The notes under the pieces: generated by a model
Told to the model about the DNA's origin: nothing
The model's input: only the letters and a program-made list of their open reading frames with translations
The model's database searches: none
NCBI GenBank assembly: GCA_016839275.1
Contig: JAEOUM010000114.1
Location: forward strand, 1-43,509
Length of the DNA: 43,509 nucleotides
Direction of reading: 5' to 3'
Source of the DNA: Candidatus Thorarchaeota archaeon
GTDB taxonomy: Archaea; Asgardarchaeota; Thorarchaeia; Thorarchaeales; Thorarchaeaceae
Position numbers and translations under genes: made by a program
Shown here: positions 1 through 43,509 of the stretch, in pieces
Numbering within the stretch: the first letter of the stretch is position 1
How the letters are laid out: each line of letters begins with the position of its first letter

Positions 1-945
1 AACCTCCGTGGAGTACTACGCTTGGTTTACCCCATCGCTCATGGAAAAATCGAAGACTGGGACGCAATTGAGAAGATATGGAGTTACACATTCTATAACG
101 ACTTGAAAGTTGACCCCAGTGAGAACCCAGTCCTTTTGACTGAAGCACCATTCAATCCCAGAGAAAACAGAGAGCGCATGGCCTCCGTTATGTTTGATAA
201 CTTCGGAGTACCTGCAGTATACGTTGCCACACAGGCAGTACTCTCACTGTACGCATCTGGTCGAACCACTGGTCTGGTCATTGACTCTGGTGACGGTGTG
301 ACCCACATAGTACCAATCTATGAGGGCTTTTCAATCAACCACGCCATCACAAGAATCGACCTGGCTGGAAGAGACATCACTGAGTACCTTCGCAGACTAC
401 TCAGGCAGACCGGATACACCTTTGTCAGCGGTGCTGAGAAAGAGATTGTCAGAGATATCAAAGAGAAGCTATGTTATGTAGCTCTTGATCCCGAGAGGGA
501 ACGAACTGTCGCTGACAAGGCTGGTGTTGACAAGCCATTCATGCTACCTGACGGTGAAGTAATCACAGTGGGTGCAGAGAGGTTCCAAGCTCCTGAGTTG
601 TTCTTCAACCCAAGCGCAATTGGCCTTGACACAATCCCACTCGACGAGCACATCGTCAACGCAATCAAGGCTTGTGACGTCGACTTGCGACGTGACCTGT
701 ACGCCAACATTGTACTATCAGGTGGTTCAACCATGTTCCCAGGACTTAAGGAGAGACTCCACAAAGAGATCACCGAACTAGTCCCAGAGAACATCGAAGT
801 CCGAATCATTGCTCCTCCAGAGAGACAGTACTCTGTCTGGATTGGTGGAAGCATTCTTGGCTCACTCAAGACATTCCAGAAGATGTGGGTGTCAAAGAAG
901 GAGTTCGAAGAAGTCGGACCCGAAGTGATACACCGCTGTATCTAG
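1..945 (+). CDS. Asgard actin (lokiactin-type), 5' end outside window
   Basis: Filament-forming ATPase of the actin family. The reading frame is open from base 1, so the TTG at 22 is not the start. Aligned from memory with eukaryotic actin, the visible part begins near residue 62 and lacks only the first ~60 residues. Actin landmarks in order: the LLTEAP motif, [10 protein letters not shown] followed by DSGDGVTH (second phosphate-binding loop), [23 protein letters not shown]-like stretch, [11 protein letters not shown] (adenosine-binding region), [18 protein letters not shown] and the C-terminal VIHRCI (eukaryotic VHRKCF). This closeness goes far beyond bacterial MreB or crenactin. A hairpin/T-run terminator follows the stop. 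The last codons plus the terminator are repeated twice downstream. A gelsolin-like candidate partner lies at 17425-18021. Confidence 0.97.
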
Positions 946-1000
946 TATACACACAGTTTAACGAAGGTGGGCTTCGTACCCCCTTCGTACTCTTGTTTTT
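894..1000 (+). repeat. Actin 3'-tail repeat, copy 1 (inside actin gene plus terminator)
   Basis: This block contains the last actin codons ([16 protein letters not shown], stop at 943-945), a short spacer, a hairpin and a T-run. The first 55 bases match copy 2 (1892-1946) with a single difference. Copy 3 (2629-2733) is more diverged. All three blocks are 105-107 bases from the first lysine codon to the end of the T-run, so the terminator was duplicated together with the coding tail. Confidence 0.93.
961..1000 (+). terminator. Intrinsic-type terminator of actin
   Basis: ACGAAGG-t-GGG pairs with CCC-c-CTTCGT around a short loop (961-988). The TCTTGTTTTT tract follows and ends at 1000. It sits 15 bases after the actin stop and in front of the convergent nitroreductase gene, as expected for a plus-strand terminator. 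Confidence 0.75.
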
Positions 1001-1049
1001 CAAACTTCTATATTAAAATAGAACCTAGTAGATGTGAAATGATTTACTT

Positions 1050-1661
1050 CTAGATCCATTTAATTTTTGGTTCTTTTCTATTCTGTTGAATACCATACAT
1101 TGTACTAGAATCATTCTCTGGATAGCCAAGTACAATGGGTCCATAAATTCGTTCGCCCTCTTTTATCTCGAGAGCTTCCATCACATTGGTGTTACCTGTG
1201 ACCAGCGCTCCAAATCCTACATAGCAACTGCCAAGACCTAGAGATGTAGCAGCAATCATAATGTTCTCACATGCTAGTGCACAGCTCACAGCGTAATCTG
1301 TTGGACCTATGACAAATACAATGACAGGTGCACCATAGTATATCACATCTTTGGGTTCATCCATGGATTCATAGTTCATCATTGTATCCTCATACATCTC
1401 TGGTTGACTTTCTTTCATTCCTTCTATCATTTGTTTCCAGAATGGAACTGTGGTTTGAATGAGTTTCAATTTGAACTCAGGGTCCTCAACAACGACAAAG
1501 CGCCATGGTTGGAATTGAACGCTTCCTTCTTCCATTCTTCCCCTCGAAGGTGCCTGATTTCCAGCTTCGATAATCGAATTGATGACATCTTTTGGAATGG
1601 GATCTGGTTTATATGACCTGATAGATCGCCTGTTCTTTATTACTTCAAGTACTTCATTCAT
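1050..1661 (-). CDS. Nitroreductase family protein
   Basis: Probable FMN-dependent NAD(P)H oxidoreductase of the nitroreductase fold, 203 aa, a normal length. The N-terminal VIKNRRSIRSYKPDPIPKD is the family's flavin-phosphate signature (RRSIR-Y/F), followed by the helix ending in AGNQAPS and QPWRFVVVED. The C-terminal half has the CENIMIAATSLGLGSCYVG segment and the YGPIVLGYPE strand typical of the family. The substrate cannot be deduced. The ATG start at 1661 gives the full N-terminal signature. The gene converges on actin and lies between copies 1 and 2 of the actin-tail repeat. Confidence 0.93.
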   Translation of the reverse strand: MNEVLEVIKNRRSIRSYKPDPIPKDVINSIIEAGNQAPSRGRMEEGSVQFQPWRFVVVEDPEFKLKLIQTTVPFWKQMIEGMKESQPEMYEDTMMNYESMDEPKDVIYYGAPVIVFVIGPTDYAVSCALACENIMIAATSLGLGSCYVGFGALVTGNTNVMEALEIKEGERIYGPIVLGYPENDSSTMYGIQQNRKEPKIKWI

Positions 1662-1891
1662 TCTTTTCTCTCCAAGATGTTATATTGTACTGGTGAAACC
1701 TGATACTTCACTAGATGATTTAACGCTCAAAATATAAATGAGAGGCACAAGAAAGGGTCACAACATGTGACTTCACCTAAGGAGTTGTACCTTGATTTTA
1801 TAGCTGACTAAATCGCTCGACTTTGAAAAAATGTTTTGCATCGTTCTTCTATTCTACATTTTAGTCAAAGTGACAATGAGTATTAAATAGT

Positions 1892-1998
1892 AAAGAAGGC
1901 GTTCGAAGAAGTCGGACCCGAAGTGATACACCGCTGTATCTAGTATGTAATTAGTTTCCAAAGAAGGAGTTTTTTCCCTCTTCGCTCTCTTGTTTTTT
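1892..1998 (+). repeat. Actin 3'-tail repeat, copy 2 (detached)
   Basis: This copy encodes [16 protein letters not shown] plus the TAG stop in frame, but nothing of the actin body precedes it: a TAA and no start codon lie just upstream. Bases 1892-1946 equal 894-948 except one A-to-C change. An imperfect hairpin (AGAAGG against CCcTCTT, about 1962-1983) and a T-run ending at 1998 follow, in the same spacing as in copy 1. The 230 bases upstream (1662-1891) show no gene I can recognise. Confidence 0.93.
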
Positions 1999-1999
1999 C

Positions 2000-2539
2000 T
2001 CACTGTTTATTGGCTACAGCATCATCCTGTTTCTTTTCCCACCATGATGGTTTCTTTTCGAGAAGTTCATCCTTCGGACGCTCTATTCCTGATTTTACCA
2101 TCCACATCACAACAAGACCAAGTATGAATTGGAAAGGTAATGGTCCTGCATAGATTCCACTAGCATACGCTTCAAATGGAACTGACATTCCTGAAACGAA
2201 AATGGGGATGATCAAGCTCAATAGACCTGAAACGATTGCCCCTCGTTGAGTAGTTGGTTTTATGCAATAATATGTGACCTGAAGTGCATAGATTATGAAG
2301 AACAACAAGAGCATTACAATGATCATTGCATACACTGATCCAAGTATCCATCCTGATGGTTCCGTTCCTCCAGGTGGATTATAGGCTCCAAACAAGAAGA
2401 AGTATGTTGGCTCCATTTCCCACCCTATTCCTGACTGGTATGAAAGTGATGTAGGAGATATCACTAGGGGAGTCAGAACCGTCACACACCACAGCATGAG
2501 TAAACCAAGTTTTACCTGCAAACGATTTAACGAACTCAT
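2000..2539 (-). CDS. Four-helix membrane protein, unknown
   Basis: I do not recognise the family. With the ATG at 2539 it has 179 aa. That start is preferred over a TTG at 2551 because a GAGG sits seven bases upstream of it. Four hydrophobic segments are visible: LGLLMLWCVTVLTPLVI near the N-terminus, a long SVYAMIIVMLLLFFIIYAL segment, GLLSLIIPIFVSG, and FILGLVVMWMV. A charged, lysine- and tryptophan-containing C-terminal tail (KKPSWWEKKQDD) follows and is probably cytoplasmic. It is flanked by actin-tail repeats 2 and 3, and its stop codon touches the end of repeat 2. Confidence 0.7.
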   Translation of the reverse strand: MSSLNRLQVKLGLLMLWCVTVLTPLVISPTSLSYQSGIGWEMEPTYFFLFGAYNPPGGTEPSGWILGSVYAMIIVMLLLFFIIYALQVTYYCIKPTTQRGAIVSGLLSLIIPIFVSGMSVPFEAYASGIYAGPLPFQFILGLVVMWMVKSGIERPKDELLEKKPSWWEKKQDDAVANKQ

Positions 2540-2628
2540 CGATTTCCTCAATTATCAATAGATAGGACTTGGAAATAAATCTCGTCTATAGTGAAAATAT
2601 GTACTAGATAGTTGAGGTCAAGTTTTCT

Positions 2629-2733
2629 AAAGAAAGTGTTCGAGGAAATCAAGCCCGAAGTCATACACCGCTGTATCTTGTATACGTTCATTTTACGAAG
2701 AGGGAGTCTTTCCCTCTTCGCTCTCTCGTTTTT
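2629..2733 (+). repeat. Actin 3'-tail repeat, copy 3 (detached, diverged)
   Basis: The frame reads [16 protein letters not shown] followed by TTG instead of the TAG stop. Several differences from copy 1 are silent (GAA/GAG, GTG/GTC) or conservative (V/I). This suggests the copy descends from a different actin gene that was under selection before the fragment was detached. The trailing part holds a hairpin with a perfect 10-bp stem and a T-run, so the terminator is better preserved here than in copy 2. Confidence 0.9.
2696..2733 (+). terminator. Terminator-like hairpin of actin-tail copy 3
   Basis: CGAAGAGGGA (2696-2705) pairs perfectly with TCCCTCTTCG (2711-2720) around a 5-base loop. A pyrimidine-rich tract ending in TTTTT follows. 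No gene reads into it from the left on the plus strand, so it is either a relic or serves antisense transcription between two minus-strand genes. Confidence 0.6.
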
Positions 2734-2747
2734 GATGCCCTTCTCCT

Positions 2748-3383
2748 TTAGATTTCATCTGCTTTTGCTGTTCCCAGTAAATAGCCGCCGAAACAAATAA
2801 TCCACGCCAGAAGTGGATAAATTGCCCAACGTTCCAATGATCCTTTTGCCATCCCGAGAAATGTCACCGTAGAGCCCGTTGGAAGCCCCAAATAGGGGAT
2901 GAAGACAATTGCTAGGACTAGTGACATCAATCCAAGCACTACTGCCATTATTGACATAGGTTTACTCTGGTAAGTATAGGAACCAATGGCTGCAAATGCT
3001 CCGAACATAATTGCTAGTAAGGTAGCAATGCTGTGCATTGGTTGAAGACTAGCGGGGAATACTCCCACGCCCATCGCACCAATTCCAGTAATTGTCAGGA
3101 GAACTGGTAGATGCTTTCTCTCGGTTGATTTGAATAAGAAAAACGCTCCAACTACTAGAAATGCTCCAAGCATGAAGACAGATAGATTGTAGATTGATGC
3201 GGTCGGTCCAATTCCAAGGTCACTGACATAGTCAATACGACTGCTATATCCATCAAACCATGACTCTGCGGCAAGAATACCCAAGAACCATTGAATGCCT
3301 CCTATTAGGAAGGAGCTACCGCTTATTGTTGTCTTATCAAACCGTTTTACTAGATTTTTTAGTGATGTTGTAGATTCTGTCAT
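2748..3383 (-). CDS. DUF998 family membrane protein
   Basis: 211 aa with six likely membrane helices, starting at an ATG. The features match DUF998 as I know it: a first helix followed by SSRIDYVSDLGIGPTASIYNLSVF (the conserved Y-x3-DLG then FN/YN-S region), then GVFPASLQPMHSIATLLAI with a membrane-embedded histidine, and a final WAIYPLLAWIICFGGYLL helix. The molecular role of the family is not established. The gene follows actin-tail copy 3 on the opposite strand. Confidence 0.8.
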   Translation of the reverse strand: MTESTTSLKNLVKRFDKTTISGSSFLIGGIQWFLGILAAESWFDGYSSRIDYVSDLGIGPTASIYNLSVFMLGAFLVVGAFFLFKSTERKHLPVLLTITGIGAMGVGVFPASLQPMHSIATLLAIMFGAFAAIGSYTYQSKPMSIMAVVLGLMSLVLAIVFIPYLGLPTGSTVTFLGMAKGSLERWAIYPLLAWIICFGGYLLGTAKADEI

Positions 3384-3526
3384 TTTGAATCACGAATTTG
3401 AACATGCATGGAATGAATATAAGAAGTAGACAATCTTTGAACTACATTGTTGTCTGCGCGGCAAACTTGACTGGTGACACCTTATTATTCCAATTCCAAG
3501 TATCTATTGCGTGATTAGGATTTTGT

Positions 3527-4582
3527 CTAGATTGTTTTCTTGAGTATGCGTCTAAGATCTAATGCGTACTTGTTTACTTCAATCATTGCTTCTTCAAGAA
3601 CACGAGGGTAGCGTATTGCGCAGCTTTGGTAAAAGAACATTAATTGCGCATATCGAGCAGCAATAAAGAGGTCAAGATATTCGAATCCTATATTCTCTAG
3701 AGGGCTTGTTTCTTTATACCCTGCAATCAGTGCATCCTGCAGTAAGGGAGACGCATTGATGTAATCACTGAAATAGTGTGCTAATAGAACTGCCAGATCG
3801 AAAATCCAATATCCAAAGCCACAGTCATCGAAGTCGAAAGGATGAGCTTTACCCGCAAGGAATGTGACATTATCAATTAAGCTCAAATCTGCATGGATTA
3901 GTCCATATACGTTCTTACCTTTTCCCAATTGTTCAGTGGTTTCCTGAACTTTTCTCAAAGTTTCATTGAAGATGCTTTGATGGACCTTTGGAATCGCACT
4001 ATGTGTTTCTTTTGCTGGAACACCGTAGCCAAAGCCATCTCCAAAGAGTCCTTCCCAATCCCACTGGGGTCGTGCAAAACATTTTGGTCGTTTCCAATTC
4101 TTGGACTGTTCATGCATTCTCCCTACTACTAAACCAAGTGCATTGAAATGCTTAGGAAGAATTCTGTTTTTTAAGAACCTACCCTCTGTCCATCCAATGA
4201 GCGTGCAGTTTCTCTTCCTTGCCACGTTGTGATTTTCACCAACTACTGTTAACCAATGACGCTCTTGGTTCAGGAAGGGCTTTGGGACGGGAACTCCTGC
4301 CTGATGTAGGGCTGATAGCCAATCCATCTCGGAAGCTATGAATTCTGATTTCATGTAGTTTGGTTGGTGTAGTCTTAATGCGTATTTTCCGGGGACAAAC
4401 GTACTAGCTGATTTTGTACCAGGGTGCACGATTACTTGGTATATCCCGTTTCCACTGTAGTTGATGAATTTGAGTTCTGCATCGCTTAATCCATAGCACT
4501 GAAGTGCGTTCTTTGCCAGACTCCTCAAACTGAGCAAGAGGGCACGATGACTGACCTGAGTATCAGTTGCCATCTCTATCAC
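3527..4582 (-). CDS. Phosphotransferase of the APH / homoserine kinase-like fold
   Basis: Protein-kinase-like small-molecule phosphotransferase, about 350 aa. The catalytic loop is visible as HADLSLIDN (H-x-D-x4-N, catalytic Asp and metal-binding Asn), and the DFDD stretch after it corresponds to the Mg-binding D-F-D. KYALRLHQP near residue 65 is the expected nucleotide-binding lysine strand. Overall layout resembles the SrkA/RdoA and homoserine kinase II groups, so the substrate could be a protein, a sugar or an amino alcohol. The first start is GTG at 4582; an ATG at 4573 is equally possible. Confidence 0.85.
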   Translation of the reverse strand: MIEMATDTQVSHRALLLSLRSLAKNALQCYGLSDAELKFINYSGNGIYQVIVHPGTKSASTFVPGKYALRLHQPNYMKSEFIASEMDWLSALHQAGVPVPKPFLNQERHWLTVVGENHNVARKRNCTLIGWTEGRFLKNRILPKHFNALGLVVGRMHEQSKNWKRPKCFARPQWDWEGLFGDGFGYGVPAKETHSAIPKVHQSIFNETLRKVQETTEQLGKGKNVYGLIHADLSLIDNVTFLAGKAHPFDFDDCGFGYWIFDLAVLLAHYFSDYINASPLLQDALIAGYKETSPLENIGFEYLDLFIAARYAQLMFFYQSCAIRYPRVLEEAMIEVNKYALDLRRILKKTI

Positions 4583-4791
4583 GTTCTAATGTAACATATC
4601 AACTTGAAGGTATTAGTTCGTCATGATGTCGTTCTATATTTATTTCGAAGCATTAACGCGATTTGCATTTGATTAGTTGTGAACATCGAAAAATTCGCAG
4701 CCCCCATCATGAGATAAATAACCCATGTTAATTCTTGAATCCATAGATTGCTCTATAAGTCATGTATTAGTGAAAGTTTTCGGATGAGAAA

Positions 4792-6045
4792 TTGGCAATC
4801 ACGTCTTGGATTCCTGTCATTGTGCTTGCAATCGTCTTCTCAATGATTGCTATCAGAAAAATCGGAAATGTCCGAGTAAAGATCTGGCAAGCAATGACCA
4901 TTGGAGCAATAGCAGTCTTATTGACGGGTCAAATTACACTATTCGATGCTCTTTACTCAATCAACATTGATGTGATGCTGTTTCTCTTTGGCATGTTCGT
5001 TGTAGGGGAAGCAATGCAGAGAAGTGGCTATCTCAATATCCTATCATTCAAACTATTTCATCATGCCAAGAATGCGAATCATCTGGTTCTACTAATTCTC
5101 TTTCCAATAGGTTTATTGTCGGCAATTCTAATGAATGATACTCTAGCAATCATCGGTACACCTGTCATGCTAAGTATCTCAAAAAGACAAAATATTTCTT
5201 CCAAGCTTCTTCTTATGGCATTAGCTGTTGCAGTTACTACTGGAAGTGTTCTAAGTCCAATTGGCAATCCTCAGAATCTCTTGATTGCTAGCTCTGGTAT
5301 AGCAAATCCGTTTGTGTCTTTTCTGCAGTATCTGTTTTTGCCTTCATTGGTTTCGTTGGCAATTGCATTCATCATTCTGAAGATATTCTATCGAAAGCAT
5401 TTCAAGAATGAAATTGTCCTTGAAAACTTCGATACTAGTGCGCCTGATGATAGGCTAATCAAAATAGCAAAATTAGCATTAGGCTTGCTTGTGACTCTTA
5501 TTGTCTTGAAAATGATTTTTGGCATAATAGCGCCATGGATAGATCTAAGACTCTCCTACATAGCTCTCATTTCCTCTTTACCAATTCTCTTACTAAGTAG
5601 TGAAAGAGTGAAGATTGTAAAGAACATTGATTGGTCCACACTGCTATTCTTCGTGTCCATGTTTGTCTTGATGGCGAGTGTCTGGCTGAGTGGCTTTTTC
5701 CAGGAACTTCTGATTGACTTAAGTCTGGATGTAACTTCAATTCCAGTCATCTTGATTATCGGCGTGATGTTCAGTCAATTGATTTCAAATGTACCTCTGG
5801 TAGCATTGTATCTTCCCATACTCTCAATGTCCAGTACTACTGTTCCTCAGCTAATGGCTCTTGCAGCAGGGAGTACAATAGCTGGAAATATGCTCATTCT
5901 TGGTGCAGCCAGTAATGTGATTATAATTCAGAATGCGGAAAGACAGGGAGAAACTCTAGGTTTCTTAGAATTCGCGAAAATTGGAATCCCTCTCGTTTGT
6001 TTGCAAACAATGGTATATTTTCTATTCTTGAGTGTCTTAGTATGA
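4792..6045 (+). CDS. SLC13/ArsB-type ion transporter
   Basis: 417-aa polytopic membrane protein of the ion transporter superfamily that includes ArsB, NhaD, CitM and DASS. Two internal repeats can be seen. The first ends in VTTGSVLSPIGNPQNLLIASS, the re-entrant S-P-I-G-N-P/T-N substrate loop; the second has QLISNVPLVALYLPIL and ending GSTIAGNMLILGAASNVI. About 10-11 helices are likely. Substrate (arsenite, dicarboxylate, Na+/H+) cannot be decided. TTG is the start: GGATGAG lies at Shine-Dalgarno distance and the only nearby ATG is out of frame. Confidence 0.88.
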   Translation: MAITSWIPVIVLAIVFSMIAIRKIGNVRVKIWQAMTIGAIAVLLTGQITLFDALYSINIDVMLFLFGMFVVGEAMQRSGYLNILSFKLFHHAKNANHLVLLILFPIGLLSAILMNDTLAIIGTPVMLSISKRQNISSKLLLMALAVAVTTGSVLSPIGNPQNLLIASSGIANPFVSFLQYLFLPSLVSLAIAFIILKIFYRKHFKNEIVLENFDTSAPDDRLIKIAKLALGLLVTLIVLKMIFGIIAPWIDLRLSYIALISSLPILLLSSERVKIVKNIDWSTLLFFVSMFVLMASVWLSGFFQELLIDLSLDVTSIPVILIIGVMFSQLISNVPLVALYLPILSMSSTTVPQLMALAAGSTIAGNMLILGAASNVIIIQNAERQGETLGFLEFAKIGIPLVCLQTMVYFLFLSVLV

Positions 6046-6181
6046 AGAGTCCACATCTGTTCTTGGAGTAACAGGTTGGACGACAGCCATACTACACATG
6101 TATCTCCAATTTAAGCAGAAATTAAAAACCACTGAGATATACTAGCCTTCTATGCATTATTTCACAAGTAGGTGATGATGG

Positions 6182-6661
6182 TTGAGTTCTTCAAACGTTG
6201 AATTTCGAAGAGCATCTGAAAGAGACATTGATGTCATTGTGGAACTCTGGATGGACTCATCGAGATACCATAAGAAACTCGATTCTAGGCTAGCAGTTAG
6301 AAAGGATGCTCCAAAGAATATCCATGCATTCCTCTCGAAATTAGTTTTAGATGAAAATAACTACTTGGCAGTTGCATTGGTGAACGACACCATAATTGGA
6401 TACATATGCGTTCTAATCCAAGAACGTCCTCCAATTCATTTTGAGAAGATGAGTGGTTTTCTCGACGGTATTTTTGTTAAACCGGATTATAGACAACAGG
6501 GAGTTGGTTCAGAGCTTTATCAGATGGCATTGAGGTGGTTAAAGGAGCATGAGATTAGGAGCATGAGGTTGACGGTGTCTCCTCACAATTCGGTTGGCTT
6601 GTCTTTTTGGAGAAAACAGGGTTTCACTGAGCTCATGTACGTAATGCACATTCAAATATGA
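6182..6661 (+). CDS. GNAT family N-acetyltransferase
   Basis: 159 aa. The acetyl-CoA pyrophosphate-binding motif A is clear: VKPDYRQQGVGSELYQMAL (Q/R-x-x-G-x-G/S). It is followed by the LTVSPHNSVGLSFWRKQGF motif B region, which is typical of RimI-like acetyltransferases. An acceptor cannot be named. The start is TTG directly after AGGTGATGATGG, which serves as the ribosome-binding site. Confidence 0.9.
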   Translation: MSSSNVEFRRASERDIDVIVELWMDSSRYHKKLDSRLAVRKDAPKNIHAFLSKLVLDENNYLAVALVNDTIIGYICVLIQERPPIHFEKMSGFLDGIFVKPDYRQQGVGSELYQMALRWLKEHEIRSMRLTVSPHNSVGLSFWRKQGFTELMYVMHIQI

Positions 6662-6685
6662 CACAACTCGACTAAATCCCTACGA

Positions 6686-7759
6686 TCAGGCGGTCCAGAA
6701 TATCCAATCGCCATCTGTCTTCTCGCCCATCAGTTTCCCTTTATCGAAACGTCGTTTCACAGTTGCATGGATCATCTTGTCTCTGTTTTTAGCTCTAGGA
6801 TCTGCCTCTTTGAGAGCTGTAATTACCTCTTTCATCGTTTTCCTACCAGGCAACTTGAAGAAACCTCCTTTGATGAGACCGTCAACTGCCTTTGATGCTG
6901 ACCAAGGATCCGGTTTCGAGGCTAGCTCTGCTTCAAGTGACCTTCTTGCCTCTTTGAACTTAAGCTCAATCTCGTCCATGGGAACACCAACTATGTCGAT
7001 TTTATCAAGGTCACCAATGCCCAATCCCTTCTTTACAAATGATTGAATCACCTGCGTTTTTTGTGGTTTAATACCCGCGAGGTGGAAACCTATTGCTTCT
7101 ACTGCTACAGCATCACGCCCAACAAAGAGAAAGTCAGTCCTAGTTCTAGCTCCCTTTCCCTTGAAGAACTGTGAGAAGTAGGTAGCATCTAAAACAGCCA
7201 AGTCGATGCCTCCGATAGTTTCGTAGAGGGTAGTTAAGAGATTGAAGAATATCTCACTTTTATGATACTGTACCTTCTTCCTTGTTGGAGGAAGCCCAAA
7301 GAGGTTCTTGAGAATGCTACCCCTCTCATAGCTTCTCATAACGTGCGTATTGACGAAGACACGAGGTTTCAGAATTATCTTTGCAATGTCAATGACTACT
7401 TCTCTAATTGGATTTGAAACCCTAATTGGTATGGTCTCATTCTCATCAGACAGGTTCACGGGAACAACGGTATCTGAGAATAATGCTTCCCATACCTTTA
7501 GTCTATCAGTACCTGTTCCTTGATAGTTATCAGTCTCAACAAGGTATTTCTTAGGTGCGTTTGAGAATGCTCTAAGAATCCCATCAACAGTTTCTACTGT
7601 CGAATACCATCCACTCTCTGGGTAGAATACGCCTACTTTGATTACGACTTCACGATTTGAAACGTCAATGTCCTCAATTCCCCCTATGAGATCGCATGCA
7701 TACTTGACAGCATCGTGCTTGTGTTTTCTTAAATCGACTGCTGCTACAACTGCATTCAT
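6686..7759 (-). CDS. DUF362 domain protein
   Basis: 357 aa, starting with ATG. The N-terminal VVIKVGVFYPESGWYSTVETVDGILRAF and VETDNYQGTGTDRLKVWE resemble the DUF362 core (V-x-x-K-x-N..., T-x-P..., E-x-D). VFVNTHVMRSYERGSILKNLFGLPP matches its 'N-x-P-x-x-K-T-H... K-N-x-x-G' stretch, and FLFVGRDAVAVEAIGFHLAG its 'D-x-x-A-x-D' stretch with a substitution. Unlike many members it carries no ferredoxin-type cysteines. Enzymatic role unknown. Confidence 0.82.
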   Translation of the reverse strand: MNAVVAAVDLRKHKHDAVKYACDLIGGIEDIDVSNREVVIKVGVFYPESGWYSTVETVDGILRAFSNAPKKYLVETDNYQGTGTDRLKVWEALFSDTVVPVNLSDENETIPIRVSNPIREVVIDIAKIILKPRVFVNTHVMRSYERGSILKNLFGLPPTRKKVQYHKSEIFFNLLTTLYETIGGIDLAVLDATYFSQFFKGKGARTRTDFLFVGRDAVAVEAIGFHLAGIKPQKTQVIQSFVKKGLGIGDLDKIDIVGVPMDEIELKFKEARRSLEAELASKPDPWSASKAVDGLIKGGFFKLPGRKTMKEVITALKEADPRAKNRDKMIHATVKRRFDKGKLMGEKTDGDWIFWTA

Positions 7760-7889
7760 TCTTCATCTTCACCCTAACGACGCGTCAATGGATTTCTGTA
7801 CATATCTTCTCTACTCATAAATTCCGAGTTAGAGAACATGTGAATCATAGTCCTGGAACTTTTTCCATTAACTGATGTTCTCAAGATCA

Positions 7890-9092
7890 TTAAGAGTCCT
7901 GGTTTTGGAGCTGAGCTATTTTCTCCCTGACTTTATTCAATTCCCCAACTCGCTTCTTGACTCCTCCCTCTGCCTTATCGATTCGTTTCTGAATATTTTT
8001 GATTTTATCTTCTAGTGCTGAAACCTCTTTCTTCCTACGGTTCTCTGCCTTCTCAAACTCACCCTTAGCATCATCCCACTCTTGCTTTGCTAACCGCAGC
8101 TGTTCATTGATACTCTCATAGTGTATTCTCTTGACCTCTGACTTGTTGTGGCTCTCTTGTACACGAGCATCAAGTTGTGAAGTAATAGCAATTTGATTGG
8201 CAGTGACGAGTTGAATCTCCCTATGTAGATTTGCAAGTTCAGTCAGGAAATCTTTGATCTTGCCATCTTGAAGGTCTTCTTGATGCGTAATACAGGCTAG
8301 TATTTCATTCATCTCTTGTGTTTGAGCATCTCTTGTTGTGGGACGCGAAGCAACGGTGGGAGCTATAGTACTTGGTGACTTAGTGGAAACCTGCGCATCC
8401 GGGCTCATACTCGTGTTTTCTTTCAGTATTGTGGATTGCTTATCTTCTGCCACTGAAATTTTTTGAGGAGTAACCATTGTGCCCGATGGTTTTGTCATGA
8501 GGGGTGAGGGTGGGCCAGTTGCAGCTGGTGTAGGTGGGATTCGTTCTTTTTCTGCAAAGGTCTGCATTGGGGTCGATTTTGCTGTGACTACAGGTGGTGT
8601 TTCATGCACTGTATTCGCTGATCTGTTCATGGGTGGACCTTGGGGTCTATCAATTGGTTGTTGAGGTGTTTGAGGTTGAGTAGGCATGTCTTGCATAAGT
8701 TCTCTTACTTCACTTGCCCGGAGCATTCTTGTTTCAACTATATCTCCTCCCTCTTCTTGAATACCAACTTTTTCTGCTCTGGCAAACGCTTCCTTTGCCT
8801 TTTCCATCTCAGACTTGCCTCTACTGGATGACGTAGTTCTCATCCTATCTCTCGATATCTCACTTGGTCTTACCCATTGGTCGCCCGATGTGACACTAGG
8901 AGTTGTAGATACTGATTTGGGTGACACATCCGGTTCTGGTCTTGGCTTTTCAACAATCTCGGTTGGTTTGACTGATGGAGTGGGTGTTTTAGCTGAATTG
9001 TCCACTTTTGAGGTGAGGAGAGACTTTCCACAACGTACACAGTACTTGCGTATTGGATTGTTTGCTTTCCCACAGCTCGCACAAGTTCTCAT
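7890..9092 (-). CDS. Zinc-ribbon, disordered linker, coiled-coil protein
   Basis: About 400 aa in three parts. First, an N-terminal zinc ribbon (CASCGKANN...YCVRCGK, two C-x2-C knuckles) at about residues 4-24. Second, a long low-complexity linker rich in Pro, Ser and Thr (about 25-265). Third, a C-terminal segment (about 270-400) made almost only of charged heptad-like helix (QLRLAKQEWDDAKGEFEKAE and similar), a probable coiled coil. I do not recognise a family; the architecture suggests a cytoplasmic scaffold or adaptor. The TTG at 9119 extends the frame by nine codons, but ATG at 9092 puts the zinc ribbon right at the N-terminus. Confidence 0.75.
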   Translation of the reverse strand: MRTCASCGKANNPIRKYCVRCGKSLLTSKVDNSAKTPTPSVKPTEIVEKPRPEPDVSPKSVSTTPSVTSGDQWVRPSEISRDRMRTTSSSRGKSEMEKAKEAFARAEKVGIQEEGGDIVETRMLRASEVRELMQDMPTQPQTPQQPIDRPQGPPMNRSANTVHETPPVVTAKSTPMQTFAEKERIPPTPAATGPPSPLMTKPSGTMVTPQKISVAEDKQSTILKENTSMSPDAQVSTKSPSTIAPTVASRPTTRDAQTQEMNEILACITHQEDLQDGKIKDFLTELANLHREIQLVTANQIAITSQLDARVQESHNKSEVKRIHYESINEQLRLAKQEWDDAKGEFEKAENRRKKEVSALEDKIKNIQKRIDKAEGGVKKRVGELNKVREKIAQLQNQDS

Positions 9093-9304
9093 TGACCATT
9101 CATCCCGTGTTGTTCGCAATTTAAATTATTAACAACATACGCAGTAAAGGTTTTCCAAAGACTGGTTTTAGGAAAAATACATACATTTTCTAAAGGAATG
9201 TGTTTCACTGGAAATCTAAACGGCGTCTGGCTTGTCTACTTTACAACGCAGTTACATATTCGAATACTACCTAGAAGGTCTGGGTTCACTTACTTGTCTT
9301 GTTT

Positions 9305-10807
9305 CTAATCTTTGAAACCTGCTTGTTGTCTTGCCATCGCAACTGGTGGTTTTAGATCCTTAGGAACTGGTGAGACATAAGTTCTGTCGCTCTTTCTTCT
9401 TTCGAACTCATGGTGAATTTTCTTTAACACATCCGGTTTTGTGATGAGATCTATCGCTGAGCCGGCCATGGTCTTAGCTGCAAACATGAGTGACTTATGT
9501 CCTATACCAGCTCCACAGCATGCGACTACCTGCCATGAATGACCTCCTACACCCAGAACACAGGTTGAAGTTGTGAATTCCATCGTTGGTACAACCCAAC
9601 TCACATCTCCAACATCCGTAGATCCTGGCCATACAATATCCTCGTCCCACGGATCCATGATTTCAGTATCAATGCTGGCATCTAGTAGGTCTTCCCAACC
9701 GGGGCGTCTTGATAGACGAAGCTCCTCTACCTTATCCTCTCGAGATACTGTGGCTGAGATTTCCTCTGCAAACTTTAATTCCTGTTTGGAGTATTCTGGT
9801 GTACCTACCTCTCTCATATTAGACGTGACCACTTCGCTAAGTCCTTTGTTTGGAAGTACATTGTAGACTCCTTCAATGAACTCAACTCTATGTGTTGTAC
9901 GAGCCATCAGATCAGCTCCATCTGCAATCTTTTGCACCCACTCATACATATGATTGACCTGCTCCCGCTCTGGTGCCCTGATGTAGTACCAGCTTCTTGC
10001 ATATGGCGGCACAACATTCGGTTGCATCCCTCCATCTTCGATGACATAATGAATCCGTGCCTCCTGGATAATATGCTCGCGCATGAAATTGACACCCGTA
10101 TTCATCAGCTCTACAGCGTCGAGGGCACTCTTCCCTAAGAAAGGAGTATAGGCTGCGTGCGAAGAAACTCCATGGAAATGGAACTTGACAGAGTTTACAG
10201 CCAGAGTGCTTCCAATGCCTGCCACATTCGAGCTACCAGGATGGTGGCTCAAGACAGCATCGACATCGCTATACAGACCATCTCGAACCATGAACATCTT
10301 CCCACTATACGTTTCCTCTGCAGGAGTACCATAGAACCTAATGGTTCCCTCAATCCCATTATTCTCCATGGCAACTTTCGTTGCAATTGCTCCTGCAACC
10401 GCAGACACTCCATGGATATTATGACCGCACCCATGACCTGGAGCGCCTTCAATAAGTGGCTCTCTCTTTGTGGAAACTTTTTGGGATACGCCCGGAAGTG
10501 CATCATATTCTCCTTGAAAACCTATAACTGGCTTCCCACTCCCCCATGATGCCACAAATGCAGTGGGCATGTCAGCTACACCTCTCTGCACTTCAAAACC
10601 ATTTTCTTCAAGGATCTTTGCCAATAATTCTGAGGATTTGTATTCCACAAGACCAAGCTCCGCAAAGTTCCAAATTTTATCGCTTGCCTCGATTATTCTT
10701 GATTCATTAGTTGAAATCCATCGCCATGCGTCTTCCTTCAATATTGCTTCCTCCGATTCAGAAGTTCGTAAGAACTTAATCATAAACTGCTTTTTGGTGA
10801 ATACCAT
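9305..10807 (-). CDS. M20-family amidohydrolase (AbgB-like)
   Basis: 500 aa metal-dependent amidohydrolase. GFQGEYDALPGVSQ contains the Asp of the first metal site (E-Y/M-D-A-L-P). GAPGHGCGHNIHGVSAVAGA is the signature GHxCGHD/N-x-H stretch, YGTPAEETYSGK carries the general-base E-E pair, and LSHHPG supplies a metal-binding histidine. The lid/dimerisation domain begins at VNSVKFHFHGVSSHAAYTPF. The insertion pattern and length match p-aminobenzoyl-glutamate hydrolase subunit B-like proteins rather than peptidases. No AbgA partner is adjacent, so the true substrate is open. ATG start at 10807. Confidence 0.9.
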   Translation of the reverse strand: MVFTKKQFMIKFLRTSESEEAILKEDAWRWISTNESRIIEASDKIWNFAELGLVEYKSSELLAKILEENGFEVQRGVADMPTAFVASWGSGKPVIGFQGEYDALPGVSQKVSTKREPLIEGAPGHGCGHNIHGVSAVAGAIATKVAMENNGIEGTIRFYGTPAEETYSGKMFMVRDGLYSDVDAVLSHHPGSSNVAGIGSTLAVNSVKFHFHGVSSHAAYTPFLGKSALDAVELMNTGVNFMREHIIQEARIHYVIEDGGMQPNVVPPYARSWYYIRAPEREQVNHMYEWVQKIADGADLMARTTHRVEFIEGVYNVLPNKGLSEVVTSNMREVGTPEYSKQELKFAEEISATVSREDKVEELRLSRRPGWEDLLDASIDTEIMDPWDEDIVWPGSTDVGDVSWVVPTMEFTTSTCVLGVGGHSWQVVACCGAGIGHKSLMFAAKTMAGSAIDLITKPDVLKKIHHEFERRKSDRTYVSPVPKDLKPPVAMARQQAGFKD

Positions 10808-10852
10808 GTTTCACATAAATATACGCGGAGCGCAGTTTTTGAACGAAAACCC

Positions 10853-12265
10853 TTACTCCTTTGTAGGTAATTTGATTTTGAACGCTGTTCCTGTTTCTCC
10901 CGGTCTATCCACCAGTTCTATTGACCCACCATACCCTTCAATCACCTTCCGAGTCAGATAGAGCCCATAACCCCCTCCTGTGGTAGAAACTCCTTTAGTA
11001 AAGAGTTTGGGTTTAATCTCATCAGGTACCCCTGGTCCATCATCGTGTATCTCTATTCTTATCATGTCATCATCTTGAAACAGACTAATTCGCACTTGCA
11101 CTCCATTGGTTGAGAACTCTGCTGAGTTCCGGAATAAATTATCAAACACCATCTGAATCAATCTAGCACTTTGGATCCTGGTATTAGTTGCTGAGTTTTC
11201 GATGGTTACGGTAAGTCCAGAGTGTGTCTTTTCAGCTTGAACCTTCGCCTTTTTGATGATTTGAAGGATGTCAGTTTGATCCTCTTCCGCAGGTCGCCCG
11301 AAGACGTCAAGAAGATTAACCATCCTCTCCGAGGCGGCTTGCACTATCTCAATATACTCAAAGGATCGTGAGTCCTTGTCCATCAACATTAGAGCTGCTT
11401 CAGCATGATTCATGAGTACTTGAAGATCATTCCTCATATCATGTGAGAGAAATGAGGCATAGAGTTCCAAATCTTGATGTGAATTTCGAAGTTTCTCCTC
11501 TGCGATGACATTCCTTGTAATGTCCTCTTTTACTGCAACAAAATGTGTTATCTCACCATTCCCGCTTCTAATTGGGGATATCCATGCATCTTCCCAGTAC
11601 AGTTCTCCATTTTTCTTTTTATTCACAAAACGACCTCGCCATATCTCTCCTGACTTTATTGTTCTCCATAGATTCTCATAGACTTCCGGAGAGGTCTTGC
11701 CTGATTTCAACACTCGTGGGTTCTTGCCCATTGCCTCCTCGTATGAATACCCTGTCAATTCTGAGAACTTTGGATTAACATACTCTATGGTCCCCTCACA
11801 ATCAGTGATGACCACAGAAGTAGGACTTGCTTCAATCGCTCCATAGAGTTTTAGAAGCTCAAATTCACGTTCCTTTTCAATAGTAATGTCACTGACAACT
11901 GCCATTGTACCTATGACATTATCTTGATCATCTCTTCTAGGAACTCCCGATACCTTAACAACTATCTTGCCCCCGTCTTTTCGTATCATCCTTAGATTAT
12001 AGACCGAGGACACTCCAAAACGTCGCTTCGATGTTTCAGTATGTACTGTTTCTAGATCTCCTTCTGTTACGAACTCCCTGAGATTCTTTCCTACCAATTC
12101 GTGAGGTTCATACCCGAGCATACTTGCGAATTCCTTGTTGACGAAAATGAGATTCTCATTAAGATCTGTAATTCCAACACCCTCAGGAAGTTGAATTAAT
12201 AGATCTCTAAAATGCCTCTCTTTCAATATTACTTCAGTCTCATTTTCCATTCTCTCTGAGGGCAT
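10853..12265 (-). CDS. PAS-PAS sensor histidine kinase
   Basis: About 470 aa, no membrane helices, so a soluble sensor. PAS1 covers about residues 15-130 (ITDLNENLIFVNKEFASMLG) and PAS2 with its PAC motif about 140-262 (ITDCEGTIEYVNPKFSELTG, then FVAVKEDIT). The dimerisation helix has FLSHDMRNDL with the phospho-accepting His. The ATPase domain shows the N box (NLFRNSAEFS), G1 (DDGPGVPDEIKPKLF) and G2 (GGGYGLYLT). No response regulator lies next to it. Start ATG at 12265 (an overlapping TTG at 12268 is possible). Confidence 0.93.
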   Translation of the reverse strand: MPSERMENETEVILKERHFRDLLIQLPEGVGITDLNENLIFVNKEFASMLGYEPHELVGKNLREFVTEGDLETVHTETSKRRFGVSSVYNLRMIRKDGGKIVVKVSGVPRRDDQDNVIGTMAVVSDITIEKEREFELLKLYGAIEASPTSVVITDCEGTIEYVNPKFSELTGYSYEEAMGKNPRVLKSGKTSPEVYENLWRTIKSGEIWRGRFVNKKKNGELYWEDAWISPIRSGNGEITHFVAVKEDITRNVIAEEKLRNSHQDLELYASFLSHDMRNDLQVLMNHAEAALMLMDKDSRSFEYIEIVQAASERMVNLLDVFGRPAEEDQTDILQIIKKAKVQAEKTHSGLTVTIENSATNTRIQSARLIQMVFDNLFRNSAEFSTNGVQVRISLFQDDDMIRIEIHDDGPGVPDEIKPKLFTKGVSTTGGGYGLYLTRKVIEGYGGSIELVDRPGETGTAFKIKLPTKE

Positions 12266-12454
12266 CAATACATCTCTCTTGTTGGGTTTGTTGGATTTTG
12301 ACTAGTGTGGGCCTTTTTTGTACCTATCTCTTCTAAGTATATGTCCTTTCATATTCTCGAGGCGTTACAAAAATAAAGCTAAGCTCCGAATAGGAACTTC
12401 AGCAGGCTCTTATAGTGCTAATTCCACATAATAATCGATGGAGATGCCATTCAA

Positions 12455-13789
12455 ATGAACTCAGCTATACCCCCGTCAAATCTTACTATCTTCTGGGATG
12501 TTGAGAATGTTGCAGACGATTCTGCTACACATAAGTCTATGACTGAGAGGATACGAAGAACTGGTACGATTATCAAAGCCTATGCTTTTGCTGACTGGGA
12601 TACGCGTCGCCGAATGGCTGAAGAGTTGTACAGTCTGGGATATGATCTCATTCATGTTCCAGATATTAGGGATAATGCTAGCGATTACAAGATGGCATCC
12701 TATATCTTGGATCATCTTGTGCATTACCCTGAAACCTCTCAATATGTATTGATTACTGGTGATGGTGATTTCAAGCTGCTCGCTGGTGCGCTCAAAGAAC
12801 GTGGCGTTGATCTATGGCTCATTAGTAATCCACTCATTACCGCGTCAGAACTTCATGACCTTGCATCGAAGTATACCGATATCTTCTCCTTTAGACCTGC
12901 TCTCGATTGTGTGAATCCAGAAGACTGTGACGAATCTGTTCAGAGCATTGTCAAACTCCGTCACCTTGCAGCTGTTCAGCTCCAAGAGGTTGTCCGATTA
13001 ATAGCAAAATCTGGAAATAAGGCTGGCATGGGTCATGCAAGACATGTAATGAAATCATTAAATCCGCAATTCAATGAAAGCGATTTAGGTTTTGCATCTT
13101 GGAACGATTTCTTAGAATGGACCGAAATTCAAGATTATATTCGACTTGAAGGCGAACATCCAACAACCCTTCTCGCGCTCCCTGATAGACTCCCACCACA
13201 ATCGGTTGCAACATCAAAAGAAGTCAGCCAAGCATTTGAATTCCTTGCAAAAGTAGCTGAAGATGGTGTAAACGAGGGAACTCCCTATTCCCTGAAAGAA
13301 CTTGGTATAAAGATTCGTGAACTCGGTCTAGAGTTCGAGAAGATTGGTTATCGACGTTTCTCTGATTTTGTGCTCTCTGCAGAGAAGCGTGAAATGATAC
13401 GAATAGTATCTCCTGATAAGGAAGGGGATTCTCCAATTGTTCTACCATCCTATAATGTGAAACGTATGCATGAGTGGTTTGAGAAAAACGTTGAACGGAT
13501 TTTTGGCCCCTCCGTAAACGGTCCCAAAACAACCTTTCTGAGAAAGATTTCACAGATGCTCCTTGAAACTCACACAAGTCTTAACGAGCTCGAAAGATAC
13601 CTGACGGATGACAAGCTGAAAGAGACCTATTTTTCAATACTCAGTGCAAGCAATATTCCATTCCTACCACCATTTCAGCAGTCATATATTCACGTGCTGC
13701 TCGGGAAAGATTTTCCGTGTCATGATATCGTCACGAAAGTAAACATCGAACTAAGTCCACTTGGTATTAAGCTTCAATGTCCTGATTGA
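12455..13789 (+). CDS. NYN (PIN-like RNase) protein with two LOTUS/OST-HTH-like domains
   Basis: 444 aa. Residues about 6-145 form a NYN/LabA-type PIN-like nuclease domain: FWDVENV (first acidic residue), ASDYKMASYI (D-x-x-I/M helix) and YVLITGDGDFKLLAGALKERG (the S/T-G-D-x-D-F/Y motif). Residues about 165-245 (LQEVVRLIAKS... SWNDFLEW) and 265-345 (FEFLAKVAEDG... YRRFSDFVLSAE) each look like a LOTUS/OST-HTH winged helix, with the typical G/S-F/Y-x-D-F signature near the end. LOTUS domains bind RNA or helicases. The NYN+LOTUS layout is that of eukaryotic MARF1 and of some bacterial proteins. A role in RNA turnover is inferred. Confidence 0.85.
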   Translation: MNSAIPPSNLTIFWDVENVADDSATHKSMTERIRRTGTIIKAYAFADWDTRRRMAEELYSLGYDLIHVPDIRDNASDYKMASYILDHLVHYPETSQYVLITGDGDFKLLAGALKERGVDLWLISNPLITASELHDLASKYTDIFSFRPALDCVNPEDCDESVQSIVKLRHLAAVQLQEVVRLIAKSGNKAGMGHARHVMKSLNPQFNESDLGFASWNDFLEWTEIQDYIRLEGEHPTTLLALPDRLPPQSVATSKEVSQAFEFLAKVAEDGVNEGTPYSLKELGIKIRELGLEFEKIGYRRFSDFVLSAEKREMIRIVSPDKEGDSPIVLPSYNVKRMHEWFEKNVERIFGPSVNGPKTTFLRKISQMLLETHTSLNELERYLTDDKLKETYFSILSASNIPFLPPFQQSYIHVLLGKDFPCHDIVTKVNIELSPLGIKLQCPD

Positions 13790-13838
13790 CATAAGACTAA
13801 TCAACCACAATGCACACTCTGATTGAGATGTGCTAGAG

Positions 13839-14921
13839 ATGAATTCTTATGAAAAACTAGCTGCAACGCTAGATAAAATCCCTAATGGATTCCCAGCAGC
13901 AGATGATGGAACACATCTGAAAATTCTGGAGTGGATCTTCACCCCTGAAGAGGCAGAGCTTGCTAGTCAGTTAAAACTCAGTGGTGAAACCATTGACGAG
14001 TTGTCAAATCGGTTAAGCTTTCCAAAGCATCAGCTTGAGCAGCTACTTACAACTATGATTTCAAAAGGACAGATTAACTCATGGATGTCTAAAAGCGCAG
14101 GTCAAAGAAAGTATGCACTTCTCCCTTTTGCTGTTGGTATCTTTGAGGAACAGCTGAGTCGAATGGATAAGGAATTCGCTCAACTACTAGAACGGTACTT
14201 CAGTCATGGATTCAAGAAGATCACAGCAACCGAGCCTGTAATTTTCAAAGTCATACCTGTTAATCAAAGTGTTAAGACTGAGCTTGAGATCCATCCTTAT
14301 GACCAGGCTGAGCACCTACTAAAGAGTGCAGCATCTTGGGGAGTTCGTGAGTGCATTTGCAAGAAACAGAAAGCACTCATTGATGAACCCTGTACCTATC
14401 CGACAACGGTCTGCTTGATTTTTGCTAAGAACAGAGAGAATGCATTTGATCACGATGCACTCACAAAAACTATCACGAAAGAGGAATCACTGGAATTGCT
14501 GAAACAAGCAGAAGATGCAGGTCTTGTTCATTGTTCATATAATACACAGACCGGTCACAATTACATCTGCAATTGTTGTACCTGCTGTTGTGGTGTTCTA
14601 AGAGGAGTTAATGAACTGGACTCTCCTCGTGAGTACATCAAAACAGATTTCGCAATTTCTGTAAATGCTGATCTCTGCACAGGATGTGGAACATGTCTTG
14701 ATAGATGTCAATTTGGGGCTCTCAGCATTCCGAGTGATATCTGTGAAGCTAATACTACGCGTTGTATTGGGTGTGGCGTCTGTGCAATGGTATGCCCTGA
14801 ATCTGCACTGGAGCTCATAAGAAAAGAGCCTGCGGACAAACCACCGCCGCCTGAAACTATTATGGACTGGATGACCCAACGCGCAATTTCTCGCAATGTG
14901 GACCCGTCTGACATTCTATAG
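13839..14921 (+). CDS. Winged-helix plus Cys-rich plus 2[4Fe-4S] ferredoxin protein
   Basis: 360 aa from the ATG at 13839 (GTG at 13830 is also in frame). The N-terminal ~100 residues look like a wHTH (GETIDELSNRLSFPKHQLEQ, then a recognition-helix-like LLTTMISKGQI). The middle has VRECICKKQ...EPCTYPTTVC and an unusual CNCCTCCC cluster. The C-terminus is a dicluster ferredoxin: CTGCGTCLDRC and CIGCGVCAMVC. Proteins with this Cys-rich middle plus ferredoxin arrangement occur in many anaerobes without a firm function. A redox-responsive regulator or electron carrier is the reasonable guess. Confidence 0.82.
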   Translation: MNSYEKLAATLDKIPNGFPAADDGTHLKILEWIFTPEEAELASQLKLSGETIDELSNRLSFPKHQLEQLLTTMISKGQINSWMSKSAGQRKYALLPFAVGIFEEQLSRMDKEFAQLLERYFSHGFKKITATEPVIFKVIPVNQSVKTELEIHPYDQAEHLLKSAASWGVRECICKKQKALIDEPCTYPTTVCLIFAKNRENAFDHDALTKTITKEESLELLKQAEDAGLVHCSYNTQTGHNYICNCCTCCCGVLRGVNELDSPREYIKTDFAISVNADLCTGCGTCLDRCQFGALSIPSDICEANTTRCIGCGVCAMVCPESALELIRKEPADKPPPPETIMDWMTQRAISRNVDPSDIL

Positions 14922-14970
14922 TCTTTGTGGATTATGAGTATTCTTAAGAAGAAATGGCTCTATTCTGTTT

Positions 14971-15951
14971 GTGGAATGGCTCATGACAATCGAAACGAAC
15001 GCGAGCAAGAAGAATGCAAAACAAACGAAGGAACGACTCACGCCTTACATTCCTCATCTTGCCGAGTTCTATTTTGAACCAACTTATGATTGGAGCTATA
15101 TAGAAGCTGAGCAGCTTTTTTCCCAAACTACACATCAACTCAATGCGTTTGAACAAGACACTGTGAATTTCATAGAGTGTATAGAAGGCATGGAGCGATT
15201 GCCAAGGTCTTCTATTGATCTGGTTGTCGCTGATCCTCCGTTTGGCATCGATTTTGACGGAAAGAGCAGTGTGTATAATCGTGATGAGGCTCTCGTGATT
15301 GGTGGTTATGAAGAGGCTCAAGGATCATACTCAGAGTTCACAAGTAAATGGATGGGCAAGCTTCCTCGAGTCATGAAAAAGAATGCCTCTGTCTATGTGT
15401 TTAGTGGATGGACTAATCTTAATGCAATCTTGGCTGGTGCTGACAAAGCTGGACTTACAACATTGAATCATCTAATCTGGCACTATCCATTCGGTGTGTA
15501 CACGAAGCGAAGGTTTGTGACAAGTCATTACCACATTGTGCTACTTGTTAAAGATCCCAAGACATACTTCTTCAATAAGATAGAGAACTATCCTGAAGAT
15601 GTTTGGATTGTAAAGCGAAAATATCGGACTGGACTTGCGAAAAATGGGACTAAACTTCCCCTCGATGTTGTGGCTCGCTGTATTGATTTCTCATCAAGAC
15701 CAGGCGATATCATACTGGATCCTTTCATGGGAAATGGCACTACTGCTGTAGCTGCAAAATCCGCTTTCAGACATTTCATTGGATTTGAAATCAATAGGAA
15801 ACTGAAACCACTGCTCAAGCGCGAGATTAGTTCGACGCAGCCCGGACAATCATATAAGCCCTATAAGGAACGTCTTCCTACTGTGGAAGAATTAGCTGTG
15901 TTATATCCTCGTGCTTATCGGGAATATCAACAAAGAGCGGGACAGAAATAG
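14971..15951 (+). CDS. Adenine-specific DNA methyltransferase
   Basis: 326 aa SAM-dependent methyltransferase. Catalytic motif IV DPPFGIDF is N-terminal (about residue 88) and the SAM-binding motif I DPFMGNGTTAVAA is C-terminal, i.e. the beta-group order used by N6-adenine (and some N4-cytosine) enzymes. FIGFEIN after motif I matches motif II. The D-P-P-F tetrapeptide favours N6-adenine. No restriction endonuclease could be recognised next to it, so it may be an orphan. Start GTG at 14971, with an in-frame ATG four codons later. The following gene begins 17 bases after its stop. Confidence 0.9.
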   Translation: MEWLMTIETNASKKNAKQTKERLTPYIPHLAEFYFEPTYDWSYIEAEQLFSQTTHQLNAFEQDTVNFIECIEGMERLPRSSIDLVVADPPFGIDFDGKSSVYNRDEALVIGGYEEAQGSYSEFTSKWMGKLPRVMKKNASVYVFSGWTNLNAILAGADKAGLTTLNHLIWHYPFGVYTKRRFVTSHYHIVLLVKDPKTYFFNKIENYPEDVWIVKRKYRTGLAKNGTKLPLDVVARCIDFSSRPGDIILDPFMGNGTTAVAAKSAFRHFIGFEINRKLKPLLKREISSTQPGQSYKPYKERLPTVEELAVLYPRAYREYQQRAGQK

Positions 15952-15967
15952 TCCTTTAATCATTAAT

Positions 15968-17422
15968 ATGGTGTGCATGAATATGGACCCTGAAGATTTA
16001 CTCGTGGAACATGGTTCTGCATTTGATAGACTTGCAGATGCCTTTAGTTCGAGTGATATCTTCAATCGATGGCACGGGACTGAGCTTGTCAGATGGGAAT
16101 CTGATCTCCTTCAGCAATTTAGCGAACGTCTACGAGGTCAGAAGTTTCTATATCGCGGATTTGTCCGACACACTCGTGATCCATCTCTTATTCTTCTAAC
16201 ACCCAGTCCTTGGTTGCTTGAGGGTGAGTTTGTTTTCTTTGAAAGAGAACAGACTATTCCTGAAGATGGCGCATACATCGAAGTGACAGGAAAGAGAATA
16301 GCCGCACCGAGCGTGCTCCAACAATCAAATACAGTTCTTCGAGCCATTGCTGCAGAGTCCTATCAGTCTCTCAATTTGGATTTTGCATCTCAGATTGCTC
16401 CACCACTTAGTCTAAAGGAACTCTCCAATATGCTATTCGAGCGCGTTGGAATAGCGGAGGCTAGCAAGCGGGTCTTTGCGCGACTTTTCGTTTCCAGTCC
16501 GCCCTTTCAAGATGCTATTGGTGGACTCACAACTGGAATTCAGGCTATTGCTTCTATGACAGATGTGCGGAGATTTCTCTCTTTCATCAGACATATTCTA
16601 CCACCCTCAATGCGGACGAGGACTATATCCGTCAAAGATGTGCGTGGAATGAAGATTCGAACGCCAAGAATGCTCCGGATTGATATTGGATCACTATCCA
16701 AAGCGCGATTGGAAACAATATGTATACAACGAAAGGATAGCTCTGGTTTCAAGGAGGTTTCAGTTGGTACTTTGACAGAAGCTGAAACAGCCGCACTACC
16801 TGATGTTCCTTTGGCGCTTGCCTCCGAAGATTTTTGGATTGAGACTAGAAATCCAAAGGAACTAAGGTTGCCAATCTTGAAGTCTGCAATCACTTACCAG
16901 TTACTTACACCTATAGTATCACAACGTAGTATTGACTCTAGTACGAAACACGTACTCTCAAGATTGGAAACACTACAAGAGAGCTTTGATCTTGGGGAAA
17001 CCGCATTGGCAAGAGGAAATGTGCTTGATGCGGATGCTTTAGGCAGACCATTGAGCACTCTAAAAATAGCACGCTCAAATGCTCGAGCAGCCTGGAATGA
17101 AAAAGTCACTGTCACTGATATAAAACATGCTTGGGATCGAATTCTTGAACCCGCATTAAAAGAGTTCATAGAAATATCTGAGATTAAAAGAACCTCGGAA
17201 GCAGATTGGGGTAAAGGCAGTCGGATTGACAAATTCAACACTAAGGTCTTGAAAGCCATTCGGACACTTGACACCGGAAAGCGAGGATATCTTGGTCCAA
17301 CTCTTGACGAAATTGCTCAAGAGGCTGGTGTTGAAAACTATGTTGCTGCAGAGACCTTGACGCGGATGAAAGACAGTGGTGTCCTATACGAACCGCGGCC
17401 AGGTCACTACAGACTTGTTTGA
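15968..17422 (+). CDS. MCM-like protein lacking a Walker A motif (putative)
   Basis: About 484 aa from the ATG at 15968 (other in-frame ATGs at 15977 and 15983). The final ~150 residues look like the C-terminal part of archaeal MCM helicases: STLKIARSNARAAWNEKVTV followed by TDIKHAWDRI, matching the MCM lid/sensor-2 helix pattern, then a winged helix ending in LYEPRPGHYRLV, very like the MCM wH tail. An earlier VGIAEASKRVFARLFVSS sits where MCM has its 'G-x-x-x-x-K-x-A-x-x-x-x-L-F-G-G' segment. The expected GDPGxxKS P-loop and Walker B are absent. This could be an inactive MCM paralog; an unrelated DNA-binding protein is the alternative. It forms a likely operon with the methyltransferase. 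Confidence 0.55.
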   Translation: MVCMNMDPEDLLVEHGSAFDRLADAFSSSDIFNRWHGTELVRWESDLLQQFSERLRGQKFLYRGFVRHTRDPSLILLTPSPWLLEGEFVFFEREQTIPEDGAYIEVTGKRIAAPSVLQQSNTVLRAIAAESYQSLNLDFASQIAPPLSLKELSNMLFERVGIAEASKRVFARLFVSSPPFQDAIGGLTTGIQAIASMTDVRRFLSFIRHILPPSMRTRTISVKDVRGMKIRTPRMLRIDIGSLSKARLETICIQRKDSSGFKEVSVGTLTEAETAALPDVPLALASEDFWIETRNPKELRLPILKSAITYQLLTPIVSQRSIDSSTKHVLSRLETLQESFDLGETALARGNVLDADALGRPLSTLKIARSNARAAWNEKVTVTDIKHAWDRILEPALKEFIEISEIKRTSEADWGKGSRIDKFNTKVLKAIRTLDTGKRGYLGPTLDEIAQEAGVENYVAAETLTRMKDSGVLYEPRPGHYRLV

Positions 17423-17424
17423 AT

Positions 17425-18021
17425 CTATGGAAATGCTTTGTTGAACTCTTCGGTTTCGTCGCCCTCTTCTATGATTTCAATATCTTGTACACCAACACGC
17501 TCTGCATCATATCTCCTAGCTAGAATGTTTCCATCAAACTTCTCCCTGGCTGATGCTCCCTTTCCTCGCCAGACCCAAATATCATCCCAAGTATCGAGAA
17601 TGAAGACGTCATCTGTCTTCAACGAATTCTTGTTCAAGGGGACTTCTGCGAAGAAGGTTTCATTGCCCTCACGATGGACTTTCCAGAGCTTGTATTCGTG
17701 GGTTTCAAGGTGGACTTTTCTAAGAATTCCTTCGGTATCCTCATCTGTGAGCCTGAAATCATCGAATAGGGCTTTAAACTCAGGAGGTTCGCTACCTCCT
17801 TCAATACGGTCGATATCGGCCTTTCCTTCTCGTTCCGTATCCCGCATCACTGCAGTAGCAGCTGTCAGGAATTTTTCATCAACAGTCGACTTGGGACCTA
17901 TCCAGAGATAGATCTTCGGCCCTGCATCCACAAGGTAGCAGTCTCCTCTTCCGAACGCTCCTGGATTTGGCATCTTGACAAGCCGACCTTTCTGAATGTG
18001 GTATGTAGTCGGTTCTTTCAT
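17425..18021 (-). CDS. Two-domain gelsolin-like protein
   Basis: 198 aa with two gelsolin repeats. Repeat 1 (about 1-95): GRGDCYLVDAGPKIYLWIGP, then a helix and FKALFDDF. Repeat 2 (about 105-198): LKTDDVFILDTWDDIWVWRG, then helix AREKFDGNILARRY and ending EEFNKAFP. Each has the family pattern 'D-x-Y/F-x-L/I-D... x-I-W/Y-x-W-x-G' and acidic residues at the usual calcium-site positions. Published work showed that comparable Asgard gelsolins act on actin filaments. The same genome segment carries an actin at 1-945. It lies convergent to the MCM-like gene, with stops two bases apart. ATG start. Confidence 0.93.
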   Translation of the reverse strand: MKEPTTYHIQKGRLVKMPNPGAFGRGDCYLVDAGPKIYLWIGPKSTVDEKFLTAATAVMRDTEREGKADIDRIEGGSEPPEFKALFDDFRLTDEDTEGILRKVHLETHEYKLWKVHREGNETFFAEVPLNKNSLKTDDVFILDTWDDIWVWRGKGASAREKFDGNILARRYDAERVGVQDIEIIEEGDETEEFNKAFP

Positions 18022-18067
18022 GGTATTTTCATCAACTGATTTTGACTTAAGTGATATTTGCGTGTCT

Positions 18068-18721
18068 TTACCACACGAAAACTAGAGTAACATTGTAGGA
18101 ATATTCAACCAAATCTCCATAACTCCATGCCCATGTTTCCATTGTTAAAGGCACTCCTGTGTTCAAAGAGCAGATGCAATTCCAGCCAACCCCGTTATTG
18201 ACGCCATATGAAATGTATCCCAAGTAGAATGAATTTTCTGTGAAATATGAAATGTATGACTCTGCTGTGGAATTGATTGGTTGTACAAGATTGTCTGGGT
18301 AAAACGAGTCAAGCAGGTTCCAAGGGCCTCGTGGGAGGAAGCAACTTGATCCGAGACTACTCATTTCAGAAAACAGATTCAGGGGTATTCCTGTACCATT
18401 TTCAAAGCTTATCTGAGTCTTCATGTATCCTATCACTTGTTCTGCAAAGGTTTCTCCATCGATGATCATAGAGTCAGTTGGAAGAGACACGATTTCTAAC
18501 CTAAGCCTAGTGTTATTTAGAACAGCCTGTGCGACAGGGAATATCGTAGACCCGGTTTCTCTGTATCCCACTACAGAAACCTCGAAGATGAACTGCTCTC
18601 CTTCCTGCACCTGCCATCTGAAATATAGATAATCTCTGAGACTCTCTGTTGATACCGACACTAGTAAGGCTACTACTATCGTTAGAGTGACAGCAACAGT
18701 AATCTTCCTATGATATCGCAT
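18068..18721 (-). CDS. Membrane-anchored extracytoplasmic protein, unknown
   Basis: About 217 aa from the ATG at 18721; an upstream in-frame start at 18757 only adds 12 residues before the basic MRYHRK. That basic stretch and the TVAVTLTIVVALLVSV helix make an N-terminal signal anchor. The rest is rich in aromatic, Ser, Thr and Asn residues and beta-like, with no motif I recognise. It likely faces outside the cell. It is divergent to the DNA glycosylase gene. Confidence 0.65.
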   Translation of the reverse strand: MRYHRKITVAVTLTIVVALLVSVSTESLRDYLYFRWQVQEGEQFIFEVSVVGYRETGSTIFPVAQAVLNNTRLRLEIVSLPTDSMIIDGETFAEQVIGYMKTQISFENGTGIPLNLFSEMSSLGSSCFLPRGPWNLLDSFYPDNLVQPINSTAESYISYFTENSFYLGYISYGVNNGVGWNCICSLNTGVPLTMETWAWSYGDLVEYSYNVTLVFVW

Positions 18722-18834
18722 AACAGCGTTCTCCTCAACGAGAAAATAGACAATCATCCTGCCTTTTGGTCGTTATGTTTTACCTATACATACTGTTCTT
18801 ATCTTCAGGATGTACATTTTTAGAGAGACTCAAT

Positions 18835-19638
18835 ATGCCCGAACTCCCAGAATTGAATGTGATAAGTGAACGACTCACTGCCCTGCTATCCGGCCAATCA
18901 ATAACAAAGATCTCAGTCTTTAATCATCTTGTCATACATGGATTACCTGTTGAAGATTTTTCCAAGCGTGCAGTTGGAGAAGCATTCCAGAAGTGCGAAG
19001 CTGATGGGAAATTCCTGATAATGACCCTCGAAAATTATGAAATTGTCATCAATCCTATGTTGACGGGAAAGTTCAGAGTTTTCACACGGTACAGAAATCC
19101 TACTAAAATGGACATGTTATCCATTCAGACCGATGGCCCTTCCATCTGGTATTCGGATACTAAGAAGATGGGTCGGGTATATCTTGTTCCAAGAGGTGAT
19201 TATTCCTCAGTGGCTGGATTTAGTGATCGAGGTCCTTCAGCAATGGATCCTGCGTTGACCTTAGATAGCTTCATTCTACGATTAAAACGGTTTAATGGCC
19301 AGATAAAGAATGTATTGCGCAATCAAAGGTTTCTGAAGGGGATAGGAAACGCGTATGCTGATGAAATTCTCCTTTATGCTGGAATCCTCCCCTTTAGGAA
19401 GCGGTCCTCACTAAATCTTCAAGAAGTGGAAAGGCTCTTTGTATCTATGAAGAAGGTTCTAACTCGTATTGAAGAAATTCTTGTAGAGAGGTCACTCGAT
19501 GACATAACTACGGAGAAACGGGACTTCTTGATGATTCACAACAAAGGTGGAGGTATTTGCCCTCTTTGCGGTGGACGAGTTTCTGAGGTACGTGCAAACC
19601 GTTTCAAGACAAGTTATTGTCAATCATGTCAAAAGTAG
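18835..19638 (+). CDS. Fpg/Nei family DNA glycosylase (AP lyase)
   Basis: Base-excision repair enzyme, 267 aa. The ATG at 18835 is chosen because it yields MPELPELNVI; Pro2 (Schiff-base nucleophile) and Glu3 are the catalytic N-terminus of the family. The H2TH region holds LKGIGNAYADEILLYAGILP, and the C-terminal zinc finger is C-P-L-C...C-Q-S-C. The finger is complete. Whether it prefers oxidised purines (Fpg) or pyrimidines (Nei) cannot be said. Fpg/Nei members are uncommon in archaea, so bacterial ancestry is likely (inference). Confidence 0.93.
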   Translation: MPELPELNVISERLTALLSGQSITKISVFNHLVIHGLPVEDFSKRAVGEAFQKCEADGKFLIMTLENYEIVINPMLTGKFRVFTRYRNPTKMDMLSIQTDGPSIWYSDTKKMGRVYLVPRGDYSSVAGFSDRGPSAMDPALTLDSFILRLKRFNGQIKNVLRNQRFLKGIGNAYADEILLYAGILPFRKRSSLNLQEVERLFVSMKKVLTRIEEILVERSLDDITTEKRDFLMIHNKGGGICPLCGGRVSEVRANRFKTSYCQSCQK

Positions 19639-19705
19639 TAGATTGTCAAAATACTAATCAGGTGGCTTTGTTCCTGTTGTAATAGAACTCGGGAGCTGAG
19701 AAGAG

Positions 19706-20887
19706 ATGGACAAGTGGGAAGAAACCTTTCTTCGAGAGTTGGTTGAGCTAGATACTAATAGCGATGAGAAGAAGAATTACCAAGAATGTGCCGAAGTGGT
19801 GAAACGATACTGCGAGGAGGCTGGTCTCAAGGTTGAGATCTTTGACTCGAAACATGACGATCTTCCACAACCTAATGTCGTTGCGACCTTAGATGTAGGG
19901 GCAAAGAAGACCATTCTCCTTTGCACACACTATGATGTGGTTCCTCCTGGAGATGTAGAGGACTGGAAATTTTCACCCTTCAAACTAACAATCAAGGGTG
20001 GTAAAGCTTATGGTCGTGGTGTCAGTGATAATAAAGGAAATATCGTTGCTTCGGTAAGTGCGGCAAAAGAACTCATCAAGAAAGAGTCTGCAAAAGTGAA
20101 CTGGAAGATTTTAATCAGTCCAAACGAAGAGATAGGCGGAGAATATGGTATTGACTACCTAATGAACGGGCCACCAAAGATACAAGGTGATTTTGGAATT
20201 GTTGTGGACTCTGGACCAGAGTATGTAAGCATTGGGGCAAGTGGTGTTATTGCAGGAACAATAACAGTTCACGGAGTCCAAGGGCATGCAGGGTATCCTT
20301 TCAAATTTGCTAATGCAATCCATCTCTCAGTACCTCTGATGCAGGTCATGTTAGATTATGTTGATGTCCGTAGGAAAGTGGAATCGGAATTCCCTGCTCC
20401 TCCAGGTAGCCCACACCGTACCCTCTGGGGTAGATTCTCGATGACTGTCTATAAGGCGGGAAGCAAGACAAACACTATTCCTGGAAAAGCTGAGATTTCC
20501 TTTGACTGTAGAACTATTCCTGAGGAAAATGTCGAAGATGTCACTAAAGACATTGCAGAATTCCTAGAAAAAGCCAAGGAGGAAACATGTGTTGAGGCGA
20601 CTCTTGAGTTTAAGACAAAACATGCCGGATGGGGGTCGGATCCAGAAAATCACTTCATCAAGAAATTCCATTCTAGTGTTAGAGAAGTGGCTGACCCAGA
20701 CATTCCAATATCTGCAGATCTTGGTGGAAACGACGGTCACTACTTCACATCTCACGGTATTCCTACTGCCTGCTTTGGTACTTTGCGGGATGATAATAAT
20801 TACCACGGTATTGACGAGTTCATGCATCTTGATGATTTTGAAACTGTGAAGAAAGTACTAATCCATTTTGCAGAGACGTGTGAATAA
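19706..20887 (+). CDS. M20 family metallopeptidase / deacylase
   Basis: 393 aa. LLCTHYDVVPPGD has the metal His and Asp; GRGVSDNKGNIVASVSAAKE has the bridging Asp; ISPNEEIGGEYG has the catalytic Glu-Glu pair; the C-terminal GGNDGHYF and NYHGIDEFMHLDDF supply the last metal histidine region. This is the ArgE/DapE/CPG2/CNDP branch, distinct from the AbgB-like enzyme at 9305-10807. Substrate unknown. ATG start with GAGAAGAG ahead. The next gene's ATG comes directly after its TAA, so the two are probably cotranscribed. Confidence 0.9.
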   Translation: MDKWEETFLRELVELDTNSDEKKNYQECAEVVKRYCEEAGLKVEIFDSKHDDLPQPNVVATLDVGAKKTILLCTHYDVVPPGDVEDWKFSPFKLTIKGGKAYGRGVSDNKGNIVASVSAAKELIKKESAKVNWKILISPNEEIGGEYGIDYLMNGPPKIQGDFGIVVDSGPEYVSIGASGVIAGTITVHGVQGHAGYPFKFANAIHLSVPLMQVMLDYVDVRRKVESEFPAPPGSPHRTLWGRFSMTVYKAGSKTNTIPGKAEISFDCRTIPEENVEDVTKDIAEFLEKAKEETCVEATLEFKTKHAGWGSDPENHFIKKFHSSVREVADPDIPISADLGGNDGHYFTSHGIPTACFGTLRDDNNYHGIDEFMHLDDFETVKKVLIHFAETCE

Positions 20888-22012
20888 ATGGTTGACATTC
20901 ATGATCTTGAGATAGGAGCTCCGGGACCATTCCTTCCTCCTTGGGAGAATGCTCTGAAGAATGCCAAGACAATAGATGCTTTGGGCTATGACAGTATGGC
21001 ATTCCCTGATCATTTTGCCGGTTTCATTCCTGAAAGTGTTTGGACTGCTGATATAACACCATTGGCATTTCTTCAACAGTCTCCACATACATACTACGAA
21101 CTTGGTACCATTATGGGTGCTTGTGCGGCTGTTACGGAAAACGTGAAGTTAATCTCGTCCGTTACAGAGCCTATCAGACGACATCCTGCGCTCATTGCAC
21201 AGACATTTCTGACATTGGATCATATCAGCAATGGACGAACGGTTCTTGGAATAGGTACTGGAGAACTTGAGAATATTGAGCCCTATGGTCTCACATATCG
21301 GGGGCAGGTTGGAAGACTGAAGGAGGCTCTTCAAATCATTCGTCTGATTTGGGAAACCCATGAACCCTTCGATTTTGAAGGGAAGTACTGGACTCTGAAG
21401 GACGCTGTAATGTCTCTACGCTCCTCAGCTGAGGGAAAGCCGCCTCCTATATGGATTGCTGCTCACGGTCCCAAAATGCTTGAAATCACTGCAGAGTATG
21501 GTGATGGATGGTTGCCAACCCTTCTACAGCCAAATGACTATGGCGAACGACTCAAGACTATACATGCGCATCGTAAAAAGAAAGATAGAACTGGCATCTT
21601 TACAGCTGCGTTATGGAACTGGTGTATTCTTGATAGTGAACCAACAGAATGTGAACGGATGATGAATACTCCCCTTGCAAAGGCATTCGCACTTCTACTA
21701 CCAGCAAGCGACTGGAGAAAATTAGGTTATGATCACCCCTTTGGAGAGGAGTTTCATTCTCTCACAAATTACATTCCAATGCGCTATGACCGAGAAACAA
21801 CTCTAAGAGCAATTGATTCAGTTCCACGGGAAGTCCTAGAGAATTTCTACATGATGGGTGATGCAGAGCACATTATCAAGAAACTTGAGGCGTACTGCGC
21901 AGAAGGTCTGCAGCATATAATCCTCTGGAATACGACTGGGATGTACGATCTCTCGAAGACCAGGTCCTCCTATAGTGTGATGAAGGAGATTCTCTCATAT
22001 GTCAAGGGATAG
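20888..22012 (+). CDS. LLM-class flavin-dependent (probably F420) oxidoreductase
   Basis: 374 aa of the luciferase-like TIM-barrel family. MAFPDHFAGFIP, LISSVTEPIRRHPALIAQTFLTLD, ISNGRTVLGIGTGE and PPIWIAAHGPKMLEITAEYGDGW are characteristic. F420 is the likely cofactor, given resemblance to Mer-like and phthiodiolone-reductase-like enzymes. The gene begins immediately after the stop of the M20 gene and overlaps the ITPase gene by 14 bases, indicating tight coupling. Confidence 0.92.
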   Translation: MVDIHDLEIGAPGPFLPPWENALKNAKTIDALGYDSMAFPDHFAGFIPESVWTADITPLAFLQQSPHTYYELGTIMGACAAVTENVKLISSVTEPIRRHPALIAQTFLTLDHISNGRTVLGIGTGELENIEPYGLTYRGQVGRLKEALQIIRLIWETHEPFDFEGKYWTLKDAVMSLRSSAEGKPPPIWIAAHGPKMLEITAEYGDGWLPTLLQPNDYGERLKTIHAHRKKKDRTGIFTAALWNWCILDSEPTECERMMNTPLAKAFALLLPASDWRKLGYDHPFGEEFHSLTNYIPMRYDRETTLRAIDSVPREVLENFYMMGDAEHIIKKLEAYCAEGLQHIILWNTTGMYDLSKTRSSYSVMKEILSYVKG

Positions 22013-22571
22013 AATTGTCTTGGTCACACAGAACAAGCACAAGCTCGCAGAGCTCAAACCGCTCTTCGATGAGTATAAGATTCCATTCGAAACCACTGAC
22101 CTTGAGAAACTTGAGATTCGGTCGCAAGATGTAGAGGAGATTGCGCTCACTGCGGCAAAACATGCCCATGAAATTTTGAACTGCCCTGTTGTCGTGGATG
22201 ATACTGGGTTCTTTGTTTCAGCACTTAATGATTTTCCAGGTTCCTATGCTGCATACTTTTTACAAACCATCGGCTACAATGGAGTTCTCAGACTGCTTGA
22301 AGGAACTCTAGACAGATCCGCAAAATTTGTAACAGCTGTCGCATTTTGTGATGAGAAGAACCTGAAATCATTCCTAGGTCAGATGCATGGCACAATCAGT
22401 ACAAGCCCCTCTGGCAAGGGCGGGTTTGGGTATGACCCGATTTTCATTCCAAATGGTTTCTCTAATACATATGCTCAGCTGTCCCTCTCAGAGAAGATCC
22501 AAATTTCCCATCGAACCAAGGCTTTCAGAGCCTTTCTAGAGTGGAGGACAAGTATACCTGAGAATCCTTAA
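21999..22571 (+). CDS. XTP/dITP pyrophosphatase (RdgB/HAM1)
   Basis: House-cleaning hydrolase of non-canonical purine nucleoside triphosphates, 190 aa. VTQNKHKLAELKPLF is the T-x-N-x-x-K substrate motif, VVVDDTGFFVSALNDFPG the catalytic Asp loop, GKGGFGYDPIFIP the second signature, and SHRTKAF the C-terminal S-H-R-x-x-A motif. All key residues are present. Starts at an ATG inside the end of the upstream LLM gene. Confidence 0.95.
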   Translation: MSRDRIVLVTQNKHKLAELKPLFDEYKIPFETTDLEKLEIRSQDVEEIALTAAKHAHEILNCPVVVDDTGFFVSALNDFPGSYAAYFLQTIGYNGVLRLLEGTLDRSAKFVTAVAFCDEKNLKSFLGQMHGTISTSPSGKGGFGYDPIFIPNGFSNTYAQLSLSEKIQISHRTKAFRAFLEWRTSIPENP

Positions 22572-22606
22572 GTTGGATGAGGACGCCCTAAAACGCGGTG
22601 TTATGG

Positions 22607-23362
22607 ATGTCTGTAAGCGAGGCAACCCTAAAAGCTCTCAAACAACTAGGACTTACTGAGTATGAAACAAATGCCTACCTGACTCTCGTAGCTGGCGGTC
22701 AGATGGCAGCCTCTGATGTATCAGCAAAATCCAAAGTACCCTTCTCACGGATATACGATGTTCTTGGTCGCCTAGAAGAGAAACAATTCATCCAAGTTCG
22801 CAAGGGACGACCCACATCGTATGTTGCTAAAGCTCCAACTGAGGTAATGCGTCTTATTCGCCTTGATTGGGAGGAACGTCTCAAGGAATCAAGTCGTGTG
22901 GTTGTAGAAGAACTTCAACCTCTGTTCGAGCAAGAAACAAAGGTAACGACAAGAGACGTATTTGTTATTCATGGACGGGCTTCGATTTTGGCTAAGGCCA
23001 TGGAGATGCTTGATTCAGCGAAGGAAGAAGTTCTTCTCTCATTGCCATCCTTTGATCTCTCCGCTGAAGATGTAGATACTATTGTCGAAGGAGTACTTAG
23101 TGTCAAAGCACGGGTTGTACGAATTCTCACGTCATCAATAACTGACTCTTTGAAAGATGTTATACCTAAGCAATTTGAAGTTCGAACACGAGAAAGGGTC
23201 TTTGGAGCTGGATTGGTTTGCGATAATCGAGATACCATGATTATGCTTGCAGGCGACGAGGAAAGTGATGAGTTTCTCGGCATTTACAGTAGTCATGCAA
23301 TCTTTGCGGCGATGTCGAGTAGTTATTTCGAATCACTCTGGAAAGACTCTAAACAAATCTGA
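22607..23362 (+). CDS. TrmB-like transcriptional regulator
   Basis: About 251 aa from the ATG at 22607 (GTG at 22598 in frame). The N-terminal TrmB-type wHTH is clear: LGLTEYETNAYLTLV, VSAKSKVPFSRIYDVLGRLEEK and FIQVRKGRPTSYVA. The C-terminal half (about 95-250) corresponds to the TrmB effector region with the PLD-like LSLPSFDLS strand. TrmB proteins regulate sugar and central metabolism genes in archaea. The target here is unknown. Confidence 0.88.
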   Translation: MSVSEATLKALKQLGLTEYETNAYLTLVAGGQMAASDVSAKSKVPFSRIYDVLGRLEEKQFIQVRKGRPTSYVAKAPTEVMRLIRLDWEERLKESSRVVVEELQPLFEQETKVTTRDVFVIHGRASILAKAMEMLDSAKEEVLLSLPSFDLSAEDVDTIVEGVLSVKARVVRILTSSITDSLKDVIPKQFEVRTRERVFGAGLVCDNRDTMIMLAGDEESDEFLGIYSSHAIFAAMSSSYFESLWKDSKQI

Positions 23363-23433
23363 GCTTATATTCTCTCCTGAACATATTCTACCGTTGGTAA
23401 CACTCGCTTTGAATTATCTCGGTGGGAGAAATA

Positions 23434-24855
23434 ATGACGCAGTCTGATTCAGATGACCGTGTTCAGGATGACGAACCAATGCCCAATGATGAGACTCCGA
23501 AACGCGAGAAGAAACTGTCCCCAAGTGCTCAGGCTATTCTGAGGTTTGTAAAGACTTTCGAAGAAGGCGGAACAATTGACGTATTGACTGAAGACGCTGA
23601 TTTTACCCGATTACGACAGATTGTTACATCTTATCGTGGAAGTCTATATGTATCTCTTATGAAACGATTGGAAAAAGTTCTAAAACTAGGAGGTGTGGAA
23701 ATCATCACACAGAGGGATGTGATGAGTCTCATCACCCAGCTCTGGGAAGATAACATATCAACACTCTCGAAGACTGAACTGAATTTTCTTGAAGCCATTG
23801 TTCAGAATCCTGGGGGCTCCCTGAAAGACCTCTCGATGAAAGCGGACCAGAGCTACGCTCAAAGCCGTCGGGCGCAGAAACGCCTTTTTGATAGTGGTAT
23901 TTTGAAGATTGGTGGTATGTTAAATGTGTATCAGATGGGATTAGAGCGTGTTTTGATTGTATTAGAGAGTCCATCTCTCGTGTTGTCCGGACCGTATTGT
24001 CAAAAGAGTCTCTTTATCGACGATAATGATGGTTCACCACTTGTTCTCACAGTAGCAACTGTTCCGTTTTCTAAACGAAAAGAGCTACTCGATATTGTTA
24101 GGAGTCTTAGAAATACTAGTACGAACGCCAAGGTATATGGATTATCTGCGGGGCATCCAAATTTCAACAGCATCTACTTCAATCCGCAGGATGGATGGAA
24201 GGCTCTTGATTTGTTCCACTTCCGCCTCATGTTGCGAAAAGGTAGTGATCCCATCACGATTTCAGGGATTCCTGCACCATCTGCCTCAGAAATCACACGA
24301 ATCAAAAAATCAGACACCTTGGTAATGGATGCATTAGTAGAGAGCCTAGATGGAACTGCAAATGACATCGTAAAAGCCACAAAACTCTCTCAGTCTACAG
24401 CGTTTCGAAAACGTGCCAGTCTTCTTAACGACGGGATAATTCTCCCTCGTGCACGAGTGAATATCCCTCAATTGAGTGATCGTATAGTCGTAGTCTGTAG
24501 TCCAGAAGTGGGCGGTAACATCAGCCCTGGGTGGCATACTTTACCACTGACCTATATGAGCCAAATCTCCAATCTCGAAGATAAATCTGACAAAAAGGTG
24601 TTATTCCTTGCAGCACTCCCCACAGGCTTAGGTAAATCTGTACTTGATGTACTGGATGATGAAACCTCAAAAGTTGACGATTATTCTGCATGGATTGTTG
24701 ACGCGGCAATTGGTGGAACAACCAAGGTTTCTCCCATGTACGATCGTCGTCGAAATGCTTGGGCATGGGATGTTTCAAGACACTTTGATGCCTTAACCTA
24801 CAGCGTTGTGAGACGAGCAGCATCCCCCCATAATATTCACCTTGACCTGGCGTAG
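23434..24855 (+). CDS. Multi-wHTH regulatory protein, unknown
   Basis: About 473 aa; the ATG at 23434 has GGTGGGAG at ribosome-binding distance, so the GTG at 23422 is less likely. Two helix-turn-helix units are visible: TELNFLEAIVQNPGGSLKDL with AQSRRAQKRLFDSGIL (about 117-165), and DALVESLDGTANDI with STAFRKRASLLNDGII (about 300-350). Each is followed by a beta-rich segment (VLIVLESPS..., VVVCSPEVG...), which might be a ligand-sensing domain. The charged N-terminal ~30 residues look disordered. It may be a transcription regulator; I do not recognise the family. Confidence 0.72.
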   Translation: MTQSDSDDRVQDDEPMPNDETPKREKKLSPSAQAILRFVKTFEEGGTIDVLTEDADFTRLRQIVTSYRGSLYVSLMKRLEKVLKLGGVEIITQRDVMSLITQLWEDNISTLSKTELNFLEAIVQNPGGSLKDLSMKADQSYAQSRRAQKRLFDSGILKIGGMLNVYQMGLERVLIVLESPSLVLSGPYCQKSLFIDDNDGSPLVLTVATVPFSKRKELLDIVRSLRNTSTNAKVYGLSAGHPNFNSIYFNPQDGWKALDLFHFRLMLRKGSDPITISGIPAPSASEITRIKKSDTLVMDALVESLDGTANDIVKATKLSQSTAFRKRASLLNDGIILPRARVNIPQLSDRIVVVCSPEVGGNISPGWHTLPLTYMSQISNLEDKSDKKVLFLAALPTGLGKSVLDVLDDETSKVDDYSAWIVDAAIGGTTKVSPMYDRRRNAWAWDVSRHFDALTYSVVRRAASPHNIHLDLA

Positions 24856-24915
24856 ATGTATATATGCGACAAAACCCATATCTGTGCAGTATTCTAGGTC
24901 CAGAGTGATTAATCA

Positions 24916-25884
24916 ATGATAGATATCATATTCCTTGGTACCGGTGGCTCAATGCCCACTGAGGGTCGTAATCTCCCTGCGATTGCAATTCGGTACCTTG
25001 GATGGATTTTCCTCTTTGACTGTGGTGAGGATGTTCAACGGCAGTTCGAAAGAGCAGGATTAGGCTTGAATAAGAACATGGCCATCTTCATTACACATGG
25101 ACATAGCGATCATTTGATTGGTCTCCCCGGCCTCTTGTTAAGATTCTCTCTTCTTGGGCGACTAAAGCCATTAGCAATTTATGGACCCAAGGAGCTGATT
25201 GAATATGTCAAGATAAGTCAATCAACTATCAATCTTGGAACAACCTTTGAAACTGTTGTCTATGGACTCACTGAATCTGGTTTAGTGTTTCAAGAGAGTC
25301 CTATCACGATTCGCTCATTTGAGGTTGATCATCGTGGATTTGCCCTTGGATATGAAATTCTTTTCCAGAATCCAACTGGAGAGTTCTTCCCAGAGAAAGC
25401 CGAGAAGTTAGGTATTCCAAAAGGTCCTCTCTGGAGCAATCTGGCTAAGGGCGATTCGGTCACCTTGCCTGATGGTACAATCATCCATCCTGAAGAAGTC
25501 ACCAGCCAACGTCCACAACCATTGAAGATTGTGTATTCTGGGGACACGCGTCCCTGTCAAGCACTCCGAGAGAAGTCGCTGGATGCAGATGTTCTAATTT
25601 CAGAAGCTATGTACACTACAGAACATGCAGATCTTGCTCAAGAGCGAGGGCATTCAACTGCGGAAGATATTGCTAAGATGGCCTCTGAGGTTGGGGTTAA
25701 GCTGCTTGTTCTAACGCATTACAGTCCACGATACTATGATGGTACAGCAGTCTTGAATGAGGGAAAGAAGTATTTTCAGAATACAATCATCGCCCGTGAC
25801 TTACTTACAATCTCCATGACGAAAGATGGAACTTGCTCCGTTAAATATCCCGCAACTACATCTGCTAAGACAGACCAAGTCTAA
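24916..25884 (+). CDS. rnz: Ribonuclease Z (tRNase Z)
   Basis: Metallo-beta-lactamase-fold endonuclease that removes tRNA 3' trailers, 322 aa (short form). The N-terminal IIFLGTGGSMPT, the metal motif ITHGHSDHLIGLPG (H-x-H-x-D-H), IVYSGDTRPC (Asp ligand), the SEAMY segment and LLVLTHYSPRY (last metal His) are all intact. Substrate processing is relevant to the split tRNA at 28286-28436 although that gene encodes CCA. Its 3' end overlaps the convergent reductase gene by 20 bases. Confidence 0.94.
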   Translation: MIDIIFLGTGGSMPTEGRNLPAIAIRYLGWIFLFDCGEDVQRQFERAGLGLNKNMAIFITHGHSDHLIGLPGLLLRFSLLGRLKPLAIYGPKELIEYVKISQSTINLGTTFETVVYGLTESGLVFQESPITIRSFEVDHRGFALGYEILFQNPTGEFFPEKAEKLGIPKGPLWSNLAKGDSVTLPDGTIIHPEEVTSQRPQPLKIVYSGDTRPCQALREKSLDADVLISEAMYTTEHADLAQERGHSTAEDIAKMASEVGVKLLVLTHYSPRYYDGTAVLNEGKKYFQNTIIARDLLTISMTKDGTCSVKYPATTSAKTDQV

Positions 25885-27070
25885 TTGCCTTAAGGGGATG
25901 GTGCAGTAACATTCTCTTACTAAATTGATTCCAGAGCTCAGTAGTTGGTTTTACTCTCGCCAAGATGTCTGTCAAATATTCTTTCAATACAGGGTCCTCA
26001 TCAGCAATGGTGCAGATGAGTTCGATATTTGCATCTGATTTGTAGAGAATTCTAGTTAGGTCTCTCATCACTGTCAATTCCCGTAGCAGTCCCTGCTTCA
26101 ATCTTTGTTCATATTCAGTGATGTAAGCTGACGACTTGTTCCTGACTGCATTGGATGCGGTGTCAGCTGCCAGTATTCCTGACTCGATGGCATACGAAAT
26201 TCCCTCTCCCGACACAGGTGATACTAGCCCAGCTGCGTCACCAACTAGCATTGAACGTCTTGCTACATAACGACCTGTTAAGCCTCCGACTGGAACTCGT
26301 GCTGATGTTTCTCCTACAATCTCAAGTTCGCAATCTTTCGTCTTCTCAATATGTGAAATGAATTTCTCCCACCTGTCTCGAAGATTATGTGACTTGTCCA
26401 TCCGACAACCTATACCAATGTTAAGCGATTCACGTAATGGAAAACACCATCCATACCCCCATTCGACCATCCCAAAGTATAGATCAAGAACGGATAGGTT
26501 ATGACGTCCATCTGGAGTCATCACTTGTTCAATCTGTGATGAATTCATAGGGGCTTCTGCCTTGATGCAGACAGCAATCGATTCCGGGTCCCACCTATCC
26601 CTAATTCTCAGATGTTTACTCGTGATTCCATTAACCCCATCAGCTCCAATCAGTAGATGCGCCTTATAGGATTCACCAACCCCCAATGCTCTTATGCCCT
26701 TTCGAAGATGTTCGATTGCTACAATCTCGGATCCCTGTATGACCTCTACTCCTGCCTCATCTGCCTTCTTCAGGAGGAAATTATCAAATTCTTGCCGCTG
26801 TATCAAGTATCCCTTGAACCCATCCCGTGTCAAAATCGTTTGTTTTCCTGATGGTGTGTGAAGAAGGGCTCCTTGGTACTCTCTCTGGAAAAGGTGCGAT
26901 ATATCCACATCAAGCAGGTCAATGACTCGTGGACTAAGTGCGCCTCCACAGGGTTTCTCTCGTGGAAACATTTCTTTTTCAACAAGAACAACATCTAATC
27001 CCATTTCTGCGGCTCTTCTAGCACAGGTTGCCCCTGCTGGTCCTCCACCTATGACCAGAAGGTCATGCAT
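25865..27070 (-). CDS. Geranylgeranyl reductase family flavoprotein
   Basis: 401 aa FAD-dependent enzyme that probably saturates the isoprenoid chains of archaeal membrane lipids. The Rossmann motif GGGPAGATCARRAAEMG is at the N-terminus and EKPCGGALS is the family's K-x-C-G/S-G-x-x segment. LLIGADGVNG binds the adenosine part, EWGYGWCFPLRES is the lipid-cavity signature (G-Y-x-W-x-F-P), and VGDAAGLVSPVSGEGI the second FAD motif. Paralogs acting on other prenyl groups exist, so the exact substrate is inferred. Confidence 0.92.
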   Translation of the reverse strand: MHDLLVIGGGPAGATCARRAAEMGLDVVLVEKEMFPREKPCGGALSPRVIDLLDVDISHLFQREYQGALLHTPSGKQTILTRDGFKGYLIQRQEFDNFLLKKADEAGVEVIQGSEIVAIEHLRKGIRALGVGESYKAHLLIGADGVNGITSKHLRIRDRWDPESIAVCIKAEAPMNSSQIEQVMTPDGRHNLSVLDLYFGMVEWGYGWCFPLRESLNIGIGCRMDKSHNLRDRWEKFISHIEKTKDCELEIVGETSARVPVGGLTGRYVARRSMLVGDAAGLVSPVSGEGISYAIESGILAADTASNAVRNKSSAYITEYEQRLKQGLLRELTVMRDLTRILYKSDANIELICTIADEDPVLKEYLTDILARVKPTTELWNQFSKRMLLHHPLKAIRLGLS

Positions 27071-27145
27071 TCACAATCACCTAACTAGTGAATATATATC
27101 ACAACATGAATAAATCTACTAGTGTGACTCCTGCATGGGGAATGC

Positions 27146-28201
27146 ATGATGACCTCTAATGAGACCGCAAAAATATGTCTGATAACTACAGGCGGGACGA
27201 TTTCAAGTATCTATGACGAACGAACACAGGCACTTCGACCTGGACTTGCTGTGGATGAGCTTCTCGATAGGCTCCCAAAGGGCATGGGTAACATTGAGGT
27301 CATCAAGAGAGAGCTGTACCAACTCGACTCTGCAAATGCTCAACCTCATCACTGGCAGACTTTGGCAGGTGCAATTAAACAGGTCAGCGAGGAGATTGAA
27401 GACCTGCAAGGTATTGTCATCTCTCATGGAACAGATACGATGACATATGCCTCCGCAGCTATTAGTTTTATGATTCAGGACTTTGGGAAACCAATAGTCT
27501 TCACCGGTGCTCAAATACCAGCTAGCATACCTTGGAGTGATGGTCCAAGGAATCTACTTGATGCAATGCGGGTTGCTGCCTTCGGTGATTTGGGTGAAAC
27601 AGTCATTGTGTTCAATGGCGAGATACATAGGGCTACACGAACCAAGAAAGTCCGGGTCAATTCCTACGATGCGTTTGACTCAGTAGATCCATCACCAATC
27701 GGAATCTTAGCCCGAGAGATTGTTCTCTACGAAGGGCGTAAAAAACGTGATACTGCTCTCATTCCTCGATTCGACACTCGTCTTGACGATCGAGTATTTC
27801 TATTGAAGGTCTTTCCAGGAATTCCCTCACAAACACTTACGAAAATCATGGAAATGGGGTATCACGGAATCATAATCGAAGGATTTGGGTCTGGGAATAT
27901 TCCTACTGATGAGAATGCCCTCACGGGAGGAATTCTACAAGCAATCGATCAAGGCTGTTTTGTAGTAATCAGCTCACAATGTGCATTTGGACAGGCAGAT
28001 TTGTCAATCTATGAGGTTGGTAGAGCTGCAATGGAAGTCGGAGCGATGAGTGCCTTTGACATGACTTCAGAGGCAGCACTTGTGAAATTAGCATGGGTCT
28101 TGGGTCACACACGTGACTCGGACCGTGTTCGAGAGATGATGAACATTAGCTACGTTGGCGAAGTATCCTATACTGGATTACCAGAGAAAAGCAACAAGTA
28201 G
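27146..28201 (+). CDS. Type I L-asparaginase
   Basis: Hydrolyses L-asparagine to aspartate and ammonia; 351 aa. ITTGGTISSIY contains the nucleophilic Thr of the first catalytic triad. GIVISHGTDTMTYASAA contains the second-triad Thr-Asp, and the Lys region is VRVNSYDAFDSVDPSPIG. The GatD subunit of the archaeal Glu-tRNA(Gln) amidotransferase shares this fold but has an additional N-terminal domain of about 80 residues, absent here, and no gatE is adjacent. Hence a free-standing asparaginase. Start ATG at 27146, with a second ATG right after it. Confidence 0.9.
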   Translation: MMTSNETAKICLITTGGTISSIYDERTQALRPGLAVDELLDRLPKGMGNIEVIKRELYQLDSANAQPHHWQTLAGAIKQVSEEIEDLQGIVISHGTDTMTYASAAISFMIQDFGKPIVFTGAQIPASIPWSDGPRNLLDAMRVAAFGDLGETVIVFNGEIHRATRTKKVRVNSYDAFDSVDPSPIGILAREIVLYEGRKKRDTALIPRFDTRLDDRVFLLKVFPGIPSQTLTKIMEMGYHGIIIEGFGSGNIPTDENALTGGILQAIDQGCFVVISSQCAFGQADLSIYEVGRAAMEVGAMSAFDMTSEAALVKLAWVLGHTRDSDRVREMMNISYVGEVSYTGLPEKSNK

Positions 28202-28310
28202 GTATCTCTTAGCAAGGCGTCGAGTTGTAGAGCGGTTATGAGTTCTATGGATTAATTAGTAGCAGTGGATGATATGAAAAGGAAGTGGCGCCTGGGATGG
28301 GATTTGAACT

Positions 28311-28340
28311 TGGGCAAAGTCACTCAAAGTGAGTAACTCT
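28311..28340 (-). other. tRNA-Ser intron 2 (non-canonical, T-stem), 30 nt
   Basis: The bulge-helix-bulge is very clean. Central helix GGCA/TGCC (4 bp), 5' bulge TGA, 3' bulge CAA, and an inner 10-bp hairpin GAGTTACTCA-CTT-TGAGTGACTT with a G-T closing pair. Cutting after the second base of each bulge removes 30 nt and joins ATG to AGTTCAAAT in the T arm. Without removal no T stem can be drawn. Confidence 0.8.
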
Positions 28341-28364
28341 CATGCCTCCCGGAGGAGAACAGCT

Positions 28365-28396
28365 GTCTATCCGAAGGCCGGTAAGACAACCGTCGA
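28365..28396 (-). other. tRNA-Ser intron 1 (canonical 37/38 position), 32 nt
   Basis: The minus-strand cut between CTGGAA and T (28397/28396) and between C and A (28365/28364) restores a seven-base anticodon loop. Bulges AAT and ACA, each cut after the second base, flank a short helix (CTGG with ATAG: three pairs, one of them G-T, one mismatch). This is a relaxed bulge-helix-bulge motif for the archaeal tRNA splicing endonuclease. Confidence 0.78.
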
Positions 28397-28512
28397 TTCC
28401 AGGCTGTCGCCGTAAACCAGGCTTGGCTACCCAGGCTTACCAGTGGTGATTTCGATATCCCTTTTCATCTTTTCCCTTGGTTGCATAACTACTAACATGA
28501 AATAATAGAGTT

Positions 28513-30081
28513 TCAGGATTTTGTCTTGTTAAACCGGGTATATGTGACTATGATGACAGCTGCACATATTACAGCACCCAAGGGCACCGCCCATGGGATC
28601 ATTAATATCCACCAACTATTTTGAATATTGAAATACAGTGCTTCTATGAACTCGGAAACAACAACGGAATGTTGAATTCCCTCCCATGTTGCATTAATAT
28701 TTAGCCTATAGTTTCCATTCGCAAACAGAAATGTGTTTATGTCTAATCGCCAGCAAGTGTCGTTCACAATCTGGGCCTTTATGATGGTGCTATGAGATAC
28801 CTGATGCTCTGTATCGACCACTTCGACCATTTCACCTATCACGGATGCAAGGTTGCATCGATAGCAGTCCCTGAGAACATCTGTCGTTGCGTTGAAATTA
28901 ATTTCACAGTAGTTCAAACCAGATATCGTTCCAGAAGCCCGCCCTCCATTCCTCTCATATATTGTTACTGTGGTTTCCACAAAATCGTTAGAATGAACAA
29001 GAGGTTCGGGGTATGTCCATTGACTGACCTCTCCGGTGAGACCATACCTTATAGAGGCGGCTAGGAATACACTAAGAAACTGGTCAGATAGGATTGTATC
29101 GCTTGCCATTATTCCAGAGTGGATTACCGTCCCAGCTCCGTATTTGTGCATATAGGCAGCTACCGGATAGCCAGGACAATCGTCAGGATTTATGAGATTC
29201 CAGTACCCGATAATGTCTGTTTCTGTCAGATTTTGTAGATAATTCTCCTCATGGCCTCCGTAGATTGTGGAGATGTTCTCACCAACCGTGATTCTAATTG
29301 CGTCGCTGATAGCATTTGTTGTGTTAACTCTGATACCGCTGTAATGTCTACCAGTCCAGTATTTCCAGAAGTTGCCACCAATCCAGTTCTTGTTTTCCTG
29401 ATACCACCTATGGTAATCAGATTTCCAGGCGTGGGTTCCATTGAACTCCCACCCGTGCCCCTTGGTCAGGCTTAGATAACCATTGGAGTAGGTAACCTCA
29501 GCTAGAAAGTTGCAGGCATCCATTATAATCAGTGTGCCTCCCAACGCCACGAATTGCTTATAATAGAGGTACTCCCTTTCAGTGACGTATTCCGTAAACC
29601 CTAGAATCAGGACATCATACAATCTCACCCCATCGTGGAAAAGCTCGCCACTGTCAACGTCAATTTCGTCCATGAGTGTCACTGTTTCTCCAAGCATTAG
29701 GTGGAGAGAGCGAGCTGTATCACTCCCAAACCATGCATTGAGTCGTGTGCTCCAACCCCATTCGTCAACCACTGTCCTGTTCAAGAGGTTTAGATCTGTT
29801 GTTACATACTCTCCAAGAGGCAACGAGGCATACTTCCCGTAGAATGAATAAAACGCCTGTGAGTAGGCAGTTGCAGAAAAAATGGGCTTAACAAGAGCGA
29901 TTCTATTCTCCGTCGATGCCAGAGTTATTCCGCTATATTCGACACCCTCAATTAGACTGCCTGGTCTATATAAAACCACAGACGATTGAGCGTAAGCAAA
30001 AGACACGAAAAACAATAGAAAAAGAGCAATACATACGCTTCTGTAATGTCCTCTGTATCCTTTTCCCTGAGATTCTGTCAC
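28513..30081 (-). CDS. Large extracytoplasmic protein with C-terminal membrane anchor, unknown
   Basis: 522 aa starting at GTG. A signal peptide (VCIALFLLFFVSFAYAQ) is at the N-terminus and one C-terminal helix (WWILMIPWAVPLGAVICAAVIIVTY) is followed by a short basic tail, so the ~450-residue body lies outside the membrane. Within it, LYDVLILGFTEYVTEREYLYYK and FVALGGTLIIMDA look like the strand-helix-strand of a class I glutamine-amidotransferase-like (flavodoxin-like) fold, here without an evident catalytic Cys-His. The later ~130 residues are beta-rich (Ig-like?). No assigned function. Confidence 0.75.
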   Translation of the reverse strand: MTESQGKGYRGHYRSVCIALFLLFFVSFAYAQSSVVLYRPGSLIEGVEYSGITLASTENRIALVKPIFSATAYSQAFYSFYGKYASLPLGEYVTTDLNLLNRTVVDEWGWSTRLNAWFGSDTARSLHLMLGETVTLMDEIDVDSGELFHDGVRLYDVLILGFTEYVTEREYLYYKQFVALGGTLIIMDACNFLAEVTYSNGYLSLTKGHGWEFNGTHAWKSDYHRWYQENKNWIGGNFWKYWTGRHYSGIRVNTTNAISDAIRITVGENISTIYGGHEENYLQNLTETDIIGYWNLINPDDCPGYPVAAYMHKYGAGTVIHSGIMASDTILSDQFLSVFLAASIRYGLTGEVSQWTYPEPLVHSNDFVETTVTIYERNGGRASGTISGLNYCEINFNATTDVLRDCYRCNLASVIGEMVEVVDTEHQVSHSTIIKAQIVNDTCWRLDINTFLFANGNYRLNINATWEGIQHSVVVSEFIEALYFNIQNSWWILMIPWAVPLGAVICAAVIIVTYTRFNKTKS

Positions 30082-30333
30082 ACGACAACACCACCCTTCG
30101 AACGCTATTCTACTACCCTCATATGCTCAAATAAGCATATCGACATAGAATGCTGTAAACTGCACCAACCGCTGATTGTATTATATCATTGATAGGATCT
30201 GGCTAAGAACTCAGTTTGATTCTGTCTGAATTTGTCTTAAATGATAGGACTGTGTTGACTCTCTGGATACGTGGAAACCTTCACCTTTAAGTTTGTAATC
30301 CCTTGGAATAGAGCCTGATGAGGTCGAAAGTAG

Positions 30334-31245
30334 ATGATTCGCAGCACCATCCTCCTGAGAATCAAGAGCAAAAGAATCTTGGCTCATTCTCAGTACTGGA
30401 TCTTTCAGGTTCCGGAGAGCGAAATTGGTGAGTTTCTATCTGCGAGAGAACATCTGAAGAAGGATTCCAATGATTGCGATGACATTTCTCTGTCCATTGC
30501 GGGAAACAGGTATTATGCCCGTGAAATCACTTCTGGCCTGCTCCTGGTTTTTATAGCTGACGTGGATGAAAATGAAGAAACAGTGAACGCAAAAATCTCC
30601 ACAGCAGCAAATGTATTCCATGAGATAATCGAGAGGAAGAAGATTGCGTATGTCAAGGCGAATTATGAGATGCTCGTCAATCCCTTTGTCCATTCAAAGC
30701 TGAGGATTGCTTTGGTTGGGGAGGACAGCGTGGGCAAGACAACAACATTGCATCTTATTATGGGAAGACGTCCGCCTCTTCAGTATATTCCTGCTCTTGC
30801 TCTAACGATGCAGGTCATTGAAATCATACATTTTGCGAACTATAGCTTGGTCCTGTGGGACTTCGCGGGTCAGGAGCGATTTAGAACACTTTGGAAATTA
30901 TACTTCCAAGGCGCAGATATCGTGTTCCTACTCACGGATTCAACTCTTCCTAACCTCTCGGTTTCAAAAGAAATGTTCCAAATGATCTGTCGTGATGCTC
31001 CCCATGTTCCAATAATTGTCATTGCTAATAAACAGGACCTGCCCAATGCCCTCGACCCCTCAATCATTGAGCGTATCATCGGGGCAAAAACATACCCCCT
31101 GGTTGCCATAGATATGGCGTACAGAGATGATATTCTGAAACTCCTACTCAACACGGTTGCAAAGCATGTCAATATCCCTCTGCCTAAGCTGCCTACTGAG
31201 GAACTTCTAAGATTCACAGCTGAAGAAGAATACGAGAAAAGGTAG
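30334..31245 (+). CDS. Arf/Rab-like small GTPase with N-terminal longin-like domain
   Basis: 303 aa. Residues about 1-110 alternate strands and helices (STILLRIKSKRILAHSQYW ... YYAREITSGLLLVFIADV ... AANVFHEIIERK) in a way that suggests a longin/roadblock-type fold; this part is inferred. Residues about 120-285 are a Ras-superfamily GTPase: G1 GEDSVGKTT, G3 WDFAGQE, G4 ANKQD. The Gln after DxxG is present, so GTP hydrolysis is plausible. No C-terminal cysteine for prenylation is present. Asgard archaea are known to have many such GTPases; longin-GTPase fusions are less familiar. The ATG start at 30334 comes after TAG. Confidence 0.88.
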   Translation: MIRSTILLRIKSKRILAHSQYWIFQVPESEIGEFLSAREHLKKDSNDCDDISLSIAGNRYYAREITSGLLLVFIADVDENEETVNAKISTAANVFHEIIERKKIAYVKANYEMLVNPFVHSKLRIALVGEDSVGKTTTLHLIMGRRPPLQYIPALALTMQVIEIIHFANYSLVLWDFAGQERFRTLWKLYFQGADIVFLLTDSTLPNLSVSKEMFQMICRDAPHVPIIVIANKQDLPNALDPSIIERIIGAKTYPLVAIDMAYRDDILKLLLNTVAKHVNIPLPKLPTEELLRFTAEEEYEKR

Positions 31246-31336
31246 ATGAATGAGCTCTGTTATCAACTCAGGTGGGTCTTCACTATAATACTAAGGCAGT
31301 TTTCATCTGTGAACGGTCATATCGGTCCTATATCAA

Positions 31337-31747
31337 TCAGAAACTAGTTCCACATCCGCATGGGACCACTGAACCTTCTTCAACATACAAAAATCCTAGG
31401 ATGAGGTTGCCCCGTACCTCATCAAACTTATACACAGAATACCAATGCTCTGCATTCGGTTTCTTGTCAATGATCTTTCCTTGTCTAACATAGTATTGAA
31501 AGAGATTGCGACACTGTTCTCTCACCGCAGAAAAGAGATCTTTATAGTGTCTACGTTGCGAGGGTCTAATCCCCCACTGCAGATGGATGAACCTGTTTGC
31601 GAGATTATTGCTTGAGATTAATGTGCTTTTACGTTTCTTCCCCTCTTGTTTTTGAATCGTTTCACTTAGTATCCGTTTGAGAACAATCGGGATATTAGAT
31701 AATGTACTAGGTGTAATGACAGGTTCAGATGACACAGCTTTCCCCAT
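31337..31747 (-). CDS. Small hypothetical protein
   Basis: About 136 aa from the ATG at 31747, which follows AAAGGTTGG; a TTG at 31783 would add 12 residues. Basic in the middle (KRKSTLISSNN, RPSQRRHYKDLF), with aromatic pairs (WYSVYKFDEVRGNLILGFLYVE) near the end and a terminal CGCG. No motif I recognise. It is divergent to the uS13 operon and convergent to the GTPase gene. Its reading frame is the only long one in this interval that looks protein-like. Confidence 0.55.
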   Translation of the reverse strand: MGKAVSSEPVITPSTLSNIPIVLKRILSETIQKQEGKKRKSTLISSNNLANRFIHLQWGIRPSQRRHYKDLFSAVREQCRNLFQYYVRQGKIIDKKPNAEHWYSVYKFDEVRGNLILGFLYVEEGSVVPCGCGTSF

Positions 31748-31865
31748 TAATCCAACCTTTCTGGGGGCTAAAAAGACCTTCAAAAATCAGTTCTCTATGG
31801 TAATGGTTATAAGGAATCCAAAGGAGGCGAACTAGCCAAAGCCAGTCAGAATGAGGTTATAGACC

Positions 31866-32315
31866 GTGTCTGAAGATTACAAGCACATTGTTCGTATTGG
31901 TGGTTCCGACATAGATGGCCAAGAGAGCCTAATCCAAGGGCTTACTCGTATTAGAGGTGTTGGTCTCAGGATGTCTAAGACCATTCTCGCACATCTTGGA
32001 ATGAATCCTAATGATAGACTCGGATTCATCACCGACAAAAACATTGATGCAGTTGAGGCTATCCTCGAGAATCCTGTTAGCGCAGGATTTCCTGATTGGT
32101 TCATAAACCGCCCTAGAGATAGAATGAGCGGTAGGATGCTGCACCTGACTGGTTCAGATCTAGACTTTGCTAATAGAAATGATATTGACAGATTACGCAG
32201 AATCAAGTCCTGGCGAGGTTCAAGGCATGCGCTTGGTCTTAAGGTAAGAGGTCAACACACAAGGACAACTGGACGTGGTGGCGTGGCTGTTGGTGTGTCA
32301 AGGAAGAAAGAATAG
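31866..32315 (+). CDS. rps13: Ribosomal protein uS13 (S13)
   Basis: 149 aa, usual archaeal length. HIVRIGGSDIDGQESLIQGLTRIRGVG is the N-terminal signature and GLKVRGQHTRTTGRGG the C-terminal one. GTG start preceded by ATGAGGTTATAGACC. A TTATAA box at 31807-31812 may belong to its promoter. The gene contains ATA codons (for example the Ile in SDIDG), so AUA decoding, and thus the tRNA modified by TiaS, is needed. First of three ribosomal genes in this block. Confidence 0.97.
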   Translation: MSEDYKHIVRIGGSDIDGQESLIQGLTRIRGVGLRMSKTILAHLGMNPNDRLGFITDKNIDAVEAILENPVSAGFPDWFINRPRDRMSGRMLHLTGSDLDFANRNDIDRLRRIKSWRGSRHALGLKVRGQHTRTTGRGGVAVGVSRKKE

Positions 32316-32328
32316 AGAGGAATGAAAT

Positions 32329-32991
32329 ATGGGAGATCCACGCAGCCAGAAGAAAAAGTACGTAACACCAAAACGTCCATTTGATACTGACCGGTTTGAG
32401 CAGGAACTTCAATTGGTTGGCACATTCGGCCTAAGGAATAAAAAAGAGATTTGGATGCATAGGACCGAACTTTCCAATTATCGCCGACAAGCAAGAACAT
32501 TATTGGCTCTACCGCCTTCAGAAAGAGCCCATCTAGAGAAAGATCTTGTTGACAAGCTTAGCAGAATTGGTATCCTCTCAGGAGAACTGACACTTGACAG
32601 CGTTCTAGACCTGACATTAGAAAACCTGCTTGAACGTAGATTACAGACTATTGTATTCCGAAAGGGTCTAGCCGCATCCATGCATCATGCTAGACAACTA
32701 GTGACGCACGGGCACATTGGATTAGACAATAGCAGAGTAACCACACCTGCACGATTGATTACCATAGCTGAAGAAGAGCATATCACTTACACTACAAAAT
32801 CTGCATTGAACGATCAGTCACATCCAGCCCGAATTGCCGCTTCTGACGCCGCAACAAGGATTACTGCAGTTCCTGAGGAAATCGAGGTAGAACGACCAGT
32901 ACGGCGACGTATTCCAGTGGAAACTGATGATGAACGAGAACCCCTAAGAGACGATAATAACGAGTCAACAGGAGCTGAGGATCTTGAGTAA
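32329..32991 (+). CDS. rps4: Ribosomal protein uS4 (S4) with acidic C-terminal extension
   Basis: 220 aa. The [20 protein letters not shown] start and the S4 RNA-binding domain ([16 protein letters not shown] then [17 protein letters not shown]) identify archaeal uS4. The last ~35 residues ([20 protein letters not shown] and on) form an acidic, probably disordered tail beyond the usual end. The stop overlaps the TTG start of uS11 by eight bases, so translation is likely coupled. Confidence 0.97.
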
Positions 32992-33385
32992 GGAAGAGAA
33001 GAGAGACAAGTGGGCTATTGCTCACATATTTGCGTCATACAATGATACGATAATAACAATCACAGATATAACTGGCGCAGAAACCTTGGCACGACATACA
33101 GGTGGTATGATGGTTAAGGCGGATAGGAACGAGTCCTCGCCGCATGCTGCAATGCAGGCTGCATTTCAAGCAGCAAGGGAAGCCAAGGATAAGGGCGTCT
33201 ATGGTATTCACATCCGTGTGAGAGCTCCTGGTGGTTCTGGTCCCAAAACTCCAGGTCCTGGTGCGCAAGCTGCAATCCGTGCACTCAGCAGAGCTGGCCT
33301 CAGAATAGGTATCATTGATGAAGTCACACCTGTACCACACGATGGAACACGAAAGGCTGGCGGTCGTCGCGGAAGACGAGTATAG
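32984..33385 (+). CDS. rps11: Ribosomal protein uS11 (S11)
   Basis: 133 aa. [42 protein letters not shown] and [20 protein letters not shown] are typical of archaeal uS11, including the basic C-terminus that contacts 16S rRNA. Starts with TTG inside the end of rps4. In many archaea rpoD follows; here the operon ends and the next gene is on the opposite strand. Confidence 0.97.
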
Positions 33386-33422
33386 ACCTGTAAATCCAAT
33401 ATTCCTCTCAATTAACAAGCAT

Positions 33423-33677
33423 TCAAGGACAATGCCATTTGTTGATTAGATACTGTGGTTTTCCCGAGTTTCGTAATTCGAATCTAACTCTTGGGCGTGT
33501 GAGATGCCTTTGCGCACTAAGTGGTGGCAGGTATAGACCTTTTTTGAGGGTTCTCTCTACCGGTGTTTCAATCTTGACTGCGGTTCGATCCTTGAAACCG
33601 CATTTGAAGCACTTATACCCCTTATCACTTCCAGCACTCTTCATTCGCTTTAGGCAGTGTGGACAAACCGGATTCAA
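33423..33677 (-). CDS. tiaS: C-terminal zinc-ribbon part of TiaS, separated by an in-frame TAA
   Basis: 84 codons from a TTG at 33677, although the same frame is open back to the TAA at 33741-33743. It reads LNPVCPHCLKRMKSAGSDKG followed by Y-K-C-F-K-C-G-F, the TiaS zinc ribbon, and then YLPPLSAQRHLTRP, the conserved tail. Bases 33678-33740 also translate to TiaS-like sequence (HGLTLNVEGLEILNLEKEIR). So this is the 3' part of one tiaS frame, not an independent gene. It may still be translated separately from the TTG. Confidence 0.85.
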   Translation of the reverse strand: MNPVCPHCLKRMKSAGSDKGYKCFKCGFKDRTAVKIETPVERTLKKGLYLPPLSAQRHLTRPRVRFELRNSGKPQYLINKWHCP

Positions 33678-33740
33678 TGACCGAATCTCCTTTTCGAGGT
33701 TGAGAATCTCTAGGCCTTCGACATTGAGAGTAAGACCATG

Positions 33741-34757
33741 TTATCTTGAACTAGGTCTCACACTGGCATGAATCTTGATATCATCACCAATACGTAGTGC
33801 CTTAATCACTTCTCTAAAGCTTCGTGTGGGTTCATAGGCAGCACAGTCTATTCTCTGCCTGCCATCCCGAACACCGAATACCACATGACCGCCATCTATT
33901 ATTTTTGGACGACTCTCTACAAAACCGTGAACAATGGATGCCATGTACGGTCTCAAGTCTTGTATCTTGGATGTATACCTGAGATGCTCTCCTGTTCCTT
34001 GGTTACTCCTGAAAATCATCCATCTATCAATATTTTGCCCACTTTTCACAAGATTTGCTGCGTCCCTAACATCTTCTGCGGTTTCACCTCTAATTCCAAA
34101 GATAACTGGATCCGGGCCATGAGGTTCTATCAAAAGTTTCCCATCTGTTGGATCAACATTCGAAAAGACCTTATTTCCCATTCTGTTGACCATCTCAAGT
34201 ACCGACTCTAAATCCACAGCTCGCTTCTGTCCACATTGGTCCATCGCACGATATGCAATGAACTCGTAAGTATGGTCCTCCTCAAGAGCGTTCCCAACAG
34301 CTGAAAGCGCTCCAATCAGCCCCCTCCCATTTCCTCCCTCATAGTGGACTATGTTGTTCCTCTTAACAAGTCTACGCGCTAAATCTATGGGAACCGTCCG
34401 CCATAGCGCTTGTCGTGAGAGGACTCGAACATCTGCAGGTATCTCTTCTGCAATGACCACAACACCGGGATTTGTGTTGGGGTATGTTTCATCTACGTAG
34501 TTGTGCACCATTTGTTCGATATACTCCATCATCTCATTAATCCGACCAACGTCGAAGAGAAATTGAAGTGCGACAGCTCCATTGCCACGGGTTCTATAGG
34601 GAATCCCTGGATTAAGTCGAACTAGCCGAGGATAGTCTTTCCACTCTGCGTGCTCTTTTGTGAAATATTCTACTAACTGGCTTGCAAAGTGTGTTGTACA
34701 GCCACCTTGCGGACTGTCGATATCGTCAAGGCCAATGTGGATTTCCTTAATGCTCAT
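33741..34757 (-). CDS. tiaS: TiaS, main part: tRNA(Ile2) 2-agmatinylcytidine synthetase
   Basis: TiaS converts C34 of tRNA-Ile(CAU) to agmatidine so that it reads AUA; it uses ATP and agmatine. 338 residues here: EIHIGLDDIDSPQGGCTTHF is the conserved N-terminal segment (catalytic Asp-rich), RLNPGIPYRTRGNGAVAL and HYEGGNGRGLIGALSAVG are the kinase-domain loops, and an OB-like part ends at IKIHASVRPSSR with TAA. Full-length TiaS continues into a zinc ribbon, found in the same frame after the stop. The ATG at 34757 overlaps the TGA of the upstream gene (ATGA), so it is favoured over the start at 34775. Confidence 0.92.
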   Translation of the reverse strand: MSIKEIHIGLDDIDSPQGGCTTHFASQLVEYFTKEHAEWKDYPRLVRLNPGIPYRTRGNGAVALQFLFDVGRINEMMEYIEQMVHNYVDETYPNTNPGVVVIAEEIPADVRVLSRQALWRTVPIDLARRLVKRNNIVHYEGGNGRGLIGALSAVGNALEEDHTYEFIAYRAMDQCGQKRAVDLESVLEMVNRMGNKVFSNVDPTDGKLLIEPHGPDPVIFGIRGETAEDVRDAANLVKSGQNIDRWMIFRSNQGTGEHLRYTSKIQDLRPYMASIVHGFVESRPKIIDGGHVVFGVRDGRQRIDCAAYEPTRSFREVIKALRIGDDIKIHASVRPSSR

Positions 34758-35023
34758 ACCACTCTCTTCCGACAATTATTGCAGATAGTAGACTCATCCA
34801 CTTTTATTCCATGGTCCTCACACACAAGGCTACCACAGATATTACATGCTCGCGAAGCAAGATATTCTTGGCATATATGGCATCTAGCCTCTTTACAATT
34901 CAGGCATAATTCATCGCTGTCCATACATTCATTGCATACACCCGCTCCACACATCTTACAAGATACAAGCTGTCTACCTTCCTCACTGCAGATCTCGCAT
35001 GAGATTCCTGGTACGTAGTGCAT
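34754..35023 (-). CDS. Small multi-zinc-finger (CxxC-rich) protein
   Basis: About 89 aa from the ATG at 35023 (a TTG at 35092 is also in frame). Almost all of it is zinc knuckles: C-E-I-C, C-K-M-C, C-N-E-C, C-L-N-C, C-H-I-C, C-N-I-C, C-E-D-H and C-N-N-C, spaced like RING/B-box/treble-clef folds. Four zinc ions could be bound. The exact family is not clear to me. Its stop overlaps the tiaS start, so it might function with the modification enzyme or simply be cotranscribed. Confidence 0.78.
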   Translation of the reverse strand: MHYVPGISCEICSEEGRQLVSCKMCGAGVCNECMDSDELCLNCKEARCHICQEYLASRACNICGSLVCEDHGIKVDESTICNNCRKRVV

Positions 35024-35079
35024 TCTCAGTATTTCCTCTCTGTTGAGGCTTATGACAACACAGAAATCCTTTACCCTTT

Positions 35080-35625
35080 TTGGATGATACAATTGGTGAA
35101 GCTAGAGTGACTACAAAACCGAGAATCCTCATCTATCATGCTGGACAGTGTGCTCCAAAGAAATGCACAGGGATACGACTTAGTAGAATGAAGAAAAGTC
35201 AGATTCTAACTAGTATGAGCCAAATCCCTCGTGGAGGTGTTGTTCTCAATCCTGTATCAGAAATTGCATTCTCAAGGGCTGATAGGGATGCCCTGCTTGT
35301 TTCAGGTCTCGTTGCCCTCGATTGTTCTTGGAAGAAGGCTGAAGAGATATTTGCAAGTTCCAGACTAGGTGTACAGAGGGCACTACCCTACCTACTTGCA
35401 GCTAATCCTATCAATACATACAAACCAATCAAACTCTCCACTGCTGAGGCTATTGCTGCAGCTCTCTACATCGCCGGATTCAAAGAACTTGCTGAGGATA
35501 CGATGTCAATCTTCAAATGGGGTCCCTCCTTCATAACACTGAATCATGATCTTTTAGAGGATTATTCAAGATGCTCCACAAGCGGTGAAGTTGTTCAAGT
35601 TCAGAAAGAGTACATGGAATTATAG
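35080..35625 (+). CDS. tsr3: Tsr3: 16S rRNA aminocarboxypropyltransferase
   Basis: Transfers the 3-amino-3-carboxypropyl group of SAM to a hypermodified nucleotide of small-subunit rRNA. 181 aa, DUF367/RLI-like type. Visible features: ILIYHAGQCAPKKCTG, VVLNPVSEIAFSRADR, GLVALDCSWKKAEE (cofactor-binding D-C-S-W), LPYLLAANPINTYKP and AIAAALYIAGF. TTG start at 35080, divergent to the zinc-finger gene. RNase P RNA follows on the opposite strand. Confidence 0.95.
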   Translation: MDDTIGEARVTTKPRILIYHAGQCAPKKCTGIRLSRMKKSQILTSMSQIPRGGVVLNPVSEIAFSRADRDALLVSGLVALDCSWKKAEEIFASSRLGVQRALPYLLAANPINTYKPIKLSTAEAIAAALYIAGFKELAEDTMSIFKWGPSFITLNHDLLEDYSRCSTSGEVVQVQKEYMEL

Positions 35626-35644
35626 AGAGATTGAAAAATATAAT

Positions 35645-35997
35645 GTAGCTCTGGTCCAGAGAGTAACCCCAATTCTGTTCCATCTCATCTCGTTACCGTT
35701 ATGAGATCTTGCAACATCGAACTAAGCTTCCTACCCTACACCTCAGGTCGACACATCAACAGTGTATTCTTGGAATTGCTCAACCGGTGATGGGCCGTTT
35801 CAACCAAGCCAAACGAGTCCTCAACAGATTCAAGTCTGTATCATTGTCACGCCCGTTCGGAGGTGTCGTTTCTGTTCCCAGAGCGAGGCTCTCGCCTCCC
35901 TTCTTTCGTTGGACCGGCGCCGACATGAGTCGGGAGTTTCCTCAGCTCTCATCCCTGAGGATGAGTACCGTCAGTTGCGCTTCTGCTCCAGAGCTAC
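35645..35997 (-). ncRNA. rnpB: RNase P RNA
   Basis: 353 nt on the minus strand; the catalytic RNA that matures tRNA 5' ends. P1 is formed by GTAGCTCTGG at 35997-35988 and CCAGAGCTAC at 35654-35645, a perfect 10-bp end helix. CR-I is GCTGAGGAAACTCCCGACTC at 35946-35927 (the universal GAGGAAA-U/C-UCC). CR-V is GGAACAGAATTGGGGTTAC at 35681-35663, which pairs with CR-I to form P4. GGGAACAGAAACGACAC in the middle matches the CR-II/III region. Long plus-strand frames here are incidental. Ends are placed at P1. Confidence 0.93.
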
Positions 35998-36018
35998 GTT
36001 ATTCACTCGAATGTAACT

Positions 36019-36026
36019 CATAAAAA
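36019..36026 (-). promoter_or_regulatory. Candidate TATA box of rnpB
   Basis: TTTTTATG on the minus strand lies about 25 bases before the 5' end of the RNase P RNA, the normal distance for an archaeal TATA box. Judged by position and A/T content only. Confidence 0.4.
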
Positions 36027-36039
36027 GATGATTAATTTT

Positions 36040-37053
36040 CTAATTGACAACATCAGTATGTTTCTTCCACATTTGAGGATATCTTCCTCTGACCATCAAA
36101 ACTCGCTCGCTAGTAGCCACAATCCCGCTTTTTGCCTTGGCTATTCTCTCACTAATATCATTACTCCTGGCTAATGCAACAGCTTCTCCCTTCAGAGTCT
36201 TAAGGAGGATTAGGTCTCCCTTCACGATGCCAGTGTTTAGCGTGACCACTCCTGTTGCAGCTAGGTCTGCACCGTGACATATTGCATCGACTGCAGAATC
36301 GCGTATCTGAATAAAAGGAAGATGACTAAGGGCGAATTCCACCGGCAAGAGATATTTACGAAGGAGCTTTTCATCTCCATCCTCTTTCCAGAAGATATAG
36401 GCATCCTTGAGGTCATACAATGAACACAGATGTATATCCTCTTTGAATGCTCCAACCCGTGTTCGACGAAGCTCTCTCATATGCCCTCCAACACCAAGAG
36501 CTTCTCCTATATCAAAGCAGAGCTTTCGAACATAGGTTCCTGCTTCGCATCCAACTCGAAAGAGGACAAGTCTTCCTTTGATTTCGATGATTTGATTATA
36601 GTAAATTTCACGAACTCGTAAAACACGCTTCACTGATGACCTGAGTGGAGGTTTCTGATAGATTTTACCTATGAACTCTTGAATAACTCGTTGTATCTCT
36701 TCTTCTGGTGATGAGTGATGAAGTTCTAGAACACAGACATATTCTTTTCCAGCTGGAAGAAGCGCTTGCATAGCTTTCGTAGCATTTCCTATACCTGTCG
36801 GGAGAATACCTGTTACACCTGGATCCAACGTTCCTCCGTGACCCACACGATCTACATTGAGTATTTTCTTGACCCAAGTCGCAACCTCATGGCTTGTTGG
36901 CCCTGCTGGTTTGTCGAGGACTATAACACCATTCTCGAGGAGATATTCGATAGGGAGATTATCAAGCGAAGAGAATCCATACTCTGGATTCGTCGTGTCT
37001 GATGCTCTTTGAATAATTTCACGAGGTTGGTCTGAAGGCAGAAGGCCCACCAA
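36040..37053 (-). CDS. cbf5: Cbf5 (archaeal dyskerin), H/ACA RNP pseudouridine synthase
   Basis: 337 aa. Catalytic core of H/ACA ribonucleoproteins, also able to form pseudouridine 55 in tRNA. GVIVLDKPAGPTSHEVATWV and VGHGGTLDPGVTGILPTGIG carry the catalytic Asp; KEYVCVLELH, QKPPLRSSVKR and GTYVRKLCFDIGE follow. The C-terminal PUA domain spans about 245-325 (AICHGADLAATGVV). A TTG start gives the N-terminal extension usual in archaea. Nop10/Gar1 genes were not seen nearby. Confidence 0.96.
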   Translation of the reverse strand: MVGLLPSDQPREIIQRASDTTNPEYGFSSLDNLPIEYLLENGVIVLDKPAGPTSHEVATWVKKILNVDRVGHGGTLDPGVTGILPTGIGNATKAMQALLPAGKEYVCVLELHHSSPEEEIQRVIQEFIGKIYQKPPLRSSVKRVLRVREIYYNQIIEIKGRLVLFRVGCEAGTYVRKLCFDIGEALGVGGHMRELRRTRVGAFKEDIHLCSLYDLKDAYIFWKEDGDEKLLRKYLLPVEFALSHLPFIQIRDSAVDAICHGADLAATGVVTLNTGIVKGDLILLKTLKGEAVALARSNDISERIAKAKSGIVATSERVLMVRGRYPQMWKKHTDVVN

Positions 37054-37084
37054 TCACAGACACTCCTTTAATATCTATTCTTGT

Positions 37085-37366
37085 CTAGAACTCAAATCGA
37101 ATTTTCTGTCGGAATTTGTCGGTAAGACCTGCTTCCTCAATTGCTTTTGCAACAGATTCGTCATCCGCTCCTTTGGAGATTGGAAGCACAGTTTCTAGTG
37201 GCTCAAGATGTCGAGTATTGCAATTACGCCGTCTGACTCCACTAAGATTCTTAGGTCCAGTGATGACTACATAACTATCATCCGTAATCTCCACGATGAC
37301 ACAGTGGCTTCCAGTCTCTCGACCTACCACCTTCACACAGATTCTACCAATATCGTACAAATTCAT
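37085..37366 (-). CDS. rpl14e: Ribosomal protein eL14 (L14e)
   Basis: About 93 aa. MNLYDIGRICVKVVGRETGS and CVIVEITDDSYVVITGPK form the KOW-type fold, and RRRNCNTRHLEPL is the conserved RNA-binding end. The ATG at 37366 has GAGGTG at the right distance; a GTG at 37375 would place that GAGGTG inside the start. Cmk lies upstream and cbf5 downstream, as in other archaea. Confidence 0.95.
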   Translation of the reverse strand: MNLYDIGRICVKVVGRETGSHCVIVEITDDSYVVITGPKNLSGVRRRNCNTRHLEPLETVLPISKGADDESVAKAIEEAGLTDKFRQKIRFEF

Positions 37367-37496
37367 ATCAATCACACCTCACCTTGTCCATAGTCTGCAA
37401 CCAAGTCACCTCGGTGTATCATCCCTCTGGACTGGGAGAATACCGTCACTTGTTTTTGTTCACAATATGAGCTTTCCGCTAGGACCTGCATAGGTC

Positions 37497-38042
37497 TTAT
37501 TTTGTTTCAAGATCAAAATATGTTTCAACAGCCGCAATTATTATCTTGCTAACTCCATCAAGAGAGTATTTTCCTGTATTGAGAATAAGATCATAGATAG
37601 ATAGGTCTGAAACATCCACCTTGTAGTACTCAAGATACCTTGCTTTCTCACTGCCTTCGCGCTGAATGGTTTCCCGCCGAGCAAACTCAAATTCAGCACC
37701 ATCTCGCGCGGCTATCCGCTTGATTCTTACATCAAGGGGTGCGGTTAAAAGTATCTTCAGGTCTGCATATTCTCCTGCCATCCACGCTGCAAGCTGACCA
37801 TCGATGACAGCATCGCCCTTTTTTGCCTCTTTCCTCTGGGTGTCATCAATTAACTTATCAATTTCCTCATCGCCCTCAGCTACGCGGCAGAACTCCTCTA
37901 AGGTCAGCCCTCTCTCCTTCGCTAGTTGTCGGAATGTGGCACCTGCAGAGATTCTCCTCAAATTGAACCTCTTTGCGACAGCATCCGCGACAGAGCTCTT
38001 TCCTGTTCCATGAAGCCCGCCAATAGTGATGACTCGCTTCAT
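37497..38042 (-). CDS. cmk: Cytidylate kinase, archaeal type
   Basis: Phosphorylates CMP/dCMP. 181 aa with the P-loop GGLHGTGKSS, the substrate part RRISAGATFRQLAKERG, DAVIDGQLAAWMAG and the lid RDGAEFEFARRETIQRE. Short archaeal form without the bacterial insertion. Located four bases downstream of eL34, so cotranscribed. Confidence 0.95.
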   Translation of the reverse strand: MKRVITIGGLHGTGKSSVADAVAKRFNLRRISAGATFRQLAKERGLTLEEFCRVAEGDEEIDKLIDDTQRKEAKKGDAVIDGQLAAWMAGEYADLKILLTAPLDVRIKRIAARDGAEFEFARRETIQREGSEKARYLEYYKVDVSDLSIYDLILNTGKYSLDGVSKIIIAAVETYFDLETK

Positions 38043-38046
38043 CTTT

Positions 38047-38313
38047 CTACTCTCGGGTTTTTGCGATTATCGAACGACGAACAGCTGCGGGTGACAGTAC
38101 TCCACCGTAAGGACGGTTGGGCCGTTTTGATGAACGACTTGCTTTTCTGCTTAGTCGATATAACGAGTTCTTTGGAAGCTGAAGCTGCGATCCGGTCATG
38201 GGGCAGATACCTCCAGATTTGTAGAACTTCTGTCTATGTACGACTCTTCTGCCACCTGGAGTCTTAATCATTCGATTTGCTCTTCCTCTTGTTAGTTGAC
38301 CGGGTCGTGCCAT
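38047..38313 (-). CDS. rpl34e: Ribosomal protein eL34 (L34e)
   Basis: 88 aa. TPGGRRVVHRQKFYKSG, then RPNRPYGGVLSPAAVRRSII, are the diagnostic parts. Archaeal eL34 often has four zinc-binding cysteines; here only one Cys (GGICPMTGSQL) remains, so the zinc site is lost. ATG start; cmk follows directly. Confidence 0.94.
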   Translation of the reverse strand: MARPGQLTRGRANRMIKTPGGRRVVHRQKFYKSGGICPMTGSQLQLPKNSLYRLSRKASRSSKRPNRPYGGVLSPAAVRRSIIAKTRE

Positions 38314-38395
38314 GATTCAACACCATTCCTATATTATTCCACTGAATCCCTTGGCAGCTCTCTTTTAAGCAAAGCGGTGGGTCGTTTATGAATCA

Positions 38396-38965
38396 CTAGG
38401 TCTGAGGTGTCATGACTTGGGTGCCCATGATTCTTTGAAGAATGCTAGAGAGGCCAAGGCCTACGATGAAGTAGAAGATGTAATATGTCAGACCAAAGCC
38501 TGCTTCGGTAGCTCTACCGCCCATACCTACTAGAAATGGCAGCACTTTCTGCAGATTGAATGGTATTACCGCAACTATCTGTTCTGTGCCGTCTATTGTA
38601 TAAAAGCCTCTAAGTATTGTGAAGATAAGCATGAATGGAATGAGAAATATCAGAGATGGCTTACATCGAGAGCTCAACTGCTCGCGTTGGATTCTGTCAA
38701 TGTATGCCTTTCTTCTTTTTACTTTCTTGAGTAGTTTTTCGTTCTGGGTTCTCTTCGCCTCCTTCTCCATCTCTTGGTACTGCTTGATTTCCAGCTGTTG
38801 GCGTTGAAGTCGTCGCATATCAGAGAACCGTCTCATTGCTAAGTTACTCAATGTCGATACAACGACTGACACAATCATAATGAATAACCCAGAAAAGGGT
38901 GGCTTCTGGAACAGCTGAAATGTCGTTGCAAACCATATTGCAAAGTCCGTGAAGAGATCCTGCAC
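38396..38965 (-). CDS. DUF106 / EMC3-TMCO1-like membrane insertase
   Basis: 189 aa. Three main membrane helices: PPFSGLFIMIVSVVVSTLSN near the N-terminus, SLIFLIPFMLIFTILRGFY, and FGLTYYIFYFIVGLGLSSIL. A positively charged cytoplasmic coiled coil (RRLQRQQLEIKQYQEMEKEA, then KKVKRRKAYIDRI) lies between helices 1 and 2. This is the Oxa1-superfamily layout of archaeal DUF106, related to Get1, EMC3 and TMCO1, which insert tail-anchored and other proteins. Start GTG at 38965, six bases after the Adk stop. Confidence 0.92.
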   Translation of the reverse strand: MQDLFTDFAIWFATTFQLFQKPPFSGLFIMIVSVVVSTLSNLAMRRFSDMRRLQRQQLEIKQYQEMEKEAKRTQNEKLLKKVKRRKAYIDRIQREQLSSRCKPSLIFLIPFMLIFTILRGFYTIDGTEQIVAVIPFNLQKVLPFLVGMGGRATEAGFGLTYYIFYFIVGLGLSSILQRIMGTQVMTPQT

Positions 38966-38971
38966 CTGTTT

Positions 38972-39562
38972 CTACTCCATTAACGTCTGAGCCAATTCAG
39001 CAGCGGCTTCTTCAACTTTACCCTCTCGGTTCATGATTCTCCTTACCGTGGCTCCGGTGAGGGTTCCTACTGAAATGGCTGCTGCCCTACACATCTCTTG
39101 ATGTATTTGAATATCACTGATTGCTTGAGAATCACGAGTCCGTGTTTCATCACTACTTCTTCGACCCGCTATCTTCTCGGAGTCGGCCTCGATAAGTACC
39201 ACAGTCTTTGGCTGGATTGCTCGCACCACCCACTCAGGAAGACCAATCAGGTACCCATTATTCGTCTGGATGAGGGTATGAGTGTCCACAATCACTTTGG
39301 CTTTTCGAGCCTTCTCGGCTATTGCTTGTCCAGCAAGCCTCTGGTTATCCCGTTGCTGAGAAGTAGGCATTTTTCTCATCTCATCACGATTTTTGACTTG
39401 ACCTGCCTTTGATGCCACTTCAAACATCTCTGTACCAAAGTTCAAGACTAGCACGTCTTCGCCATGTTTTTGCTTGCAAATTTCCACAGCAGTATTGATC
39501 ACAGTTGTCTTTCCGACACCTGGAATACCAGTCACAATGACAACATTTCTTGACTCACTCAT
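38972..39562 (-). CDS. adkA: Adenylate kinase, archaeal type
   Basis: Interconverts AMP, ADP and ATP. 196 aa with the P-loop VTGIPGVGKTTVI, the AMP-binding MFEVASKAG and RDEMRKM, VIVDTHTLIQTNNGYLIGLP and ADSEKIAGRRSSDETRTRD. This is the short archaeal AdkA type, not the bacterial one. First of the adk-DUF106-eL34-cmk-eL14-cbf5 run; ATG start. Confidence 0.95.
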   Translation of the reverse strand: MSESRNVVIVTGIPGVGKTTVINTAVEICKQKHGEDVLVLNFGTEMFEVASKAGQVKNRDEMRKMPTSQQRDNQRLAGQAIAEKARKAKVIVDTHTLIQTNNGYLIGLPEWVVRAIQPKTVVLIEADSEKIAGRRSSDETRTRDSQAISDIQIHQEMCRAAAISVGTLTGATVRRIMNREGKVEEAAAELAQTLME

Positions 39563-39654
39563 CGAGTGGACTCACCTTCGACTCAGAAATTGACGGCACG
39601 GTCGAATGAGGTGGTTATAATTCCTTCTATGCATCTTAAGCAAGGCTTACAGTA

Positions 39655-40593
39655 CTATCCAAAGAAACGCTTGAGCATTCTGCATATAACAAGTCCAACC
39701 CAGAAACTAGTATTCTTGTCTCCTGCTCCCTTAAGAAGATACAAATTCCAGCTCCCGTCGCTCTTCTGTTGACTCACAAACCAATCTATTGCATCTCTTA
39801 TATTCTGCTGATCTGCAGAGAATCCTAATCTCGAAAGAGTGTCCAACACAGATAAGACATCACTAAACCAGAATGGGAATGTGATTCTAGTCCAGTATTC
39901 AGGTGCTTTTCTGTCCGTGTAATTATCTGCCTTGAATATCTGGGTAGTAAGTCTCTCACCAGCCAGCAAAACATCTGCATGACGGTTGTATTTAGGATGG
40001 ACTGCAAAAGATCTTAGAACCACACCGGTGATCATTTGCGAGAAGCGTTTCTCTCTCCTTGGCTGCACAGGTTCTGTCAGTTTTATTACCTCTCCCCACC
40101 TCAGATGTTCAGTACGAAGAGGCACTGTCCATCCTCCATCATCTTGGCGAATGGAGAGTAACCATTGAAGGCCTCGCTCTATAGGTTCGTCATCAATAAA
40201 TCCTGCTTTAATCAAAATCTCAAGATACGCAGCAGTATAGTTTGGACTGTACTGATTTCGATAGATACCTCTGAAGTCGCCTTCCTCGGTCTGACAACTT
40301 AAAAGGAAATTTGCAGCTTTCTGCACTGCGGGATGGTTTCTATTCAGGAGATACTTCTCAACAAGTATACCAAGCTGCCGGAAGGTTTCAAGTTGTTTGT
40401 ATCCTGAAACTTCGATTGGGTCTGTCTTCTTCTTAGGATATTTCCAAGAGCCATCCTCTTGTTGCTTTCTAAGGATTCTTTGCACGGATTGCAGATTCCA
40501 GAGGGAAGTAACTGGACCTGGATCTACTCCTCGAAGGTCTCGTAACACCTGATATTGAAGAGCATCGTTATCAACGCCCTCGAATTGCGGCAA
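39655..40593 (-). CDS. Terpene-cyclase / prenyltransferase-type alpha-alpha barrel protein
   Basis: 312 residues from a TTG at 40593. QW-like repeats are visible: ILRKQQEDGSWKYP, FLLSCQTEEGDFRG, WLLSIRQDDGGWTVP and WFVSQQKSDGSWNL (each Q-x2-D/E-G-x-W/F), the mark of squalene-hopene cyclase and protein prenyltransferase beta folds. No DxDD catalytic motif is seen, so cyclase activity is uncertain. The frame is open upstream to 40660 (W-R-N-R-L-K-Y-D-P-L-P, likely part of the protein) yet has no ATG or GTG there. Probably cotranscribed with the AstE/AspA-like gene. Confidence 0.75.
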   Translation of the reverse strand: MPQFEGVDNDALQYQVLRDLRGVDPGPVTSLWNLQSVQRILRKQQEDGSWKYPKKKTDPIEVSGYKQLETFRQLGILVEKYLLNRNHPAVQKAANFLLSCQTEEGDFRGIYRNQYSPNYTAAYLEILIKAGFIDDEPIERGLQWLLSIRQDDGGWTVPLRTEHLRWGEVIKLTEPVQPRREKRFSQMITGVVLRSFAVHPKYNRHADVLLAGERLTTQIFKADNYTDRKAPEYWTRITFPFWFSDVLSVLDTLSRLGFSADQQNIRDAIDWFVSQQKSDGSWNLYLLKGAGDKNTSFWVGLVICRMLKRFFG

Positions 40594-40665
40594 TGGATCG
40601 TACTTCAGACGGTTACGCCATTTCGTATGGAAAACCTCCTTGTCATCATGTGCGCTTTCCAGTTA

Positions 40666-41742
40666 TCACTTATCGCTCGAAGTAAAGGCATATGCAATAT
40701 TGGCTCCAGTTTGTACTGCCTGCAGACTGCCTGGTGTGCCCAAGATATCTCCGCATGGGTATGCCCAAATATATCCATTAACCGGGCTTTTCACTTGCTC
40801 AAGGACATCGCCATAGAGGTCATAGATCTCTGCAAATATGTCTCCTCTCTTCAGAAACGCACCTGGTGCCTTCTTGAATCGAATGAGCCCGCCTCTATTC
40901 GCTCTTACAATCCCATGAAAGGTACAAACACCGGGTATGATGGTTATGCCCTTCTGTTTCTCAATACTGCCATCGATCATATCGAACTCTTTCATGATAT
41001 TAAGAACCCCCCTGATACCTACCGTTGTTGAGGGCTCTGATATCCAGCGACCGTCGATGAGTTCAATCAGTATGTCTGGAACGCTGTTCTTGACAGCCAA
41101 ATTTGCGAGGGTGTCCGGTGCCTTCTCTTTGAGGGGTACGCTCTCAACGACATTTGTCACACCGAACGCTTTGGCCATTCTCTCAAGGCTTTCTCTTGTC
41201 GATGGATTCCCAATATTAATCTCAGTGAAGAAGAGCGAGTCCGGTCTCACATTACAATGTATATTGACGACCATGTCTGCCTTGCTCCATGCTTCCTCCC
41301 ACAGAGCGTGGGCCAATCTTTCTGTTGCCGTTCCAGAGGGCTGGTCTGCAGTCAGAGGACTTGCACTTCCTCCACCCCCCAGGTCAAGATTGTCTATCCA
41401 CGAGAGATACTGGTGGTGCATGAAGGCAAGCGGATTTTCAACTGGGATTCCTATTATTGCTCCTCGCAGGCTTTTTGGATTGACTCGCTCTCGCATTATT
41501 TTGAGAATGACCTCGATTCCCTGTATCTCAATACCATGCTGCGTTGACACCATGAGCAGAGTAGGCCCGTCCTTCTCTCCATTCATCACCAAGACGGGAA
41601 TATCAATGGAAGTGGTTGTGTTGAGCTCGATTCCTTTGATGACACCCTTCTTGAGTTCGCCTCTTTTCGCAGTTGCTGTTCCTACTGTGAGACTCGTTGG
41701 CAATTCTCTAACCTCATTGTGAACATATACAGAGGCTCCCAT
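40666..41742 (-). CDS. AstE/AspA-like M14-type deacylase
   Basis: 358 aa of the succinylglutamate desuccinylase/aspartoacylase family. STQHGIEIQGIEVI gives the zinc H-x-x-E, then RGAIIGIPVENPLAF, WIDNLDLG (with the usual N-x-x-R region changed) and MVVNIHCN, whose His is the third zinc ligand. DILIELIDGRW holds the catalytic Glu candidate. The C-terminal beta domain runs ANRGGLIRFKKAPGAFLKRG. The substrate is unknown. Inserted between secY and adkA, which are often adjacent in other archaea. ATG start. Confidence 0.87.
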   Translation of the reverse strand: MGASVYVHNEVRELPTSLTVGTATAKRGELKKGVIKGIELNTTTSIDIPVLVMNGEKDGPTLLMVSTQHGIEIQGIEVILKIMRERVNPKSLRGAIIGIPVENPLAFMHHQYLSWIDNLDLGGGGSASPLTADQPSGTATERLAHALWEEAWSKADMVVNIHCNVRPDSLFFTEINIGNPSTRESLERMAKAFGVTNVVESVPLKEKAPDTLANLAVKNSVPDILIELIDGRWISEPSTTVGIRGVLNIMKEFDMIDGSIEKQKGITIIPGVCTFHGIVRANRGGLIRFKKAPGAFLKRGDIFAEIYDLYGDVLEQVKSPVNGYIWAYPCGDILGTPGSLQAVQTGANIAYAFTSSDK

Positions 41743-41811
41743 AAATACACCATGGTATGAAGCGTATCAAGAAATGGAAAAGAAAGGGGTCACTGTGGAC
41801 CCCTATTTGTT

Positions 41812-43326
41812 CTACAATATCCCTAACAAACCAGCTACGCCTTCGCCGCCCATCTCGGATAGCTGTGCCTTAGCGATCTGTTCGTAGTATTGTTTTATGA
41901 TCGATACCATCAGTAATATTCCTGTTCCGCTAGCTAGAGCACCCAGAACATCTGCAGTGGCTGCAAGCACTCCGATGAGGAATCCCCCGAGCCCTGCAAC
42001 AACCGGGATGTAGCGCTCAAGTAGCCTCTCCATGACCTTCTCGCTGGTCCTGAAACCAGGGACCATGTACCCTGAGTTGAGTAGTTGTCGAGAGACATCA
42101 CGAGGTGCAATACCTGAGATATCCACCCACACCTTAGAGAAACCCCAACAGAGGAGTATCATGAGGGCGAAATAGATAATCACATGGAGCGCCCAGTCCG
42201 GTTCCGTACTCAGGTTGAATATTCCCTGTGGCGGCGTGATATAGCGTGATAGACCGGAGTCTGCTATCATTCTCCCTGATGCCTCATCCTTATGGAACGT
42301 ACCTAACCAATTCAGGAAGGGATTATTGTTCTCACTATTGAAAGCTCCCCAGATCATCTGTCCAAAGAACAGGATGTTTGCATAGAGCGCTTGTGCCAAA
42401 ATGACTGGAATATTCGAAGTGTAGAGGAGTTTGATTGGATATCGTGCTTTCATACCCCGATACTTTGCATATTGAAGCGGTATCTCAACGCGTACTGATT
42501 CCATCCAGATGACAGCCCCAAAGATGACAAAGGTGATGATGAGCGAGAAAATACTAGGGGTGTATCCATCCCGCACGAACAGCCATGCCGCATCAACAGG
42601 CTGTCCAGCTGTTGTGCCAATTCCAACCGCTCTCAAGACATTCGAAAGAATTGCAGCGATGACACCCTTCGGTAGTCCTGTGGCTGTTGTTCCATCAGCA
42701 CCGATGTAACCATCTGGACCTGTGCCTTCGACCTGTGTAAAGTCAAGCATGTTCCAAAGGACCTGTCCTGCGACATTAGTCATGATGAAGAGCGAAACAC
42801 CTGATCCAAGACCCCAGCCCTTCTGAACAAGTTCGTCCATGAGGATTACAATGATTCCTGACATGAAGAGTTGCAGAAATACTAGCAGGGAGTTCATAGG
42901 CGTTAGTTGCCCATATGCTTGACCCGAGATATATGCAATTGCTTGGAATCCGGTCATGAACAGAGCCAGTACTTTCTGACCTCCGGTAAAGAGAGCTCTG
43001 TCCTCTGGGTCTCCAAAATCCACATTGATAATCTTTGAGCCAGATAATAGCTGCATGACCAGACCTGCAGTGACTATTGGTCCTATTCCTAGCTCCATCA
43101 ATGTGCCCCTTGTGGATGCGAGAATGACTCGCATTGCCCATAGATAATCTGTCCCTACTGTCCTATCCACGCCATACAATGGCAAGTGCGACATGATAAG
43201 GAAGATAATGAGCACTATAGCAGTCCAAACGATTTTCTCTCTAAAAGAGACCTCTCTGTCAGGCGCCTTTACTTCAGGCATTATCCTGACAAATGGTGAT
43301 AGAGCTTTGAGAAATGTGCTAGGCAT
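41812..43326 (-). CDS. secY: SecY preprotein translocase subunit
   Basis: 504 aa, ten expected membrane helices; the channel for Sec-dependent export and membrane insertion. REKIVWTAIVLIIFLIMSHLPLYG is helix 1; the plug-region follows in RGTLMELGIGPIVTAGLVMQLL; QKGWGLGSGVSLFI and ESVRVEIPLQYAKYRG are conserved loops; the C-terminus LGALASGTGILLMVSIIKQYYEQI is typical. It has a long loop between helices 5-6 (about 205-250). ATG start; uL15 is upstream, as in most archaeal ribosomal clusters. Confidence 0.96.
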   Translation of the reverse strand: MPSTFLKALSPFVRIMPEVKAPDREVSFREKIVWTAIVLIIFLIMSHLPLYGVDRTVGTDYLWAMRVILASTRGTLMELGIGPIVTAGLVMQLLSGSKIINVDFGDPEDRALFTGGQKVLALFMTGFQAIAYISGQAYGQLTPMNSLLVFLQLFMSGIIVILMDELVQKGWGLGSGVSLFIMTNVAGQVLWNMLDFTQVEGTGPDGYIGADGTTATGLPKGVIAAILSNVLRAVGIGTTAGQPVDAAWLFVRDGYTPSIFSLIITFVIFGAVIWMESVRVEIPLQYAKYRGMKARYPIKLLYTSNIPVILAQALYANILFFGQMIWGAFNSENNNPFLNWLGTFHKDEASGRMIADSGLSRYITPPQGIFNLSTEPDWALHVIIYFALMILLCWGFSKVWVDISGIAPRDVSRQLLNSGYMVPGFRTSEKVMERLLERYIPVVAGLGGFLIGVLAATADVLGALASGTGILLMVSIIKQYYEQIAKAQLSEMGGEGVAGLLGIL

Positions 43327-43407
43327 TCATATCTTGCCTCCTGCAGGTACTTTTCGGCTCCAGCAGACCTATACCTTTAAAGATAGTGGTCGGCTAGAAC
43401 TTGTACT

Positions 43408-43509
43408 CTACTCTTCTGGTAGATCAAGGGTTCCGCCTGCACCAGTGAGCTTTTCTCTAGCCCGTGATGTGATTGACTTAACACCTGTCAAGTTCAACTT
43501 GCGGCTGAC
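43408..43509 (-). CDS. rpl15: Ribosomal protein uL15 (L15), C-terminal part only
   Basis: The last 33 codons and the TAG stop (43408-43410), read on the minus strand and running off the window. The peptide VSRKLNLTGVKSITSRAREK then L-T-G-A-G-G-T-L matches the uL15 C-terminus with its S-x-x-A-x-x-x-I/L-x-x-A-G-G motif. Position directly upstream of secY supports it. Confidence 0.9.
   Translation of the reverse strand, partial: VSRKLNLTGVKSITSRAREKLTGAGGTLDLPEE

Follow-up and report, generated by a model that had tools for sequence, protein, structure and literature searches.

A class II tRNA-Ser(GGA) gene interrupted by two introns lies at positions 28286-28436, minus strand, of the window, the 43,509-nucleotide stretch of Candidatus Thorarchaeota DNA analysed here. 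We put at roughly 93% the probability that this locus is a functional, apparently single-copy gene from which two introns with bulge-helix-bulge (BHB) motifs are spliced out, and that the intron in its T stem is young and has been repeatedly gained and lost. Read on the minus strand, the gene is GCCTGGG TA GCC...CGGC G ACAGC CTGGAA [32 nt] A GCTGT TCTCC TCCG GGAG GC ATG [30 nt] AG TTCAAAT CCCAT CCCAGGC G CCA, and its parts are the following.

28461-28474, minus strand: GAAAAGATGAAAAG motif, about 25-38 nt upstream of the tRNA and common to many relatives; possible promoter element
28397-28436, minus strand: exon 1, with the acceptor 5' strand, D arm, anticodon stem 5' strand and the anticodon GGA to position 37; spliced product called by ARAGORN and conserved in relatives
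28365-28396, minus strand: canonical intron, 32 nt, at 37/38; BHB helix CTGG/ATAG (3 of 4 pairs) with bulges AAT and ACA, from a BHB scan and aligned relatives
28341-28364, minus strand: exon 2, with position 38, anticodon stem 3' strand, long variable arm and T-stem positions 49-51
28311-28340, minus strand: T-stem intron, 30 nt, at 51/52; BHB helix GGCA/TGCC with bulges TG|A and CA|A and a 10-bp intron hairpin, from the empty site in relatives, covariation and the BHB scan
28286-28310, minus strand: exon 3, with T-stem positions 52-53, T loop, T-stem 3' strand, acceptor 3' strand, discriminator G and encoded CCA

The initial annotation had proposed that two segments of 32 and 30 nt must be removed for a class II tRNA to form. 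Indeed, when 28396-28365 and 28340-28311 are taken out, the remaining gene of 89 nt is called tRNA-Ser(GGA) by ARAGORN, as are all 21 genes that were spliced in silico, 20 of them from relatives. The acceptor, anticodon and variable stems of the spliced product are intact, and CCA is encoded. Its mature T stem (28293-28310) carries one mismatch, A52-C62, where the window reads CCCAT and most relatives read CTCAT; the same mismatch occurs in G010, in G022, which has no T-stem intron, and in G032. The canonical intron is 30-33 nt long in the aligned relatives.

The unspliced gene is found neither by ARAGORN, with or without its intron option, nor by the Rfam tRNA model RF00005. To this extent the prediction that standard scanning would miss the gene was correct; tRNAscan-SE 2.0 in archaeal mode includes a BHB routine (PMC8450103) and may find it. 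The locus thereby shows that common tRNA finders can overlook an essential tRNA in Asgard genomes. Minimum free energy folding yields no cloverleaf for the bare pre-tRNA or for the spliced RNA, and such folding commonly fails to give a cloverleaf for tRNAs.

The BHB scan recovers the T-arm motif described in the initial annotation (GGCA/TGCC, bulges TGA and CAA), and many relatives lack the insert. The scan gives four of four pairs in the central helix and five of five in the intron-side helix. The exon-side helix is weak, with three of four pairs formed, two of them G-U. When the 30-nt intron is shuffled, 14 of 14 pairs are reached in none of 20,000 trials. The exon-intron junctions thus fall in two 3-nt bulges separated by a central helix of about 4 bp, excision restores a standard tRNA apart from the one T-stem mismatch, and homologous genes free of the insert exist at the same site, as is characteristic of archaeal BHB tRNA introns. 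From these sequence features we infer that the splicing endonuclease removes the T-stem segment in vivo.

A BLAST search of the pre-tRNA against 59 genomes gives, in many relatives, two adjacent pieces, at approximately query 12-112 and 141-169, and no match in the interval, which indicates that the T-stem segment is absent from those genes. These relatives read GGAGGCATGAGTTCGAATCTCAT where the window reads GGCATG[30 nt]AGTTC. The proof of the predicted intron boundaries is therefore comparative, coming from relatives that lack the 30 nt at exactly the same site. Taken alone, the junction in the window is ambiguous through repeated letters. We set it at 51/52 because the G015 intron begins with T and because the T stem of G026, ATGCG/CGCAT, requires C52 to be on the 3' side. 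A BHB cut made behind the second nucleotide of the bulge falls at this same place.

Ten introns at this site were compared, and all are 30 nt long (two of them, from G000 and G010, are from close kin). Aligned in one common register, the BHB hairpin has standard pairs in 87% of its cells, and 18 double changes fall at 7 of the 14 pairs. The covariation score of 0.54 compares with a shuffled mean of 0.295 (sd 0.037) and was never reached in 500 shuffles; sliding the partners by 1-3 columns lowers it to 0.22 or less. The fourth central pair is A-G in six of the ten introns, so those motifs are slightly relaxed, and the register is kept in all ten.

The host genome is 2.58 Mb and 84% complete. 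Its Asgard identity, as first annotated, is borne out by the asparaginase-like gene beside the tRNA (27146-28201), whose closest relatives, up to 92% identical, come from named Thorarchaeota assemblies. The 51/52 intron is missing from most of the relatives read, and its distribution does not follow descent in any simple manner. Mapped onto a DNA tree of SecY from 31 genomes, the presence and absence of the intron require at least six changes, and four contrasts rest on nodes with bootstrap values of 99 or more (G008/G004; G000 and G010 against G007; G015 within its clade; G017/G036). One of these involves the close sister species G008 and G004, which align at 90% over 3.1 kb and have identical tRNA exons and canonical introns, and in which the 30 nt are present in G008 only. 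Other relatives carry different inserts in the same tRNA: Ser(GGA) has an intron at 58/59 in G018, G029 and G032, and a D-loop insert besides the canonical intron in G025 (L141) and G035 (L140).

Likeness among the T-stem introns is likewise discordant with their hosts. The introns of G008 and G031 agree at 29 of 30 positions at a SecY distance of 0.86, and those of G008 and G000 at only 16 of 30 at a distance of 0.50. Similarly, the introns of G015 and G017 agree at 27 of 30 positions at a distance of 1.12, and the canonical introns of the same two genes match in 15 of 33 columns. This discordance favours repeated gain, lateral spread, or both, and these comparisons suggest that one or the other has shaped the distribution of the T-stem intron. 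Movement may have involved the entire tRNA gene for introns of the G008 type, and only the region around the T arm for G015 and G017.

Copies of the intron were sought in 99 genomes with two core patterns, allowing up to three mismatches. The core shared by G015 and G017 was confined to those two genomes, and the G008-type core was present in five, in every case within the T arm of Ser-type genes. Six of the seven matches are in Ser(GGA) genes at 51/52, and the seventh (G033, locus L195) is in a Ser-like gene cut by a contig end, with its insert at the same T-stem site. No copy at another tRNA site was found with these patterns in the 99 genomes. A tentative extension of our main reading, which we would not favour at present, is that the 30-nt intron is mobile. 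The same or a near-identical intron would then enter position 51/52 of the tRNA-Ser(GGA) gene in unrelated genera of Thorarchaeota on its own rather than with the rest of the gene, either through lateral transfer accompanied by local recombination or through reverse splicing and copying into DNA.

Several other accounts of the locus must be considered. The genomes are metagenome assemblies, and some tRNA types conflict with the SecY tree (G011), so that an assembly or binning artefact deserves mention; we give it almost no credence. The gene is shared at 98% by the independent assemblies G000 and G010, and at least five changes are still required on a tree of the tRNA-neighbouring gene, which is located on the same contig; this rules out binning errors as the source of the turnover. 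It is also very improbable that the locus is a pseudogene, that is, a tRNA-Ser gene disrupted by chance insertions, the genuine tRNA-Ser(GGA) being encoded at another locus. The A52-C62 mismatch and the failure of ARAGORN and RF00005 to recognise the gene would fit such decay. An intact tRNA-Ser(GGA) elsewhere, which the initial annotation had regarded as evidence against its proposal, was not found: a covariance model built from spliced relatives reveals no second or intact Ser(GGA) gene in the assembly, which, being 84% complete, could be missing one. The best Ser-type match of the genome is the window gene itself, at 72.5 bits, and one-intron orthologs in other genomes score mostly 83-96 bits with the same model. 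Also against a pseudogene are the three intact stems, the encoded CCA and an insertion that in distant relatives keeps its 30 nt, its BHB motif and its covariation; and the entire arrangement recurs in a second genome, G010.

The question of intron age is less one-sided. The gene could work as we describe and the T-stem intron still be ancestral to the family, with many losses and no gain or transfer. The constant length of 30 nt, the constant site and the partial likeness of the sequences speak for common ancestry, and loss by recombination with spliced RNA copies is conceivable. Nevertheless, a fully spliced copy would take the canonical intron with it, and the canonical intron stays. The absence of the 51/52 intron from most of the relatives read and the failure of intron likeness to track species in both comparisons above also count against ancestry, and we consider this history unlikely. 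We therefore retain the reading of a young intron that has been repeatedly gained and lost.

The same genome holds further introns of this kind. T-arm introns that have BHB motifs and obey the same cut rule are present in five other tRNAs (L021, L027, L028, L127, L135), at 53/54 in tRNA-Thr(CGT), Thr(GGT) and Lys(CTT) and at 58/59 in Ser(CGA) and Leu(CAG); the Lys(CTT) gene (L028) appears to carry a 37/38 intron too. Apparent inserts, read by eye, are also present in the D arm of Ser(GCT), Arg(TCT) and Glu(CTC) and in the variable region of Met, Lys(TTT), Val(TAC) and Leu(GAG).

The initial annotation had argued that such splicing needs an endonuclease of broad specificity, and the enzyme genes fit this view. 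There are two PF01974 genes, a catalytic alpha and a diverged second gene. The alpha protein matches Aeropyrum pernix EndA over residues 11-188 (4.7e-46), and its K43 aligns with K44 of the A. pernix specificity loop (GQPVGIRKPKS to GQPLDVEKPRG, gap-free), a lysine reported to be necessary for broad specificity (PMC6379350). The second gene has Asn at the catalytic His of the Methanocaldococcus (M. jannaschii) enzyme in an alignment to 1a79. With one catalytic and one non-catalytic subunit gene and the conserved lysine, the enzyme is predicted to be of the (alpha-beta)2 type with a crenarchaeal specificity loop, forming a heterotetramer able to cut relaxed BHB motifs. A gene for the ligase RtcB is also present. 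Once transcribed, the RNA would fold two BHB motifs, one in the anticodon loop and one formed by pairing of GGCA at the foot of the variable arm with TGCC at the end of the T-stem intron. Each 3-nt bulge would then be cut after its second nucleotide by the (alpha-beta)2 endonuclease, and RtcB would join the exons to give the class II tRNA. The T-stem intron itself would be an evolutionarily young insertion, repeatedly gained and lost and probably passed between lineages too.

Noncanonical BHB tRNA introns, the T arm included, are known from Crenarchaeota and above all Thermoproteales, with T-arm sites listed at 53/54, 56/57 and 59/60 (PMC4090602, PMC4033280). The present system resembles these in its short introns at scattered positions, several per gene, in the BHB motif and in an alpha2-beta2 endonuclease. 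It differs in its Thorarchaeota host and in the 51/52 site, which is not in the short list of PMC4090602, a list that ends in 'etc.'. Intron transposition between tRNA genes, by a mechanism not known, has been inferred in Thermoproteales (PMC4090602), whereas in Thorarchaeota near-identical introns are common to species at the same site and none was found at other sites in 99 genomes.

Among Asgard archaea, Atabeyarchaeia and Freyarchaeia have introns in 92-95% of tRNA genes, often at noncanonical positions (PMC11291895). The T-stem location given in the initial annotation stands, but in light of these counts its description as rarely noted for Asgard archaea was overstated. Both systems have many intron-bearing tRNA genes, often with noncanonical and multiple introns; that report concerns other Asgard classes, and the parts of it available to us hold no T-arm detail, sister-species comparison or endonuclease analysis. 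In Caldiarchaeum populations, heterogeneity of tRNA-Thr(GGU) is tied to mobile element integration at 24/25 (PMC3293823). There, too, intron presence differs between very close genomes, but the Thorarchaeota difference is a clean 30 nt, and no inserted element was seen beside it in the stretches read. Thus T-arm BHB introns in Crenarchaeota and abundant noncanonical tRNA introns in Asgard archaea are already known. In the openly readable literature we found no description of T-arm introns in Thorarchaeota, nor of a 30-nt intron that turns over rapidly at a single site in discordance with the phylogeny.

For the question of how archaeal tRNA genes acquire introns, sister Thorarchaeota differing by one precise 30-nt intron present a near-minimal case of gain versus loss. 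The genome also adds Thorarchaeota to the link between loop-bearing (alpha-beta)2 endonucleases and scattered introns, a link relevant to how tRNA splicing arose in eukaryotes.

The flanks of the gene have features of their own. The GAAAAGATGAAAAG motif is rare in the genome (two exact copies), keeps the same placement with respect to the tRNA in loci with a reversed gene, and is replaced by a CTTAAA box in other relatives; it is possibly an unusual promoter. Almost all Thorarchaeota loci have the tRNA beside the asparaginase-like gene (window 28201-28436; L062-L094), and the orientation of the tRNA relative to that gene varies, with at least eight reversals on the gene tree. Inverted repeats, ATGAAAAGG and CCTTTTCAT, flank the tRNA (28267-28282 with 28460-28475). 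As a general cause of the reversals these repeats were rejected, since of 18 loci only those of the window and G010 show them clearly. Elsewhere in the window, an ordinary archaeal RNase P RNA is encoded on the minus strand at 35652-35990 (163 bits).
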